Origin: a virus
Reading direction: 5' to 3' (one strand)
IMG/VR virus record: IMGVR_UViG_3300025585_000054
Span: 1 to 55,308 of that record
DNA length: 55,308 nt
Shown: positions 1 through 55,308 of the stretch, piece after piece
Layout of the letters: each line of letters starts with the position of its first letter
Position numbering within the stretch: position 1 is the first letter of the stretch
Notes under the pieces: model-generated
Database searches by the model: none
What the model saw: the letters and a program-made list of their open reading frames with translations, nothing else
What the model was told of the DNA's origin: nothing
Made by a program: the position numbers and the translations under genes

Positions 1-4
1 CGCT

Positions 5-72
5 GATCGGGGACGCCCTGCGGATCTGGGAACGACTTATGGCTGAAGTTGAATACATACTTCAATCGGAAG
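5..72. repeat. Diverged intergenic repeat, copy A (partial at window edge)
   Basis: This copy matches the segment at 5377-5455 in the same orientation. They share an identical 11-mer (GATCTGGGAAC at 23-33 and 5392-5402), a GATCGG/CGCCC block just before it and about 50 further bases with scattered changes. Read on the plus strand, one frame gives IWERLMAEVEYILQSEVF here and IWEQIRANFEYVLEIDSF there, so the resemblance is also visible at protein level. It lies just beyond the 3' end of the minus-strand gene at 77-280. Whether it is a regulatory repeat or the end of a plus-strand gene truncated by the window edge cannot be decided here. Confidence 0.5.
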
Positions 73-76
73 TTTT

Positions 77-280
77 CTACTTACGCTTATCAAGGTTTAC
101 CAAAGAGGGTCGGACAACATAACCATTATCTAAAGCAATCTGCGAAACCCGAGCCCGAGTAAGTCCAATACGTCTACCAATTTCAGCATATGATAAACCT
201 TCGTCAATCATATCTAAAATTTGCTTATTCCTAGCGTAAGTCTTACTCATCTTCTCAGCATCCACAAATTCATTATTCAT
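77..280 (-). CDS. Small helix-turn-helix DNA-binding protein
   Basis: A 67-residue protein whose centre (about residues 17-52, ILDMIDEGLSYAEIGRRIG followed by LTRARVSQIALDNGY) is a clear helix-turn-helix of the sigma-70 region 4 / Trp-repressor type: a helix, the AEIGRRIG first HTH helix, and a recognition helix RARVSQIA. It is probably a DNA-binding regulator of phage or host transcription. It is the last gene of the minus-strand small-gene block, and its start overlaps the end of the upstream gene by 8 bases. It is too short to carry any other domain. The target is unknown. Confidence 0.75.
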   Translation of the reverse strand: MNNEFVDAEKMSKTYARNKQILDMIDEGLSYAEIGRRIGLTRARVSQIALDNGYVVRPSLVNLDKRK

Positions 281-581
281 TATCTAAACCCTTTTCTAAT
301 TTCTCGTGGTATAACCGTCCGTGCTCAGCATCGTTTTTGTCAATTTTACGATATGTTGCACCATTCGGATTAAAGAAGTATTCGTTTAGCGGCCCAACTT
401 CTTCAGTAGAGGGGCCATACTCAAAGATTCTAGCAAACCAAGCTGATGGGGTGAAGCCATACTCTTTATTGAAACGTACCGTCGCAACGCTTGTTGCCTC
501 TTGAGCATCTTGAGCATCATGGATTAAGATAGGCAGTCTAAACTCTACTACCCAATAACTTTTACTTTCTTCTGTTGCCAT
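273..581 (-). CDS. Hypothetical protein of the small-gene block
   Basis: A 102-residue protein of unknown function. The N-terminal half reads as alternating strands (SYWVVEFRLPILIHDAQDAQEATSVA), compatible with a small alpha/beta fold, and the C-terminus is charged and helical. The start is supported by a GAGGT ribosome site 5-6 bases upstream, within the end of the tiny membrane gene at 589-717. It overlaps the HTH gene downstream by 8 bases, as expected for a translationally coupled operon. No catalytic motif or cysteine pair is visible. Confidence 0.7.
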   Translation of the reverse strand: MATEESKSYWVVEFRLPILIHDAQDAQEATSVATVRFNKEYGFTPSAWFARIFEYGPSTEEVGPLNEYFFNPNGATYRKIDKNDAEHGRLYHEKLEKGLDNE

Positions 582-588
582 TATTACC

Positions 589-717
589 TCAAATACAAAA
601 TAGGATTAGGATTACGAACGGAAAAAAGATTACAAGCATTACACCAAAGGTAGCAATAAGAATTGCCATAATGGTGAAAAACAAAATATATCTTGCAATA
701 CCAAAGGCTAGCCACAT
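589..717 (-). CDS. Tiny single-pass or hairpin membrane protein (42 aa)
   Basis: This short reading frame starts with ATG immediately after the stop codon of the 718-2172 gene (TAAATG) and ends 7 bases before the next start. The translation is almost entirely hydrophobic (it begins MWLAFGIARYILFF, then MAILIATFGVMLVIFFPFV), enough for one or two transmembrane helices. It fills what would otherwise be a 136-base gap in a block where neighbouring genes abut or overlap, which supports its being real. There is no strong ribosome site, so translational coupling is likely. A role in membrane perturbation, superinfection exclusion or lysis is possible but not shown. Confidence 0.6.
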   Translation of the reverse strand: MWLAFGIARYILFFTIMAILIATFGVMLVIFFPFVILILFCI

Positions 718-2172
718 TTAAACACTATCCAAATCTGCTAGAAGCATCATCAGCCTACCGATACGCCTATCTGCAATATCGCGGAAATGCCTATCGGTAT
801 CGCCATAACCAGTAGTAGCGTGATCGAGCTCATGAACAATAGTAGCCACCATATGCTCCACGCCCAAGTCCAAGGCCCTCACAGAAAGCATAATCTTTCT
901 GTCATCTGCTACCCAGACACCATGAATAGTTTCTTGATGACCACGGGGGGCAAACGGAACAAACTCAATATCATCAGAGATTGTCTCGAAACGACCCACA
1001 ACATTCAACGCCTTAGTCAGAGTGGCTTGACGAACATAGCTCAACTCATCAACAATATCAAAGTCGGCACGAGTGCCCAGAATATTGGAGACATTGAGTT
1101 CTACATCACTCGGGCTGCTGACAATAAGGCGATAGACAATATAGTTATCAACCTCACGTGCAGTTAGACCACGCATCTGAAGCTGAATGGCAAGCTCTTC
1201 CGAATAATGACCTTCGACACCGGAAGGACAAATAGGAATGCAAGTCTCACCATATTGCTCAACCCAAACCTCGGCCCAAGCAGCATCAGACTTCAAATGA
1301 TCGAAATGATACGCTGCCAGACACCACTCCACGCAGGAATCATACTCAGAGCTTTTGTCGAGGATGAAGATATCACGAATAGCATCTTTATCGCTCAAGT
1401 TACGCAAAGCATAGGATGCTACTGAATCAATCTGATAAGCATCAGAGATGCGTCGCTCCTCGTTCAGTCTAAAACCGCTGTGTTGATACGAGAAGATAGC
1501 ACAAGGATCAGCAGTATCACCAATCCAGATACCACCCTTGCCGTAAAGTTTGCCATCAGACACATGAGAAACACACTGCCTAACGGAATCCTCAATTACA
1601 TAGTTCTTGTAAAGACCAATATCCGAACCGCCAGCAGCCTTGGAAATAAAGTCAGGCTTAGCCTCGTGCTTGAAATACAAGTCATTATTATCAAAGAACT
1701 CAAGCAAATCTGGATCGGCAGAGAGATAGACATCGAAATAGCCATCTTTACGTTCAACGCTATCAACAATCTCTACGCTGTAATCTGCACCGAACTCCAA
1801 GTTAGCATCGAGAGCATTCGCAAATGCCTCACGATAAATCTGGAAATCAGTATCCCACGAGATTACACCCGCATCAAGAGAGAAAGACGAAGGGATATCA
1901 GTTACGCCTTCTTCAGTCGTGTAGCGATAGTAAACGATGTCGTAGCCGTCAACATCCTTGGTAATGTAATCCAAGCGGTAATCACCACGGTCATCGCTAC
2001 CGAGACAAATCCACTCAAAACCCTTACGAATAGCAGCAACAGGCGCCAACTTAGCACCCGAGCCAAACTGGCCTACAGTAGATTCATTATCGCGCTTAGA
2101 AGAGATACCCATCTTCTCCAAGCGAATACGCGGCACACAGTCCGCACGGTTACGGAATCGAATATAACTCAC
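718..2172 (-). CDS. GHKL-like ATPase motifs with C-terminal HExxH metallopeptidase-like domain
   Basis: A 484-residue protein started by GTG, with a GGAGG site 4-5 bases upstream. Residues 33-41 (VGQFGSGAK) resemble the glycine-rich G2/lid loop of Hsp90/gyrase-type GHKL ATPases and phage rIIA-like proteins. Residues 114-123 (REAFANALDA) look like the N-box (ExxxNxxD) that binds Mg-ATP. In classical GHKL proteins the N-box comes first, so the order looks permuted. Near the C-terminus, HELDH at 447-451, followed by a Gly-Asp-rich stretch, is a zincin HExxH motif. The middle (about 150-420) is not recognised. This is the largest gene of the small-gene block. Function is unknown; a protein-remodelling or host-takeover role is a guess. 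Confidence 0.7.
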   Translation of the reverse strand: MSYIRFRNRADCVPRIRLEKMGISSKRDNESTVGQFGSGAKLAPVAAIRKGFEWICLGSDDRGDYRLDYITKDVDGYDIVYYRYTTEEGVTDIPSSFSLDAGVISWDTDFQIYREAFANALDANLEFGADYSVEIVDSVERKDGYFDVYLSADPDLLEFFDNNDLYFKHEAKPDFISKAAGGSDIGLYKNYVIEDSVRQCVSHVSDGKLYGKGGIWIGDTADPCAIFSYQHSGFRLNEERRISDAYQIDSVASYALRNLSDKDAIRDIFILDKSSEYDSCVEWCLAAYHFDHLKSDAAWAEVWVEQYGETCIPICPSGVEGHYSEELAIQLQMRGLTAREVDNYIVYRLIVSSPSDVELNVSNILGTRADFDIVDELSYVRQATLTKALNVVGRFETISDDIEFVPFAPRGHQETIHGVWVADDRKIMLSVRALDLGVEHMVATIVHELDHATTGYGDTDRHFRDIADRRIGRLMMLLADLDSV

Positions 2173-2417
2173 TTATCCTCCTTCTCTGCTGGAACAATAA
2201 ACTCACGGGATACTACGCCAAAGAATCTGCGAGTTTTGGCGTCTTCAATATAAATACCATCTTCAACGTCATGAAATGGCCACCCAAAGGGATATGTTCT
2301 ACGCACAAGCGTAGTCTCTTGTGGATACCAAGGCTTCAAACTTCGTTTGTTTTTATAGTTAGGAATAAACCAATACAATTCTTCTGCTGGTTTCTGATTA
2401 ATCCTAATCCTAGTCAT
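2169..2417 (-). CDS. Hypothetical protein, 82 aa
   Basis: A short basic and aromatic-rich protein (many Trp, Tyr, Phe, Pro and Arg) with no recognised domain. Its ATG overlaps the stop codon of the upstream zinc-ribbon gene (TGATG), and its own end overlaps the start of the large ATPase/peptidase gene by 4 bases, so it is embedded in a translationally coupled string. The composition (FIPNYKNKRSLKPWYP) suggests a small compact beta domain, possibly nucleic-acid binding. That is inference only. Confidence 0.65.
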   Translation of the reverse strand: MTRIRINQKPAEELYWFIPNYKNKRSLKPWYPQETTLVRRTYPFGWPFHDVEDGIYIEDAKTRRFFGVVSREFIVPAEKEDK

Positions 2418-2686
2418 CAGTAAACATCATCCGGCCAATAAGGTTCTTTCTCGGGAATGTCATCTGCATCATACTCTGGCCTCGTATCGATTTCGCCGTC
2501 CCACTCTTTAGAGCACTGCGGGCACTGAAAGGAATACGTGGCATAAATCGAACCGTAGTCTGCTTCGACTTCAATCTCACCAGACCAACCACAATCGCAA
2601 CTTTCATCGACTGCAGTTTCTCTAGCATTCCATCCGGGTAAATCACTATGAGTTACACCATCAGGAAGATTATCATATCTACCCAT
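2417..2686 (-). CDS. Small zinc-ribbon protein
   Basis: An 89-residue acidic protein with two cysteine pairs, CDCGWSGE and CPQCSKEWDGE, spaced about 23 residues apart. This is the signature of a zinc ribbon. The ATG at 2686 is chosen because an AGGAG site lies 7 bases upstream; the frame stays open a little further upstream without support. It overlaps the preceding gene by 8 bases and the following gene by 1. It is one of several small zinc-binding proteins in this block (compare 4231-4548, 4552-4983 and 4987-5193). Its binding partner is unknown. Confidence 0.75.
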   Translation of the reverse strand: MGRYDNLPDGVTHSDLPGWNARETAVDESCDCGWSGEIEVEADYGSIYATYSFQCPQCSKEWDGEIDTRPEYDADDIPEKEPYWPDDVY

Positions 2687-3050
2687 CCTCACTCTCCTCT
2701 TCAACCCAAGCGTCACAGTACTCAATATCGAGCAAGTTTACAAAAGCAATATCCTTAATAGCCTTATTTGCAAACTGCCCATCTGCATAGTTTTCAGCAA
2801 ACTTCTTTTGATAATCTTGAATAGCAGCACGCAAAAAGTACATAAACCCAAAACTGCATGCAGAGGTATCATTGATATTAGCATCAAACTTATATTGAAC
2901 ATCAATAGTAAGACGCATACCATTATCTGGTTCCCTCAAGTCAAGGGCTTCCAGAACCTCACGCTTAGCGTCATCTGGGATGTCAGTATTAATAATAACC
3001 TGCTGCACGTAAGCAGTGCTATCACCATCTACATCTGGCCAAAAAGACAT
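2679..3050 (-). CDS. Hypothetical protein, 123 aa
   Basis: An acidic protein of unknown function. A beta-strand stretch (MRLTIDVQYKF, about residues 45-55) is followed by a helix (FMYFLRAAIQDYQKKFAE), and the tail is rich in Asp and Glu (CDAWVEEESEDG). The same overall pattern, a strand such as RWRISFDVEIEYG close to a helical part, occurs in the 3298-3735 protein, so the two may be distant relatives. The start is a TAATG overlap with the upstream stop; no strong ribosome site is visible. Confidence 0.65.
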   Translation of the reverse strand: MSFWPDVDGDSTAYVQQVIINTDIPDDAKREVLEALDLREPDNGMRLTIDVQYKFDANINDTSACSFGFMYFLRAAIQDYQKKFAENYADGQFANKAIKDIAFVNLLDIEYCDAWVEEESEDG

Positions 3051-3298
3051 TAGATATCTAACTTTCCCTGCTCATCACAAGGCTTAATATCAGCCTCATT
3101 CACACCAATCCAATAGAAATGCGGAGGGTTGTGGCATTCACAAGCAATACCGACAAACTCATTCATCTTACCGAGAAATCCGGCGCCAATGAAATCATTA
3201 GCATTAGCAGAACGCACAACGGTAAAGACTCTACCGTGCTTTCGCACGATAGAGTCCACCCGTCCCGCATCTAACGCTTCAATAGAAACTTTAGTCAT
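3050..3298 (-). CDS. Hypothetical protein, 82 aa
   Basis: A short protein with two predicted strands early (VRKHGRVFTVVRSA) and three cysteines (CECHNPPHFYWIGVNEADIKPC), which together with histidines could bind a metal. The spacing does not match a standard ribbon. It starts at a TAATG junction, with AGGAAG about 4 bases upstream, and ends at a TAATG junction with the next gene. It belongs to the coupled small-gene block. No function is assigned. Confidence 0.65.
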   Translation of the reverse strand: MTKVSIEALDAGRVDSIVRKHGRVFTVVRSANANDFIGAGFLGKMNEFVGIACECHNPPHFYWIGVNEADIKPCDEQGKLDI

Positions 3299-3735
3299 TA
3301 GGCTTCCTGACTATTTTCATAAGCGACATTTTGCACACCATCAATCCTACCAATAAACGACTCTGCATCGGTAGCTACATCATCGATATCGGTGCCGTAC
3401 TCAATTTCAACGTCAAAAGAGATACGCCATCTGAGCGACGGCATCTCAAGGCCAAGGTCATAGAAAATGCACTCTCGGAGGTATTCTCCAATATCGTTAC
3501 TCATCAACGAACGAATAACGTCTTCCTTGAAAGCTGCAAGAGCACGACCCGACTGCCAATGAGCATTTCGAAGGTCATCGATAGTCTTATTCTTGTTGGC
3601 AAGCGCAATCTCAGCCTCAGCAAGGCCTTGAATCATTGCATCAATTTCAAGTCCACGCTGACGGATCTCTGCTGTCTTAGCCTGAACAGTTTCATTATCA
3701 TTATTAACGGGGAAGGACCCCATAGGCATAGTCAT
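3298..3735 (-). CDS. Hypothetical coiled-coil protein, 145 aa
   Basis: Residues about 15-75 form a long amphipathic helix or coiled coil (AEIRQRGLEIDAMIQGLAEA, then EIALANKNKTIDDLRNAHW). The C-terminal third is beta-rich with an acidic helix (RWRISFDVEIEYGTDIDDVA). It starts at ATG with AGGAGAG upstream, at a TAATG overlap with the gene before it. The combination suggests a small oligomeric protein. No enzymatic motif is visible. It may be distantly related to the 2679-3050 protein through the FDVEIEYG strand. Confidence 0.65.
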   Translation of the reverse strand: MTMPMGSFPVNNDNETVQAKTAEIRQRGLEIDAMIQGLAEAEIALANKNKTIDDLRNAHWQSGRALAAFKEDVIRSLMSNDIGEYLRECIFYDLGLEMPSLRWRISFDVEIEYGTDIDDVATDAESFIGRIDGVQNVAYENSQEA

Positions 3736-4241
3736 TATGCACTCTCCTTGTTGTTGGAATAGAACTTTTCACTAATACCGTAACCCTTTGCCTGAATGAA
3801 CTCCCAATCAGGCTCAGAGTTATTATTCATATTGATAGTAGTTACTAGCGTTACTTGATTATTATCAATTTTAAAGATAGTCATTGTACTCGAAGGCACA
3901 TCAATAATGTAAGCCCACTCAGCACACCAAAGATCATCTTCCTCAGAACCCGTCCAAGTAACCCAATCTTCTGCACTAGCGTCTGTGTAAATCGTTCCGT
4001 AGCCCGGAACCACATTTCGCAGTTCTTCTCCATTGATAATATCAGGCACTAGCTTACTTTCATTTAGGCTAGACCACTGATAGTTGGTAATGAAAAGCGT
4101 GGCGGCAACTCTTTCGATGCCGTCACGCTTCACTAAATCCCAAATGGCTTTGCCATTATAGGTCGGATACCCATCCCAATGGCAATAACGACCACGAAAG
4201 CCGTCACCATAAGGATGACCAATAATGCTTCTAGTTGACAT
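3735..4241 (-). CDS. Conserved phage hypothetical (MSTRS...YCHWDGYP family)
   Basis: A 168-residue protein. The N-terminal pattern MSTRSIIGHPYGDGFRGRYC followed by HWDGYPTYNG is one I recognise as recurring in uncharacterised proteins of many phages and some bacteria: a small beta-rich protein with an invariant YCHWDGYP core. The frame extends 30 codons upstream, but that part encodes an unlikely hydrophobic leader inside the preceding gene, so the ATG at 4241 is preferred. It overlaps the upstream zinc-ribbon gene by 11 bases. Biochemical function is unknown. Confidence 0.7.
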   Translation of the reverse strand: MSTRSIIGHPYGDGFRGRYCHWDGYPTYNGKAIWDLVKRDGIERVAATLFITNYQWSSLNESKLVPDIINGEELRNVVPGYGTIYTDASAEDWVTWTGSEEDDLWCAEWAYIIDVPSSTMTIFKIDNNQVTLVTTINMNNNSEPDWEFIQAKGYGISEKFYSNNKESA

Positions 4242-4548
4242 CTTTTGGACTCCAAGGCATAGCGATAGGATTAATATAATTTTCATGAGGATCACCAACC
4301 ACGTGATAACAAGTATCACAATATGGACCATCAGTCCATTCTTTGTTGGTATCCATAAGAAGCCAAATACCGAGACTATCTACCCCCTTGCAACGTGAAC
4401 AGATATCGTAATCACCATCACGCTTTACAATACGAAGTGCATCTTCTTCATCTTCGTCATACCATAAATCAGAAGCATGAAGCATAAAGTCACGCACAAC
4501 GACTGGCATAAAAATACCGTTGCTAGGTAGGTAGTCTTTGATGTCCAT
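4231..4548 (-). CDS. Zinc-ribbon protein, paralogue of 4552-4983
   Basis: A 105-residue protein with CSRC and CDTC pairs about 24 residues apart and the intervening motif SLGIWLL. The stretch C-x2-C, S-[IL]-G-x-W-L-L, G-P-x-C-x2-C-Y is shared almost exactly with the C-terminal half of its upstream neighbour, so the two genes are a tandem duplication. The N-terminus (about residues 1-45) is acidic and unrelated. A GAGGT site lies about 11 bases from the ATG. It is likely a small metal-stabilised adaptor or nucleic-acid-binding protein; the partner is unknown. Confidence 0.75.
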   Translation of the reverse strand: MDIKDYLPSNGIFMPVVVRDFMLHASDLWYDEDEEDALRIVKRDGDYDICSRCKGVDSLGIWLLMDTNKEWTDGPYCDTCYHVVGDPHENYINPIAMPWSPKDVN

Positions 4549-4551
4549 AAT

Positions 4552-4983
4552 CTATGATACCTCATTTCCACCATAGTAATCGTGGCTCATATCAACATAA
4601 CAAGATGAGCAGAGCGGACCAGAGATAATCTCATTATATCCATTACGCTCAACTTCAAGAAGCCACATACCAATAGAACCTTCACGATTACAGTTGCTAC
4701 AAGGCACTGGATTACTATCATCTTCACTATAAGAAGAATCACGAAACTCAATGTCAAGAGTTTCATAAGTAATAGTTCCAGGCTCAATACCAGCATTAGC
4801 AGGATGCCGATACTTAGCATTCTGCTCTTCGAACAAATCGATACGTCGAATCAAAGCGTTACGCTCAGCGTACTCGCTACAACGACGACAAAGAAAGTTC
4901 TTCACTTCAGTATCATCAGGAATACCATAGTTAGTCTGGCACACCATGCAATATGTTCCATCCCAGAACTCAATATCAGTCAT
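4552..4983 (-). CDS. Double zinc-ribbon protein
   Basis: A 143-residue protein with four cysteine pairs: CMVC and CRRC in the first 35 residues (one ribbon) and CSNC and CSSC in the last 50 (a second ribbon). The second carries the SIGMWLL and GPLCSSCY motifs shared with the downstream gene at 4231-4548. A charged helix (YAERNALIRRIDLFEEQNAK) links the two. The start follows GAGGTTAGATT. The N-terminal ribbon is probably a third relative of the family. Role unknown; DNA, RNA or RNA-polymerase binding is plausible for phage zinc ribbons. Confidence 0.75.
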   Translation of the reverse strand: MTDIEFWDGTYCMVCQTNYGIPDDTEVKNFLCRRCSEYAERNALIRRIDLFEEQNAKYRHPANAGIEPGTITYETLDIEFRDSSYSEDDSNPVPCSNCNREGSIGMWLLEVERNGYNEIISGPLCSSCYVDMSHDYYGGNEVS

Positions 4984-4986
4984 AAT

Positions 4987-5193
4987 CTAACCTCTTTTCG
5001 GATTGTAGGCTTGTGCGGAAACAGAATCAACAAACATAGGCTGATAGCCAGCCTTATGTCCACAAACAAGAACAATACGATTAGTGCGACTCAATCCTAA
5101 CTTTACGCAGTTATCGGATTGGCACCAATCATACCCTAACGCAATACGCTCAGAAGAAACATCGTTATTATGGCAAAACTTACACTTACTCAT
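4987..5193 (-). CDS. Small zinc-binding protein, first gene of the small-gene block
   Basis: A 68-residue protein beginning MSKCKFCHNNDVSSERIALG, with CKFC and a later CQSDNC, plus another Cys/His pair (VCGH). This is consistent with a compact zinc finger. The ATG at 5193 is fixed by a strong GGAGGT site 6 bases upstream; a longer frame starting further up lacks one. It is the first gene behind the promoter at 5241-5270, so it would be the first product of this transcription unit. Function is unknown. Confidence 0.75.
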   Translation of the reverse strand: MSKCKFCHNNDVSSERIALGYDWCQSDNCVKLGLSRTNRIVLVCGHKAGYQPMFVDSVSAQAYNPKRG

Positions 5194-5240
5194 AAAATAA
5201 CCTCCATTCTGATTCGGATAGGTGTGGCAGGTCAGGGTCG

Positions 5241-5270
5241 AGAATAACACGCGGGAAATCGACTTGTCAA
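5241..5270 (-). promoter_or_regulatory. Sigma-70-like promoter for the 5193-77 gene block
   Basis: On the minus strand a perfect -35 box TTGACA (5270-5265) is followed, after 18 bases, by TATTCT (5246-5241, four of six matches to TATAAT). Transcription would start near 5234, about 40 bases before the ATG at 5193 with its GGAGGT site. It lies in the only sizeable gap in this part of the window. This is the best consensus promoter I can see, which fits an early transcription unit read by host RNA polymerase. Confidence 0.6.
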
Positions 5271-5353
5271 GGCATTTCTTTTTGGGTCGCAGAATCGGTG
5301 CTCTCAGATCTCACCGAATGACGCCCCGCCCCGATCGGAAATCCAGACGCCGA

Positions 5354-5386
5354 GGCGCCGATCGGAAGATGCATCCGATCGGCGCC
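5354..5386. other. Perfect 12-bp GC-rich inverted repeat
   Basis: The arms GGCGCCGATCGG (5354-5365) and CCGATCGGCGCC (5375-5386) are exact reverse complements around a 9-base loop. They sit in a GC-rich island inside an AT-rich genome. No T-run follows on either strand, so it is not a standard intrinsic terminator. It lies upstream of the promoter at 5241-5270 and next to repeat copy B. It could be a protein-binding palindrome, an RNA structure or part of a packaging or replication signal. Confidence 0.6.
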
Positions 5387-5491
5387 CAAGCGATCTGGGA
5401 ACAGATTAGGGCTAACTTTGAATATGTATTAGAAATCGATTCTTTTATTTCTATCTCTCAATCTAATCCAAATCAAATGGCCGACATCTGA
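5369..5491 (+). CDS. Possible short plus-strand peptide gene (40 aa), uncertain
   Basis: This is the only plausible plus-strand gene in the window. The frame from ATG at 5369 includes IWEQIRANFEYVLEIDSF, which resembles the plus-strand translation of repeat copy A. It would end 12 bases before the inverted repeat at 5504-5543, which is followed by T5 on the plus strand, as an intrinsic terminator would be. It would be convergent with the lysozyme gene and divergent from the 5193 gene. Against it: no convincing ribosome site, a GC-rich palindromic start and the very small size. The repeat may simply be non-coding. Confidence 0.25.
   Translation: MHPIGAQAIWEQIRANFEYVLEIDSFISISQSNPNQMADI
5377..5455. 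repeat. Diverged intergenic repeat, copy B
   Basis: This is the second copy of the element at the left edge of the window. GATCGG/CGCCC and GATCTGGGAAC are conserved, followed by about 50 bases of decaying identity. Many differences fall at synonymous or conservative positions when read as plus-strand codons. It overlaps the 3' arm of the palindrome at 5354-5386 and most of the possible short reading frame at 5369-5491. Confidence 0.5.
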
Positions 5492-5503
5492 AACCATCTT
5501 TGA

Positions 5504-5543
5504 ATGCACTTATACTTTACATAAGCTTAGACATTAAGTGCAT
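5504..5543. terminator. Inverted repeat after the lysozyme gene, possible bidirectional terminator
   Basis: The arms ATGCACTTA (5504-5512) and TAAGTGCAT (5535-5543) are exact complements with a 22-base loop. On the plus strand the second arm is followed by CATTTTT. The element lies 20 bases past the stop of the lysozyme-like gene (minus strand), and the T-run favours termination of plus-strand transcripts. The modest stem makes efficiency uncertain. Confidence 0.4.
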
Positions 5544-5563
5544 CATTTTTAGCGTTTAAATTT

Positions 5564-6154
5564 TTACAAATTCCAAGGACTACGACCGCTACCTTGATAT
5601 AAAGACCAAGCTGCTTTAATATTACATTCTGGAACAGTCCAGTCTGTGTGCCCGCACACAGCGAGAAAAATACCGCTATGCATAGGCATCATCATCTGAA
5701 ATAATCCAGATGCACCGGATGCATTTCTTGCAGTCGGGATACACCTTGATTCCCGATACGCAATAGAGATAGCCCATTCTGCATCTCTTTGCCAAATACT
5801 GCGAATCAAATCTGCGTATTGGCAGGGGCTACTACTCCGAGGCTGTTGAGCAACATTTGTCGTAGGTGTTGCTGCTCTTTGTCTTGCCAGCGTTTCCGAC
5901 CGCCTGCGTTCTTCGGCCTGCTGTGCGGCAATTCTATTCTTCTCTACTTGCGTATTCCAGAGAACCACAGCCTCTTGGTGCTCTTGGAATCTAACTCTTT
6001 GTTCTGCCCGAATTTGGTTGAATACCTTTGTGTCGTCAACCACGATACTTTCTCTGGATGCTTTCGGTGAAGCATCCGTATTACTATGTTTATCAGTGAT
6101 TCCACCGATTGATGCTGTTATAAGTAAGATTAAACTCGATAATAATATTCTCAT
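5564..6154 (-). CDS. Secreted lysozyme/transglycosylase-like protein (SLT/Rpf-like)
   Basis: A 196-residue protein. It begins with a signal-peptide-like segment (MRILLSSLILLITASIGGI) and then a long charged Gln/Glu/Arg-rich helix (about residues 48-92). The C-terminal domain (about 112-196) contains AYRESRC, in which the Glu would be the catalytic acid of lysozyme-fold transglycosylases, followed by ASGLFQM, the typical SGLFQ motif. It likely cleaves peptidoglycan during lysis or entry. AGGAG 6 bases from the ATG fixes the start. The catalytic domain is short, so it could be a virion-associated or accessory lysin rather than the main endolysin. No amidase or wall-binding domain is seen. Confidence 0.8.
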   Translation of the reverse strand: MRILLSSLILLITASIGGITDKHSNTDASPKASRESIVVDDTKVFNQIRAEQRVRFQEHQEAVVLWNTQVEKNRIAAQQAEERRRSETLARQRAATPTTNVAQQPRSSSPCQYADLIRSIWQRDAEWAISIAYRESRCIPTARNASGASGLFQMMMPMHSGIFLAVCGHTDWTVPECNIKAAWSLYQGSGRSPWNL

Positions 6155-6172
6155 AATTTCTCCTTCTGCCGG

Positions 6173-6178
6173 ATTATC
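6173..6178 (-). promoter_or_regulatory. Possible -10 box upstream of the lysozyme-like gene
   Basis: On the minus strand GATAAT (five of six matches to TATAAT) lies 18 bases before the ATG at 6154. A start about 7 bases downstream would leave a very short leader carrying AAGGAG. It follows the strong hairpin at 6218-6266, which would otherwise cut off transcription from upstream. No convincing -35 box is visible. Confidence 0.3.
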
Positions 6179-6217
6179 GGCTATTTTTCGGCTAGCCTAC
6201 TTTGACTCTCCGAATAA

Positions 6218-6266
6218 TTAACAGGGGTAGCCCGTGGGGAATGGGAGTACGGGCTACCCCTGTTAA
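6218..6266 (-). terminator. Strong 18-bp stem-loop between 6286-6597 and the lysozyme gene
   Basis: The arms TTAACAGGGGTAGCCCGT (6218-6235) and ACGGGCTACCCCTGTTAA (6249-6266) are perfectly complementary over 18 bp, with a 13-base loop. It is the longest perfect stem I found in an intergenic region. It lies 19 bases beyond the stop of the 6286-6597 gene. The trailing sequence on the minus strand is only moderately T-rich (TTAATTATT), so it may also act as an RNA-processing or stability element. Confidence 0.65.
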
Positions 6267-6285
6267 AACTTTATAGATTTAGTTG

Positions 6286-6597
6286 TCAGCTACGGCGGGA
6301 AGACTTCTTGGCCTCAGCCTCGATAATCTCATCAACCTTAGCTTCCGCAGTCTTACCTTGGAAGTAAAGCGTCTGCTCATCCTTGCGGTAACGAATTTCC
6401 ACAGCCATTCCAAGATTCTTGGCGGCAGTACGAATCCGTTGCGAGAGCGAGTTGTAATGCTTACCCTCTTCGACGTTCTCAATCGCCTTCGGCTTGCAAG
6501 TCTTAAGCAGTTCCTGAATTTGACGCGTCTCCTCAGAGGCACGCTTGCCCCCGCCACGAACCAACGGCGGAAGCTCTTTCACATCCTTAATGTCCAT
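6286..6597 (-). CDS. Hypothetical small basic protein, possibly DNA-binding
   Basis: A 103-residue protein, highly charged (Lys, Arg, Glu), with a helix-rich centre (LSQRIRTAAKNLGMAVEIRY) that resembles the turn and strand of small DNA-binding phage proteins. It ends in a basic tail KKSSRRS. AGGAGAAATGAT precedes the ATG. It sits between a WhiB gene and the lysozyme-like gene and is followed by a strong hairpin, so it probably forms a discrete, well-expressed unit. The precise role is unknown; a nucleoid-like or regulatory function is only suggested by composition. Confidence 0.7.
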   Translation of the reverse strand: MDIKDVKELPPLVRGGGKRASEETRQIQELLKTCKPKAIENVEEGKHYNSLSQRIRTAAKNLGMAVEIRYRKDEQTLYFQGKTAEAKVDEIIEAEAKKSSRRS

Positions 6598-6658
6598 ATC
6601 ATTTCTCCTGTGTAACTTGCCGGAGCCCGGTGCCCCGCCTAGTGGTAGGTAAGGTACA

Positions 6659-6688
6659 CGCCCCTAAGTACGATTTCAAGTCGGGGCG
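6659..6688 (-). terminator. GC-rich stem-loop downstream of the WhiB gene
   Basis: CGCCCC (6659-6664) pairs with GGGGCG (6683-6688) around an 18-base loop, about 25 bases after the stop of the WhiB-like gene. The following minus-strand bases (TGTACCTTACC) are not a T-run, so termination strength is doubtful. The region 6598-6712 contains no gene. It also holds an 11-base word GTAGGTAAGGT (6645-6655) repeated exactly at 7090-7100. Confidence 0.35.
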
Positions 6689-6712
6689 ATAAATTTCTTT
6701 TTAGCCTCGCAT

Positions 6713-7036
6713 CTAATTCATTTTTTGAGATGCGCTCATATCGCGAGTGTCTTCCAAAAATCTGGTCCGGAAAGCATTTTTCGGCTTGCCTGCCGCAAAA
6801 TATGCGCCACCCCATAGCCCTGTTTCCCCCACCGTAATCGCGTGTTGATAGCACGCCTCACGGACTTCACATGAATTACAGAACCTAATCATTTTTTCTT
6901 TGTTGGCACCATTTGATTTCTCAAACTCCTCAAAGAAGAGCTTTAAATCCTTTTTCTCCTGACGACATTTAGCGTCGTTCATCCATTCGGTGCTCACTTC
7001 CTGAAGCGCTTTCGACCGCCAATTGTTGTCTCCCAC
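6713..7036 (-). CDS. whiB-like: WhiB-family Fe-S transcriptional regulator
   Basis: A 107-residue protein with the full WhiB signature. Four cysteines at 24, 53, 56 and 62 (the last three as CNSCEVREAC) would hold a [4Fe-4S] cluster, and the G[VIL]WGG turn is present as GLWGG at 73-77, followed by a basic tail. Wbl proteins bind the sigma factor and modulate transcription in Actinobacteria. Phage copies such as TM4 WhiBTM4 can interfere with host WhiB2. The start is GTG with GGGAGG 5 bases upstream. It lies in its own segment between hairpin-rich gaps downstream of the terminase gene, suggesting independent regulation. A second Wbl gene is at 23772-24068. Confidence 0.9.
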   Translation of the reverse strand: MGDNNWRSKALQEVSTEWMNDAKCRQEKKDLKLFFEEFEKSNGANKEKMIRFCNSCEVREACYQHAITVGETGLWGGAYFAAGKPKNAFRTRFLEDTRDMSASQKMN

Positions 7037-7092
7037 AATAACCTCCCGTTTGACTTGCGGACCTCTTACTTCCGCCCCCCTACTGCCTCGTA

Positions 7093-7144
7093 GGTAAGGT
7101 GCGAAGCACCTTACCCCGGCGTGCGCCGCCGGTCCAATCGGACC
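7093..7144 (-). terminator. Array of three hairpins after the large terminase gene
   Basis: Three adjacent perfect inverted repeats fill the gap between the terminase stop and the WhiB gene: GGTAAGGTGC/GCACCTTACC (7093-7102 and 7106-7115, 3-base loop), CCGGCG/CGCCGG (7116-7121 and 7127-7132), and GGTCC/GGACC (7131-7135 and 7140-7144). The segment is much richer in G+C than flanking coding DNA. It may terminate terminase transcription or structure the leader of the WhiB mRNA. No U-tract is present. Confidence 0.5.
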
Positions 7145-8871
7145 TAAATCATTTCGATAAGCCAGCTTTCTAAGTCCTCGGGGATTTCCCGACGTTTGGG
7201 GGCGGGCGTTGGCGCTACCTCAGTAATTTTACTAATTGCGTCTTCGCCATCAAAAGTCTCATATTCTATACTATCTGCACCCCAAATTTCAATCTCTACA
7301 TCTTGTGTCATACCAAAATTGGTAATGCATTTGTATACCGCACCAGCTAAAGCATCCGCCTTATCTTTCTCACCTTTTGATGGGTGGTCTACTTTTGTAT
7401 TGTTGATAAGGCGTAATTTCAAAATTTCGCCCTCAATCAGCTGCTCATCCCAGTAGCCACGCAATCTTCCATCATAAATAGAAGTAGATAATGTATCATA
7501 CGCTGACTTCTTCACTGTAAATGCATCAGCATTAATTCCGTTATTCCTTAACGACTGGATCATATCGGCACTTTGCCAATAGTCGAATGTCACTGAAGCC
7601 ACATTAAACTTACGACATAATTCTACAATTGTAGTTCTCACTGCCGAGAACGGAACCTCAGAGTTAACTTCAGCCTTCCATGAGGTTATATAATCCATAT
7701 TAATAATAGGCAGGGTCTCGATGCCCGCACCCGTATTGACTTCCTTCATACCAGACATATGAACCATACATAAAGCAGCCTTGTCTCGTTTCAGACCAAG
7801 GTCTACATGAATAAATCTAGCAAAACCATCAGTACCATTGAACCACGGCTTCCAAGTCCCATCTTCTTCGGTGGGGTTATCTCCATACAAGAATGCCGAA
7901 CGTACACGATCAGGTTCACGGAAGTAGGCGTCTTCCATCTCAGGAGGCTCACATTCAAATCGTGCTCTAGCTTCCCGAGGATTTCTTACATACTCAGATT
8001 CTAAATCTTCACGAGTAATTGTTGGATTAACTTCCCAAGTTGCTTTCTTGATGCCCCAAGTCTTGGGCTCATTATTAGCAATAGCCCCATAATATCTTTC
8101 CTCGATGAAGTCGCCCTTGAATCTAGGGAAGGAAAGGAGCACAACCTTGCCAACGTCCGGAAACCTAGACATAATGGAAGCCTTACTCATCTTATAAATA
8201 GCTGAAGCTGACCCTTTCGCCCTAGCTTCGCCCTTTAGCTCAATATCTGTTTTGAAGGCGGCGATCTCATCTAATACTACTGTCATAACTTCATAGCCCT
8301 CCCATCCTTCAGATTCAGAGTGGCCGGAGAAACATCTAATTGGCCTACTAAAGAAGAAGACTTCACCTACCCTAGGCTCGAATCCAACATCATTGAAGTA
8401 TGGAGAGCGAAGAAGCAAGTTCTTAAATGGCTCGAAGAAAACCCTCTGAGCCTGCTGGGCATTCACAGCAAGGTTCAGAAGGTCGATGTAAACCCCGTGG
8501 GCTTTATTGTAGTAATCGAGCGGATCTCTGAGGCAATGAAGCAGGTACGCGATATATGCAAGGGAAATACGCGAGGTATGGTCCTTGCCACTACCCTTAC
8601 CGAGCATGGCAATAACTTCATTCACCGTATACTTATTATAAATCTCCATACCCTTTTCTTCTCCATGAATTTGGACAAGAGTATGAGGTTTATAAATCTG
8701 GGTAATATGCTTAGCAATCTCTGTCTGAACAGGAGACAGGGGAGGCAAGCCAAGATATTTTCTATCTTGAACAAATACCTCAAGAGGCACAGGCTCTTCT
8801 TCTAGCTCTTCCTTACGAAGAAGTCTATCGAAATCTTCATAGTTAAAGTTTAATCCCCAGAAATCAGTCAT
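7144..8871 (-). CDS. terL: Terminase large subunit
   Basis: A 575-residue packaging motor. The N-terminal ATPase has the Walker A motif GKGSGKD at 91-97 and a Walker B strand ending VVLDE (about residue 215). The C-terminal RNase H-fold nuclease has acidic positions in FIHVDLGLKRDKA, SVTFDYWQSADM and KADALAGAV. It translocates DNA into the capsid and cuts headful or cohesive ends. It follows the small subunit gene by 9 bases. Its position at the end of the replication block, far from the capsid and portal genes, implies a circularly permuted map in which the head genes lie beyond the right edge. Confidence 0.95.
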   Translation of the reverse strand: MTDFWGLNFNYEDFDRLLRKEELEEEPVPLEVFVQDRKYLGLPPLSPVQTEIAKHITQIYKPHTLVQIHGEEKGMEIYNKYTVNEVIAMLGKGSGKDHTSRISLAYIAYLLHCLRDPLDYYNKAHGVYIDLLNLAVNAQQAQRVFFEPFKNLLLRSPYFNDVGFEPRVGEVFFFSRPIRCFSGHSESEGWEGYEVMTVVLDEIAAFKTDIELKGEARAKGSASAIYKMSKASIMSRFPDVGKVVLLSFPRFKGDFIEERYYGAIANNEPKTWGIKKATWEVNPTITREDLESEYVRNPREARARFECEPPEMEDAYFREPDRVRSAFLYGDNPTEEDGTWKPWFNGTDGFARFIHVDLGLKRDKAALCMVHMSGMKEVNTGAGIETLPIINMDYITSWKAEVNSEVPFSAVRTTIVELCRKFNVASVTFDYWQSADMIQSLRNNGINADAFTVKKSAYDTLSTSIYDGRLRGYWDEQLIEGEILKLRLINNTKVDHPSKGEKDKADALAGAVYKCITNFGMTQDVEIEIWGADSIEYETFDGEDAISKITEVAPTPAPKRREIPEDLESWLIEMI

Positions 8872-8880
8872 AAGTAAATA

Positions 8881-9471
8881 TTAATCTTCGATATCGGCTT
8901 CGTCAATATCAAAAGACTCTTCGCTTTCAGCCGTCTCCATCAGAGAGAAAGCCTCAGCAAGTTTTACGCGAGCCATATCACGACACCTTTCGCAGTCGGA
9001 TATGACATCTCGTAATACTTCAGACAGAATCTGATTAACAGATTCTGCTTTCTGCATTCTAGCAATATATTCTGAGTCTGGCTTGCTGCCACCCATAAGC
9101 TGATGCAGCTGGGCCTTTTTGGTTGTGACCTCTAACGCCAGCTTTAGGGCCTGTGTGCGGGCCGTAACCATACCGTTGTCAGTAGCGACATTTACAGTTT
9201 CCCAAGCCTCTTTTGAGATCTCATCTAACTCATTGAGAAACCGCAGAGTATTCTGCTGTACACGCTCAAGGAAATAAGGATCTTCCTCAGCCTGATTTTT
9301 GATAATTCGAAAATACTCTTGGACATACTGCTTTGCTTTATACGGCGTTACATCAAGCAGCTCAGCAATATTGCTATAGTTATAACCTTTAATTGAGAGA
9401 CTACCGGCCTCTTCTACCAAGTGTAATTCTTCGGCAAGACCGAGCCCTGCTTTAGTTACCTCTTGACTCAT
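8881..9471 (-). CDS. terS: Terminase small subunit
   Basis: A 196-residue, mostly helical protein directly upstream of the large subunit. The N-terminal part carries a helix-turn-helix (YSNIAELLDVTPYKAKQYVQ, about residues 31-50) for recognising the packaging site. The central region forms long helices suited to ring oligomerisation, and the C-terminus is very acidic (SFDIDEADIED), as in many small terminases that contact the large subunit. Assignment rests on this architecture plus location. The ribosome site is weak. Confidence 0.8.
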   Translation of the reverse strand: MSQEVTKAGLGLAEELHLVEEAGSLSIKGYNYSNIAELLDVTPYKAKQYVQEYFRIIKNQAEEDPYFLERVQQNTLRFLNELDEISKEAWETVNVATDNGMVTARTQALKLALEVTTKKAQLHQLMGGSKPDSEYIARMQKAESVNQILSEVLRDVISDCERCRDMARVKLAEAFSLMETAESEESFDIDEADIED

Positions 9472-9496
9472 TAATCTATACTACCACTTAATGATG

Positions 9497-9856
9497 CTAT
9501 TCGTCAAATTCATCAGGCATTTCGGCATCACGAATGGTAAGACTTCCCTTGGATTTATTTGACTGTTTTGTGGCTGACTTAGCCCAGTCCGTGGCTTTTG
9601 GCATTCTAGGAGTTCGTGTTTTTTTGACCCTAGAAGCGGCCTCGCGTTCTTCTGGCGTGATTCCCCACTTATCAAAGATAACCTCTAGTGCTTGCCTGAC
9701 CTCTGCCGCCACAATGGCATAAATTTGCTCATACCTCTGATCTGTAATGTCAGAAGCCATGTACTTATGCCTACACTTGCGAGCGTGATTGGAAGATCCC
9801 AGATTAGAAATCTTGGCATCGCATTCAGCCCACAGTCTTGCTAAATTGTCATCCAT
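9497..9856 (-). CDS. Hypothetical protein preceding the terminase genes
   Basis: A 119-residue protein, helical in the first two thirds, with a highly basic linker (SRVKKTRTPRMPKATDWAKS) and an acidic tail (PDEFDE). It starts at a TGATG overlap with the upstream gene, with GAGGAC 8 bases away. An uncharacterised factor linked to packaging is possible from its neighbours, but no domain is recognised. Confidence 0.65.
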   Translation of the reverse strand: MDDNLARLWAECDAKISNLGSSNHARKCRHKYMASDITDQRYEQIYAIVAAEVRQALEVIFDKWGITPEEREAASRVKKTRTPRMPKATDWAKSATKQSNKSKGSLTIRDAEMPDEFDE

Positions 9857-10203
9857 CAATTTGTCCTCGCAAAATATTCTAGCATACCGGTCACTACATC
9901 AAATTCATCATCTTCGAGATCAGTGATGTGTTTATACTCTTTTGATAAGTATGACCACATCAGAAACCTAATTGTAGCCTCATCGGTTTCTTCATCAAAT
10001 ACCACTTCAGGATATATAAAGCCGCCAGCTAGCAACTTTTCCATATCTGAAGCGAACGTCTGATCGCCTTCGTAACCAAATAACTCCTGCTGGAGAGAGT
10101 CCAGCAGACGCTGGACTCTCTCCCAAGCAGAATAGTTAGACTCTTTTAGTGCTTCAAGTGAATAATTACACTTTGGGGGAAGATAGACAGGTTTAATGTC
10201 CAT
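9856..10203 (-). CDS. Hypothetical acidic protein, 115 aa
   Basis: An acidic, helix-rich protein with aromatic residues and a likely alpha/beta core (YPEVVFDEETDEATIRFLMW). It starts at ATG with AGAGTAGG upstream, 1 base after the end of the DUF932-like gene, and overlaps the next gene by one base (TGATG). No cysteine pairs or catalytic motif. Function unknown. Confidence 0.65.
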   Translation of the reverse strand: MDIKPVYLPPKCNYSLEALKESNYSAWERVQRLLDSLQQELFGYEGDQTFASDMEKLLAGGFIYPEVVFDEETDEATIRFLMWSYLSKEYKHITDLEDDEFDVVTGMLEYFARTN

Positions 10204-10204
10204 C

Positions 10205-11173
10205 CTACTCTACCGCACCACCACACGAGTCACATCTCGTAGTGTTGTGAACCATTGCAGAGCCAGCAATAGCAAACAGGTGCTCCCGATGAGCCTCAGT
10301 CACATTTGCGTGTGACGCCACCCAAGTCAGAAGATTAATCACATCGTACATGGTTCTCATCTCACCGGAGACAGTAGCTTTAAATTGCTGATTGTCTACC
10401 GATTCGATGATAAGATTCTTCAGCTTCTTGGGAAGTCCGTTCTCAGCACAAATCTTGCCAATAAGAGAAATGAAGTTGGTAACTTCAATCTCGGCAAGGT
10501 TAGCAAACCCGTCCAGCATTGGCTGGACCTGAGCGATGGCTTCCGTAACATACTCTTGCGATTGCTCAATAAGCTCAGCAGAAGACTTACCGCTTACTCT
10601 AAACTTCTTGCTGGAGATGGGAGTGATCGCTGAGTTAAGGCAAGCAATGCGGCAGAGGTAGCTATCAAATCTTGGGAAAACAGACCAAGCATCTGAGTAG
10701 AGGACCCGCAGCCCTGCTCTAACCGGTGAGTCTACAATATGCGTATCGTACTGCGGCGAGAAGCCTACATACTCAAGTACGTCCCCGTTGATGCTCCAGT
10801 TCGCAATCTCCACCTCCTCAGGAATACGGTCCTGTACTGCATTGAAGATATCGAGAGATGGAACGTATGCGTATGAGGGGCTCATAAGAGAGCGAAGCTT
10901 GTTCTGCTCAAAAAGACCCGCCCACATCATTTCACCACGAAGATTCAGCCAGTAGTTGATAGTCGTAGCCTTGAGTTCTTCGGGGCATCGATCGGCGTAT
11001 GCCTTGGGAACACTAAGTAAGTCGCAAAGCTGCTCGAAAGAATTCTCCGTGAGAAGATACTTTTCATCTTTGAAGATAAGTGCATCATTCTCATAGTGCA
11101 TTTCACTAAGCATGAAACGATTGTGAGTCGTATCACGATCTCTATCTGCAAGGTGTTCCTGAATTGTAGTCAT
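10205..11173 (-). CDS. DUF932-like phage/plasmid protein
   Basis: A 322-residue protein whose layout fits the DUF932 family found in many phages and plasmids: an N-terminal part recognising a small set of conserved positions (LCDLLSVPKAYADRCPEEL), a central strand-rich region (WSINGDVLEYVGFSPQYD), then RIACLNSAI and a long helical C-terminus. It ends with CDSCGG, a cysteine pair not typical of the family. AGGAGA precedes the ATG. The biochemical role of DUF932 is not established; some members are linked to DNA recombination or repair neighbourhoods, as here. Confidence 0.6.
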   Translation of the reverse strand: MTTIQEHLADRDRDTTHNRFMLSEMHYENDALIFKDEKYLLTENSFEQLCDLLSVPKAYADRCPEELKATTINYWLNLRGEMMWAGLFEQNKLRSLMSPSYAYVPSLDIFNAVQDRIPEEVEIANWSINGDVLEYVGFSPQYDTHIVDSPVRAGLRVLYSDAWSVFPRFDSYLCRIACLNSAITPISSKKFRVSGKSSAELIEQSQEYVTEAIAQVQPMLDGFANLAEIEVTNFISLIGKICAENGLPKKLKNLIIESVDNQQFKATVSGEMRTMYDVINLLTWVASHANVTEAHREHLFAIAGSAMVHNTTRCDSCGGAVE

Positions 11174-11184
11174 TATTCTCCTTA

Positions 11185-11203
11185 TTCGGTTTGTCGAACC
11201 GAA
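11185..11203 (-). promoter_or_regulatory. Hairpin in the leader of the DUF932-like gene
   Basis: TTCGGTT (11185-11191) and AACCGAA (11197-11203) are complementary with a 5-base loop. On the minus strand the hairpin ends 2-3 bases before the AGGAGA ribosome site at 11173. It may be the terminator of the preceding YkgJ-like gene, lacking a T-run, or a translation-modulating leader structure. Confidence 0.4.
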
Positions 11204-11232
11204 AAGGACTTTACCAAATGGCCGCCGTCAGG

Positions 11233-11946
11233 TCAAGACGATTTCGATTTTTTTTTCTCGCCCCGGGTGTCAAGGTAGCGCTCCATGAAATATGTCTTGT
11301 AAATTTTGTGGCCGTTCCAAAACTTTGGATCTGTTTCTTGAGCCAGTTTATCCATCGCTTCTTTGGGGAGTAGATAATGCAACACACCGAGAGGCATGTA
11401 GACTACAAAGGAATTATCTTTATGCTTGAGATTAAAGCGACGTACCAGACTATCAAAATCTTTAATGATTTGCGATACGTTCTCACCAGAGAAAACGTCA
11501 ATTCCGCCCCCCTCCAGTCTGTCTCTAGGGCAGAAATCATCTACAGCTACGATAGTTCCATAAGCCCGGCATACCAAAGGTCTAAACTCATAGGCAGTAC
11601 AGCCATTATCATAGAACACACAATGCTTATCATACTTACCCTCTGGGGTCCAAGACTCGTCGTACATCTTTTCCACTAGTGCATCAATGATGCCCTGAAA
11701 CCAAGACTCACCGGCCTCAATGCCGTAACGTTCCATCTTGAGATAAAACTCTCTCTTCAAGTGAAAGGCAATATTAGCGCACTCAATCATCGGAATCTGC
11801 AGTCCGACCTTACAGCACCGCCCAGAACTCTTACATCCGGTTCTAAGCTGATCGTGATTAGCTTGCAGATGTCGCATTTTATTGTAGATAAGATCAAGCT
11901 CAGCAAAATGAGACAAGTCTTTAATGGTAAAATTAACGTTGCCCAC
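11233..11946 (-). CDS. YkgJ-family (CxxxCxxCC-like) metal-binding protein
   Basis: A 237-residue protein. The cysteine motif CKSSGRCCK near residue 38 and a second set CVFYDNGCTAYEFRPLVCR (about 108-126) match the YkgJ-type Fe-S/zinc-binding family (formerly UPF0153), whose hallmark is the RPxxCR segment. The rest is alpha/beta, ending in a strongly basic tail coded through a run of nine A residues (minus strand). Start is GTG with GAGGAAAC upstream, overlapping the previous gene. The reaction is unknown; homologues are suspected oxidoreductase or metal-cluster proteins. Phage examples are not common. Confidence 0.7.
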   Translation of the reverse strand: MGNVNFTIKDLSHFAELDLIYNKMRHLQANHDQLRTGCKSSGRCCKVGLQIPMIECANIAFHLKREFYLKMERYGIEAGESWFQGIIDALVEKMYDESWTPEGKYDKHCVFYDNGCTAYEFRPLVCRAYGTIVAVDDFCPRDRLEGGGIDVFSGENVSQIIKDFDSLVRRFNLKHKDNSFVVYMPLGVLHYLLPKEAMDKLAQETDPKFWNGHKIYKTYFMERYLDTRGEKKKSKSS

Positions 11947-12229
11947 GTTTCCTCATTTGGTTGCGCTTGCGCTGCTCACGCTTGATTGCCTCAATACGCA
12001 ACTGCATCGGTGATTTAGCCACGGGCTTACCACCGACCGCTTTTTTCTTAAGGTTACGACCCTTACCACGGTACTTTAATAAATCGTACTTATCTACCCA
12101 GTTATACAAGCCCTGTACAGTTACATTGATATTGTAACTATCCTTAAGTACTTTCTGAATGTCCTTCAGATTCATTCTCTTCTGGACATAGTGATGGTAC
12201 AACCAATCTTTCTGCTTATACGGTTCCAT
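11933..12229 (-). CDS. Helix-turn-helix protein (transposase/terminase-like HTH)
   Basis: A 98-residue basic protein from ATG at 12229 (MEPYKQKDWLYHHYVQKRMN). The pattern WLYHHYVQKRMNLKDIQKVL...GLYNWVDKYDLLKYRG resembles the HTH found in homing-type and phage DNA-binding proteins: a helix, a short turn, and a recognition helix ending in YNWVDK. The C-terminal half is extremely rich in Lys and Arg. It follows the RuvC-like gene by a single base and overlaps the YkgJ-like gene. Probably DNA-binding; target unknown. Confidence 0.65.
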   Translation of the reverse strand: MEPYKQKDWLYHHYVQKRMNLKDIQKVLKDSYNINVTVQGLYNWVDKYDLLKYRGKGRNLKKKAVGGKPVAKSPMQLRIEAIKREQRKRNQMRKRGQR

Positions 12230-12230
12230 A

Positions 12231-12794
12231 CTATAGCAACGTATAAGATGCCCAAACACCTATAGCGATGGCATCCAGTACGTCATAATCCCCTTCCTCT
12301 AAATTTGGCATTCTTTCTTCCAGAATGCTCTTGACTCTATTTTTGCGCTCAAAGGATGCTTTCTTTTTTGCTTCCTTCTCGCCCATTTCTTTGGTCCACT
12401 CTGCAATCTCTGCCTTGGATACGCTCTTGTAGCCGAGCCAACGCTTCCATTCCAGTGGGCCTACATCTTTAACTTTAGTCTTGCATAACAACGCCAATCC
12501 GAGCATATGCCCTACCACATATGATAACAAACGACTTGTCTGTGGGTTTTGAATGTAGATAGTTTGCTCAATGACAACTATATCTGGTTTATGATATTCA
12601 ATAAGCGTAGGCAATATGGCATTTAAAAAACCAAGCTTAGACATTACATCATCTAAGCCAGTAAAATTTAACTTGCCTTTTGCTTTCAGTCTAATATCAC
12701 CGCCGCTGCGCTGCACTACGGCAAATGCCAATGACTTAGTTGATGGGTCAATAGAAAGAATAGTGCCAGAATGTAACTTTTCTGACAGGCTCAT
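12231..12794 (-). CDS. ruvC-like: RuvC-like Holliday-junction resolvase
   Basis: A 187-residue RNase H-fold nuclease. The four acidic catalytic positions are present: D16 in ILSIDPSTK, E76 in DIVVIEQTI, and D171 and D174 in DYDVLDAIAIG. It resolves branched DNA produced by replication and recombination before packaging. AGGAG 8 bases from the ATG fixes the start. It lies within the recombination cluster together with the Cas4-like nuclease and RecA-like ATPase. Confidence 0.85.
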   Translation of the reverse strand: MSLSEKLHSGTILSIDPSTKSLAFAVVQRSGGDIRLKAKGKLNFTGLDDVMSKLGFLNAILPTLIEYHKPDIVVIEQTIYIQNPQTSRLLSYVVGHMLGLALLCKTKVKDVGPLEWKRWLGYKSVSKAEIAEWTKEMGEKEAKKKASFERKNRVKSILEERMPNLEEGDYDVLDAIAIGVWASYTLL

Positions 12795-13102
12795 AAGTCA
12801 TACTCCTTTCGAAGTGCATCTTCATCCCAACCCCAACGACCAAGACGCTTAACGAAACGATCAATCTTATGAGCTTCGCAGATATCTTCTTTATTGTATC
12901 TACTTAATACAGTTTTACAGCCCCTACGTTTGCAGGTCTTTTGATTTTTGCCACTAAGCCTATCTCGATTTTCGTAATAGCGATCTAAAACTTTCTTATT
13001 GGTGGCTATTTTACGACACTGGACAGAGCAATACTTCCCATTGTGTGCTTTGGGCTTAAAGTCAGATCCACACTGCTCGCATACCCTAATCTCATATTCC
13101 AT
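12791..13102 (-). CDS. Zinc-finger protein with CxxC/CxxxC motifs
   Basis: A 103-residue basic protein beginning MEYEIRVCEQCGSDFKPKAH, followed by KYCSVQCRK. This C-x2-C...C-x3-C knuckle is typical of small phage zinc fingers that accompany HNH or resolvase genes. A second set, CKRRGCKTVL and a later Cys-His (CEAH), probably makes another finger. AAGGAAG precedes the ATG. It overlaps the genes on both sides. Likely a DNA-binding accessory factor of the recombination module. Confidence 0.7.
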   Translation of the reverse strand: MEYEIRVCEQCGSDFKPKAHNGKYCSVQCRKIATNKKVLDRYYENRDRLSGKNQKTCKRRGCKTVLSRYNKEDICEAHKIDRFVKRLGRWGWDEDALRKEYDL

Positions 13103-13841
13103 CTTCCTTATCCGACCAACACATCTCTGCTAAATCACACATACGACATGTCGTAGAAGTAATCTGCTTGTAGGGACGCTTTGGAAGGTTACCCTCCTTG
13201 TACATGCTATATATTTTAGCATACTTCTTGAAGAGTTTGTCCACAAAGTCATCATTACGTTCTACATAGATCGGAAGAATCTCTTGGTTGTTCTTATTTT
13301 CATAGATTACGAACCCGCCGTCAAGATCCAGACATCTCATATAAATCTGGGCCTGACGATAGTGATCGTCCTTTGGTTTGTGGTGGGCTTTTCTAAGCAT
13401 GAATCCTTGGTCAGCAATAGACTTTAATTCAATAAGTTTTCTACCATCCCATTCAATGATACCGTCTGCTGTGCCCTCAATGGGCGGATCCTCATACTCT
13501 ACCGGGATCTCACACTCCAGCAAAATACCCATCTCATCCAAGTACTTATAGATACGATCATGGGTGGCATGGCCATTGTCAAAAATACGCTGAGTTCTAG
13601 CGTCATACTTTGGCTGGTATGTCACCCCACGGAACAAGTAGACAGCATAGCGACCACACTCATTAGTCGTGCTTGGGTGGAAGCCACCGATCTTTCTCGT
13701 TCTTGGAACGATGTGCTTCTCTTTGATAGATTTGTCGATAGCCTCAGCCAGAGCCTCTTCCATATCAATAGGCTGAATGGGCGTAATTTCTTTCACCGGC
13801 TTGACCGGAGCTAAGGCCATAAGGTCAACGAGTTTTTTCAT
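13092..13841 (-). CDS. Cas4/RecB-like PD-(D/E)XK exonuclease with Fe-S cysteines
   Basis: A 249-residue nuclease. The catalytic core reads GTADGIIEWDGRKLIELKS, in which Asp and E-x-K form the PD-(D/E)XK site. A histidine upstream (GHATHDRI) and Q in the YRQAQIYM helix (motif QxxxY) are also typical. One cysteine near the N-terminus (NECGRY) and three near the end (CRMCDLAEMC) would coordinate a 4Fe-4S cluster as in Cas4 and AddB. It likely trims DNA ends for recombination alongside the RecA-like protein. No CRISPR array is present, so it is not part of a CRISPR system here. Confidence 0.85.
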   Translation of the reverse strand: MKKLVDLMALAPVKPVKEITPIQPIDMEEALAEAIDKSIKEKHIVPRTRKIGGFHPSTTNECGRYAVYLFRGVTYQPKYDARTQRIFDNGHATHDRIYKYLDEMGILLECEIPVEYEDPPIEGTADGIIEWDGRKLIELKSIADQGFMLRKAHHKPKDDHYRQAQIYMRCLDLDGGFVIYENKNNQEILPIYVERNDDFVDKLFKKYAKIYSMYKEGNLPKRPYKQITSTTCRMCDLAEMCWSDKEDGI

Positions 13842-14176
13842 CGCAGGATCCCAGCCGATACAGCATCAATACGACCCAACAGCTTCAGGGTGTTGATATT
13901 TTCCTCTAGAGCGTGATACATGGTCTGGAATACGTCTTTGCGTCGTCTATTAGTAATGCTACTATTGCCGGACGTTTTATAGTGCTGAGCCTTAATCCCC
14001 ACCTTGTAGCGATAAGCAGCAAGAATATTTGCATACTTGACTGCCTTGGCTGAGTGGTATGAGTCAGGATTATCAATAATATCCTGCACCACGCGCATTA
14101 CCTCAATGAACTCCTCCGCATCTTCACCGAGGCTCTCACGAAGTTGCTCTACTGTCATACTTACCGGTTCACTCAT
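13838..14176 (-). CDS. Hypothetical helical protein, 112 aa
   Basis: A mostly alpha-helical protein with no recognised motif: an acidic N-terminal helix (VEQLRESLGEDAEEFIEVMR) and a basic centre (ITNRRRKDVFQTMYHAL). It overlaps the adjacent genes by 4 and 8 bases, so it is translated as part of the recombination cluster. It could be a small accessory or loader of the nuclease or recombinase. That is inferred from position only. Confidence 0.65.
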   Translation of the reverse strand: MSEPVSMTVEQLRESLGEDAEEFIEVMRVVQDIIDNPDSYHSAKAVKYANILAAYRYKVGIKAQHYKTSGNSSITNRRRKDVFQTMYHALEENINTLKLLGRIDAVSAGILR

Positions 14177-14480
14177 TATCTTCTCCTATTAGATCCATAA
14201 AAATATTCCAATCAATAATTGCAAGTTTGGTTCCATCGCCAAAGACCACAGAAATGATTGGCTCTCTGTAGTTATCTTTCCAAGCATCTCTGCGGTGCTT
14301 GGCCCAATTCTCTGCTGTAATGGTAAAAGTCTTTTCGTTATGCTTATAGTCTAGCAGATAACCGGGAAGTTTAGCGTCACCTTTATCTTTTCCTCTGCCT
14401 GAATTAGCTACTAAGGAAGCACCGTCTTTAGCCGCTTCCTTAGATTCTCTCTTATCGTTCTTACGAGGCAAGTTCTTCAC
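14169..14480 (-). CDS. Putative PDDEXK-type nuclease / resolvase-like protein
   Basis: A 103-residue protein. After a low-complexity basic start (about residues 1-30) the sequence reads GDAKLPGYLLDYKHNEKTFT, in which Asp and D-x-K resemble the active site of archaeal Hjc-like Holliday-junction resolvases and related PDDEXK nucleases. The following WAKHRRDAWKDNYREPIISVVFGD is the typical helix and strand of that fold. Start is GTG overlapping the end of the RecA-like gene. Since a RuvC-like enzyme is also present, it may act on a different branched or damaged substrate. Confidence 0.55.
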   Translation of the reverse strand: MKNLPRKNDKRESKEAAKDGASLVANSGRGKDKGDAKLPGYLLDYKHNEKTFTITAENWAKHRRDAWKDNYREPIISVVFGDGTKLAIIDWNIFMDLIGEDNE

Positions 14481-15414
14481 CGTCGTCAGTGATAAGCTGC
14501 ATAGTATCTAATGCTGCCTGAATCTGTTCCATAAGAGAGTCATCAGCCGCATCAACTAAGCTTCGTAAGCCATGATACTTATTGTCACCAAAATAAAACC
14601 AAGCACCACGCTTCTCAACCACTCCATTAATAACTGCAAGGTCAATCAACTCCATCTTCGTATCAATTTGAGCATCTTGAGGGGAGAACCAATATGAGCC
14701 TCTTGTCCCCTCCACAGGTGCCTGCTTGGACTTCTCAATAGTCCATCTTACTTGACGATTCACAATCAAATCTGAATCGCCCGCCCGCTCCAGCGAATCC
14801 TTCGCAGCAGAAGCAAAGAGATTCACAATATTAGTAGTCCAATGTAACTCAGCGTTTCCAACCTTGGCCATGAGGCGAGGATGATTGCCGCTGAGATCCA
14901 TTGTCTGCTGAGCCACCATGATTACGGCATTATTCACATTTAAGTATTGAGCCATCTTCTGATACATAAGACGACGAGACCGTGACTGCGATGCAATACC
15001 ACCGCTACCTTCGGCATCTTTGTAAAAAGACTCAGAAGCAATGCCGTTGATGCTGTCGATGAGAAAGACATACTTCTCATCCTTTTCTTGCATCAGTGGA
15101 ATAATATGCTTAAGGATATCTTCAGCAATTCTGCTCTGAAGCAGAATGCGATTATCTAAATCTAAACCGCATTTCTCAGCCCAATTATCGGTAATAGAAC
15201 CTTCGGTATCTACGATAACGGCTGTGTATCCCTTCTTCTGCGCTTCAGCAAGTAGATGCAAAAGCATCGTTGTCTTACCAGCAGAGGGGGTACCCCAAAC
15301 AAGACTGAATCTACCAGTCCAAAGTCCGCCACCCAATACATGATTTAAGCCAGTAGAGGGCGTAGGAATAACGTCATGCTGCGGCATGCGCTCACCACGA
15401 TTAATTCTTAACAT
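14461..15414 (-). CDS. recA-like: RecA/RadA-like recombinase (UvsX-type)
   Basis: A 317-residue RecA-fold ATPase. Walker A is GTPSAGKTT at residues 41-49 and Walker B is VFLIDSING (about 115-123). The loop after it (SGGIASQSRSRRLMYQKM) and VAQQTMD match the L1 and switch regions of RecA family proteins. It lacks the large C-terminal domain of bacterial RecA and so resembles compact phage recombinases. It would catalyse strand exchange, working with the adjacent Cas4-like nuclease, RuvC-like enzyme and SSB. The ATG at 15414 is preceded by AGGAG. Confidence 0.85.
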   Translation of the reverse strand: MLRINRGERMPQHDVIPTPSTGLNHVLGGGLWTGRFSLVWGTPSAGKTTMLLHLLAEAQKKGYTAVIVDTEGSITDNWAEKCGLDLDNRILLQSRIAEDILKHIIPLMQEKDEKYVFLIDSINGIASESFYKDAEGSGGIASQSRSRRLMYQKMAQYLNVNNAVIMVAQQTMDLSGNHPRLMAKVGNAELHWTTNIVNLFASAAKDSLERAGDSDLIVNRQVRWTIEKSKQAPVEGTRGSYWFSPQDAQIDTKMELIDLAVINGVVEKRGAWFYFGDNKYHGLRSLVDAADDSLMEQIQAALDTMQLITDDGEELAS

Positions 15415-15454
15415 TGTTTTCTCCTATTGAAATATTGACGTTTTATCCAGACGC

Positions 15455-18400
15455 CTAACTGGTAATTCCTTTGAGTTCCCTGAATTTCTCCAGCGAAATC
15501 GCATCTTCAAAGATTATATCAGAACTCTTGACCGACTTGCGGTAGATCAGCGGAGCAAATTGATTTCTGACGAGGTGAATCACGGAATTCAGGGTTCGAT
15601 TAAAGATGACGATCTTATAGATCCGATTTTTAACTGGATCGTACATATACATGGAAGCCATGAGCTTGCCCGTCTTGGTGTTGAAAATACGGCACCGCAT
15701 CACAATACCCAGACTCTTCTCGCAGTCAAAATCCCCTACCCCATGCTCAGCCAACTGCTGTGACAAGCCATCGAAAGCACCATCGTTCAAGAGATTAAGG
15801 AAGATTGCAAATTTCTGATCGCTAGGCATAGAGCCGTGAATAAGATCATCAAGCGTGGCGTCCATCCACTTCTGCGGCTCGTCGGTCTGGCAGTAGGCAA
15901 TGACCGATTTATCGCCCACTAAGGCGTAGATGTGTTCACGGGTCTTGAGGTTCATTTCCGTATCACCAAAACCCGTGATTGCCGCTGTAGAATCTTCCAT
16001 CTCCACCCGGAAGTAATGAGGCTTACGCTTGGTGCTCTTGGTTAAAGCACGCACAAAGTGATATTCGTTAGCATCAATATCTACATCGGCGCAGTCCGTG
16101 AGTAGATCCTTAAATGTAGTATCCTCATTGACATAAATAGGATAGTTTAGAACTGGCAGATAGTATTGCTTCTCGTCGTAATCTCCGCTATGACCGATGC
16201 TCGTGAAAGCGCCAACCTTTGTGAGATTCTCGACAACTGTGGAGCGAACGTAAGTCCTACGACACTTTCCATTAAACTCATCGAATGACCCAAAAGGTCG
16301 GTGATGAATAATCTCTTCAAGAGCTCCCTTTCCGACCCCAAGCACATTGCCTAAGCCAAATCTAATGCTCTCTCCATCGAGCGAGAAGCTGCGATCTGAC
16401 TTATTTACATCAGGGCCTTTCACATCGATACCCAGTCTGTTTGCCTCAAGGAGCAGGGTAGCGATACGTTCTTTTTCATTCTCGTTGGCAAGCAGTGCCC
16501 ACATATATTCTAGCGGATAATTGATTTTCAGCCACATGGTCTGGTAGGAGAGTACCGAATAGCCCACCGCATGACTCTTATTGAACATGTATAACGATGA
16601 CTTTTCAAAGTCATCCCACATCTTCTGTGCTGCCTGTTTGGTGATGTACTTGGATGCATTTTCTACGAATTTATCCTTGTAGATATCGAACTCACTACCG
16701 TCACGTTTCTTACCAATAATCTTACGAAGCTTGTCAGCCTCAGACCAAGAGAAATCAGCCAGCATTACTACGGTCTGCATCAACTGCTCTTGATAGATGA
16801 ACGTGCCATAGGTCTCACGCAAAATATCCTCCAGAATGGGGTGAGGATACTCAACAGGTCTAGCCCCACTCTTACAGGCAATATATTGCTCTCCCTGAGT
16901 TAACATAGCACCCGGTCGAACCAAAGCATTAGACACCGCAAGATCGTTAAAGTTATCTACGCCCATCTCCAGCAGCAGCCTCGTGTAAGCAGAAGCTTCT
17001 GCCTGAAAGACTCCTAATGTATTACCATTCCTCAGTTCTTCGTAAACCCGAGGATCTTCCAGTGTCATTGACTCAGAGCGAACATCTAATCCATAACGTT
17101 GCTGCACAGCATTAATAGCATCATCGACAACCGCTACTGCCTTTACACCAAGAATATCAAACTTAATTAGACCCAGTTGCTCTGCCTGAATCATGTCATA
17201 AGCAATGACTTCTACCCTACCGTCAGCACTAGGGTCGGACCTAGTTTCGATCGGGCACACTTGCCAAAGAGGAATATCAGAAACAACGACGCCAGCAGCG
17301 TGCGCTCCAGCAGTGCGAATTCGCCCCTCAATACGACGAGCAATAGTCAGAACATCAGGATATTCATCGACATACTTCTTGCACTTATCCTGAAACTCTT
17401 CCAGCGTCTCAAATAGCGGGGTCATCTTATTGACCTCGTTGTATGGGACACCAAAGGCCCGGCTCACATCCTTGATAATGGATTTAGCCTTAAACTCACC
17501 AAACGTAGAAATCGAGGCAACCTTGTCCCTACCCCATCTATCTTTGATATATTCCTTGACCAGATACCTTTTCCTGTCATCAAAGTCTAAGTCAATGTCG
17601 GGATAATCGTTTCTTTCCTCATTGATAAACCGGGCAAATAGCAAATTGTGGGTCAGGGGGTCAATACTCGTGATATCGAGCGCATACGCCAAAATAGAGC
17701 CCCCTACGGAGCCCCTAGCGGGTCCTCTGGCGATGCCTTGAGAGTCAGCCCATTTGATGATATCCCAGATAATCAGGAAGTAGTCTGAGAAGTCTAGTCG
17801 CTTGATAATTGCCAGTTCTTCCTCAAGTCTTTCCATGTACCCGGGAGCGTCCCGCAGACCCTTTTCCCTGAGGCCCCACTCAGCGATCTCATACAGGTAT
17901 TCATCGCTATTCATAATAGATGAGTACGACGGTAGCAGCTTACGCTTGGTAGCAATCTCAGCATTGCACTTATCTGCCACCTCAAGAGAATTCTCAATCA
18001 GATAAGGCTGGTCCCATCCGTGTTCAGCAAAGTATTGGGTTACCTCTTCGCTAGACATCAGGTATGGATGAATATCATCAAACCGCAATCTACGCTCGGG
18101 GAAGAGCATATTCATGCGCTTTACCAAGTCACGTTCCTTCTTGGCTGCGTCGGCATGCTCACGTAAATGCCGATCAGCAGCAGCATTCATACTTGGAATC
18201 TGAGCAACACACAGCAGAACTTCTTCGATGCCACGGTCGGCCAGCGTTGGATAGTGGCAGTCAATTGTGCCTACAGCCTTAATGCCCATCGCATCGCTGA
18301 AGGACAGAAGGGTCTTGTTAAGGTTTGGTTCATTCCAAGGCTGCAGTTCAAAGTAGTAGTCATCTTTGAATCTGCTATAGAACTGCTGGGCAGTCTTTTC

Positions 18401-18859
18401 GGCCTGCGATTCATTACCGTTCATAATTTGTCTGCTCAGGTACGATGCCATACAGCCAGACAAAACAGTTACGTCGCCAGCGAGATACTCTAAGTCGTCC
18501 CATTCAATGCGTGGCTTGTGATAGAAGCCGTCGCCCCAAGACTTCTGCATAAGCTGGAATAGCTTGTGCAAACCATCTTGATTCTTGGCGTGCATGATGA
18601 GATGGAATCGTTCAGCTTTCTTGTCGTCGCTATCGGACGCCAAGGATGGAACATAGTAAAACTCACAGCCGAAGATAGGCTTTACACCGACACTCTGGCA
18701 CGCCTGTTGAAATTGCAGGGTTCCTGCCATTGTGCCGTGGTCAGTAATGCTTACAGCCGACTGATTATTTCTCTTGGCAATCTGAGCAATCTCAGAAGGG
18801 CGACTCATTCCATCCAGAAGTGAGTATTCGCTATGTACATGAAGATGTACGAAATCCAA
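15455..18859 (-). CDS. dnaE-like: DNA polymerase III alpha subunit (DnaE-type) with PHP domain
   Basis: An 1,134-residue C-family polymerase. The N-terminal PHP domain has HLHVHSEYS (residues 5-13), ITDHG (38-42) and TIDCHYP (198-204), so the metal-binding residues look intact, as in proofreading DnaE1 of Actinobacteria. The palm carries GPARGSVGGS (379-388) and the catalytic PDIDLDFDD (420-428), with KFDILG supplying the third acidic residue further on. It is the replicative polymerase, acting with the DnaB-like helicase and primase encoded upstream. Start is TTG directly after the dCMP deaminase stop. No clamp or exonuclease subunit is seen in the window. Confidence 0.95.
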   Translation of the reverse strand: MDFVHLHVHSEYSLLDGMSRPSEIAQIAKRNNQSAVSITDHGTMAGTLQFQQACQSVGVKPIFGCEFYYVPSLASDSDDKKAERFHLIMHAKNQDGLHKLFQLMQKSWGDGFYHKPRIEWDDLEYLAGDVTVLSGCMASYLSRQIMNGNESQAEKTAQQFYSRFKDDYYFELQPWNEPNLNKTLLSFSDAMGIKAVGTIDCHYPTLADRGIEEVLLCVAQIPSMNAAADRHLREHADAAKKERDLVKRMNMLFPERRLRFDDIHPYLMSSEEVTQYFAEHGWDQPYLIENSLEVADKCNAEIATKRKLLPSYSSIMNSDEYLYEIAEWGLREKGLRDAPGYMERLEEELAIIKRLDFSDYFLIIWDIIKWADSQGIARGPARGSVGGSILAYALDITSIDPLTHNLLFARFINEERNDYPDIDLDFDDRKRYLVKEYIKDRWGRDKVASISTFGEFKAKSIIKDVSRAFGVPYNEVNKMTPLFETLEEFQDKCKKYVDEYPDVLTIARRIEGRIRTAGAHAAGVVVSDIPLWQVCPIETRSDPSADGRVEVIAYDMIQAEQLGLIKFDILGVKAVAVVDDAINAVQQRYGLDVRSESMTLEDPRVYEELRNGNTLGVFQAEASAYTRLLLEMGVDNFNDLAVSNALVRPGAMLTQGEQYIACKSGARPVEYPHPILEDILRETYGTFIYQEQLMQTVVMLADFSWSEADKLRKIIGKKRDGSEFDIYKDKFVENASKYITKQAAQKMWDDFEKSSLYMFNKSHAVGYSVLSYQTMWLKINYPLEYMWALLANENEKERIATLLLEANRLGIDVKGPDVNKSDRSFSLDGESIRFGLGNVLGVGKGALEEIIHHRPFGSFDEFNGKCRRTYVRSTVVENLTKVGAFTSIGHSGDYDEKQYYLPVLNYPIYVNEDTTFKDLLTDCADVDIDANEYHFVRALTKSTKRKPHYFRVEMEDSTAAITGFGDTEMNLKTREHIYALVGDKSVIAYCQTDEPQKWMDATLDDLIHGSMPSDQKFAIFLNLLNDGAFDGLSQQLAEHGVGDFDCEKSLGIVMRCRIFNTKTGKLMASMYMYDPVKNRIYKIVIFNRTLNSVIHLVRNQFAPLIYRKSVKSSDIIFEDAISLEKFRELKGITS

Positions 18860-18861
18860 GA

Positions 18862-19272
18862 TTAAGCCCCAATTCTCATGTCGATGTGATCGAATAAATA
18901 ATTATAGCCGTCCATATTACGATACGGCTCCGCACAAACAACTCTAGTAATACCAGCGTTTAAAATATGAGGGGCGCATTGCATACATGGAGTGCATGTC
19001 AAATATAAAGTAGCACCACGCGTGGTTACACCGTTAAAGCAGGCGTTGGTTAAGAGATTAAGCTCAGCATGAATCGCAATACAGTCTGACGATCCCGAAT
19101 TGTGATCGGGGCAGTGATCGATACCTCTAGGGGCTCCGTTATACCCGGTAGATAAAATAGCCTTAGTGTCCGGATCAACAAGAACGGCGCCAACATTACG
19201 GGAAGGACAGGTTGCCCGCTGCGCCACGGCAGTAGCGATATTTAAGAAATACTCATCCCAAGTAGGACGCAT
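18862..19272 (-). CDS. dCMP/CMP deaminase (ComEB-like)
   Basis: A 136-residue zinc-dependent cytidine/deoxycytidylate deaminase. The active site is H68-A-E70 with PCxxC at 95-99 (TPCMQC), and the substrate region GYNGAPRG at 43-50 is characteristic of dCMP deaminase. It converts dCMP to dUMP, feeding dTMP synthesis during phage replication. The ATG at 19272 is preferred over a slightly longer frame that lacks a ribosome site. It overlaps the small gene at 19253-19450 and lies just upstream of the polymerase gene. Confidence 0.9.
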   Translation of the reverse strand: MRPTWDEYFLNIATAVAQRATCPSRNVGAVLVDPDTKAILSTGYNGAPRGIDHCPDHNSGSSDCIAIHAELNLLTNACFNGVTTRGATLYLTCTPCMQCAPHILNAGITRVVCAEPYRNMDGYNYLFDHIDMRIGA

Positions 19273-19450
19273 CTTGTACCATCTCATCTTTCACAAGCGC
19301 AATAATTTTCTCGATTTCGACTAATTGCCGAATCAGGGGGCTATAGCTAATTTGCGAGTTGACATCACGAGTATCCCAAAGCTGAATCAGCGAGAGCGAA
19401 GTCTCATAGATGTGATTTATATAAATATTGAATTGCTCTTGCTGTGCCAT
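19253..19450 (-). CDS. Hypothetical helical protein, 65 aa
   Basis: A short, all-helical protein starting MAQQEQFNIYINHIYETSLS. The ATG at 19450 overlaps the stop of the DUF2493-like gene (TAATG) and has GAGG 8 bases upstream. Its end overlaps the deaminase gene by 20 bases. It has no recognised domain; the size and heptad-like hydrophobics would allow a coiled-coil subunit. Confidence 0.65.
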   Translation of the reverse strand: MAQQEQFNIYINHIYETSLSLIQLWDTRDVNSQISYSPLIRQLVEIEKIIALVKDEMVQDASYLG

Positions 19451-19881
19451 TAACAATACCTCTGAATCAAATACGACGGGATCTCCCGTTCCTTCGCCAA
19501 TTCTAGCACATGCGCGGTCCCGGGGCTAGCTGCGATATCAGGAACAAAAGCAAAAAGAAGATCGGGGTTATTATCTTCCAGCATCTTTTGATTGCGAGCA
19601 TATCCAAGCACTGGGGTAAATTGTGATGGGTCAATAGGATATTCTAAGATTTTTAACTCGGCAGCCCGCAATACCCCGCGATTGAAGGACTCAATTTTCT
19701 TGGCGCAACGCCCAGCAAGTTGTCCTGCGCCCCTGTCGTCTGTGTGAATGATGGTCAATCCATCTTCCATATTGTCAATGATCTCATACAGACCCCACAT
19801 ACAAGCAAAGATAATACGCTCATCACGCCAATCTTGGCTACCGCAGAATAGTGCGGTCAGCCGCTCACCTCTTGCTCCCAC
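19450..19881 (-). CDS. DUF2493/SLOG-family nucleotide-binding protein
   Basis: A protein of about 143 residues. It begins with a Rossmann-type strand and CGSQDWRDER (the family GSRDW motif), has HTDDRGAGQLAGRCAKK (the G-A-D/G-x-L-A helix) and then GYARNQKML, ending with a strand and GTAHVLELAKERE. This matches DUF2493 (YspA-like, SLOG superfamily), thought to bind nucleotides or their derivatives, and seen in several phage genomes. GTG at 19881 has AGGAG 5 bases upstream; a TTG at 19896 would give 5 more residues. The catalytic role is unproven. Confidence 0.75.
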   Translation of the reverse strand: MGARGERLTALFCGSQDWRDERIIFACMWGLYEIIDNMEDGLTIIHTDDRGAGQLAGRCAKKIESFNRGVLRAAELKILEYPIDPSQFTPVLGYARNQKMLEDNNPDLLFAFVPDIAASPGTAHVLELAKEREIPSYLIQRYC

Positions 19882-20024
19882 AACATCTCCTGACAATCTC
19901 TACAAAAATAAACACGAAACCACGCATCCACTTCCTTCTTGAATACGTATTCTCGCCCTACGTTCGTAATGTCCTGCTTTGCCCGACAATGCGAACATTT
20001 GATGACTTTGGGTGAAGGGGCCAC
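19857..20024 (-). CDS. Tiny zinc-ribbon protein (55 aa)
   Basis: A short frame with a GTG start at 20024 and GAGGT 9 bases upstream. The translation includes CSHCRAKQDI near residue 10 and FCRDCQEMLW near residue 41, a complete two-pair zinc ribbon separated by about 27 residues. It overlaps the end of the HAD-like gene by 67 bases and the start of the DUF2493-like gene by 25 bases, in a different frame. Such dense overlap plus an intact ribbon argues it is real, and it would bridge translation between its neighbours. Function unknown. Confidence 0.6.
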   Translation of the reverse strand: MAPSPKVIKCSHCRAKQDITNVGREYVFKKEVDAWFRVYFCRDCQEMLWEQEVSG

Positions 20025-20461
20025 GATACCATTACCTCATCAATATCATTAAGGCTACTGATCTTATAAATATTCTTTGGGATTTTCAGGCCAGTTGGTT
20101 CTTGCGTATAAAAGTAAGTACGAACCTCGTGCGTACCATGCTTGGGTAGCTCATCAAAAGATGGCGTGATGAAGATATCACAATCTAGCGCCACAGCAGC
20201 ATTATATTGATAATGCACGGGAATGTCGTAGATGACCCGATTATACATTACAGCCCACTCATCTAACCAGCGATCAGTCATCTCACGGTTTTGACGAGCA
20301 GTAATGAGAAAAATATCATTGCCTCCAGCAAACCAGCGGTTACTGGCATACCAACCGTCTTCTGTGCAGACTTGATTGAGGCAGAATAAATCAGTGTCTA
20401 TATCGTCTTTACCGTATGGCTGCCTAGAAATTAGGCCATCTAAAGTAAGTGCAATTTTCAT
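19958..20461 (-). CDS. HAD-like protein with degenerate catalytic motifs
   Basis: A 167-residue protein with the HAD/5'-nucleotidase (NT5C-like) layout: an initial strand MKIALTLDGLI, then FLITARQNREMTDRWLDEW (motif II region). However, the first strand reads TLDG where DxDG is expected, so the nucleophilic aspartate appears to be Thr; the motif III lysine and motif IV acidic pair (DD) are replaced in DCDIFITPSFDE. It is probably a non-catalytic or altered relative of the deoxynucleotidases found near phage dCMP deaminase genes. There is no ribosome site; it starts just after a terminator, perhaps as a leaderless gene. Confidence 0.55.
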   Translation of the reverse strand: MKIALTLDGLISRQPYGKDDIDTDLFCLNQVCTEDGWYASNRWFAGGNDIFLITARQNREMTDRWLDEWAVMYNRVIYDIPVHYQYNAAVALDCDIFITPSFDELPKHGTHEVRTYFYTQEPTGLKIPKNIYKISSLNDIDEVMVSWPLHPKSSNVRIVGQSRTLRT

Positions 20462-20474
20462 ATCATATGGATAA

Positions 20475-20500
20475 TGGGGGCTAGGCTAACCTAGCCCCCA
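20475..20500 (-). terminator. Strong intrinsic-type hairpin after the SSB gene
   Basis: TGGGGGCTAGG (20475-20485) and CCTAGCCCCCA (20490-20500) are perfectly complementary over 11 bp with a 4-base loop. It lies 16 bases beyond the SSB-like stop on the minus strand and immediately before the HAD-like start. No pronounced T-run follows (TTATCC). It probably ends the helicase-primase-SSB transcript or protects its 3' end. Confidence 0.65.
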
Positions 20501-20516
20501 CATCCATCCCCCTATC

Positions 20517-21167
20517 CTACCAATTGCTAACGCTATTACGCGTAGGCTCTTCGGTAGAAGTCATAAACTCTGACTGCTCGTTGTAAGGCATCAGTCTGTA
20601 GACTGAAGTTACATCGTGCATCTCAAAGTCAGCAAATTCCGCAGGCTCTTCGCCAGTCTCAATCGGAATGAGCGTGTAGTTAGTGTCGTGCATCTTAGAA
20701 CCGCTACGGCTCACCTTGTACGAGCGATCAGCAATCGTACCAAACTCAGTAGCGTACTCAACCAGAGTAGCACCAATGTGCCGCTGGTTGAAGGTCTGGT
20801 CAAGAATCATCGTTGACCAGTTCTTGTTCTCGTCCAGAACAGCAACATTAACCACGAAGTGAGTCTGCGGACGCCACTTCGGGTCCTTTACCGTCTGCTC
20901 ACAGGCCCAGCACTTGAAGCCCATTTCTTCGTTATCTGCGGTGCAAGCCATCTGCTTCTTGAAGTCAAGAGGCGACTTGTGTACAGCAACAATTGCAGCC
21001 GCACCACGAGAGTCATTAAAATTCTTGCTGTCTACCGTCAGCTCCTGAAGGAACCGAATCTTAAATGCGTCACGGTCCTTGAGCGTAAGGAACTTCTTGC
21101 CCCCGCCACCCTTGGATTCGTTTTCTACCTTATTCTTTAAATTTGCGAGTGTCTTATAAACAGTCAT
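20517..21167 (-). CDS. ssb-like: Putative single-stranded DNA-binding protein (gp32-like, zinc-containing)
   Basis: A 216-residue protein. It starts with a basic Lys/Gly-rich arm (KVENESKGGGGKKFLTLKD) and a strand-rich core (DAFKIRFLQELTV, THFVVNVAVLDENKNW) consistent with an OB-fold. It carries a cysteine set (MACTADNEEMGFKCWACEQ) that resembles the zinc site in T4 gp32-like proteins. The end is acidic and hydrophilic, as in SSBs that recruit partners by their tail. It lies directly after the primase (4-base overlap) with AGGAG, and the helicase and primase precede it. The role is inferred from context plus architecture. Confidence 0.7.
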   Translation of the reverse strand: MTVYKTLANLKNKVENESKGGGGKKFLTLKDRDAFKIRFLQELTVDSKNFNDSRGAAAIVAVHKSPLDFKKQMACTADNEEMGFKCWACEQTVKDPKWRPQTHFVVNVAVLDENKNWSTMILDQTFNQRHIGATLVEYATEFGTIADRSYKVSRSGSKMHDTNYTLIPIETGEEPAEFADFEMHDVTSVYRLMPYNEQSEFMTSTEEPTRNSVSNW

Positions 21168-22123
21168 TGTGTTTTCTCCTTGTTTTGAAATAAATAGTCT
21201 AAGTAATTAATCTTGTTACTTAAGCATTGTCTAATTTGTTCTTCCGTCATCTCCCCGGGATCCTTGACGCCTGACGGATAAGGCACGATCCAAAGATCCT
21301 TTCGCGGGTTCCCCTCTATTATAGCACGCCGGGCGGAGTGGCCCGCGTCGTCGTTGTCAAAAAACAACACGATGCTATCGAAATAACGATTGAGCATTAA
21401 ATGATGTTCTTGCGGTATTGAGGCCCCAAGCGTTGCTACAACATTTGGAAAGCCAGCTTGATGTACACGAATCGCATCTAAGCTTCCCTCAGTCAAGATG
21501 ACTTCTCTATGGGCCTTGGCATTCTGCAGATTGAAGAGCGTAGAACGTCTTGGAAAATTATCAGAGTATAGATACTTCGGGAACTGATCTGATGACGTAG
21601 CCCTTCCAATAAACCCGACCAGATTAAAGAATTCATCGCGAGCAGGAATTACAATACGATTCTGTCGCTCCGAATACCCGATCTGAAACTGCTCTAAGAC
21701 AGCTGCATGGTAGCCTCGATCTAACAGGTACGAAAGCTTCCCTAGATCGGTCGGATTTCTATAATCGACAGTAATACGATCAAAGGCCGTATTCCAATCT
21801 TGCTTTGGAGCCTCTTTTGGTTGCTCATCAGATAATAGTGAGATGAGATCGTCGTCTGAGTAGTGGGGCTGGTGATTCCAAGCAATCTCCTTACCGGCTA
21901 ATTCCCGAGCAAGGGTGGCAAAAGAACCTTTGCGCCCACATGATGGATTAAAGCAATGCCATAGGCCAGTCTTTTTGTTTACATAAAAAGCCGGGCTAGA
22001 CGTATTGCTATGAAATGGACAATAGCACGCATATTCAGAAGGAGTCTCGCTAACAACCGTGAGATACTCCTGAACAAACTGCTCAATCGTTTTGTTGTTC
22101 TGTAAACCAGAAATGGAGTGCAA
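21164..22123 (-). CDS. dnaG-like: DnaG-type primase (CHC2 zinc finger plus Toprim)
   Basis: A 319-residue primase. The N-terminal CHC2 zinc finger has C35, H38, C57 and C62 (CPFH and HCFNPSC). The Toprim domain has VILTEGSLDAIRVHQAG, where Glu is the catalytic acid, and FFDNDDAGHSARR, the DxD motif. It makes RNA primers for the DnaE-type polymerase. It is shorter than bacterial DnaG (about 600 residues) because the helicase-binding domain is reduced. Start is TTG with GAGGT upstream, and it overlaps the small gene before it. Confidence 0.9.
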   Translation of the reverse strand: MHSISGLQNNKTIEQFVQEYLTVVSETPSEYACYCPFHSNTSSPAFYVNKKTGLWHCFNPSCGRKGSFATLARELAGKEIAWNHQPHYSDDDLISLLSDEQPKEAPKQDWNTAFDRITVDYRNPTDLGKLSYLLDRGYHAAVLEQFQIGYSERQNRIVIPARDEFFNLVGFIGRATSSDQFPKYLYSDNFPRRSTLFNLQNAKAHREVILTEGSLDAIRVHQAGFPNVVATLGASIPQEHHLMLNRYFDSIVLFFDNDDAGHSARRAIIEGNPRKDLWIVPYPSGVKDPGEMTEEQIRQCLSNKINYLDYLFQNKEKTQ

Positions 22124-22292
22124 ATTCGAATGTACCTCTGTCTGTCATATTCCAATAAAGCTTAGTACGCTCAATTGGTCCAATAGTATCAGCAATATAC
22201 TCTTCAATTGTAGGCCGCTGCCTCAAGATAGTCTCTTGATCCTTGGCTTCGCCGTCTACAATGTGATCAGGAGCGGTGTCTTCATTAGACAT
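22083..22292 (-). CDS. Small acidic protein between helicase and primase genes
   Basis: A 69-residue protein starting MSNEDTAPDHIVDGEAKDQE. It is acidic at the N-terminus and ends with a strand-rich part (TIGPIERTKLYWNMTDRGTF). Longer frames upstream would run into the helicase coding sequence. It overlaps the helicase end (8 bases) and the primase start (41 bases), so it probably is a replisome-associated small protein, for example an adaptor. No homologue is recognised by eye. Confidence 0.6.
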   Translation of the reverse strand: MSNEDTAPDHIVDGEAKDQETILRQRPTIEEYIADTIGPIERTKLYWNMTDRGTFEFALHFWFTEQQND

Positions 22293-23511
22293 CGAATAAT
22301 TCTTCTCTCTTGCCGCTGTCAAGATCCCACTGAAGATAAAAAGCAAAAGGATGACCTCTACGAACCTTGCGGCTAACCACCTCAAATAAATTCGATTCTT
22401 CATTCCTATGCACCGCCATCACCAAGTCGGCGTCATAAGCAAGCTGCTTACTCCACGCAACTTCAGCTAAGGCAGGAGCCCTTTCTCCATGATTTCCATC
22501 CATAGTCACCGCAGCAATATCGATAACAGGGATGTTGTGTCGAACGGCAATTCTCTTGAAGTCTTTCGACAAATTCTTAGCTCGTTCGGTTTCCGTTCCG
22601 CCCTTTTTGGCGTCATCAAACAGACCATGATAGTCAAGGATTAAAAGATCGGGCTGATACTGCTCAACCTTAGCCTCAACCACATTCTGATTAGCCGCCT
22701 CAATGCCGTCTGAAGTGACCAAGTGAATGGGGGGTCGATTCTGGAAAGTCCTCTTGGCCCAATCCTCATAAGCCTCAGGATTTACGCCACGACCGAACAT
22801 CAGATCAGAATTTCTGAATGTCTCACCCTGATTCAGGATGGTATCTAAGCGATAACCCTCTTGTTCCTTATTCATCTCAAGCGAGATAATAAGCGGGCTA
22901 TAACCGGCCATCCAAGCATTCGCAGCAAATAGACGAGAGAACCAAGACTTGCCGCTACCGGTCCAGCCAAGAATGACAATGAAGTCACCCTTTTGCCAGC
23001 CACCGAAGTGCTTATCAATAACGTCAAACCCGCTGGGGATACCCATGATATTCTTCTCAGGATCTTCGTAGCGAACCTTGAAGTCCTCTACTCGCTCCAA
23101 GTAATCACCCGTAAGGTTGGTATCCTTGAGTGCCCCCGTGTTTTTCATCAACCTCAGGCTGTTCATCGCCACAAAGTTCAAGGCAGCATTCGGGCCGCTA
23201 TCACGCAGAATTTGAATGGTGTCGTGCAAAGTAGTGCGAACATTCTCAGATAGTGCGTGCTTACGAGCCTCATCGATATAAAACTGCAGCGGGGCTGCGC
23301 TAGTATCGATAAACTCAAACTCACGAAATTCATTCTTTACAATAGACTTAGTAGGAAGTTTGCTGTACTTGGAGTAATACCCATGCACAAACTCCCAAAT
23401 ATCTTTATGGTCAATAAAAGACTCATCGACATTCTGCTCTACAGCAGGGACGATGCTCTCAGCATCGATCAGACTGTTGAGCAAGCTCATTTCGTAATTA
23501 ATTGTTATCAC
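22285..23511 (-). CDS. dnaB-like: DnaB-like replicative helicase
   Basis: A 408-residue hexameric helicase. The Walker A motif is GWTGSGKS (182-189) and Walker B is PDLLILDYHG (about 267-276); after it VRRGHPFAFYLQWDLDSGK ends with the DnaB-like C-terminal arrangement (arginine finger region). The N-terminal 130 residues form a helical domain (ESFIDHKDIWEFVHGYYSKY) shorter than bacterial DnaB. It unwinds the fork for the DnaE-type polymerase. Start is GTG at 23511 with CAGGAG about 10 bases upstream, overlapping the previous gene. Confidence 0.9.
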   Translation of the reverse strand: MITINYEMSLLNSLIDAESIVPAVEQNVDESFIDHKDIWEFVHGYYSKYSKLPTKSIVKNEFREFEFIDTSAAPLQFYIDEARKHALSENVRTTLHDTIQILRDSGPNAALNFVAMNSLRLMKNTGALKDTNLTGDYLERVEDFKVRYEDPEKNIMGIPSGFDVIDKHFGGWQKGDFIVILGWTGSGKSWFSRLFAANAWMAGYSPLIISLEMNKEQEGYRLDTILNQGETFRNSDLMFGRGVNPEAYEDWAKRTFQNRPPIHLVTSDGIEAANQNVVEAKVEQYQPDLLILDYHGLFDDAKKGGTETERAKNLSKDFKRIAVRHNIPVIDIAAVTMDGNHGERAPALAEVAWSKQLAYDADLVMAVHRNEESNLFEVVSRKVRRGHPFAFYLQWDLDSGKREELFDV

Positions 23512-23821
23512 CCTTCATACGCTCCTGCGTCTGACGCACGAGCCGCTTGAATTCTTCACGATCTTGGTTCTCAATCTTGATTTCTTCCACAATGGTTCCA
23601 ATCTTGACTACGAAGTCAAGCAGGAAGATGACCGGCTGCCTCTCGTTGCGGATAAACCTTTCCACACACTGCTGAGCTACTTCAGCACCGCCGTTGGCAG
23701 CAAAGAACTTAACTAAACGTTCGGCGTTGACTTCATCCTTTTCAGTCTGAAAAAAGATTTTGCCGTTTGCCTCAGCGGTATTTGTTAAGCAGGTGATTAG
23801 GGCTTCGCCAGTTAGATTCAT
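23498..23821 (-). CDS. Helical protein upstream of the helicase, possible loader
   Basis: A 107-residue all-helical protein (from ATG at 23821). It is acidic to neutral with a long helix VAQQCVERFIRNERQPVIFL and a charged C-terminal helix. It overlaps the helicase start by 14 bases and the WhiB gene by 50 bases. A helicase loader or adaptor is a reasonable guess from the context, but no AAA+ motif is present, so it would have to be a non-ATPase type. Confidence 0.6.
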   Translation of the reverse strand: MNLTGEALITCLTNTAEANGKIFFQTEKDEVNAERLVKFFAANGGAEVAQQCVERFIRNERQPVIFLLDFVVKIGTIVEEIKIENQDREEFKRLVRQTQERMKGDNN

Positions 23822-24068
23822 CAATCGTTTCTACCTTTCTCCATGTACCAACAAGTCTTTCATAATACGAAAGCCCACCGGCCACACAGGTCACATCAAA
23901 ATACTGATCCATACATGGAAACTTGACTTGACAATCAGCGCAAATTTTTTTAGCTGCCTGAATGTGCTTTGGATCGTAGGAGATAAAGACCTTATGATCT
24001 TCATCTACACACTTGGCTTTAGACATCCAAGCGACGTTACTTAGCAGACCCACCGGACAGTTCACCAT
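23772..24068 (-). CDS. whiB-like: WhiB-family Fe-S transcriptional regulator (second copy)
   Basis: A 98-residue protein with the WhiB arrangement of four cysteines at 20, 43, 46 and 52 (AKC, then CADCQVKFPC) preceded by the usual Trp (AWMSKAKC). The turn after it reads CVAGGLSYYERLVG in place of GVWGG, as in more divergent Wbl proteins with an AGG-x3-ER motif. It differs from the WhiB at 6713-7036, which keeps GLWGG. It lies just upstream of the helicase, suggesting control of replication-stage transcription. The exact start is uncertain; ATG at 24068 or a GTG a few codons later is possible. Confidence 0.85.
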   Translation of the reverse strand: MVNCPVGLLSNVAWMSKAKCVDEDHKVFISYDPKHIQAAKKICADCQVKFPCMDQYFDVTCVAGGLSYYERLVGTWRKVETIDESNWRSPNHLLNKYR

Positions 24069-24249
24069 CCAGCTCGGAGAGCCGGTTCTCTACTTCTGTT
24101 TCTACCTTCGACCAAGCCTGCTTCCACTCTTCATCTGAAAGAACATCTTCAGAATCGAGGGTCAGCCCAGCATCAATTCTAAGCGACTGATAGTTCCCAA
24201 GATTTCTGGTAAGGCCTACCGTAACGCTAATCGTACCTTTTCTACTCAT
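24037..24249 (-). CDS. Small conserved phage protein (VTVGLTRNLGNYQS type)
   Basis: A 70-residue protein beginning MSRKGTISVTVGLTRNLGNY, with a strand pair followed by an acidic helix (DEEWKQAWSKVETEVENRLS). I recognise the VTVGLTxNLGNYxS pattern as recurring in hypothetical proteins of actinophages; function is unknown. GGAGG lies about 6 bases before the ATG, downstream of a -10 box at 24267-24272. It overlaps the WhiB gene by 32 bases. Confidence 0.7.
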   Translation of the reverse strand: MSRKGTISVTVGLTRNLGNYQSLRIDAGLTLDSEDVLSDEEWKQAWSKVETEVENRLSELDGELSGGSAK

Positions 24250-24266
24250 TATTACCTCCGTTGGTT

Positions 24267-24272
24267 ATTATA
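24267..24272 (-). promoter_or_regulatory. Consensus -10 box (TATAAT)
   Basis: A perfect TATAAT on the minus strand, 17 bases from the ATG at 24249 whose leader has GGAGG. It sits just past the long stem at 24277-24335, so transcription would restart here after the upstream MerR-like gene. A -35 box is not evident because that position is inside the stem. An activator-dependent start driven by MerR is possible. Confidence 0.45.
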
Positions 24273-24276
24273 TCGC

Positions 24277-24335
24277 AATGCCGACGACCAACTATACACG
24301 CCGCAGGTCGGGAGCGCAAGCGGATCGTCGGCATT
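24277..24335. other. 11-bp inverted repeat with 37-base loop after the MerR-like gene
   Basis: AATGCCGACGA (24277-24287) and TCGTCGGCATT (24325-24335) are exact complements. The right arm overlaps the stop codon of the MerR-like gene, and the left arm ends 4 bases before the -10 box on the minus strand. This arrangement could be an operator, for instance for the MerR-like protein, as well as a transcript 3' structure. The loop is GC-rich. Confidence 0.5.
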
Positions 24336-24807
24336 ACGTTCCGACATTTTTAATTTTTTGAAAACGAGCATTTATATGACGCAATGCTTCTGTCTGATTG
24401 ACGGGACTAAATCTAGTCTGCCTTCCAGCTTTGTTTCTCATGGAGAAAATTTCAATGACATCATAAACATCCCGCAGCGTATAAATCCTGACTGCGGCTG
24501 AACCTTCTGGGTTCAGCTTTACCTTTGTCGCCACAGGAATTAGGCCAGCTTTCTCATACTTACGAATAGTATCTGTTTTTTTGTCAATAATTTTTGCTAA
24601 ATCACCAATTCTAAATACTGGCGATAAAAAGTATTGCGCTGTATCATATTCGATCGTTTCATTGCTATACGTAGAGTAATTATATACATTTACTATGTTA
24701 GACTTTTTCAAAGTTGAGGTGATACGAATTACTTCACCACGCTCATTTAAGAAAAGCCTATTTTTTAGCAGTTTTACTTGATTCTTTTTCTCTAAGAACA
24801 CGAACAA
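24334..24807 (-). CDS. MerR-like winged-helix regulator
   Basis: A protein of about 155-157 residues. The central part VFRIGDLAKIIDKKTDTIRK followed by YEKAGLIPVAT is the canonical MerR N-terminal HTH and wing motif (Y-E-x-x-G-L-I). The C-terminal part YTLRDVYDVIEIF is the third helix and start of the dimerisation region, ending in a basic tail. The N-terminal 65 residues form an additional strand-rich segment. The start is TTG at 24807 or GTG at 24801; both overlap the upstream zinc-ribbon gene. No cysteine metal-sensing motif is present, so it resembles excisionase-type DNA binders. Confidence 0.75.
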   Translation of the reverse strand: MFVFLEKKNQVKLLKNRLFLNERGEVIRITSTLKKSNIVNVYNYSTYSNETIEYDTAQYFLSPVFRIGDLAKIIDKKTDTIRKYEKAGLIPVATKVKLNPEGSAAVRIYTLRDVYDVIEIFSMRNKAGRQTRFSPVNQTEALRHINARFQKIKNVGT

Positions 24808-25000
24808 TCTCGCTTAGTAAATGCTTGTACTCTTTGTATGTGCAACGATAATTTCTGGCGCAAAGCGTACAGGTTAATTCAACCTTTTTTACCTTCTTGT
24901 CGCCACCGGGGGAGTCGGATTCCCAATAGATTTCATCCTCAAGAACCCGACCCCCACAGCGCCGACACCAAAAGCCACCAAAGTGTAGCACCGATAACAC
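24758..25000 (-). CDS. Small zinc-ribbon protein
   Basis: An 80-residue protein with CRRCGGRV and CTLCARNYRC pairs about 30 residues apart, a zinc ribbon, and a basic C-terminal helix (SEIVRVLREKESSKTAKK). The GTG at 25000 or 24991 is the start, directly after the holin stop. It overlaps the MerR-like gene by 50 bases. It may be a DNA- or RNA-binding adaptor; the role is unknown. Confidence 0.65.
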   Translation of the reverse strand: MLSVLHFGGFWCRRCGGRVLEDEIYWESDSPGGDKKVKKVELTCTLCARNYRCTYKEYKHLLSEIVRVLREKESSKTAKK

Positions 25001-25291
25001 CTAGCCTAATACTTTAGTCTCAGAAAGACGAGTATTAGCATCCGTGCCACCAAACCACATGGAATACAGAGCCTGCGAAGAGGCCCAGATGACTGCAAAC
25101 TTCGACGCAACATCCGAGAAACTACGGATTTCACCATTCAGGGCAGCGCCAATGAGAGCGATTACCAGACAGAATGCCATCGAAAATACAATCTTGACAT
25201 TGCTCGGCCACTTTTGAGCCTTAAGAAAAGAAATTAAGGGCGTGGCTGCAATACCAGTAATAATTGATAAAAAGATATCTCCTGAATTCAT
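25001..25291 (-). CDS. Holin candidate (small membrane protein)
   Basis: A 96-residue membrane protein with an N-terminal hydrophobic helix (IFLSIITGIAATPLISFL), a second helix (IVFSMAFCLVIALIGAALNG) and a third weaker one (SKFAVIWASSQALYSMWF). It ends with a short hydrophilic tail. This three-pass layout and its size fit class I holins. AGGAGGAAAT precedes the ATG. The lysin candidate at 5564-6154 is far away, so lysis genes are not clustered in this linear view. No antiholin is evident. Confidence 0.7.
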   Translation of the reverse strand: MNSGDIFLSIITGIAATPLISFLKAQKWPSNVKIVFSMAFCLVIALIGAALNGEIRSFSDVASKFAVIWASSQALYSMWFGGTDANTRLSETKVLG

Positions 25292-25324
25292 ATTTCCTCC
25301 TTATTTATATTACCTATCACGACG

Positions 25325-26572
25325 TTACCAGCCCTCAGCAGATCGGTCTACGCAGTAGATACCTGCCTCAAGTGTAACGCCATGTTCCCGGGTAATTACT
25401 GCAAAAGCCTGAGTAGGCTCCTCATATGCAAAATTATTCAAGAATGCATACTCGTCTATCCCTTTCATAGAGCCATTAACAGTAACCTTGCCGGTGCGAG
25501 TGTAGGCATGAAAATGCCCTACCCACATATGATCGTGTTCATCTCCCATAGATGCATTACGCTTGCGCTTGCGTGCGTCAAAGATAGCGGCAGGATTCAC
25601 TAATCCTGCCAAACCTCCACCGCCCTTCATTTGATCACCATGTGTGACCAACATTCTACGCCCATAAATTTCGATATAGGCATCAGCGCACAGTGGGATA
25701 TTCCACGAAAATCTTCTATCCGTCTTAAGATGACGCTGCAGCATCAAAGCTAGCAGGTGATCCCACGAATCTTCGGTTCGCCCTTTCATTCTAGGCTTAG
25801 GCGACAGCCTACCATGATTACCCACTACGGAGACAACGTGGGTAGGGCCATAGGCATCAGCGATTGTTTCTAGGAACTTAGCAAGGTGGTCTACCCAGAA
25901 GTCTACAGTGGGAATCATTGATGATTCCTCGTTGAAGATAGTGTCATCATGTAGACTACCGGCCACCATGTCTCCACCAAGGATAACAATAGCACCTTCA
26001 TACTCAAAACCACTCATAAGATTCTTACCCATATTGACAGCACCATCAGCAGTTTTCTGGAGGCGCTTCAGGGCGATCTCACGATTAAAAGCATTCATTC
26101 CGGCTACTTCAGATGGCTTCACTATCTCATCGAGGTGAAGGTCAGAAAGCATAATTAAAGCTGTGGCAGCGCCCTTTCGACGCGCTCTTGACTTAGACCA
26201 AGGAACACTTTCCACCGAAATCTTGCTAGCCTTCAATAGAATTTCATTGGCGGCCTTGTATTCCGCAGCTTCCAACTCTGCTGCCTTATGGGCCTGTCTT
26301 GCGAGGCTGCGTTCATTTCTAGCCGTAATTAATTCTCGCTCTAACCGGACAACTCTTTTCTGTAAGTCCGCTGATTCTGTATCAGTCATTGATACTTCCT
26401 GAGTTTTTGATGGGCAAATTCCAAACTTTACTCTAGCATCAGCAATTGTTCTTCTAGCGACAGAGAAGCCGCGATCCTTAAAGTATGCCACTACATCTAA
26501 GTCTGTGCTAATTTCAGGTAAATCGTAAATACCTTTAAGCGTTTGCTCATCAAGCCAAGGCTTATTGTCCAT
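25325..26572 (-). CDS. Calcineurin-like metallophosphoesterase
   Basis: A 415-residue protein. The first 50 residues contain a helix-turn-helix-like region (DVVAYFKDRGFSVARRTIAD), then a coiled helix (RLERELITARNERSLARQAH). The phosphoesterase domain has MLSDLHLDE (D-x-H), GGDMV, VVGNHGR, VTHGDQM and VGHFHAY. These are the five metal-binding blocks of the superfamily. It could be a nuclease or a nucleotide phosphatase. Phage relatives are often near recombination or tail genes. The ribosome site is weak. The unusual N-terminal HTH suggests DNA targeting. Confidence 0.85.
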   Translation of the reverse strand: MDNKPWLDEQTLKGIYDLPEISTDLDVVAYFKDRGFSVARRTIADARVKFGICPSKTQEVSMTDTESADLQKRVVRLERELITARNERSLARQAHKAAELEAAEYKAANEILLKASKISVESVPWSKSRARRKGAATALIMLSDLHLDEIVKPSEVAGMNAFNREIALKRLQKTADGAVNMGKNLMSGFEYEGAIVILGGDMVAGSLHDDTIFNEESSMIPTVDFWVDHLAKFLETIADAYGPTHVVSVVGNHGRLSPKPRMKGRTEDSWDHLLALMLQRHLKTDRRFSWNIPLCADAYIEIYGRRMLVTHGDQMKGGGGLAGLVNPAAIFDARKRKRNASMGDEHDHMWVGHFHAYTRTGKVTVNGSMKGIDEYAFLNNFAYEEPTQAFAVITREHGVTLEAGIYCVDRSAEGW

Positions 26573-26583
26573 AAATAATTATA

Positions 26584-27015
26584 TCATCCTTGTTCTTTTT
26601 TTAAGAACTTACCAGATGCGTCCCGCTGACGGGGACCCTCCATTCTGCGTTTTTCTCGGATTTTATTCCGGAGTGCCGTTCGGCGCTCCAATGATACCAC
26701 CTTACCCTCCGCATGTAAAGCAGCATGTTCCTCACGAGTTGTTAAAAATAAATTTTCTACTCTATTGTCTACTTTGACTTCGTTGACATGATGAACTGAC
26801 TCCCAAGGAGCGAGGATTCTACCGTAGTAAGCTTCCATGACTAGTCGATGTTCATAGACATATCCATGATTGGTATAAGGATGATCTGTCCTTAGCACTC
26901 TAACGTAGCCTTTGTCATCAATATACTTTCCGCCGGTAAAATTTGGATTATCTGGACCTGAGGGTACGTTCCTACCCCAAGAGATATCCTTGCGTCGTGA
27001 TATTAATCCACCCAT
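26584..27015 (-). CDS. HNH endonuclease
   Basis: A 143-residue HNH nuclease. The central region YEHRLVMEAYYGRILAPWES leads to VHHVNEVKVDNRVENLFLTT, the H-H...N...H-type core (HHVNEVKVDNRVENL). The C-terminal basic region (RRTALRNKIREKRRMEGPRQ) binds DNA. It starts at TGAGGTATAATG and ends just before the metallophosphoesterase gene. A free-standing HNH nuclease between tail genes is often a homing nuclease, though some phage HNHs assist terminase. No split tail gene is seen. Confidence 0.85.
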   Translation of the reverse strand: MGGLISRRKDISWGRNVPSGPDNPNFTGGKYIDDKGYVRVLRTDHPYTNHGYVYEHRLVMEAYYGRILAPWESVHHVNEVKVDNRVENLFLTTREEHAALHAEGKVVSLERRTALRNKIREKRRMEGPRQRDASGKFLKKEQG

Positions 27016-27932
27016 TATACCTCATAACCGGATGCCAATATATCAGGAGTCTTGTCGTAGTTCAATTCTTTTTCGATATTTACAGAATATCTCGAATCTG
27101 GCAGTCCGCCTGTACCGATAAACTGAATCATGAGAAAAGTTTTACGAGCGGCATTGCTACTGTTCGTTGATAAGTTTGTTATTACTTTATTAGGAACGAC
27201 CGCATCTGACGATGGAGATGACGTTAGAGGAGGGGGTGGGGAGACTGGGGCATTACCAGAGTTGTAAGTTCGTGGAGATCCAAAGCCCATGCGTGTATCA
27301 GACGGTTGAATATCATTAACAATGATTCTACCGTACTGACGAAGATCTGCAGTCATGGCATCATAATTATTATTAGCTACATATGTATAGACATGCCATT
27401 CAACAATATCTCCTTTATTGAGCCAAATGTAGCCATCTGCGGCGCTAGGAACGGAGATACCTGATCTAACAAAACAAGTCCTAGCAACAATTTTACCAAT
27501 ATTGCCAGCATCTGCCCCCTCTTGAACGTTAAATAAACTAGCCCCGGTAGTCTGATCGTAGGTAGTATTGGCACTAGCTCTTCTGGAGTGACGACAAGTG
27601 ACTACAAAATGATACCCGTCTAAGATCAGGAATCCTGTTGTTGTGTTCGCGGGATTACTATTGGTAGTTTCCTGACGTGCGGCTGGGCAGGAAAAATGAG
27701 CTTTATACCATCCCGTATAAGGAATACGAAAAGCATCTAACGACAATGCTGGAATTCTTGTTGGCACGTTCCCCGGCATAGTTTCAAATCTACGACTCAT
27801 AACGGCCAAAGCAATTGTCGGGCCAGCTGCAGCATTTAAACTTAGATAATTTTCTTTATCGTTTTCAACCATCTGATTGAACGCTGAAGATGATAATGGA
27901 GTGCTTGGGGTCCATTGAACTGATTTATACAT
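27015..27932 (-). CDS. Tail appendage/minor tail protein, member 3 of a tandem family
   Basis: A 305-residue beta-rich protein. The N-terminus (QWTPSTPLSSSAFNQMVEND) shares a pattern with the two upstream genes: a short tryptophan-containing strand, then L-x5-L-x-x-M-x-x-N-D. The rest has many aromatic and Ser/Thr/Gly-rich strands (AHFSCPAARQETTNSN) and a Pro-rich spacer (SPPPPLTSSPSSDA) before a C-terminal strand domain, typical of receptor-binding appendages. It starts at a TAATG overlap. Ligand unknown. Confidence 0.7.
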   Translation of the reverse strand: MYKSVQWTPSTPLSSSAFNQMVENDKENYLSLNAAAGPTIALAVMSRRFETMPGNVPTRIPALSLDAFRIPYTGWYKAHFSCPAARQETTNSNPANTTTGFLILDGYHFVVTCRHSRRASANTTYDQTTGASLFNVQEGADAGNIGKIVARTCFVRSGISVPSAADGYIWLNKGDIVEWHVYTYVANNNYDAMTADLRQYGRIIVNDIQPSDTRMGFGSPRTYNSGNAPVSPPPPLTSSPSSDAVVPNKVITNLSTNSSNAARKTFLMIQFIGTGGLPDSRYSVNIEKELNYDKTPDILASGYEV

Positions 27933-28834
27933 TATGGTCTCTCCGGAAGAGTGGAATTATAAGGATGATTTTCAAAAGCCTCAAACAATGGCGACACAGA
28001 GTTATCATTCTGGACTCCGGGCTCAACACCAGCGGGTTTCTCGGTTGGACCACAGTCTTCAACGGCAACGTAGCCTTTAAATTGTTTAATAGTTTCAGTC
28101 TTTTTAGCAGTCCCTGTGTTGTCAATATACTGAGTTGGCAGACCGTAAATTGGCTGACCGCCGGAGCAGTCCATGACCTCAGGAGGAATGATACCTCCAT
28201 AAGCCTTCATGGGACGATATTGCAATTTTAAAACCGCAGCACCACTTGTTTTAGCTGCCATTACCCTCACAGCGTGACACGAGCTTGGAACTGTCCCTGC
28301 AGCAGAAGCTTGTCCCCAGTCCCAAATATTCACACTGGCATTATAGGTTTTATCCCTCAATGCAACATAGTTTTCTGGGGCTGGGGTAATTCCGCCCATG
28401 TTATAGTCTGGATCTACAACGTTAGTCCAATAAAGTAAGTCATGTCTGTGAGTCATATCACGCAATCTAATTTCTATACGGCCAGAATCTCCGCCTGTTG
28501 ATTGGTTTAAGTTATTAGCTGCCCATACATAATCTAAATGTACTATAAACTTATAGTATCTATTAGATTCAAAATTAGTAATTAACCTAGACGTTTTAGG
28601 GTCAATAAATGTAGCATTTAACCAATCAACAGAATCATATTTTTGATATGAGCCAAAAGTAGAAGAATAATTAGGAAGATTATTAGCCACATTATCTAAT
28701 AACCCAAGTGTAACAATCCCTTTTGGAGATTTTTCAATGTTGTTCTTAATAAGATCATCATTATCACTCATCTGTTGCAGTAACTTATAATCTGCTTTTG
28801 TAAAAGTTGCTATATTAGGCTGTTGGATCTGCAT
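27932..28834 (-). CDS. Tail appendage/minor tail protein, member 2 of a tandem family
   Basis: A 300-residue protein related in its first 45 residues to the neighbours at 27015-27932 and 28815-29840 (ADYKLLQQMSDNDDLIKNNI then SPKGIVTLG). A carbohydrate-binding-like core follows (FIVHLDYVWAANNLNQSTGG). GGAGG precedes the ATG, and the gene overlaps the preceding one by 20 bases. The tandem copies imply a set of distinct tail-tip appendages or a heterotrimer. Exact role unknown. Confidence 0.7.
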   Translation of the reverse strand: MQIQQPNIATFTKADYKLLQQMSDNDDLIKNNIEKSPKGIVTLGLLDNVANNLPNYSSTFGSYQKYDSVDWLNATFIDPKTSRLITNFESNRYYKFIVHLDYVWAANNLNQSTGGDSGRIEIRLRDMTHRHDLLYWTNVVDPDYNMGGITPAPENYVALRDKTYNASVNIWDWGQASAAGTVPSSCHAVRVMAAKTSGAAVLKLQYRPMKAYGGIIPPEVMDCSGGQPIYGLPTQYIDNTGTAKKTETIKQFKGYVAVEDCGPTEKPAGVEPGVQNDNSVSPLFEAFENHPYNSTLPERP

Positions 28835-29840
28835 TTATAGCCTCCTGAATAACTACCTCGTCTTCTTTATATAGAATAATAGCATTGGAACTACCACAAT
28901 CAGTAACTATCAATTGTGCTGTTGGTACGGACCCAGCAAATGGTGCATCAAGAGTAGAGAAGGCACCCCACATTTGATTTGGTGTGTAGTAAGAATCACC
29001 GGTGGATACTGTTGCACCGTTCTCTACAGTCGTATATTTTTGAGGTTGGCCCGGAAATAAAACAAAATCAGAAATATTATATCTACCAGTCATGTCATCA
29101 TTGTCAAGCAATTGATCTCCACCAAAATTAATATGATAAAGAAATTTATTTTGATCTGGTTCAAAAGTAACACTAGGTTCAGCGTTGTAGGTATTTCGCA
29201 TCTGATCCCAGATCTCTAATCGCAAGCCAGAATCAGATTTCCACATTACCTCATAAGTATGACTACCTGAACCGGGGTTGATGTCAAAACAATCAAAATA
29301 AAAAGAACTCGTAGCTAAGCTATACGAAGTAAGATTGGATGTGCCAGCCGGATCGCCGGGATCTCCGCGCGACGCCCATGTATCAACCAGAGACTCAGCA
29401 GAGATATCGATACCGTCTCGAACGAATTTGAAGCCTTGAATTGGCCATTGCGAGTTTGCTGCTGTTGTCGCGCTAGCAGCTGCATTACCATGAGCTAAGA
29501 GTGGAATATAAAGCTCTACATGAATGATTCTATTAGATTCAGTATTAACTGATACTGATAATCCGTTAGGGTTGATATTCCAGTTATCTACAACTCTAGT
29601 CCATTCTTTAATTTCATCAATATTATTTTGAGCATTAGCCCATAAAGATAATCCCGGAAATGCCTTATATCCAGTTGACTTAACATTTGCCGCATACATT
29701 GTTAATTCACTATAACCAATGATGCCCTTGGGTCTTGCTTCTAACTCGTCAGCTACAGTTTGATCATTTTGAATCATAAACTGCAGTTTCTCTAATGAAA
29801 CTGGCTCTGAATTCCACTGAACAGGAAAGTAATCTTGCAT
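28815..29840 (-). CDS. Tail appendage/minor tail protein, member 1 of a tandem family
   Basis: A 341-residue protein. Its N-terminus (FPVQWNSEPVSLEKLQFMIQ then NDQTVADELEARPKGIIGYS) defines the family motif L-x-x-L-x-x-M-x-x-N-D...PKGI. The core is a strand-rich jelly-roll-like domain with an extended C-terminus (FYFDCFDINPGSGSHTYEVM). It immediately follows the large tail-tip gene with a TAATG overlap. Probably part of the tail tip that contacts the cell envelope. Confidence 0.7.
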   Translation of the reverse strand: MQDYFPVQWNSEPVSLEKLQFMIQNDQTVADELEARPKGIIGYSELTMYAANVKSTGYKAFPGLSLWANAQNNIDEIKEWTRVVDNWNINPNGLSVSVNTESNRIIHVELYIPLLAHGNAAASATTAANSQWPIQGFKFVRDGIDISAESLVDTWASRGDPGDPAGTSNLTSYSLATSSFYFDCFDINPGSGSHTYEVMWKSDSGLRLEIWDQMRNTYNAEPSVTFEPDQNKFLYHINFGGDQLLDNDDMTGRYNISDFVLFPGQPQKYTTVENGATVSTGDSYYTPNQMWGAFSTLDAPFAGSVPTAQLIVTDCGSSNAIILYKEDEVVIQEAINADPTA

Positions 29841-32800
29841 TAGGATACCTTCCTAAGTGTCATCTTTTGCTCAATACCACCGTTATACGACATATTTATT
29901 GACATAATCCAATACTCACCATTTAAAATAGATAATCTATCAAATGTATTGATTTTTATTCTATCACCAAGCTGCAGATGAGGCAAGCCAATGGTGCTCA
30001 CTTCTAAAATTGGCACCGGCAGAGCATATTTTTGCAACAAATATTGAGCTAAATCTTTAGCATATTGAGCATCTTGAATGAGCGGATTGTCGATCTCTAG
30101 CACTTTTTCACCGTATCGACGGATATTATCCTTATAGTTTTCTGAAATTTCTACAATATTTTGTTTATTTTTCTGCTGATTAGACATAACAATACCGGCA
30201 ACACGGAAATAGTTGTCAAGTTTAGTCACAGGATTGTTGCCTTCGAGAACAACATATTTATTGGACGGAACGACACTATCTGAAGGGTAAAGTCTAATGT
30301 ATCCGTTCAGGCCATTGAATCTCCAGTTTGAAGCTACAACAGTATCGTCAAAAATAATACCGGTAATAAATGGATAACTAACAAAGTATACTGGTGAGGA
30401 CCCCCATTCTAAACTAAATTCTCGGGCTTCACCGACTTTGGCGCCAGCTACGTGACTTTGAGCAATGCTACCCCAATATCCACGTTCTAGGTCATATAAA
30501 GTATTTCCAGTACTTTTCTTATATCTAATGAATTCGTTATCTATCTTTACAATTCCGCTATCAGGCCAGAGCGGTTCATATATACCTGCTGGATTTAAAG
30601 TAAGCGATAGTGAGATAGAATCAGTAGATGTAGCACTTAAATTAGAGGCCAACGTACATATAGCTAATGACGTATTGCCTTCTGCCGCCCAAATACCTGT
30701 TTTTGCAATCGTTGTAGAAAGTGGTGGATAAACTTTTACTATGACTTTGTTAACTTGCAATTCTACCGTTTGAGAACCAGAAACTATAGCGGCAGTTGAA
30801 TCTGTAGCGCCGCCATACTGCCCATATGAGGAAGTACCCGCTACTGGATAAAGACCTGGGTATGTCCTGAGTCCTCCGGTAATACCATATGTCACGCTTG
30901 ACCCAATAGAAATTAAATTACCATCATTAATTTCATACTGGACATCGGAGTGTTGCGAGTCTATAACGTCGTCATATGATCTACCATGCTCGTACACAAA
31001 ATTGTCATTTTCATCAAAATAGAACATTCCAATATCTGCAGTTGCAATCTTTAACATCTCGGCCCAGTAAGAATCCCCAGCGGCACCAATACTGCTGTAT
31101 ACATACTGGTAAAGGCTGATGCCACGTTTGTAGTGATTTAAAACTGTAGATAAATTTAGTTCATAGTTATAGATAGCTATATTAGAAATAGATCCTATTA
31201 AAGCATTAGATGTGGTTAAACCATGTCCGCCAATAATAGTTTTAACATAATTCTCTACAAGCGCAGCAATAGCTGTTGCCCATGTGTACTGAGCATACGC
31301 TGCTCCATTAACATAGATGGTTAATATATAATTGCTTCCCAAAACTTTTACTGTCGTTGCAACATGATACCAAGTATTTGATGTCAGCGTAGATCGTAAA
31401 CCAGTAGGTATAATGCTATATGGAGGATTATTATCAAAACGATAAATTTCAAATTTTAAGACGCCATCTGAATCTAGAAATATTCTCCACGTACCGCCTG
31501 TCACTGTTGATCCAAAGTTTTCTCTTGAAAAGAGATATTGTTTATGCGATACGTTACTGGACTTAAACCAAAACTCTACAGTGAACGAATTAAGGATGTC
31601 GGCCCGCATCGGACAGTCATCCATGTGATTAATATAACCCAAATTTTTGACAGTTGATGTTGTATTATTTAAAGTAATAGATTTTTCTATTTCTGAAGAA
31701 ATGGGGCTGCCAGTATTGTAAGTAATATAATTAGAAACATCTTTTTCATCGTAATTTGGCGATGCCCCCAGACGTAAAGATGCATAGTGATTACCTGCAT
31801 GATCTTTGAGTGCCATTGCCCCTGTTGAATACCACATGGCTTGACTTAGAGGTGAATTGCTAGTATTGGAAGTATAAGCAAATAAATAATTACCTTCTTT
31901 TGTTACATTCGGAACAATATTTTCTTTTCTTCTTCCAGATGCAGTATATGCATAGCCATCTTGACTTAAATCTTCGTAGGCATAAAATTTACCTTGATTT
32001 AAAGGCCAATGGCATAATAATCTACCCGTATTTTCATAAGAAACATTTTGATCATCGTAACCAGCTTTAATGTAATGTTTATATATAGACTCAATTGATA
32101 AAGCTCTTTTGTAAATAGCTACATGTGCTAAAACAGAGTTTAAGTTAGCTGGAGTAGATGGGGTATTCCCGATACGAAGTGTGGCATCTAAGTTAGATAA
32201 GGCATAAGCGCCCGTAGCAAGGAAAGTTTGATTAGAAGCTTGACCGTTAACAAAGATTTGAAGTCTGGCTCCGGATGCCACGATCACGATGTGCGACCAT
32301 TGTGATAATGAAATGGCATTATTGCTAGTTAAAGTGGTTATTACCGCTGCGCTAGTATTTAGAACATCAAACTGTATTTTTAAATCTGTAGTTAAATATG
32401 CTGCCCATTCTTGATTCAGTCCCGTAGATTCGAACTTAGAGACAATGCAACGCCGAGCTAAAGGGGCAGCCAGTGGTTTAATCCAAAACTCCAAACTGAA
32501 ATTAGCTTCAGTGCTTAACGAGCTTGAAAAAAGACTAAAATCATATTGCGATGCTACTGGGTTAGTTGCATTGAGAGTACTTGACGTTCCTTCAAAGGGG
32601 GTGATCGTAGTATTAGAGACATTAATAACTCCAGTAGAGTTGAAGTGCAAAGCCCTACTACTGTCTTCATTCTTAATGGGACCTTCGTAAGATGTAATGC
32701 CGGTCCCCGCCTGCGTTCCATTGCGGTCAAAGCCGGAAATGTCTCGAATAAAAGTGCCATTATGTAAGCTAGAATTTCTGATATCTAATGGCCAATAACC

Positions 32801-35800
32801 ACAAGGATTGTCCGATAAAATCAAATTTTTATAGACATAGTTACTATAAGCATTAATTTTTTGTTGATTAAATGGTTTATTCATACCATCTATAATTTGA
32901 GCTTGCGTTCGCGTCGTGGCCCAAATTTTAATTTCTCGTAAATGACCAATAAAAATAGAAGATGTTTTATTTAATGTATGTGGCCCCGTTGCGACATTAG
33001 ATGCAATACCACCAGCATTAAAGCCAGCTCCAATGAGCATCTGCCCAGAAGGCCTAAACGGCTGAAAGGTGAAGCCAGCTAACTGCGCTGCGACACCTGT
33101 GCTGCCATCAATATAATATTGAACTCCAACTCCGCTACCGGCACTGCTAAGAGCGGGATCGACTACAATAGCAATATGATGCCAGATATTATCATCAATA
33201 GCACTATCCGAGAAAAAGCCGGTGCTTGCATCGGATGGCTCAGCCTGTCCGGGTGCGAAGTTTTGAATCTTAGTTACAAGTCTTCCGTCGCTACCAATGC
33301 TAACTCTAAATTCATTTGCAAATCTTTTAGTAGCATAGTTTAAAATTGTCTTGTTGCGAGCATCTGATCCGCATTTAATCCAGAACTCTACAGTACACTC
33401 AGATGCAGGAAAGTCGTAGAATGTTCTGGGGAGCACTTTCTTCGACGCAACAGTGGTATTCTTCTGCGTACCCGAAACGGACCCGTCCCCAGCACCACCT
33501 GCCCAGAGATCACCAAATGGGTGGCTATACAGGTAAGTAGAGCCGTTAAAATATAGGCTTTTTTGCTGCATCGACGTTTCATTTAGGCGCCAAAAAACGG
33601 CTGGTTTGTCTGCGAGTACTGTACTGACATAGTTTTTGTCTATATCTAACTTAGATAAGGGGACACCAGAGCGTAGAGCTAAATCGCTGATAGCCTCGCT
33701 TGCAGTTATATCTGAAGCTAAATAGCCATCAACCACAGTAGCATCTTGCATTTTAGCACTAAAGTCACGACAGGAGACTGATACAGTCATGTTATCACTG
33801 TCTATAGACCAATTATCGGAATAAAAATATCCTTGATCTAATAATTCAATGCCGGATGATGTGTGGTAATTATATCCGATCTTAAATTTTATTCCTGGCG
33901 TAATGGTTCCGTAGTATGAACTACCGGTGTTATCTGGGTTTAACTCAAGATCAGTATTATCCAGTACTATATTGCATGTATTTGCACCGGTTGCGCCCAA
34001 TGGCACAGAAGAATCAAAATTTTCTCTGTTCTTAGAGATTTCTAGACTAACTACTCTTGCGGAAATATCTTCTATCCACCTAGGAGCGAACTCCTGAACT
34101 CTAGCTACGTCATAAGGATATAGTGTGGAGTTAATTGTTAACTCTATAGCATCGATATGTTTAGTTTGTCCGATACTATATATATAGCTAGAGTTACTTA
34201 AGTTAAAGTTTACTGATGTCCAAGTCCCAGTATCAGCGTCTCGGAATCTAAAGCTTCCTGCCTTAATACGACCATATTTAGTCGAGGAATATAAATCTAT
34301 ATAGTTAGCATAGATAGGATCAAATGATAAGTATATTTTTTGAGGCACGGTAAAATTACCTGATGCGTCAGATTTAACTTTAGACCACCAACCATACTCA
34401 TAATCGGTAAAAGCTAAAGTCTCTTCTCGCTCGGAAACATAATAATTTCCATTGGCTGTTATTACATCTCCATTTTCATCTAAGGCATCGAGAACAGCCC
34501 AAGTAATAGTATGTTCATCTTGACCGTTTATTACTTGAAGAGGGTCATAAAACTTATTAACACCTTTAAAGTTATTTGCACTTACCACTGATTGATAAGC
34601 TGTAGACCATGCGGTCAAATCAGCGTTTACATTAGATATTGATAATTCTGAAATGTAACATTTACTTAAACCTTCATTTGACTGCCTACCTCCAATAAAG
34701 AGTTTCCATTGACTATTAGTATTCATCGTTGGAGTCGCAGTAACACTAGTGGCGACAGTAGACGTATTACCGTTGATCATTATAACGGCATTATTTAATG
34801 AGTTTACAGAAAAAACAAAATGCACCCATTGATTACGTGGAATATTATTAAAAGTAACAGGCTGAACTACTGTTCCATTGTAGATAGAACCGCTAAGATC
34901 GACGGCCCCATTGGTTTGCCTTCTGAGGGTGACGTACCAGCTTCCATTTGATGTTGTCGCAGTGGTATGAAACTCCCCGCTGGGGGTTCCGAGTGCAGCT
35001 ATCATTTCGATGCTCTCGGTGCTCACTACCTTATCTTCAACATAGATCCATCCAGCCACCGTAACCTTAGCTGTACCATCGAAGACCGGAGTTCCAGTCG
35101 CTGAATTATCTGAAGTTAAATATTGATAATTGATAATTGATGTACCATTATTAAAATAATAACTAGCTGAGTCTTTGCGTCCGATGAATGGCGTCCCCAA
35201 AGCACCATTGATTTGAGGGCGGAAGTCAATACCCGCAAAAGCAGTCGGCGTACCACTAGGATTGTAGATAAATGGATTTCTGCCTTTACCGGAGTAATCT
35301 TTAACGTGAGCATGATTATAACCGGGGGACCTCAAGGCTGTGCCGATATTTAATGACCCGGTTCTCCAGCGTTGTTTAATATCTTCTAAATTGAGAGCAT
35401 TGTTGTAAATAGCAATTTCATCAATATTGCCAATAAATTTAGTATTAATGCTAGTGTCTATCCCGGGAACTGCCGTCCAATCAAAATAACGTGCGCCAAC
35501 ATATAAAGAACCGGATGTAGTATCCATAAGAGTGCCATTTAAGACATTGTTTGATCCGACTAATTGATTATTAACGTATAAAGATAAAGTCTTGCCATCA
35601 AATACAGCTACAATATGATACCACTGATTCACTACTAAGCTATTGGGTGATTTAACATCCACATATACATTTGATCTATTTTCTAATGGTTTCCAATATC
35701 CTGTATTGCTATTATATATAATAAACTTAGGATTGCCAGAATCTAAGTTTAATGTCCATTCTGGAATGCTTGATGACAATTGAATTTCGCCAGTTTCCAC

Positions 35801-36382
35801 CGAGCGTAAATAGCCTTTAGAATCTTTATATATAATAAAATTGCCATCTACCATATTAATAGTAGTTGGTTTAATCCAGCACTCAACAGAAAAAGAAGGA
35901 TTGTCAATAATCGACCATCTATTTTGAGTATCTTTCTGTGAGGAAACAGCATATCCAGCATTGCCCGGCATATATAAGCTAGTAGATAAATTGCCAGCAT
36001 TGTCTTGCACTACACCTGTCTGGCCGAACGTGAAGTCTGTACCCGAAACTCCCTTAACGTAGAGATTATTATATCCAGATTCATCTTGCACAGAATAAAT
36101 ATTTGATGATACTGCTAATGTATTAGCAGCATTATTCATTCTCCAGTGTGTAACCGGTTTTGGTCCGGTATACATACCATCAATGACATCAAATGATTCA
36201 TTAAACCGTGTATAAAAAACTGGATTTTGTTGAGTAATAAATGTCACATAATCGTCTGACGATGAGTAAGCTTTTACATTAGTCAATGAGCGACCATTGA
36301 CCCACTCCGCTTCTACAGAGGGCTCAACTACTTGAGCACTATTTTTTAAGGTTGTATCCAATGAAGCCGTAATATTCTGCAT
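29840..36382 (-). CDS. Giant tail-tip protein with five LamG-like domains
   Basis: A 2,180-residue protein. Concanavalin-like (LamG) domains recur about five times: around residues 150-345, 430-600, 935-1170, 1190-1430 and 1440-1745. Each has a signature such as FSVECWIKP, then W-Y/x-H-I/V-x-x-V, N/DG-Q, and a final I-x-x-I-A-I-Y-N-x-x-L. Between them (about 610-900) is a region with the hub-like sequence CNIVLDNTDLELNPD and YFYSDNWSIDSDNMTVSVSC, typical of tail hub or baseplate proteins. A final about 430 residues resemble a gp27/hub-like segment. The domains probably bind glycans on the host surface. AAGGAG precedes the ATG. Confidence 0.85.
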   Translation of the reverse strand: MQNITASLDTTLKNSAQVVEPSVEAEWVNGRSLTNVKAYSSSDDYVTFITQQNPVFYTRFNESFDVIDGMYTGPKPVTHWRMNNAANTLAVSSNIYSVQDESGYNNLYVKGVSGTDFTFGQTGVVQDNAGNLSTSLYMPGNAGYAVSSQKDTQNRWSIIDNPSFSVECWIKPTTINMVDGNFIIYKDSKGYLRSVETGEIQLSSSIPEWTLNLDSGNPKFIIYNSNTGYWKPLENRSNVYVDVKSPNSLVVNQWYHIVAVFDGKTLSLYVNNQLVGSNNVLNGTLMDTTSGSLYVGARYFDWTAVPGIDTSINTKFIGNIDEIAIYNNALNLEDIKQRWRTGSLNIGTALRSPGYNHAHVKDYSGKGRNPFIYNPSGTPTAFAGIDFRPQINGALGTPFIGRKDSASYYFNNGTSIINYQYLTSDNSATGTPVFDGTAKVTVAGWIYVEDKVVSTESIEMIAALGTPSGEFHTTATTSNGSWYVTLRRQTNGAVDLSGSIYNGTVVQPVTFNNIPRNQWVHFVFSVNSLNNAVIMINGNTSTVATSVTATPTMNTNSQWKLFIGGRQSNEGLSKCYISELSISNVNADLTAWSTAYQSVVSANNFKGVNKFYDPLQVINGQDEHTITWAVLDALDENGDVITANGNYYVSEREETLAFTDYEYGWWSKVKSDASGNFTVPQKIYLSFDPIYANYIDLYSSTKYGRIKAGSFRFRDADTGTWTSVNFNLSNSSYIYSIGQTKHIDAIELTINSTLYPYDVARVQEFAPRWIEDISARVVSLEISKNRENFDSSVPLGATGANTCNIVLDNTDLELNPDNTGSSYYGTITPGIKFKIGYNYHTSSGIELLDQGYFYSDNWSIDSDNMTVSVSCRDFSAKMQDATVVDGYLASDITASEAISDLALRSGVPLSKLDIDKNYVSTVLADKPAVFWRLNETSMQQKSLYFNGSTYLYSHPFGDLWAGGAGDGSVSGTQKNTTVASKKVLPRTFYDFPASECTVEFWIKCGSDARNKTILNYATKRFANEFRVSIGSDGRLVTKIQNFAPGQAEPSDASTGFFSDSAIDDNIWHHIAIVVDPALSSAGSGVGVQYYIDGSTGVAAQLAGFTFQPFRPSGQMLIGAGFNAGGIASNVATGPHTLNKTSSIFIGHLREIKIWATTRTQAQIIDGMNKPFNQQKINAYSNYVYKNLILSDNPCGYWPLDIRNSSLHNGTFIRDISGFDRNGTQAGTGITSYEGPIKNEDSSRALHFNSTGVINVSNTTITPFEGTSSTLNATNPVASQYDFSLFSSSLSTEANFSLEFWIKPLAAPLARRCIVSKFESTGLNQEWAAYLTTDLKIQFDVLNTSAAVITTLTSNNAISLSQWSHIVIVASGARLQIFVNGQASNQTFLATGAYALSNLDATLRIGNTPSTPANLNSVLAHVAIYKRALSIESIYKHYIKAGYDDQNVSYENTGRLLCHWPLNQGKFYAYEDLSQDGYAYTASGRRKENIVPNVTKEGNYLFAYTSNTSNSPLSQAMWYSTGAMALKDHAGNHYASLRLGASPNYDEKDVSNYITYNTGSPISSEIEKSITLNNTTSTVKNLGYINHMDDCPMRADILNSFTVEFWFKSSNVSHKQYLFSRENFGSTVTGGTWRIFLDSDGVLKFEIYRFDNNPPYSIIPTGLRSTLTSNTWYHVATTVKVLGSNYILTIYVNGAAYAQYTWATAIAALVENYVKTIIGGHGLTTSNALIGSISNIAIYNYELNLSTVLNHYKRGISLYQYVYSSIGAAGDSYWAEMLKIATADIGMFYFDENDNFVYEHGRSYDDVIDSQHSDVQYEINDGNLISIGSSVTYGITGGLRTYPGLYPVAGTSSYGQYGGATDSTAAIVSGSQTVELQVNKVIVKVYPPLSTTIAKTGIWAAEGNTSLAICTLASNLSATSTDSISLSLTLNPAGIYEPLWPDSGIVKIDNEFIRYKKSTGNTLYDLERGYWGSIAQSHVAGAKVGEAREFSLEWGSSPVYFVSYPFITGIIFDDTVVASNWRFNGLNGYIRLYPSDSVVPSNKYVVLEGNNPVTKLDNYFRVAGIVMSNQQKNKQNIVEISENYKDNIRRYGEKVLEIDNPLIQDAQYAKDLAQYLLQKYALPVPILEVSTIGLPHLQLGDRIKINTFDRLSILNGEYWIMSINMSYNGGIEQKMTLRKVS

Positions 36383-36807
36383 TATTGCTCCTTAAGATCC
36401 AGCTTAACTTCATACCAAATATTATTGCTAATATAATCTCTACGAATAATATCTTCACTATAACTCTCTACCCAAACTGTGTAGGATGTAGTCTGACCTA
36501 CTGGGCTACCGGAAGCGGTACGTTGCAGGCTTAAAGTTAAAGGGCCGCCAATATAGTCGGTTAATTCTTTGATTTTATCGCGTGCATACTTTCCATCATA
36601 CGTCTTCAAGTGAGAGCTAGGCAAGAAAGTCCATGATAAGCTAAAGCTATACTTAACAGCCATAAAATATTTTTTTACTATTCCGTTGGATAGCGTTACA
36701 GGAACCGACCTTTCATCCCGAGCCATCGAGAATGTCCTTCCCTGATCGGTCAGGGGGAACGCCGTTCCTCCAAATTCTCCTAATGTTACAAAATTGTTAA
36801 GAGCCAT
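36382..36807 (-). CDS. Distal-tail-like protein
   Basis: A 141-residue beta-rich protein directly after the tape measure: GEFGGTAFPLTDQGRTFSMA starts a strand and loop series, and VKYSFSLSWTFLPSS then VWVESYSEDIIRRDYI continues it. Position and size (between tape measure and tail hub) match Dit-like or minor tail proteins that join the tube to the tip. No carbohydrate-binding module is evident. The ribosome site is weak (GGTAG). Confidence 0.7.
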   Translation of the reverse strand: MALNNFVTLGEFGGTAFPLTDQGRTFSMARDERSVPVTLSNGIVKKYFMAVKYSFSLSWTFLPSSHLKTYDGKYARDKIKELTDYIGGPLTLSLQRTASGSPVGQTTSYTVWVESYSEDIIRRDYISNNIWYEVKLDLKEQ

Positions 36808-39800
36808 TAAATTCTACCGGTCCTGTATGCATTGTCTTGATAGGAAGTAACTTTCCTATTCATTGTACCATAAGAACGTTGTTTGTTGGGGGCAACTTTG
36901 ACACCATATTCTGCCATCATTGATTCGAACCACTGAGGTTGACCGATGAAGTTGTCTACATAGATCGTGACACCGCCGGATTCTTCGCCACCCATGTAAG
37001 GGGCACATTCCTTCAAGGCTGACACCATTGCCGTCTTCATGCTGCCTTCGAATCTACCCATAGAAGCAGCAGCAGGCTGGAAGCTATTGGCAAAGTTCTT
37101 GAGGCCATTGGGGAGGGGGATGACAGCTTCGTCGTATCGACCTTCACCGATGTTGGCCATGATGCCACCCGGACGACTCTTTACGATACCGCCAGTAGCA
37201 AGACCGGGAATCGGGCTGCCCAAGTAGCTCTCCAGCATGGAGACATTTGGACCATTATTTGGTCTACCGATTCCAAGATCTAAGAACTTCACATAAGCTC
37301 TAACACCGGCGGTAAGAGATTTAAAGATTTTGTCAATATCAATTAAAAATCGGGGAGTCTTAAAGCGAATCTCTGTTCCAAAAATTTCATTGAGTCGTTG
37401 CTCAATGCCCGATCTAATTCCGCCAGTCGTGACATCGAAATCGATATAGATTTTTCCTTTGCGTTGTACGTTGAGTAAAGGTCGCAATAGTGTCTCAAAA
37501 GACTCTTTAAGAACAGCAACAACTTTTTCATTTAATATACCGGCAGCAATACCTAAGGTAATAGGCTGACCTACTTCACGACCGAAGCGACGAGACGGAG
37601 ATGCAATTTCATTATCTTTTTTGACAGCAGTATTGGCTTTATCTACGCTGGCTTTTAAGTTATCACCCATCTGCTTAGTAGCTTTAGTGTCTTTTGCCCC
37701 CTCAGCGATACCTGCAGCTAAATCAGATCCTGTCTTTTTTGCCTTTTGCTTCATTTTTTCATCGTAGATTCTGGTGGGATTGAAAAGATTTTTTATGTCA
37801 TCTACAAAGTTACCTAAAAATCCTTTATCTGTTTTTCCAGGACCAAGCTTCGATTTATCTACAGGATTTAATCTAAAGAATTCTCTATCTTGCGCTTGAA
37901 TAAGATCTACTTTACTTTGCGCTATTTCTTCTTTAGCTTTCTCTATAGCATTACGATACAAACCTTTAACAGGTTTTTTGCCTTGAGCACGCATGTCTTC
38001 TTCATATTTTCTTTTTTGAGCACGCACTTTTTCTAGATTTGCTCTAGCAGTTTCAATGGCATCTTTTTTTGCTCCAATTGATTTACGACCCATTCTTCTT
38101 TCGGCTGGCGTAACCGTATCTGGTGTTTCCTCAATAAAATTATAAATACTAGCTTCTTTCATTCTGTTAAAGAATTCTTCAGTGGTTCCGCCTTGCCTCA
38201 TAAAAGCATCATAATTTTGTCTTAATTTCAGATCACCCTTAGTGACCGGCATCGTGATGCGACGATTAGTTCTATCAATAAATGCCTGACGTTTCTTAGC
38301 CGCCTCCTGCAGTCTTGCATTGTCGCGATCCTTAACTGACTGATACATCATGTCTTTAGCGGCCATAGGGGTTCCAGCAGGAGTTAATGGCGCCGGAGTA
38401 GCGTTAAGAACTAATCTTTGATAGTGAGCAAAAGTTCCTTGATCAGATAGGTATCGCTTTTCTTCCGGGGTGAAATTGGCCCACTTAGATGCCATATCTG
38501 AAGCTTTCCCAGAAAGCATATCGGCTAGCTTGTAGCGAACAGAGTCTTTTACTTTTGGCTTAGAGGGACCGACAGCAGCCCCGTCTGGTGTCCTTCCTCC
38601 GCCTTCTGGGTATGCACCGCCTCCGTCTTCTTCTCCAGCATCGACGCCTGCGATGGCTCCAGAGACGGCACCAGCGGCGTCTTGAGCGGCCTTAATAAGG
38701 TTTTGCAGAGGGACGCCCGACATTCTAGAGATCCAGCCTAAGACAGCAGTATCAACCCACTCACCATTCCAAAAACCTGAAGCCAAAATTTCCATCTTGG
38801 CATTATCCGAAGCTGTCTTGAATACCTGCATCCCATCCATAAAGCTGCCGGTAATCATGGGCATACCATATGCTGCGATTGTATTGTTAATTTGATCCAT
38901 CATGGCACGCCACTCGGCATCTGTTCTTGGTGTATATTGAGTAATTAAGTCAATTTGCTTCTTCAGGTTTTCTTCCTGCACCTTCCGCAATTCTTCTGCG
39001 GCAGACTTGGCCTCCTGAATTTGCTGTCGTTGAATATCTCGTTGCTTCTTGAGCAGATCACGGGCTCTCGCGCTATCCAGATCTGCAATCGCCTTATTGT
39101 TTGCAGTGTTAGTTTGACTAAACTCCAGATCTAACATTCGGGCGTCATCAATACGCCCTTCATATACAGCAAGAGCACGATTACGAACATAGTTCTGCTG
39201 ATCCAGCGAACGCTTGTTCAGGGCGTCGCGACGGCTCTGCAGGTATTCCTGAGTTGCCAGAAGCTCTTCTTCTTTCTTCTCTAGGTCATCAATAGCCTTA
39301 ATTTGATCGTCGTAAACCTTGAGTCTATCTTCCCAAATTTTATTAAAAGATTTATCTAGTGTATTTTTTAATTCATTAATAGTTTCCTCAAGTTTAGATT
39401 TTAATGTACTCAAGAAATTATCCCATATGCTAGCCATTTTATCTGCTGTACCTTGGGTGGCATCGGTATTTTGATCTTCATCACTTGGGATATCTGCTTC
39501 ATCACCTTTAGTTACTTGACTAGTTCTTCTGCGCGATCTGGCATCGTAGTCATTTTCACCAAAAAATGTTGGTTTAATTTCTACTTCTGCTTGAATCCCA
39601 CCAATTTTAGTATCAATCCAGTTCTTTAAGCTTTTTTCTAGATTAAAACTTTGAGCGAAGTTTTGAATTCTTTTTTGAATACCCTTAGCTCCAAAAATAC
39701 CGGCAATACCACTTGCTAATTTAGCTATACTTCTAAACATCATTGAAATGACAGCTAAAAATGGCCGCATTGCACTAATGACAAATTTAAAAAAGGAAGC

Positions 39801-42800
39801 AAAAGCAAGTCGCAGATATTGCACAGCATTACTAGCATCTCCAGTAAATAGAGCAGCTACTGCTTTAATAATATTGATAATCACACCCATCTGGCCAGTA
39901 ACCAGATCTGCAATCCACCTAAAGACTGGTGCCAAGGCAGTTATAGCTTTAGCTATCACAATCACTAATTTAGAGAAAATAGTAATAATGCCACCAATTA
40001 CGACACCAATTGACTCCCATATACTCTTGTTATCAGCAGCCGCTTTATTACTCTCTGAGGAGAGGCTGCCGAAGGCGTCCGTAAAGATTTTGCCCACACC
40101 TTTAAACGCATTTAGTAATTGCTCCCAAGCTTTTTTGATCGCATCAATACCGGGCTTCAAACCCTTGTAGACCTCATCCCAATTTTTGATAATCCCAAAA
40201 ATGGCGACGCCAACTGCTATTATCAATGGAAGGAAAACTGTAAATTGACCAAATATAGTACCCATGCTAGCTAGCGGCTTCAGAATTCCAAGAACCCCCT
40301 TGGCACCGCCGGTAAATAAATTAGCAAAGCCCCCCATAGCCCCCTTGGCACCACCTTTAATTGTGCTCTTCACGCCAACAGTTTTTACTGCCGTGCCTAA
40401 AGATTTAGTGCCCGTTTCACGAGCAAAGCCTGAAGTTGCTGCGTCTATTGTAGAAGACATAAGCGATGAAACATTGGCACTTACTTTACTTAATTTTCCT
40501 GCCACGGACTTAGCAGCCTTGCTGCCTCGCATGACACGAACACTTTTTCCTTTTTCGTCCTCAACGACCTGAGTGACCATTGCCCTGAATGGCGACGCTA
40601 GCGCACCAAAAATTTGCGTATATCCCTTAGCCATTCCACGCAGCGGTGACATCATTGTTCTTCTAACTGCTGGCTGCATAGCCTTAGTTGTTGCTTTTAT
40701 TCTAGTCCCCGGCATAAAAGATGGATCAGCAATTAAGGCTTCTAATTGCCTTCCGACAGGTCCGGTAATCGTAGCCTCTGCGCCCTGCCCTAGTGCCCTA
40801 CCAGAAATTACTCTTTTGAGTTGACCACGGAGTTTACCTCTTGCCAACGTGGTAGTTGGTGCAATCATTTCCGGTGTTGTGGTCATAGCAGTTAAGAGCT
40901 GCTTAGCCTGAGCATTTTTTGCTGCCAGCTGTGTAAGACTACTTAAATCTCCTGCCAGAATTTTTTTAATGGATTTTTTAGTTAAAAGCCCCTGTTGTTT
41001 AAAAGCAATTAATTCTCGAATATACTGCTTTCTATGATCAGTCATATAAGCTTGTAAATCACGAGCATTTAAATCCATTGCTGATTGCACATCTGCTAGT
41101 GCCTGCGCAAACTGGACTTCAGGTCTTCCTAGGCCTGTGGGTTTAAAAACCTTAATAGTCCTAGAGCGGGGTTGATTAAAGGCAGCCCCACTAACTCGGC
41201 GGCCTGTTCCGACCCTGCTGCTTTTGCCCCTCTTTCTTCTGGGGCCTTCAGTTACCGTTTCTTCCGTATATGGAATTTCTGGTATATCCACACGCGGGGG
41301 CGTAACCCCAGCCTCCATGAGGGCTTGAATCATAGCTCTTCTATCGCCAATTGGAATACCGAGAGAGCCAGTTCCTATTTGATTAATGCTCTCTAAAGCT
41401 CTAGCAAATGGATCTTGACCTTTACGTCCAAACAGCCTGTATCCGACCGGCATACGCCCAGCGGCCGCCTGAGACGCAGCGAAGTCCGGGTCTGCTAGCA
41501 TCCGGCGCGTCACAGGAGAGGCTATTCCACTATCGGTAGCGCCAAAGAAAGATTTTATCCTTTGTCGCGTCGTCTGCAGTGCTGATGTTGTTGCTGCCCC
41601 GGCTTGCGTTGCCCCCAAAGTCTGCCTTAGCGTAGCGGCTTTTGGCGCTGCCGTTAATGGTTCGCTTAAAGGACCCTGCAAGTATTTTGCCGCACCGGCA
41701 GCCCATTTTGTAGGACCAATATTTCTTCCAAAAAGCATTTGATTACGCTGAATGCCGGAAAACGACTTAAATGGCATAGCGCCAGATGAAGCTGACCCCA
41801 TTCGCGCAGATGCAAGACGTTCTTCTGCAGCAGTTTGAGCATTCGTTGCTAGGAGGTCGGCTTTTCTAAAGCCAAATAATTTAGCAAAGAAAGATGCTAT
41901 CCTGCCTTCCTTATTCAACCAAATGAAACGATCTTCCGACATCATTATTAGACTGCCTAATTCTGCATTAAGCATTCCCATGTTATGCAACATGGTTGCT
42001 GTCGCTCCAGATAAAGTCTTGAAACCCGGAAGCAATGTAGCAATAACAGTTGTAACGATACCAGCAAATGTCTTGATGCTGCCGAACAAAACTACAATTG
42101 GACCAAGGGCTGCAATTAGACCAAGAACTGCTACTGTAGCTTGTTTAATCTGCTCACTTAGATTATCAAACCAAGTTAAAACTTTAATTAAAATATTGCT
42201 TAATCTAATTAAATAAGGAAATAAAACACGCCCGATTTCTGCACCTAGCATTTTTACAGTCTGCATTAATACCTGATATTTAATAGGATCAGACTTTAAT
42301 TTGATAGCGATTTCTTGAGCAGACAGGTCCTTAAGGCGCTTTGAAAGTTTTTCAATGTTATCTGAAGTAATCGTGGCCCAGCCATTACTCGCGATTAAAC
42401 CTCTAATAAAACCTTGCGTTAAAACCTCATCTTTTAACAGTTCTTTTCCATATTCTTGCATAATAGGAATTAATTCTTTATAAGATGCTTGTTGGATATC
42501 AATGCCCTTACTTGCCGCCATCTGCATAGCTTGGCTATTATTTTGAATAGCCATGCGAACTTGATCCATACCAGTATTAATAGACTCTACTGTTGGGACG
42601 AAAGTTTTAATTTGACGCTTAGATACCAGCTCAGAAAATACTTGAGTTGCAGCTACTTTGCCTTGAGTTTGCAGCAGATAACGATACATTTCGCTTAATT
42701 TGATTAAGCGCTCCATGCCATTGCCTATATTTTGAACACCCTGAAGTGCTCCAACCCCAAAGGCTTTGTCGAAGACCTCAGCAGCTTTTTTAGTTGGACT

Positions 42801-44456
42801 TAAAATTCGCGTAAAGGTAAAGTTTAATCCCGTTGCGGCTGTTTTAATAGCAATGCCTCTATCGTAAAGACCAGTTAGCGTAGAGGCTAACTCACCGGCA
42901 CTCAATCCAAAAAGCTTGGCGGCACCCGCAGCAACAGGCATTGCATCTGCTAATTGATTAAGGTTAATCGCAGTTTTGTTTTCAATTTGGTTTAACTGAT
43001 CGACAATAAAGTTGGTGCCAGCAATTTCATCTTTAAATCCGGCAACACCGGGCTGGCCGCTCACAAAAACTTTAAGCATGGTGCGGTAGAAGTCAGTTGC
43101 AGTCTTAATACCAATGTCACCAAGAGTAGCTGTGTACATGATTTGTTCAGCCATCTGATTTGCTTCAGAATTGACGCCACGGATTTCATAACCCATAGCA
43201 ACTATATCGCCAGTCAAAGCAGAAGCAGATTTTTGACTTACACCAAATTTAGTAACGAGGTCTGCAATGCCAGCTCTAATATTTTGCATTTGACGCTCGC
43301 CTTGTGGCGTATTAACTTTAATATTACCTACTTTTTGAATACGGGTAATTTCTTGAGCAACTGACATGTATAACTGCACAGCACGACGGGCACCAGCTAG
43401 CAATGGCAAGCTTAAGCTAAAGCTTAAGTTTTGACCCAGCCATCGCGCCTGTTTTCCAGCATCGCTCATTTTACGCCCTAACGCAGTAAGTGGTTCTTTT
43501 AACTGTCCATATTTCAGTTTTAAGCGCTCAGCATGAGAAATAGCCTGTGTAAAGGTAATCTGTTCTTTGCGAGCAAACTGCTGCATTTGCTGTGAACCCA
43601 TCTTGCCAAATGGCATCTGCATCCATTCGCCTTGAAGATTTTTTCCCGCTGGGAAAAGACCGGGCATTCCGGAGGCGCTGCCTTTAGTTTGACTGCCAAC
43701 GTCTTTCATAAACGATGTAAATGCACGCCTTTGACGCAATACAGAGCCTATAGATAAACTTTGATATGACGGAGCTCTAAACAAAGATTCAACAGCTTGT
43801 GATTGCTGCCGATATGCCCGTTGCATTACCTTTGTTTCATTAACAGTAGTACGCGCAAGACGCTTCTGGGCTTTTTCGTGTGCTTCTAAGGCTCTAGCAG
43901 CTGAACTGCTGGCGGTCTTGGCTGACTTGGCCATAGACTGAATGCTCTTGAGCACATCATCAATCTTTTTCTCAATAGACGCAAGTGAATCTTTTAAACC
44001 CTTGCCAAAAGAAACTGCATCCTTGCCCATCTTTTCAGCAGATGCTTTAATTTCTTTGGCTGCCGCCTGAATATCACGTTTAGCCTCTGCCGTGGCTTTG
44101 CTTATGCCCTGAAATGACTTTTCAATCTTTTCGGCATTTTTTACAACTTGACGTTCGAGTTTTTTAGTTTCGGCAATGCCAGCTTTGGTGATCTTCTCTA
44201 GCTGCTTAGTAGTATGATTGGCTACTTTTGTGATAGATGTTTGGATCGTAGCAAAATTTTTATTTATTGCTCCAGCAACTGTTCTAGAGGTAGACTTTAA
44301 ACTATTGAGACCTTCCTTAATATCGGCAGTAGAATTAGTTATATTAGTCGATGAACGCCTAACTTGATTGGCAAGCGTCTTAATGTCCTTCATGAGGTCA
44401 TCAAGTTGCTTGCCAGTTACTTCTACACCAAATTTAAGTTTAGGGGTTGTGGCCAT
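36807..44456 (-). CDS. tmp: Tail tape measure protein
   Basis: A protein of about 2,549 residues. It starts with MATTPKLKFGVEVTG and a long coiled coil (about residues 10-200). Then there is a TP901-type core (GKQARWLGQNLSFSLSLPLL and following) and several hydrophobic helices (for example FTVFLPLIIAVGVAIFGIIK and VVIGGIITIFSKLVIVIAKA). The final part is basic and Gly-rich, ending in the tail-tip region. Length sets tail length; at about 0.15 nm per residue the tail would be near 380 nm. ATG at 44456 has GGAGTAGT upstream and follows the chaperone extension stop by one base. Confidence 0.95.
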   Translation of the reverse strand: MATTPKLKFGVEVTGKQLDDLMKDIKTLANQVRRSSTNITNSTADIKEGLNSLKSTSRTVAGAINKNFATIQTSITKVANHTTKQLEKITKAGIAETKKLERQVVKNAEKIEKSFQGISKATAEAKRDIQAAAKEIKASAEKMGKDAVSFGKGLKDSLASIEKKIDDVLKSIQSMAKSAKTASSSAARALEAHEKAQKRLARTTVNETKVMQRAYRQQSQAVESLFRAPSYQSLSIGSVLRQRRAFTSFMKDVGSQTKGSASGMPGLFPAGKNLQGEWMQMPFGKMGSQQMQQFARKEQITFTQAISHAERLKLKYGQLKEPLTALGRKMSDAGKQARWLGQNLSFSLSLPLLAGARRAVQLYMSVAQEITRIQKVGNIKVNTPQGERQMQNIRAGIADLVTKFGVSQKSASALTGDIVAMGYEIRGVNSEANQMAEQIMYTATLGDIGIKTATDFYRTMLKVFVSGQPGVAGFKDEIAGTNFIVDQLNQIENKTAINLNQLADAMPVAAGAAKLFGLSAGELASTLTGLYDRGIAIKTAATGLNFTFTRILSPTKKAAEVFDKAFGVGALQGVQNIGNGMERLIKLSEMYRYLLQTQGKVAATQVFSELVSKRQIKTFVPTVESINTGMDQVRMAIQNNSQAMQMAASKGIDIQQASYKELIPIMQEYGKELLKDEVLTQGFIRGLIASNGWATITSDNIEKLSKRLKDLSAQEIAIKLKSDPIKYQVLMQTVKMLGAEIGRVLFPYLIRLSNILIKVLTWFDNLSEQIKQATVAVLGLIAALGPIVVLFGSIKTFAGIVTTVIATLLPGFKTLSGATATMLHNMGMLNAELGSLIMMSEDRFIWLNKEGRIASFFAKLFGFRKADLLATNAQTAAEERLASARMGSASSGAMPFKSFSGIQRNQMLFGRNIGPTKWAAGAAKYLQGPLSEPLTAAPKAATLRQTLGATQAGAATTSALQTTRQRIKSFFGATDSGIASPVTRRMLADPDFAASQAAAGRMPVGYRLFGRKGQDPFARALESINQIGTGSLGIPIGDRRAMIQALMEAGVTPPRVDIPEIPYTEETVTEGPRRKRGKSSRVGTGRRVSGAAFNQPRSRTIKVFKPTGLGRPEVQFAQALADVQSAMDLNARDLQAYMTDHRKQYIRELIAFKQQGLLTKKSIKKILAGDLSSLTQLAAKNAQAKQLLTAMTTTPEMIAPTTTLARGKLRGQLKRVISGRALGQGAEATITGPVGRQLEALIADPSFMPGTRIKATTKAMQPAVRRTMMSPLRGMAKGYTQIFGALASPFRAMVTQVVEDEKGKSVRVMRGSKAAKSVAGKLSKVSANVSSLMSSTIDAATSGFARETGTKSLGTAVKTVGVKSTIKGGAKGAMGGFANLFTGGAKGVLGILKPLASMGTIFGQFTVFLPLIIAVGVAIFGIIKNWDEVYKGLKPGIDAIKKAWEQLLNAFKGVGKIFTDAFGSLSSESNKAAADNKSIWESIGVVIGGIITIFSKLVIVIAKAITALAPVFRWIADLVTGQMGVIINIIKAVAALFTGDASNAVQYLRLAFASFFKFVISAMRPFLAVISMMFRSIAKLASGIAGIFGAKGIQKRIQNFAQSFNLEKSLKNWIDTKIGGIQAEVEIKPTFFGENDYDARSRRRTSQVTKGDEADIPSDEDQNTDATQGTADKMASIWDNFLSTLKSKLEETINELKNTLDKSFNKIWEDRLKVYDDQIKAIDDLEKKEEELLATQEYLQSRRDALNKRSLDQQNYVRNRALAVYEGRIDDARMLDLEFSQTNTANNKAIADLDSARARDLLKKQRDIQRQQIQEAKSAAEELRKVQEENLKKQIDLITQYTPRTDAEWRAMMDQINNTIAAYGMPMITGSFMDGMQVFKTASDNAKMEILASGFWNGEWVDTAVLGWISRMSGVPLQNLIKAAQDAAGAVSGAIAGVDAGEEDGGGAYPEGGGRTPDGAAVGPSKPKVKDSVRYKLADMLSGKASDMASKWANFTPEEKRYLSDQGTFAHYQRLVLNATPAPLTPAGTPMAAKDMMYQSVKDRDNARLQEAAKKRQAFIDRTNRRITMPVTKGDLKLRQNYDAFMRQGGTTEEFFNRMKEASIYNFIEETPDTVTPAERRMGRKSIGAKKDAIETARANLEKVRAQKRKYEEDMRAQGKKPVKGLYRNAIEKAKEEIAQSKVDLIQAQDREFFRLNPVDKSKLGPGKTDKGFLGNFVDDIKNLFNPTRIYDEKMKQKAKKTGSDLAAGIAEGAKDTKATKQMGDNLKASVDKANTAVKKDNEIASPSRRFGREVGQPITLGIAAGILNEKVVAVLKESFETLLRPLLNVQRKGKIYIDFDVTTGGIRSGIEQRLNEIFGTEIRFKTPRFLIDIDKIFKSLTAGVRAYVKFLDLGIGRPNNGPNVSMLESYLGSPIPGLATGGIVKSRPGGIMANIGEGRYDEAVIPLPNGLKNFANSFQPAAASMGRFEGSMKTAMVSALKECAPYMGGEESGGVTIYVDNFIGQPQWFESMMAEYGVKVAPNKQRSYGTMNRKVTSYQDNAYRTGRI

Positions 44457-44457
44457 A

Positions 44458-44778
44458 CTACTCCATTGTCTCATAGCCTATACTAATAGGCAAAAAGCCG
44501 AGGTCATTACTCCCGGCAATATTATAACCTTGTTGTGAGGGGCTGTCGTCAGAAACATCGGCACCCATTGCCGCAGCCATTGTCTTCATAAGCCTCTGCT
44601 GGCGCTCCAAGGTTGAGTCATACAACTCCAAAAGTTCCTCCAGAGTGAGAGAATCTTCCATCTGATAAAAGTTAATCCATGCCCCGCATTCGCAAAAAAC
44701 TTCTTTTTCATAGGTAAGGAGGGGGAGGTCATCAAAGTGAAGTCCTTCACCCGATGACGACCCCCCCTCCGTTACTCG
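44458..44778 (-). CDS. Tail assembly chaperone frameshift extension (gpT-like part of gpGT)
   Basis: This 106-residue segment is read in the -1 frame after the slippery heptamer at 44778-44784 and joins the first 99 residues of the upstream chaperone to make a 205-residue fusion. The frame is open from the shift point to the TAG at 44458, and no ribosome site supports a separate start. It has a CECGAW motif and an amphipathic helix (EDSLTLEELLELYDSTLERQ) that may contact the tape measure. The stop lies 1 base before the tape-measure ATG, as expected. Confidence 0.85.
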   Translation of the reverse strand, partial: RVTEGGSSSGEGLHFDDLPLLTYEKEVFCECGAWINFYQMEDSLTLEELLELYDSTLERQQRLMKTMAAAMGADVSDDSPSQQGYNIAGSNDLGFLPISIGYETME

Positions 44779-44784
44779 TTTGGG
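44718..44784 (-). promoter_or_regulatory. Programmed -1 ribosomal frameshift signal
   Basis: On the minus strand the heptamer C-CCA-AAC (44784-44778) fits X-XXY-YYZ in the chaperone frame, two codons before its stop. Seven bases later begins a stem: GGAGGGGGGG plus GTCATC (44770-44761 and 44758-44753) pairs with GATGACCTCCCCCTCC (44733-44718), 16 bp with one G-T wobble and a 2-base bulge. A small hairpin (GTGAA/TTCAC) lies within its 19-base loop. The distances are those of efficient frameshift stimulators. Confidence 0.9.
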
Positions 44785-45074
44785 TCTGCGCCCATTGCCG
44801 CATTGAGGATTGCATTGAAAGTTCTGATGTCCAACGAATCTTCGATGGCGTCAGTGTCTTTCGATAACTCTGGAGCAGCCTTCTCAAGGGCGATACTTGC
44901 AGCTTCAACCATCTTGTCAATGTCGCTGTCGCTCAGTTCTGTCTGATCCTCAAAATTCAGATCACCCACAACCTTCACGAATCTGCGAAGCTGACGGATA
45001 GTCAGAGGACGAACCTCTACTGTTTCCTCACCAATTGAAATCTTTGTTCCAGTTACTAAGTCCTTGTTGCTCAC
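44772..45074 (-). CDS. Tail assembly chaperone (gpG-like)
   Basis: A 100-residue protein between the tail-tube and tape-measure genes, the standard place for the chaperone pair. It starts with MSNKDLVTGTKISIGEETVE, a conserved strand segment (VEVRPLTIRQLRRFVKVVGD) typical of phage chaperones, and a helical C-terminal part. A GAGGTG site precedes the ATG. The frameshift signal overlapping its end makes a longer product, giving the classic G:GT ratio that loads the tape measure during tail assembly. Confidence 0.9.
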   Translation of the reverse strand: MSNKDLVTGTKISIGEETVEVRPLTIRQLRRFVKVVGDLNFEDQTELSDSDIDKMVEAASIALEKAAPELSKDTDAIEDSLDIRTFNAILNAAMGADPNE

Positions 45075-45101
45075 AAAGACTCACCTCCTAATCTATTTTT
45101 A

Positions 45102-45695
45102 TTAAGCGTTAGCATCTACAATTGTACCATATTCCTTACCAGTTGACGAAGCATCTGGGAGGATACGGAACTCGACGGGCAGCTTAACGTTGTCGTTACG
45201 CTGGTAGCCTTGCTCCACGGTACCGAATGAAATAGCGCGCTTGCACGTGTAAGTACGAGTCTTACGCTGTGTTACAGATGTGCCCGGGGCGGGACCAACA
45301 ACCTTGATCTGACGCTCTTCAGGAAGAGGGTCGTGAATACCAAGGTTCAGTGTTGTACCACCACTTTGAACACCCGGCTGCAGCGAGGTCTTAGCGGTGT
45401 CACCAAACCCAGCGGCACCACCATAACCCCAAGCAAGGGCAAGGTTGTCGAAGGTGTTCTCGGCAAGGGTTGTCTTAACCATTACCTTCACCTTCGACTG
45501 AATAACGCGAGCGGCGTCACCGAACTGGTCAACTTCAATGTCAACCATGTCTGGCTCCCAAGAAATCATAACGCCTTCCTGAGTACCACCTACGTCGTAA
45601 AATGTTACGCTACCGAGAGCAGAGGATGTGCTAGCGTTGCTACCAACGGAAAGATTCCCCTCACCCACGATAATATTTGCGAATGTTACAGCCAT
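45102..45695 (-). CDS. Major tail tube protein
   Basis: A 197-residue beta-sandwich protein. The N-terminus (MAVTFANIIVGEGNLSVGSN) and the strand pattern GVMISWEPDMVDIEVDQFGD match the tail-tube proteins of long-tailed phages, which polymerise into hexameric rings. GGAGG precedes the ATG. It sits next to the tail terminator and the chaperone, and is followed by the tape measure. High expression is expected, though no separate promoter is visible. Confidence 0.85.
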   Translation of the reverse strand: MAVTFANIIVGEGNLSVGSNASTSSALGSVTFYDVGGTQEGVMISWEPDMVDIEVDQFGDAARVIQSKVKVMVKTTLAENTFDNLALAWGYGGAAGFGDTAKTSLQPGVQSGGTTLNLGIHDPLPEERQIKVVGPAPGTSVTQRKTRTYTCKRAISFGTVEQGYQRNDNVKLPVEFRILPDASSTGKEYGTIVDANA

Positions 45696-45707
45696 GAAAT
45701 AACCTCC

Positions 45708-45905
45708 TTATTCAAGGACAAACATTTTTTTGCCGTTTCTATCCCTTCGCTTGGATAGACGCACTGCATGGACAAAATCGACCTCTTCAGGCCGTCTGCC
45801 GATGCCTAATGATTTTTGCCACTCAAATTCATATGTGCGCTTACCTACCCTAGCGATAAAACCTGGCGTTTTGCCAATGTATGTAATTGCGGTATACATT
45901 GCCAT
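45708..45905 (-). CDS. Small structural protein between tail terminator and tube
   Basis: A 65-residue basic protein (AITYIGKTPGFIARVGKRTY then EFEWQKSLGIGRR). The pattern KTPGFIARVGKRTYEF recurs in short head- or tail-associated proteins of phages. AGGGG lies just before the ATG. The gene is located between the tail terminator and the major tail protein, suggesting a head-tail joining or assembly role. Not confidently assigned. Confidence 0.6.
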   Translation of the reverse strand: MAMYTAITYIGKTPGFIARVGKRTYEFEWQKSLGIGRRPEEVDFVHAVRLSKRRDRNGKKMFVLE

Positions 45906-45943
45906 ACACCCCTATCATAATCTATTTTTGTATATAAAGCAAT

Positions 45944-46357
45944 TTAGTCATTGGGAATCCAGCACATTTCAAAAATAGAAATAAACTGATAGTAGCCCTC
46001 CGGCTGCGTCGGCTGACGGTCAGCCGAGCGCACTAAATTCATATATAACATTCTACCATATGTGTCGTCTATAGTCTCTAATTGAATCTCATCAGATTGG
46101 TTAAGGAGGGCAATTATTTGATTCCGCACGGCATAGCCCCGCTCAGCGTCTGTGTCTAATACGGCGTAGATCACTCGATCGTGATGGATATAGAACATAT
46201 GCTCATCTTTGATGTCTGGTAAGTAGTCATAGAGGACGATAGGGGCTGTTTCCTCGTCGTATCCAACCATCGGAAATATTGTTATTTCCTCTTTGTCGGC
46301 CAACGACAATATTGTGGCGTCATTTTGAAGAAAGTCATTAACGCTATAAATCAACAT
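45944..46357 (-). CDS. Tail terminator-like protein
   Basis: A 137-residue alpha/beta protein. The segment IVLYDYLPDIKDEHMFYIHH then VIYAVLDTDAERGYAVRNQI, followed by LLNQSDEIQLETIDDT, fits the tail-terminator fold (gpU/YqbJ-like), in which a strand pair is followed by a helix that packs over ring neighbours. Its place just before the tail-tube gene and after the gp10-like gene is the standard one. It caps the tail end during joining to the head. Confidence 0.7.
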   Translation of the reverse strand: MLIYSVNDFLQNDATILSLADKEEITIFPMVGYDEETAPIVLYDYLPDIKDEHMFYIHHDRVIYAVLDTDAERGYAVRNQIIALLNQSDEIQLETIDDTYGRMLYMNLVRSADRQPTQPEGYYQFISIFEMCWIPND

Positions 46358-46870
46358 TTACAGGCCCCCCGAAAGTCTGCCGGGACTTCCAAGATATTGC
46401 ACAGTCTTCTCCAGTAGGGTGCGGCTCATAATTTCTTCAACCTCGTCAACCCGGCTTTCGATACCCGGATGTTCTGCTTTTTCACCAATGTACATACCGC
46501 CATGAGTAAACTCGAACACCAGCAGCATATGAGGACCAGAACTATGAATAGTGTGCGGCTGAGTACCGGACATTAGGAAAAGACCCACTTCATCGGCTGG
46601 CTCTACGTCAACTCCTACCAAGATGTTATTGCCACTCAATACTTGATTTTTCTTAAACTCAAAGTGCTCAATACCACGACGCTCGGCATCTGGGTGGCGG
46701 CCTTCGTGCTCTGTGAATAGCTCCTCAATCTCTAACTTGGCTTCCTCAATGGCATCATCGCGCGCTGCCTTTAAAGCTTCCCAAACATTTGACTTATACT
46801 TATTCACATTAGTAATAGCCACTTTTTCTACTTTAGATATATTGCTTTTACTTACTTTAATTTTAAACAT
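46358..46870 (-). CDS. HK97 gp10-like / neck protein
   Basis: A 170-residue protein with a charged coiled helix first (residues about 1-55: WEALKAARDDAIEEAKLEIE) and a conserved strand-loop GTQPHTIHSSGPHMLLVFEF followed by a basic-to-Pro-rich EHPGIESR. The PHTI...HPG spacing is characteristic of HK97 gp10-family tail completion or neck proteins. It lies between the stopper and the tail terminator. Confidence 0.8.
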   Translation of the reverse strand: MFKIKVSKSNISKVEKVAITNVNKYKSNVWEALKAARDDAIEEAKLEIEELFTEHEGRHPDAERRGIEHFEFKKNQVLSGNNILVGVDVEPADEVGLFLMSGTQPHTIHSSGPHMLLVFEFTHGGMYIGEKAEHPGIESRVDEVEEIMSRTLLEKTVQYLGSPGRLSGGL

Positions 46871-47241
46871 TATTCATCAATCACCCTATAGCCAGAAACT
46901 TCAATATGATGAATTTTACCATAGAAGCCCGGCACTTTTACAATGCTAGTAATCTCGATAGGACCCGCCTCCAGAACATTGCCAAATCGGTCTACGACGT
47001 TATAAAGTCGCTTGCTGAAGTCGATAGGAGCATCTCCGTTAAAAGCAAAAGAAATAATTTCATTATGTGCATATACCGGAGTTGTCATAAAGTTGCGATT
47101 GTCATTAAATTGCGGAATAAAGGCGCATTTGACATCGGCTGACGAGACTGCCCAAGAGGGTTTCTTTTGACCGGCCGCCGTTGTTGTGGTGGTCTTGCTG
47201 TAAATGTCTACACGATGCACCATGCGGACATGTGTAATCAT
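46870..47241 (-). CDS. Head closure (stopper)-like protein
   Basis: A 123-residue beta-barrel-like protein (MITHVRMVHRVDIYSKTTTT, a long strand, then ADVKCAFIPQFNDNRNF). This resembles SPP1 gp16-like stopper proteins that seal the connector after packaging. It starts at TAATG with the adaptor stop and ends at a TAATG junction with the gp10-like gene. Assignment is from position and fold pattern. Confidence 0.75.
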   Translation of the reverse strand: MITHVRMVHRVDIYSKTTTTTAAGQKKPSWAVSSADVKCAFIPQFNDNRNFMTTPVYAHNEIISFAFNGDAPIDFSKRLYNVVDRFGNVLEAGPIEITSIVKVPGFYGKIHHIEVSGYRVIDE

Positions 47242-48128
47242 TATATAAGCCCCATTGTATAGATGGTATAGTCCATCAAAAGTACATCTGCTTCAATATT
47301 GCCTGTGCCGGACATGGCGGCATCTGAGAACGTCATTGAGTACTGATCCATCTTGGCATTGGAGATCCCGTGACGTGAATAGGCTGTATCGTCGTTCATG
47401 AAGTCATAAATCAATAAGCTAGCGGCTTCGGTGATATTTGATGGAACATGGTCCCATCCCCAGTTGGCTGTGAAAGTATAAAAGCTGCCGTCCATAAATT
47501 TAGGTTGAATGTACTGCTTTTCCTGTGTAGCGATAGGGATAATCTGCTCGATTCGTCGCATGTACATTTTTGACTCTACCGTTACCTCCACTTGATCTGA
47601 GATGTCCACATCGGGTTTCTCTGTAGCACTAATTAATTTGGTGCAACGGATGCCAAGGAAGATGTTTTCATGATCGTCCCCTTCATAAGTCAAGGACTTA
47701 TTCTGGATCGATTGAAAATTCTGACCGCAAATGGTGTCGATAAAGGATCGAACCCTGCGCTCCAAGCCATCAAACTTCTCTGAGAAGTCAGTTTCTAGCT
47801 CTGGATACGTCTCAAAAAACTCACCCTCTGTGATGTAGGGGGTATAAACATTGATAAACGCCGTAGACGTAAAATCATCTCCGCCTTCTGTGTATTTCCA
47901 GACGATTTTGTGTTTTCCAAAGCTATTAAGATCCGTGGCAGTAAAATTGTAGCTATATTCACCGGCGGCGTCTCTTGTCGCTAACTCTTCATCTACAATC
48001 GTGTCACCCCACTCATGCACTAGCGAGACAAAGACTTGATAATCACCACTAACGATGTCGGCGTCAGAGGCTAAACTCAACGTAGCTTCATACTCTTGAT
48101 TTTGCTTCGTATACACCTGTGTGGCCAT
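47241..48128 (-). CDS. Head-tail connector adaptor with N-terminal Ig-like domain
   Basis: A 295-residue protein. The N-terminal part (about residues 1-95) is a strand-rich domain resembling an immunoglobulin-like fold (KQNQEYEATLSLASDADIVS). The C-terminal part (about 100-295; ITEGEFFETYPELETDFSEK then RRVRSFIDTICGQNF) matches the helical adaptor (gp6/gp15-like) that extends the portal ring. Such a fusion of an adaptor with a decoration-like domain is unusual. It abuts the upstream small gene. Confidence 0.7.
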   Translation of the reverse strand: MATQVYTKQNQEYEATLSLASDADIVSGDYQVFVSLVHEWGDTIVDEELATRDAAGEYSYNFTATDLNSFGKHKIVWKYTEGGDDFTSTAFINVYTPYITEGEFFETYPELETDFSEKFDGLERRVRSFIDTICGQNFQSIQNKSLTYEGDDHENIFLGIRCTKLISATEKPDVDISDQVEVTVESKMYMRRIEQIIPIATQEKQYIQPKFMDGSFYTFTANWGWDHVPSNITEAASLLIYDFMNDDTAYSRHGISNAKMDQYSMTFSDAAMSGTGNIEADVLLMDYTIYTMGLI

Positions 48129-48130
48129 AT

Positions 48131-48427
48131 TTAAATCCTAAACTTGGCTTTTATCACTGACCTTGCCAGTTGTGGGTAGCCATCAAAGTCACCCTTTAAC
48201 TCCACTATATACTTGGTTTCCGTGCTGGGAACCTCGTAGTCGTAATAAAAAATACCCGCGGACAGCCGACTGGCATTGCCAGTGCTTAAAATCTTCTTGG
48301 TTTCATAGCTATATACCGTAAAAGTGACGGCATTGGCATCAGCGTCAATCAAGACGTTAGAACTGTTTTTAAATGTCCCTTTGATTCTAATTGTGTCCCC
48401 CGTGTAAACAGTCGTTATTGCCATAGT
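48131..48427 (-). CDS. Small Ig-like structural protein
   Basis: A 98-residue protein starting MAITTVYTGDTIRIKGTFKN, a beta-sandwich with hydrophobic strands similar to the N-terminal Ig-like domain of its downstream neighbour at 47241-48128. Start at 48427 is preferred for the family pattern; an upstream ATG at 48457 gives 10 more residues. It is probably a virion decoration or appendage domain. Confidence 0.6.
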   Translation of the reverse strand, partial: TMAITTVYTGDTIRIKGTFKNSSNVLIDADANAVTFTVYSYETKKILSTGNASRLSAGIFYYDYEVPSTETKYIVELKGDFDGYPQLARSVIKAKFRI

Positions 48428-48449
48428 GTTATTATAACTCCCTTCTTCC

Positions 48450-49241
48450 TTAAATGCCATCAATAGCAAGTACTATTGATTTATCCTCATATGTCATGGT
48501 GATATTGACAATCGTCTCAATGCTGATTACAGCAGAGACAGCATTAATATCTCCGACTCGTTGCTTAACTAAACTAGCCGCCATAGATAAGGCACCAGCG
48601 AACACTTTTGCGAGAGTGCGCCTCGTGGTGCCAGATGCCGAAATATTTCCACTCAGCGGCTTTCTAGCCACCTTAGAGAGGACCTGAGTGGGTAGTACCG
48701 AGCCACTCAGAATCCGGAAAGCAGATAGAATTTCGGCAAAGGAGCTTTGAGGTACCAGATATCCATCAAAGATCTTAGCTGATAGTTTCTGAACTGTCCC
48801 GGCTGCGGCCAAAGATGATGTCAAATATGCGGAAACCGCAAACTGCTTGGTGGCACTGCTGTCCAGCTGTCCAGTGAAATATTTGGATGGAATATATGCA
48901 ATATCACCGCTGATAGCGGATACCGCCCCAACAAGGACCACCGTTAAGACTAAAATGTCATCCAGAGCAGCCGCTGGAGTCAGACTGCCGCTAAACGAGC
49001 GGCTCATAGACTTCACCAGCGTAGAATTCATTGCTATTGCGCTAGCAAGTAGCTTAACAATACTTGCATTGGCTGCATAGGTTCCGCTGGATGTTATTGA
49101 TCCAGACGAAGATTTACTTGCTTCCTTTACGTTGACACCGGCTAAGGCAAGCGTATGTGCGATAACCTGAAAATAAAGAGCAACGCGAGGAATGGGTCTG
49201 TATGAGGATCGAGTGAATGTGCCTCGCCCCGAACGCGCCAT
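48450..49241 (-). CDS. Repeat-containing virion protein
   Basis: A 263-residue protein made of five degenerate repeats of about 36 residues, each beginning with S/K-x-(F)SG-x-L/I-x-x-S/A and ending L-V-K/S. Examples are SRSFSGSLTPAAALDDILVL, SKYFTGQLDSSATKQFAVSA and AKIFDGYLVPQSSFAEIL. It is rich in Ser, Ala and Leu, with a basic N-terminus (MARSGRGTFTRSSYRPIPRV). Long Ala/Ser repeats are typical of phage appendage proteins and may form amphipathic helices near membranes. It follows the beta-rich virion gene at 49241-50767. Confidence 0.6.
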   Translation of the reverse strand: MARSGRGTFTRSSYRPIPRVALYFQVIAHTLALAGVNVKEASKSSSGSITSSGTYAANASIVKLLASAIAMNSTLVKSMSRSFSGSLTPAAALDDILVLTVVLVGAVSAISGDIAYIPSKYFTGQLDSSATKQFAVSAYLTSSLAAAGTVQKLSAKIFDGYLVPQSSFAEILSAFRILSGSVLPTQVLSKVARKPLSGNISASGTTRRTLAKVFAGALSMAASLVKQRVGDINAVSAVISIETIVNITMTYEDKSIVLAIDGI

Positions 49242-50767
49242 TACCAGACCGCCGATCTATTGACACCCTGCAGCAAAGATTGTTTTCTGACTGTGGCTGT
49301 ATCTGATATTCTTAAATAGCCAATTTTTCCATAGTTGGGAGTAGTATTAGTATCAGAACTCATTGCGGGTAAAGTAAAACCGTATGCCTTATTGGTAGGA
49401 GTGGCAAAATTGCCATATGTAAACGACCCTTGCAAGCCTGCCGACTGCCCGGGGGCTGGCGGCAATTTCCAACTGACTACAATAGCGGAGTCGCTGGTTC
49501 CCACTTTCTTTAAACAAACAGATAAATCCCACTGCTCGTCCGCTGGACGAAACCCAGAACTTGTAAGCGTATCTGTAATATTTCCAGATGAAGCTAGTTC
49601 TTGAGCTGTTCCAGCGACTGTTGCAAATAGCTTGATAACCAAAGTCCCGGGATTATTTTCTGGGGTAACATCACCACTTTTATTTCCAGCGTGCGAATAA
49701 CCTAGTGTGATATATAAATTATTAGCTGAAACTGTATTAAAATCAGCATCAGCATAAAAACGCAGGCTAGGAACGTTATCAACAAAAAATGTTACAGTAC
49801 CTGAGACATTTGTATAAGAACTTCCCGGGTGTATATGTCCCCAGTCTATGGTTCCATAAGATAAAGTATCAGCTGTGGTTCCCGATGAGCAGACAACAGC
49901 GGAGCCAGTAGTTGATAAATCCGGATCTGCTCCGACAAGCTTGATAGCAACTAAGCCTTGGGTAGCGTTGGTTGTCCATGTAATGGTATTGATGGTACCT
50001 GCTGTAATTATATCGCCCCACGATTGGTTGTTTCCAGTACTATAATATCCAGTCGCTGCATCTGCTGTTACTGATACGGCGCTCACCATTAAGTTAGTTT
50101 GATAAGTGGGAACAGTAGCCGCTACGGCATTCCTGCCGAAAAAATATATACAGTTTTGAGAAGCCGAACTACTACCGCCAGTGGCAAGAGGGCCTACGGA
50201 TGTTGATGTAGCAGAGTTAGTAACGGCCGAACTCTCTATTGCAGTTGCTTCAACTGCATAACAGTTGATAAAGTCATAAGCCCAAGCATAGATACGAGAT
50301 TGCGATACGCCACCGAAATCCACATTAATTGCTGTATTTGTTGGTGATGCTCCCTTAGCCCTAAATACCGTAATACGTCTAGTGCCATACGTTTGAGTAT
50401 TTACCTGCGTCCAAGTAAGGCCGCATCCTGCGGTAATTGTGGGGGTAGTAGCCGTGCCAGACGCAATCTGATTAATAACGCACAATAAAACCAATCTATT
50501 GACGCCGGGTGTCGTTCCAACAGTTGCACTTAAAGAAGTACCAGTACCTGTTGCAGCTGTACCACTAATAATACTATTACCCTTAGTGGGCGAAGCACTA
50601 AGGGCAAAGGAGGCTAAGCCACTCGAAACCGCAAGTGTGGGTGACACAGCATTAGAGTCACTAGTATATGCATCAAAATTTCTTGTGATTGAGCCTGTTA
50701 AGTTGGGCCAACCACTTTGATTGTTTGAAAATTCATTGCCTGTAAAAAAGTTAGTAATTTGAGGCAT
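49241..50767 (-). CDS. Beta-rich virion protein, fibre-like
   Basis: A 508-residue protein from ATG at 50767 with GGAGGT 6 bases upstream; a few extra upstream codons lack support. It is very rich in Ser, Thr, Gly and Ala with many short strands (TRNFDAYTSDSNAVSPTLAV and GSAVVCSSGTTADTLSYG), and ends with NKAYGFTLPAMSSDTNTTPN. Low-complexity strand sequences of this kind form appendages or fibres. The start overlaps the upstream stop by 1 base (TAATG). Not assigned to a family. Confidence 0.65.
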   Translation of the reverse strand: MPQITNFFTGNEFSNNQSGWPNLTGSITRNFDAYTSDSNAVSPTLAVSSGLASFALSASPTKGNSIISGTAATGTGTSLSATVGTTPGVNRLVLLCVINQIASGTATTPTITAGCGLTWTQVNTQTYGTRRITVFRAKGASPTNTAINVDFGGVSQSRIYAWAYDFINCYAVEATAIESSAVTNSATSTSVGPLATGGSSSASQNCIYFFGRNAVAATVPTYQTNLMVSAVSVTADAATGYYSTGNNQSWGDIITAGTINTITWTTNATQGLVAIKLVGADPDLSTTGSAVVCSSGTTADTLSYGTIDWGHIHPGSSYTNVSGTVTFFVDNVPSLRFYADADFNTVSANNLYITLGYSHAGNKSGDVTPENNPGTLVIKLFATVAGTAQELASSGNITDTLTSSGFRPADEQWDLSVCLKKVGTSDSAIVVSWKLPPAPGQSAGLQGSFTYGNFATPTNKAYGFTLPAMSSDTNTTPNYGKIGYLRISDTATVRKQSLLQGVNRSAVW

Positions 50768-51417
50768 TATATAACCTCCAATATGCAATCTAAATTATAA
50801 ATTTCAAAAACATTGAACATTTTTTTTATGTCCGAATTGATACCCTCATTAATATATTTATTATAAAGTCTTTGTAGTGCCTCTAAATTCCACTGATTAT
50901 TTGTCAATAAGGTTGCTGGAAACAGTGGATTACCGCTGAACATTTCTAGCATCCAAGTTTGGACTGACTGAAAGTCTTCATCAATAAAACTAAGCGCAGC
51001 AATATAACCATAAAGATTATTAACATCAAAAGATTCTTCAACATTAACTAATTTGCTAATCAACCAGTTGCGATGATTAACGACTGCATTGGTATATTCT
51101 TCAAAAGAATAGCCATATGGTCGAACAGGTCTATCGGCAGTAAAGGAATTAATTTGATTCTCTAAATCCCACTCTTCTGATTCCGTCTGGATGATAGCAA
51201 TATGCTTATTGCGAGCAAAAATAACCTGATTGCTCCAGCGATTGACACTCAAGTTTTCCTCAATGAGAGTTTTACTAAAGTCCACACATGCCGATCTATT
51301 GTTTATAAATAACAAAAGGGCATCTATTTCTGGAATAAAGTCCAGACTAGAGACATAAGGGTTTTCTACGGACCCGTCGCCCAAGCATCTAACATGTGTA
51401 AAATAAGAGACTGTCAT
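50767..51417 (-). CDS. Hypothetical virion-region protein, 216 aa
   Basis: A mainly helical protein, unlike its beta-rich neighbours: SALDFIPEIDALLLFIN-type helices and YGYIAALSFIDEDFQSVQTW. It shows a hydrophobic N-terminal strand (MTVSYFTHVRC) and ends NVFEIYNLDCILEVI. It sits in the middle of the virion block, so it may be an assembly factor or tail-fibre chaperone. No known domain recognised. Confidence 0.65.
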   Translation of the reverse strand: MTVSYFTHVRCLGDGSVENPYVSSLDFIPEIDALLLFINNRSACVDFSKTLIEENLSVNRWSNQVIFARNKHIAIIQTESEEWDLENQINSFTADRPVRPYGYSFEEYTNAVVNHRNWLISKLVNVEESFDVNNLYGYIAALSFIDEDFQSVQTWMLEMFSGNPLFPATLLTNNQWNLEALQRLYNKYINEGINSDIKKMFNVFEIYNLDCILEVI

Positions 51418-51419
51418 GG

Positions 51420-51863
51420 CTACTCCTGCCAGACGATACCTGCAGCAGCATTCACGGAAGCGGCTGCTGTAACCTCCAAGCGAAGGAAACTGCTCACTGG
51501 AATCTGAATCTCTCTATCCATCGGGTACTGCACTAAAATGCCTGACTGAGGATGCACGTAGTGCGTCTCAAGAGTGTCAGATGCCGTACCTTCTGCGGTA
51601 GCAGTATGCTTGGCTGTCGTAGCGGCAGCGTCGTACTTATCAGTGTATTTTGTAACTGTTAAGCTGGTACCTGTGATAGTGGCAGTCCCTCTTCTGATTT
51701 TGACAGTAATAGGGGTGGCCGTACCTGATGTGCCCTCAAACTCAACCCACCAACTTAATACCGTCGCACGCACGGTGGACGTTGTAGCAAGTTCAATAAG
51801 AGTCTTGGCAGATGTGCCTGTGGCCATACCACTGTTGGTAGCAACATAAATACCGTTCGACAT
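51420..51863 (-). CDS. Beta-sandwich virion protein, 147 aa
   Basis: A Thr/Ser/Ala-rich beta-sandwich protein (ATNSGMATGTSAKTLIELAT, VLSWWVEFEGTSG, ILVQYPMDREIQIPVSSFLR). The pattern of a WWVEF strand, then charged strands ending in a VQYP loop, matches small decoration or appendage proteins in uncharacterised phages. It directly follows the 236-residue gene with a 1-base spacing. Specific role not known. Confidence 0.65.
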   Translation of the reverse strand: MSNGIYVATNSGMATGTSAKTLIELATTSTVRATVLSWWVEFEGTSGTATPITVKIRRGTATITGTSLTVTKYTDKYDAAATTAKHTATAEGTASDTLETHYVHPQSGILVQYPMDREIQIPVSSFLRLEVTAAASVNAAAGIVWQE

Positions 51864-51864
51864 A

Positions 51865-52575
51865 CTAACCCCCCGCGGTGAACGTTAAGTCATAGGTTGT
51901 CTGCAACGCGTCACCGGATGAAAGGTTAACTACCGAGAACACTGAGCGGTCAAGAAGAACCCCACCAGCATTTGAAGCCTGATTGAAGATACCGTGCTCG
52001 CCCACAGCGGCTGTGCCGTCAAGGGTGTTGGTAGCAACTGTACGGAAGATGTTTCCGGAAGCCCCCTCACCAACTGTACCTGTTGGGCGTGTGTTGTTGG
52101 TAGCGTATTCAGTTGTAAGCTCTGTCTCAAGCGTTGTGTCACCAGCAGCCTCAGCATTGTCGCCAGTGCCAAGAGCGTGGTACTTGAAGTTCTCAAGCTC
52201 AAGCGTGTTCTGGAAAGCGTCAACAATAGCCTCAACACCTACTGTGGTAACTACGCGCATCGAAATAATACCAAGGTCAAGTGACTCTCCATTACGAATC
52301 ACGGTACCCCAAAGTGTACCATAAAACGTAGGAATCTTATTGTCATAGGCCATCTTCGCGTGCTTCCAACCGCGCATGATGTTCTGCCAGTTCATTGTGC
52401 GATATGTACGCACTTCATCGTCTAAGTTTGAGTGCGGCATAGCGTACTCGTGTACTAATTCATTTAAATCCTTTGGACCCTCATTCGCACGAATAATCTG
52501 CAGGCCGACGTTGCCCGCAGCAGCGAGAGAGTGAGGATTGCTTTTCTGTGACTTCTTGAGCCCGAAAATTGACAT
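51865..52575 (-). CDS. Conserved virion structural protein (appendage-type)
   Basis: A 236-residue protein. The ATG at 52575 has a perfect AGGAGG site 4 bases upstream. The C-terminal half (FKYHALGTGDNAEAAGDTTL, EHGIFNQASNAGGVLLDR, then VVNLSSGDALQTTYDLT) matches a phage structural family recurring in many marine and soil phages: the pattern YxxxGTGxxAxxxxDTxLxxE, then GIF, and a strand ending LSSGDxxxxTYxL. The N-terminal part has a helix-rich segment (LNELVHEYAMPHSNLDDEV). Exact location in the particle is unproven. Confidence 0.7.
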   Translation of the reverse strand: MSIFGLKKSQKSNPHSLAAAGNVGLQIIRANEGPKDLNELVHEYAMPHSNLDDEVRTYRTMNWQNIMRGWKHAKMAYDNKIPTFYGTLWGTVIRNGESLDLGIISMRVVTTVGVEAIVDAFQNTLELENFKYHALGTGDNAEAAGDTTLETELTTEYATNNTRPTGTVGEGASGNIFRTVATNTLDGTAAVGEHGIFNQASNAGGVLLDRSVFSVVNLSSGDALQTTYDLTFTAGG

Positions 52576-52615
52576 ATTTCCTCCTAAAATTTTGGGTTTA
52601 GACCCTATTGTTATT

Positions 52616-52629
52616 TTCCCATACGGGAA
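52616..52629 (-). terminator. Short hairpin between fibre-like gene and virion gene
   Basis: TTCCC (52616-52620) pairs with GGGAA (52625-52629) around ATAC, 13 bases after the fibre-like stop, followed on the minus strand by A-rich bases and then a small GGGT/ACCC stem. The stem is short and no clear T-run follows, so this is a weak terminator or processing candidate. Confidence 0.3.
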
Positions 52630-52642
52630 GTTAAGTAGCAAA

Positions 52643-54871
52643 TTATGCTTTACTGATTAATCTCCACCTTGAAGCTGTTGAATCCCAAATAAAATCTAAA
52701 TCTACTCTTGTAGTCGTGAATGTAGTAGGGAGAGTGACTGTACTCGCCACAAATTTAGCTGCATCCCATGAAAGTGCTGGTGTGCCGCTTGAACTTTTGA
52801 GGTGAATATGTAACATGTCTCCTTCACTTGGGGTACCAGTTGCTGTAAAGGCCGTAGTCACAGCATTCGTTTGAGCTGTGATACCATATAAAGCAACATT
52901 GTCAGTATTGACAGAGGGAGCCGCTGTTGCATCTGCTACTAATAATGGCTGCCTATCTACAGAGCGCCCGGTCGGACGAGAAGCAGAATAACTTTCTACC
53001 GTTGTAGTAGCAGATGCCCTCCAGTTTGACTTGGAAACAACATTGGTAGATGAACCAAGGAAATAAATATATGCAGCTCCGTAATTTAAGCTTCCTTCAA
53101 ATTGATTATTTTCAATAGTAATACCGTCAGCTACATTACCAAGACCTGTTACTACAGTAGATGCATCTACTACAATACAACGCAGTGATGGCAATCTATT
53201 AGATGTCTGACCTGAAGACGGGCTAAACGAAAATAAATTATTAGAAATATTTACATTATAAGATGATCGCAGTCTAATGAACGCACCGGGTTGATATATT
53301 GCGTCTTCAGTGCCACTAGCAATACTGGCCGGTGATCCGGCATAAAAATAGCAATTAGTCATAGTAACACCACTAACTGCGTCTAATGCAATAACAGCAC
53401 CAGCATTAACACTATTGCCTCCGGACGTTCTATTGGCTTCAAATTTACAACGATCGAAAACAATTCGATAAGGACGCTGCTGGGATGTGTAAGTAATGGC
53501 AGGATCTTTGCCGCTAACAGTTAAATGACGAAGCATTCCATTTTCAAACCAGCCGTCTCTAAAGACAATATTGTCTGCGGTCCACGAGCCTTCGTTGTCC
53601 GAGACCATTAAACCAGCAATAGCTGAATCTCCATCTGCATTCGAAGATGAACCGCAGTCGTCAATACGAAATCTTTCAACGGTGCCGTCTGAGGCTCCAT
53701 TAAAATACATGCCGTATCCACGACAAGAAGATATTTGCAAATCGGCTAAGTAAAAAATATTTACCCACTGAACCTGCAGTCCTGTAACGTTGGCAAATCC
53801 TTTGCCGTCAATAGATATATTTGTAATTGTATAATTTGTTCTAGTTCTGCCTGTTCCGGGGTCGCTAGCGAACGGCTGAATTTTTAACATTGGACCACTT
53901 ACTGCTGGGACGGCAGCTTTATTGTACTTTAATCTTGTTCCCCCATCTCCAGCGCTATTATTATATCCTCTAGAATTGCTGGTACCCTGAAGCATCATTT
54001 TCACATAAAAAACTCCACCAACTCCGTATGCTAAATTTAATACATTTAAATCATCGATATAAAAAGTGCCAGCGGTTAACTTAACATTGAAAATACCATT
54101 TGCTCCAGCGTAACCAATAGCAGTCATAATTGTGTCTTCATCGTTTGACCCTGCACATACATAGTCAGCGGCACTCTTCAATGTTGCCGGAGCATCACTA
54201 GCAGCGACTAGAACGTATGGGCGGGTATTTTGAAGAGTTGCCGATCCGCTAATCGTTGTTGGCTCCCACTGAGAAGAGGTGGAGTTCCAAGCGATAGCCT
54301 GACCTGAAGTTGGAGCGGTAGATGCAACAGTTCTATTTTGAATTTTAGCAACCGTTGGAGCCGAAGCAGTACCAGCTAAGTCACCGGCTAACTGAATAGC
54401 TCCTTTGGCGCCTGTAGTAGCGTCCGAAATACTGATTGCGGGCGTAGTTCCACCAGAAGAAACAATAGGTGCAGTTCCTGTTACTGCTGTGACCGTCCCT
54501 CCTCCACCGCCAGAAATTGTGGCTGGTGCCCATGCCGTTCCATTCCACGCAAGGGCCTGCCCCGCAGTTGGGGCGGTGCTGGTCACAGAACGTCCTTGAA
54601 TTTTTACGACAGTAGGGTTTGGCATAGTGCCACTTAAATCACCACCGGCAGTAGTTAATCCGCTAATGCTAGAATCCATTGCGGCAATTTTTGTTGCTAT
54701 ATTAGCTGAGGCGCCTTTGGCAGTCCTTAAATCGCTAGAGATCGCAGCGACTTCTTCCTCTACCGCTGTGTGATCGGCGGCATGAAGGTCAGTACCGTCT
54801 GACTGGACGGCGGTTGTAGAGCTTGTAGGGTTTCTAAATGCCCTTCCACTATTGGGATATGATGCAGTCAT
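52643..54871 (-). CDS. Fibre-like protein with right-handed beta-helix
   Basis: A 742-residue protein. The N-terminal about 210 residues have two similar segments (GGDLSGTMPNPTVVKIQGRS and LAGDLAGTASAPTVAKIQNR), each followed by A-P-T-x-G-Q-A-x-A-W-N, the short phage-fibre repeats that trimerise. Residues about 230-640 are beta-helix: short strands and N/C ladders such as NYTITNISIDGKGFANVTG, VSGVTMTNCYFYAGS and YNVNISNNLFSFSP, similar to pectate-lyase-type tailspikes. The C-terminus ends in a compact strand domain. It could bind or degrade surface polysaccharide. Whether it is a head or tail fibre is unclear. Confidence 0.8.
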   Translation of the reverse strand: MTASYPNSGRAFRNPTSSTTAVQSDGTDLHAADHTAVEEEVAAISSDLRTAKGASANIATKIAAMDSSISGLTTAGGDLSGTMPNPTVVKIQGRSVTSTAPTAGQALAWNGTAWAPATISGGGGGTVTAVTGTAPIVSSGGTTPAISISDATTGAKGAIQLAGDLAGTASAPTVAKIQNRTVASTAPTSGQAIAWNSTSSQWEPTTISGSATLQNTRPYVLVAASDAPATLKSAADYVCAGSNDEDTIMTAIGYAGANGIFNVKLTAGTFYIDDLNVLNLAYGVGGVFYVKMMLQGTSNSRGYNNSAGDGGTRLKYNKAAVPAVSGPMLKIQPFASDPGTGRTRTNYTITNISIDGKGFANVTGLQVQWVNIFYLADLQISSCRGYGMYFNGASDGTVERFRIDDCGSSSNADGDSAIAGLMVSDNEGSWTADNIVFRDGWFENGMLRHLTVSGKDPAITYTSQQRPYRIVFDRCKFEANRTSGGNSVNAGAVIALDAVSGVTMTNCYFYAGSPASIASGTEDAIYQPGAFIRLRSSYNVNISNNLFSFSPSSGQTSNRLPSLRCIVVDASTVVTGLGNVADGITIENNQFEGSLNYGAAYIYFLGSSTNVVSKSNWRASATTTVESYSASRPTGRSVDRQPLLVADATAAPSVNTDNVALYGITAQTNAVTTAFTATGTPSEGDMLHIHLKSSSGTPALSWDAAKFVASTVTLPTTFTTTRVDLDFIWDSTASRWRLISKA

Positions 54872-54908
54872 AAAATCTCCATTCTAGTATATGTTCGCAT
54901 ACTCTTTC

Positions 54909-55100
54909 TTAAGTAGCAATCTCATAACCGTAATAAGCACGCAATTCTTCAGGTTCTGCGGTGCGGAAGCGTGAACTTTCCAGCAGAGTTTCTGCTTCAC
55001 GCTCTTCTACTAGCTGATATGGGTGTTCTCGCGTAAACACAACTCCTGATGCCGTCGAATACCCAACGCCACTCTCCATGTATAAGAGAATTTTGCTCAT
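54909..55100 (-). CDS. Small protein, probably structural-associated (63 aa)
   Basis: A 63-residue acidic protein starting MSKILLYMESGVGYSTASGV. The ATG at 55100 has no ribosome site; it lies 8 bases from a -10-like TATACT, so a leaderless message is likely. The pattern FTREHPYQLVEEREAETLL then RFRTAEPEELRAYYGYE recurs in short phage proteins near head genes. It stands between a terminator and the fibre-like gene. Confidence 0.65.
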   Translation of the reverse strand: MSKILLYMESGVGYSTASGVVFTREHPYQLVEEREAETLLESSRFRTAEPEELRAYYGYEIAT

Positions 55101-55108
55101 ATCATATA

Positions 55109-55114
55109 AGTATA
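55109..55114 (-). promoter_or_regulatory. -10 box for the 54909-55100 gene, likely leaderless start
   Basis: TATACT on the minus strand lies 8 bases before the ATG at 55100 and 3 bases after the terminator stem. With the usual 6-8 base spacing, transcription would start at or within a base or two of the ATG. The flanking ATATGATATGA is shared with the start of the HAD-like gene at 20461. Confidence 0.45.
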
Positions 55115-55117
55115 GCA

Positions 55118-55145
55118 GAAGGCGGCCCCGTAAGGAGCCGCCTTC
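55118..55145 (-). terminator. Intrinsic-type terminator after the structural gene at the right edge
   Basis: GAAGGCGGC (55118-55126) and GCCGCCTTC (55137-55145) are perfectly complementary with a 10-base loop. It lies 24 bases after the stop of the partial structural gene. The trailing minus-strand sequence (TGCTATACTTAT) is moderately T-rich. Strong stems of this kind commonly follow capsid genes. Confidence 0.75.
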
Positions 55146-55168
55146 CACTAACCAATAATATTGTTATA

Positions 55169-55308
55169 TTAGAGGCTGCGCACCTTAACGTTACGCATGT
55201 GAACGTAAGCCTCAGCGTTCTCAATCTGGTTCGCAACTCGGATGAACTGCGTGTACTCGATTGTGTCCTTCTTAGGCTTGAACTCGCGGTAAACCACGAT
55301 GTCACGCT
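55169..55308 (-). CDS. C-terminal fragment of a structural protein, possibly major capsid protein
   Basis: The frame open from the window edge to the TAA at 55169 encodes about 45 residues ending VRNVKVRSL-like (VVYREFKPKKDTIEYTQFIR, then NQIENAEAYVHMRNVKVRSL). Codon usage is strongly biased to well-translated codons (many C/G-ending). A terminator follows at once. Location upstream of fibre and connector genes and bias suggest a highly expressed virion protein such as the capsid protein. The 5' part lies outside the window. Confidence 0.6.
   Translation of the reverse strand, partial: RDIVVYREFKPKKDTIEYTQFIRVANQIENAEAYVHMRNVKVRSL

Follow-up and report, generated by a model that had tools for sequence, protein, structure and literature searches.

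Few nucleotide machines have been studied as thoroughly as the GHKL ATPases, which include Hsp90, gyrase, MutL, MORC and the histidine kinases; to our knowledge all GHKL ATPases keep one order of motifs along the chain, N-G1-G2. Zincins in general have an HExxH motif, and in the minigluzincin, WLM and SprT families the third metal ligand is a His or a Glu. Among phage proteins, the rIIA orthologues have been described in a survey of jumbo phages as a GHKL domain joined to a variable C-terminal domain (PMC7824862); the family described here, phrog_8203/6077, is not discussed in the accessible parts of that survey.

The protein that forms the subject of this analysis is encoded on a 55,308-bp virus record, the whole of which is referred to below as the window. 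Its closest sequence matches are in rIIA of T4 and relatives, over the lid and G2 box (STK..n.iGgFGlGsKSp) and the N-box (REl.tNm.DaH), but unlike rIIA the family has a rotated order of elements (G1-lid-G2-sheet-N-box), an Asn in place of the G1 Asp and a minigluzincin-like C-terminal domain, and no rIIB was seen next to the gene. Hsp90, HtpG and TRAP1 are the top matches among solved structures and share with the family the N-box Glu and Asn, the G2 box and a candidate middle-domain Arg; they differ in that the ATPase domain of the family appears permuted and a zincin-like domain replaces the Hsp90 C-terminal domain. The likeness to MORC-type ATPases resides in the lid and G2 profile, which matches 'fGkSaKr..e.tqIGqyGnGlKs' of MORC2, whereas the motif order is different and neither a CW nor another MORC domain was found in the family protein. 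At the C-terminus the fold and the HExxH helix resemble those of the minigluzincins abylysin and selecase and of Wss1/Spartan, from which, as from WLM and SprT proteins, the family departs in having an Asp as candidate third ligand (D458 or D468), in carrying mostly EExxH and in being fused to an ATPase. One member, XAI96925.1 of Synechococcus phage Ssp-JY42, which is of the EExxH type, was deposited as 'HATPase', so that the ATPase relationship is recognised in the record, while the permutation and the C-terminal domain are not noted there.

The gene, its family and its surroundings

The gene lies where a previous sequence-only reading had placed it, on the minus strand, and the coordinates of its features and of neighbouring genes are compiled in Table 1. 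The open reading frame extends from a GTG codon (2172-2170) to a stop codon (718-720), and its start is well supported because a Shine-Dalgarno sequence precedes it and because the GTG overlaps the stop codon of the upstream gene as GTGA.

Table 1. Features of the gene, of its predicted product and of neighbouring genes in the window.
Feature	Residues	Position	Strand	Support and remarks
CDS, predicted permuted ATPase with zincin-like domain	484 aa	718..2172	minus	ORF and start, family of 64, models
Shine-Dalgarno AAGGAGGA		2176..2183	minus	AAGGAGG at 2183-2177; strong
G1-box equivalent YIRFRNRA	3-10	2143..2166	minus	first strand and N8; hhalign to rIIA strand 'RDFGPGMS'
Lid and G2 box GISSKRDNESTVGQFGSGAK	22-41	2050..2109	minus	profile match to HtpG 124-200, MORC2, rIIA
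N-box helix (REAFANALD 114-122)	109-127	1792..1848	minus	HtpG 51-64 (2ior numbering), rIIA 39-67; helix in model
YQHSGFRLNEER, with invariant E238 and R240	229-240	1453..1488	minus	64/64
Minigluzincin/SprT-WLM-like domain	379-478	739..1038	minus	Foldseek and profile
HELDH	447-451	820..834	minus	HE[LY]DH in 10/10 of the window's clade
D458, candidate third metal ligand	458	799..801	minus	invariant in C-terminal alignment; both site types
D468, alternative third-ligand candidate	468	769..771	minus	acidic residue only in HExDH clade
Upstream ORF	82 aa	2169..2417	minus	overlaps ATPase start codon; related ORFs in L014, L020
Very hydrophobic membrane protein	42 aa	589..717	minus	start immediately after ATPase stop codon
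Conserved protein, function unknown	102 aa	273..581	minus	near gene in L009, L010, L011, L014, L016, L019
SLT transglycosylase		5564-6154	minus	co-oriented
WhiB transcription factor		6713-7036	minus	Pfam E 1.9e-11
Terminase large subunit		7144-8871	minus	co-oriented with ATPase gene
Tape measure protein	2555 aa	36807-44474	minus	matches tape measure families

With the window protein alone as the query, no relative was detected among the viral contigs, NCBIfam gave no match, phmmer against the PDB returned a chance match only, and Pfam returned only sub-threshold matches to DUF4284 and WLM, with none to HATPase_c_3 or to the HSP90 family (PF00183). Two PHROGs groups match the protein, 8203 (E 5e-10) and 6077 (E 5e-8), both of unknown function. 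Two uncultured large phages supplied a first alignment, from which 40 viral contigs with members were found; cultured phages of Stenotrophomonas, Synechococcus and Brevundimonas also carry homologues, one of these phages being Stenotrophomonas phage Sonora, and so do 25 bacterial contigs assigned to Planctomycetota, Bacteroidota, Pseudomonadota and other groups, whereas plasmids searched with a homologue gave no match. The phrog_8203/phrog_6077 family occurs in many phages and prophages. The family alignment, with members from phages and bacterial contigs, comprises 64 sequences, all of which are identical at G34, G37, G39, W106, R114, E115, N119, D122, E238, R240 and E282; members of the window's own clade are only about 30-35% identical to it.

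The window protein matched no model of a known anti-phage defence system in PADLOC, and the role in defence or anti-defence that the sequence-only reading had envisaged is without direct support. Its relatives gave only weak matches to TmtA, which we take to be the Tiamat defence ATPase, to DrmB and to candidate systems. The TmtA match that was inspected (E 0.0013) covers 24 residues of a 1486-position model and falls on the glycine box only, for which reason neither the TmtA nor the DrmB matches were accepted as evidence on the family.

The genes around the ATPase gene in the window are co-oriented, and the presence of a WhiB gene suggests that the host of the phage is actinobacterial. Within the window's clade the ATPase gene is part of a block of small genes extending from the terminase to the end of the record, and recombination genes are not adjacent to it. 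The tiny membrane gene reported beside it by the sequence-only reading is indeed present, and similar hydrophobic ORFs of 42-46 aa lie directly downstream in L009, L010 and L016; none was seen in that position in L012-L015, L017 or L019. The conserved 102-aa protein encoded next in the window had no match in Pfam. Genes near family members encode, among other products, Erf-like annealing proteins, exonucleases of the RecE-like and other kinds, and DNA primases. In the bacterial contigs the family gene is often near phage recombination and replication genes, and these contigs are suggested to be prophages because they hold what, from reading of the sequences, we take to be NinB, SSB, Sak4-like and integrase genes. 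Four contigs have a further SprT-like gene, its HELVH motif intact, upstream of the family gene, at a distance of 61-95 nt in three of them (L032, L036 and L039) and of about 1.8 kb in L040. In all four, the family member beside this gene has EExxH as its own site.

Order of the GHKL-like motifs

The motif positions named in the sequence-only reading were confirmed as VGQFGSGAK at residues 33-41, REAFANALD at 114-122 and HELDH at 447-451. These are not chance motifs, given the invariance of the glycine and N-box residues in the 64 sequences, the presence of HE[LY]DH throughout the window's clade and the outcome of the shuffles described below. The three glycines G34, G37 and G39 form a G2 box of the GxxGxG type that matches those of HtpG, MORC2 and rIIA, and E115, N119 and D122 form an N-box of the ExxxNxxD type. 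At the G1 box, on the other hand, the DxGxG motif with its adenine-contacting Asp is not present: the position of this Asp is taken by N8, an Asn in 52 of the 57 rows reaching it, and the Asn is followed by xG in most members and by xA in the window. Hsp90 no longer binds ATP when this Asp is changed to Asn, and for this reason binding of ATP by the family cannot be assumed. A nucleotide of one kind or another is probably still bound and hydrolysed, because E115 and N119 are invariant. The codon of residue 8 occupies 2149-2151 (minus strand), and the family-wide Asn raises a question of nucleotide specificity. Further along the chain, the segment at residues 229-240 is a candidate equivalent of the stretch holding the catalytic Arg of the Hsp90 middle domain (LPLNxSRE); the equivalence of R240 remains a suggestion because the middle region did not match rIIA and HtpG significantly at the profile level.

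Along the chain the motifs follow the order G1-G2-N and not the standard order, the counterparts of the N-box helix in HtpG and rIIA standing upstream of their G boxes. When a profile of residues 1-130 was compared with the PDB using HMMER, HtpG was matched in two out-of-order stretches, profile positions 15-92 with HtpG 124-200 (lid and G2) and positions 101-114 (REiycNalDe) with HtpG 51-64 (N-box), and MORC2 was matched over the lid and G2. Profile-profile comparison with hhalign, for which a nine-member rIIA and a six-member HtpG alignment were used, likewise gave two separate pieces for undoubled rIIA (E 3.8e-7 and 3.9e-6; 48.7 and 42.8 bits) and the same two pieces for HtpG, and in column shuffles (150 per fragment, rIIA and HtpG) 0/150 reached the observed score. 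Homology to rIIA over its full length was not found, since only two motif regions align and these are out of order; the rIIA-rIIB gene order was also not found. When the rIIA ATPase domain was doubled, the window-anchored family profile aligned with it in a single stretch, with window residues 3-135 matching 57-244 across the junction at 196 (E 6.4e-10), and the score of 70.9 bits compares with 20.8 bits for the best shuffle; the profile of either subclade alone gave no spanning alignment, only the two out-of-order pieces. Doubled HtpG gave the same arrangement more weakly (E 1.5e-5). These alignments to doubled domains suggest a chain in which the G1 strand comes first and the N-box helix last.

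Models were predicted with AlphaFold2 for the window protein (mean pLDDT 85.9) and for the EExxH member L025 (mean pLDDT 92.8), and in both the order of the elements matches the rotated arrangement. Foldseek placed Hsp90 first for the window model (E 7.7e-5) and for the L025 model (E 1.1e-7), the latter with 37 chains below 1e-3, all of them Hsp90, TRAP1 or HtpG, and a search of viral folds found KVP40 RIIA (E 9e-4). By these Hsp90 matches, obtained in sequential comparison, the α/β sandwich of GHKL proteins is recognised in both predicted models. Over the full length, TM-scores to Hsp90 are only 0.15-0.26; low values are expected when a permuted domain is compared sequentially, although this is not proof of permutation. 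Structure prediction, which the sequence-only reading had proposed as a check, bore it out in that both models match Hsp90 and minigluzincins in Foldseek, and its picture of a GHKL-like part in reversed order joined to a zincin-like part is supported by profiles and predicted structures alike. On the profiles and the order of the elements, circular permutation is the best explanation for the reversed motif order. A search of the literature for a permuted GHKL, HATPase or Bergerat domain, which may miss a paper available by subscription, returned nothing relevant.

The C-terminal zincin-like domain

The C-termini of both models were matched by Foldseek to selecase and abylysin with a probability of 0.98-1.00, the range with jannalysin included being mostly 0.96-1.00, and by these matches the predicted models have a zincin fold of the minigluzincin/WLM/SprT kind. 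The profile of this region found selecase, Wss1, abylysin and Spartan weakly (E 0.007-0.2), and six and five family members gave weak matches to the Pfam SprT-like and WLM families, respectively.

The peptidase half of the two-domain reading is nevertheless the less secure one, as two types of site occur on this fold. HELDH of the window protein lies within a helix of the model (residues 438-454), and the count of ten for its clade refers to those members that reach the site; outside the clade an HExxH helix is not found. Among the 53 other members, 46 have the site EExxH..D..Q (one with R for H), and in these rows Asp458 is present, Arg461 is found in 44/46 and Gln464 in 46/46; the pattern used for the search required EE..H/R and the D, so that only Gln464 and Arg461 are independent of it, and alignments made free of the pattern agree with the site type. 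In the remaining seven there is no site: the jumbo-phage member L002 has lost it, and L007, L008 and L069-L072 are without the domain or the motif. The HExDH and EExxH..D..Q sites are thus mutually exclusive and each conserved. Of the two residues whose conservation was to decide the matter for HELDH in the sequence-only reading, Glu448 is kept wherever the site exists, and His447 is kept only in the window's clade. The coupling of ATP to proteolysis that the same reading had put forward is limited at most to this clade, since His447 is confined there, and it fails for the rest of the family, where the site is replaced or lost; with 46/53 EExxH and seven without a site, peptidase activity cannot be the function common to the family.

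When a tree was built from the N-terminal half, a branch with SH-aLRT 100 separated the HExxH members from the rest, so that one switch of site suffices, and the HExDH form may be the older of the two because zincins generally carry HExxH. The EExxH form was also considered as a decaying pseudo-enzyme, an interpretation that was rejected because even very distant members keep its residues and the Gln after them without change; the model of L025 still has the fold.

Proposed mechanism and alternatives

The reading that we prefer, and consider rather probable, is that the protein is a permuted GHKL ATPase of the Hsp90/rIIA branch joined to a minigluzincin/WLM-like domain, working as a clamp and acting as a peptidase in the window's clade, a function that we infer from sequence, models and analogy. 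The predicted chain would start with the G1 strand, continue with the lid, the G2 box and the sheet and only then reach the N-box helix, after which come a middle region with the invariant Arg and the C-terminal domain. If the protein works like Hsp90, MutL and MORC, N119 and the glycine boxes would bind Mg-ATP, and its hydrolysis with the help of E115 would close a dimer clamp, while R240 of the middle region would sense the γ-phosphate. As the clamp closes, the C-terminal domain would shift relative to a substrate or have the substrate presented to it. In the window's clade this domain, with HExDH and D458 or D468, is on sequence and model probably a working zinc peptidase that would cut what is presented; in the rest of the family the same fold with its EExxH..D..Q site probably binds a partner or another metal. 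Since recombination and replication genes are frequent neighbours of the gene, the substrate is likely to be either a nucleoprotein or a host protein sitting on phage DNA.

The C-terminal domain might instead be a zincin-derived binding module that is non-catalytic even in the window's clade, leaving the protein as an ATP-driven remodeller or chaperone only. The Glu in place of His447 in most other members with the fold kept, the six members without domain or motif and the lost site of the jumbo phage all point in this direction, but HExDH together with Asp468 is kept in 10/10 sequences of a diverged clade, and since an intact site of this kind is hard to explain without a function we regard such a module as unlikely, if credible. 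The standing of rIIA as the best profile match and the appearance of KVP40 RIIA in the fold search bring to mind a membrane-associated protein that, like rIIA, counters prophage exclusion or other defences, perhaps together with the tiny membrane protein, as a hydrophobic ORF of 42-46 aa follows the gene in four clade members. The domain order is nevertheless unlike that of rIIA and no rIIB partner was seen, other clade members (L012-L015, L017, L019) have no such ORF directly downstream, other clades sit with recombination and replication genes, and the window protein has no defence-related match; a role of this kind seems to us rather doubtful.

Neighbouring annealase, exonuclease and primase genes would also suit a counterpart of Wss1/SPRTN in phages, in which ATP would gate a protease that removes proteins bound or crosslinked to phage DNA during its replication. 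The C-terminal profile has few relatives of solved structure, and Wss1 and Spartan belong to them; the SprT-like and WLM families of Pfam weakly match some members, and four contigs hold the separate SprT-like HELVH gene upstream. Such a counterpart is improbable, however, given that the catalytic His is absent in most members, that no DNA-binding segment was identified and that the window's clade lies outside recombination modules. Convergence of short motifs on some other fold would account for the failure of the Pfam HATPase and Hsp90 families to match the window protein and for the missing G1 Asp, but the two models match Hsp90 with E-values down to 1e-7, shuffles never reached the observed scores, and rIIA and HtpG independently give the same two pieces, so that convergence is very improbable.

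Taking the preferred reading of a clamp-like permuted ATPase further, we are evenly divided on the broader claim that the family is a natural circularly permuted GHKL (Bergerat) ATPase, undescribed in the literature searched and spread across phages and prophages of several phyla, whose zincin fold switched once between HExDH (with an extra Asp) and EExxH..D..Q, so that one chassis would serve either proteolysis or another metal- or partner-dependent activity. If true, a widespread permuted GHKL domain would mean that the fold tolerates rotation and would offer a natural test for the parts of the ATP cycle that require a particular chain order. A large phage family of unknown function gains testable residues, and its two site types would allow peptidase and non-peptidase forms to be compared on one chassis.

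In two relatives, L010 and L016, a long extension, absent from the window protein, follows the HEYDH domain. Elsewhere in the window, a 2180-aa protein is encoded at 29840-36382 (minus strand), close to the tape measure gene.
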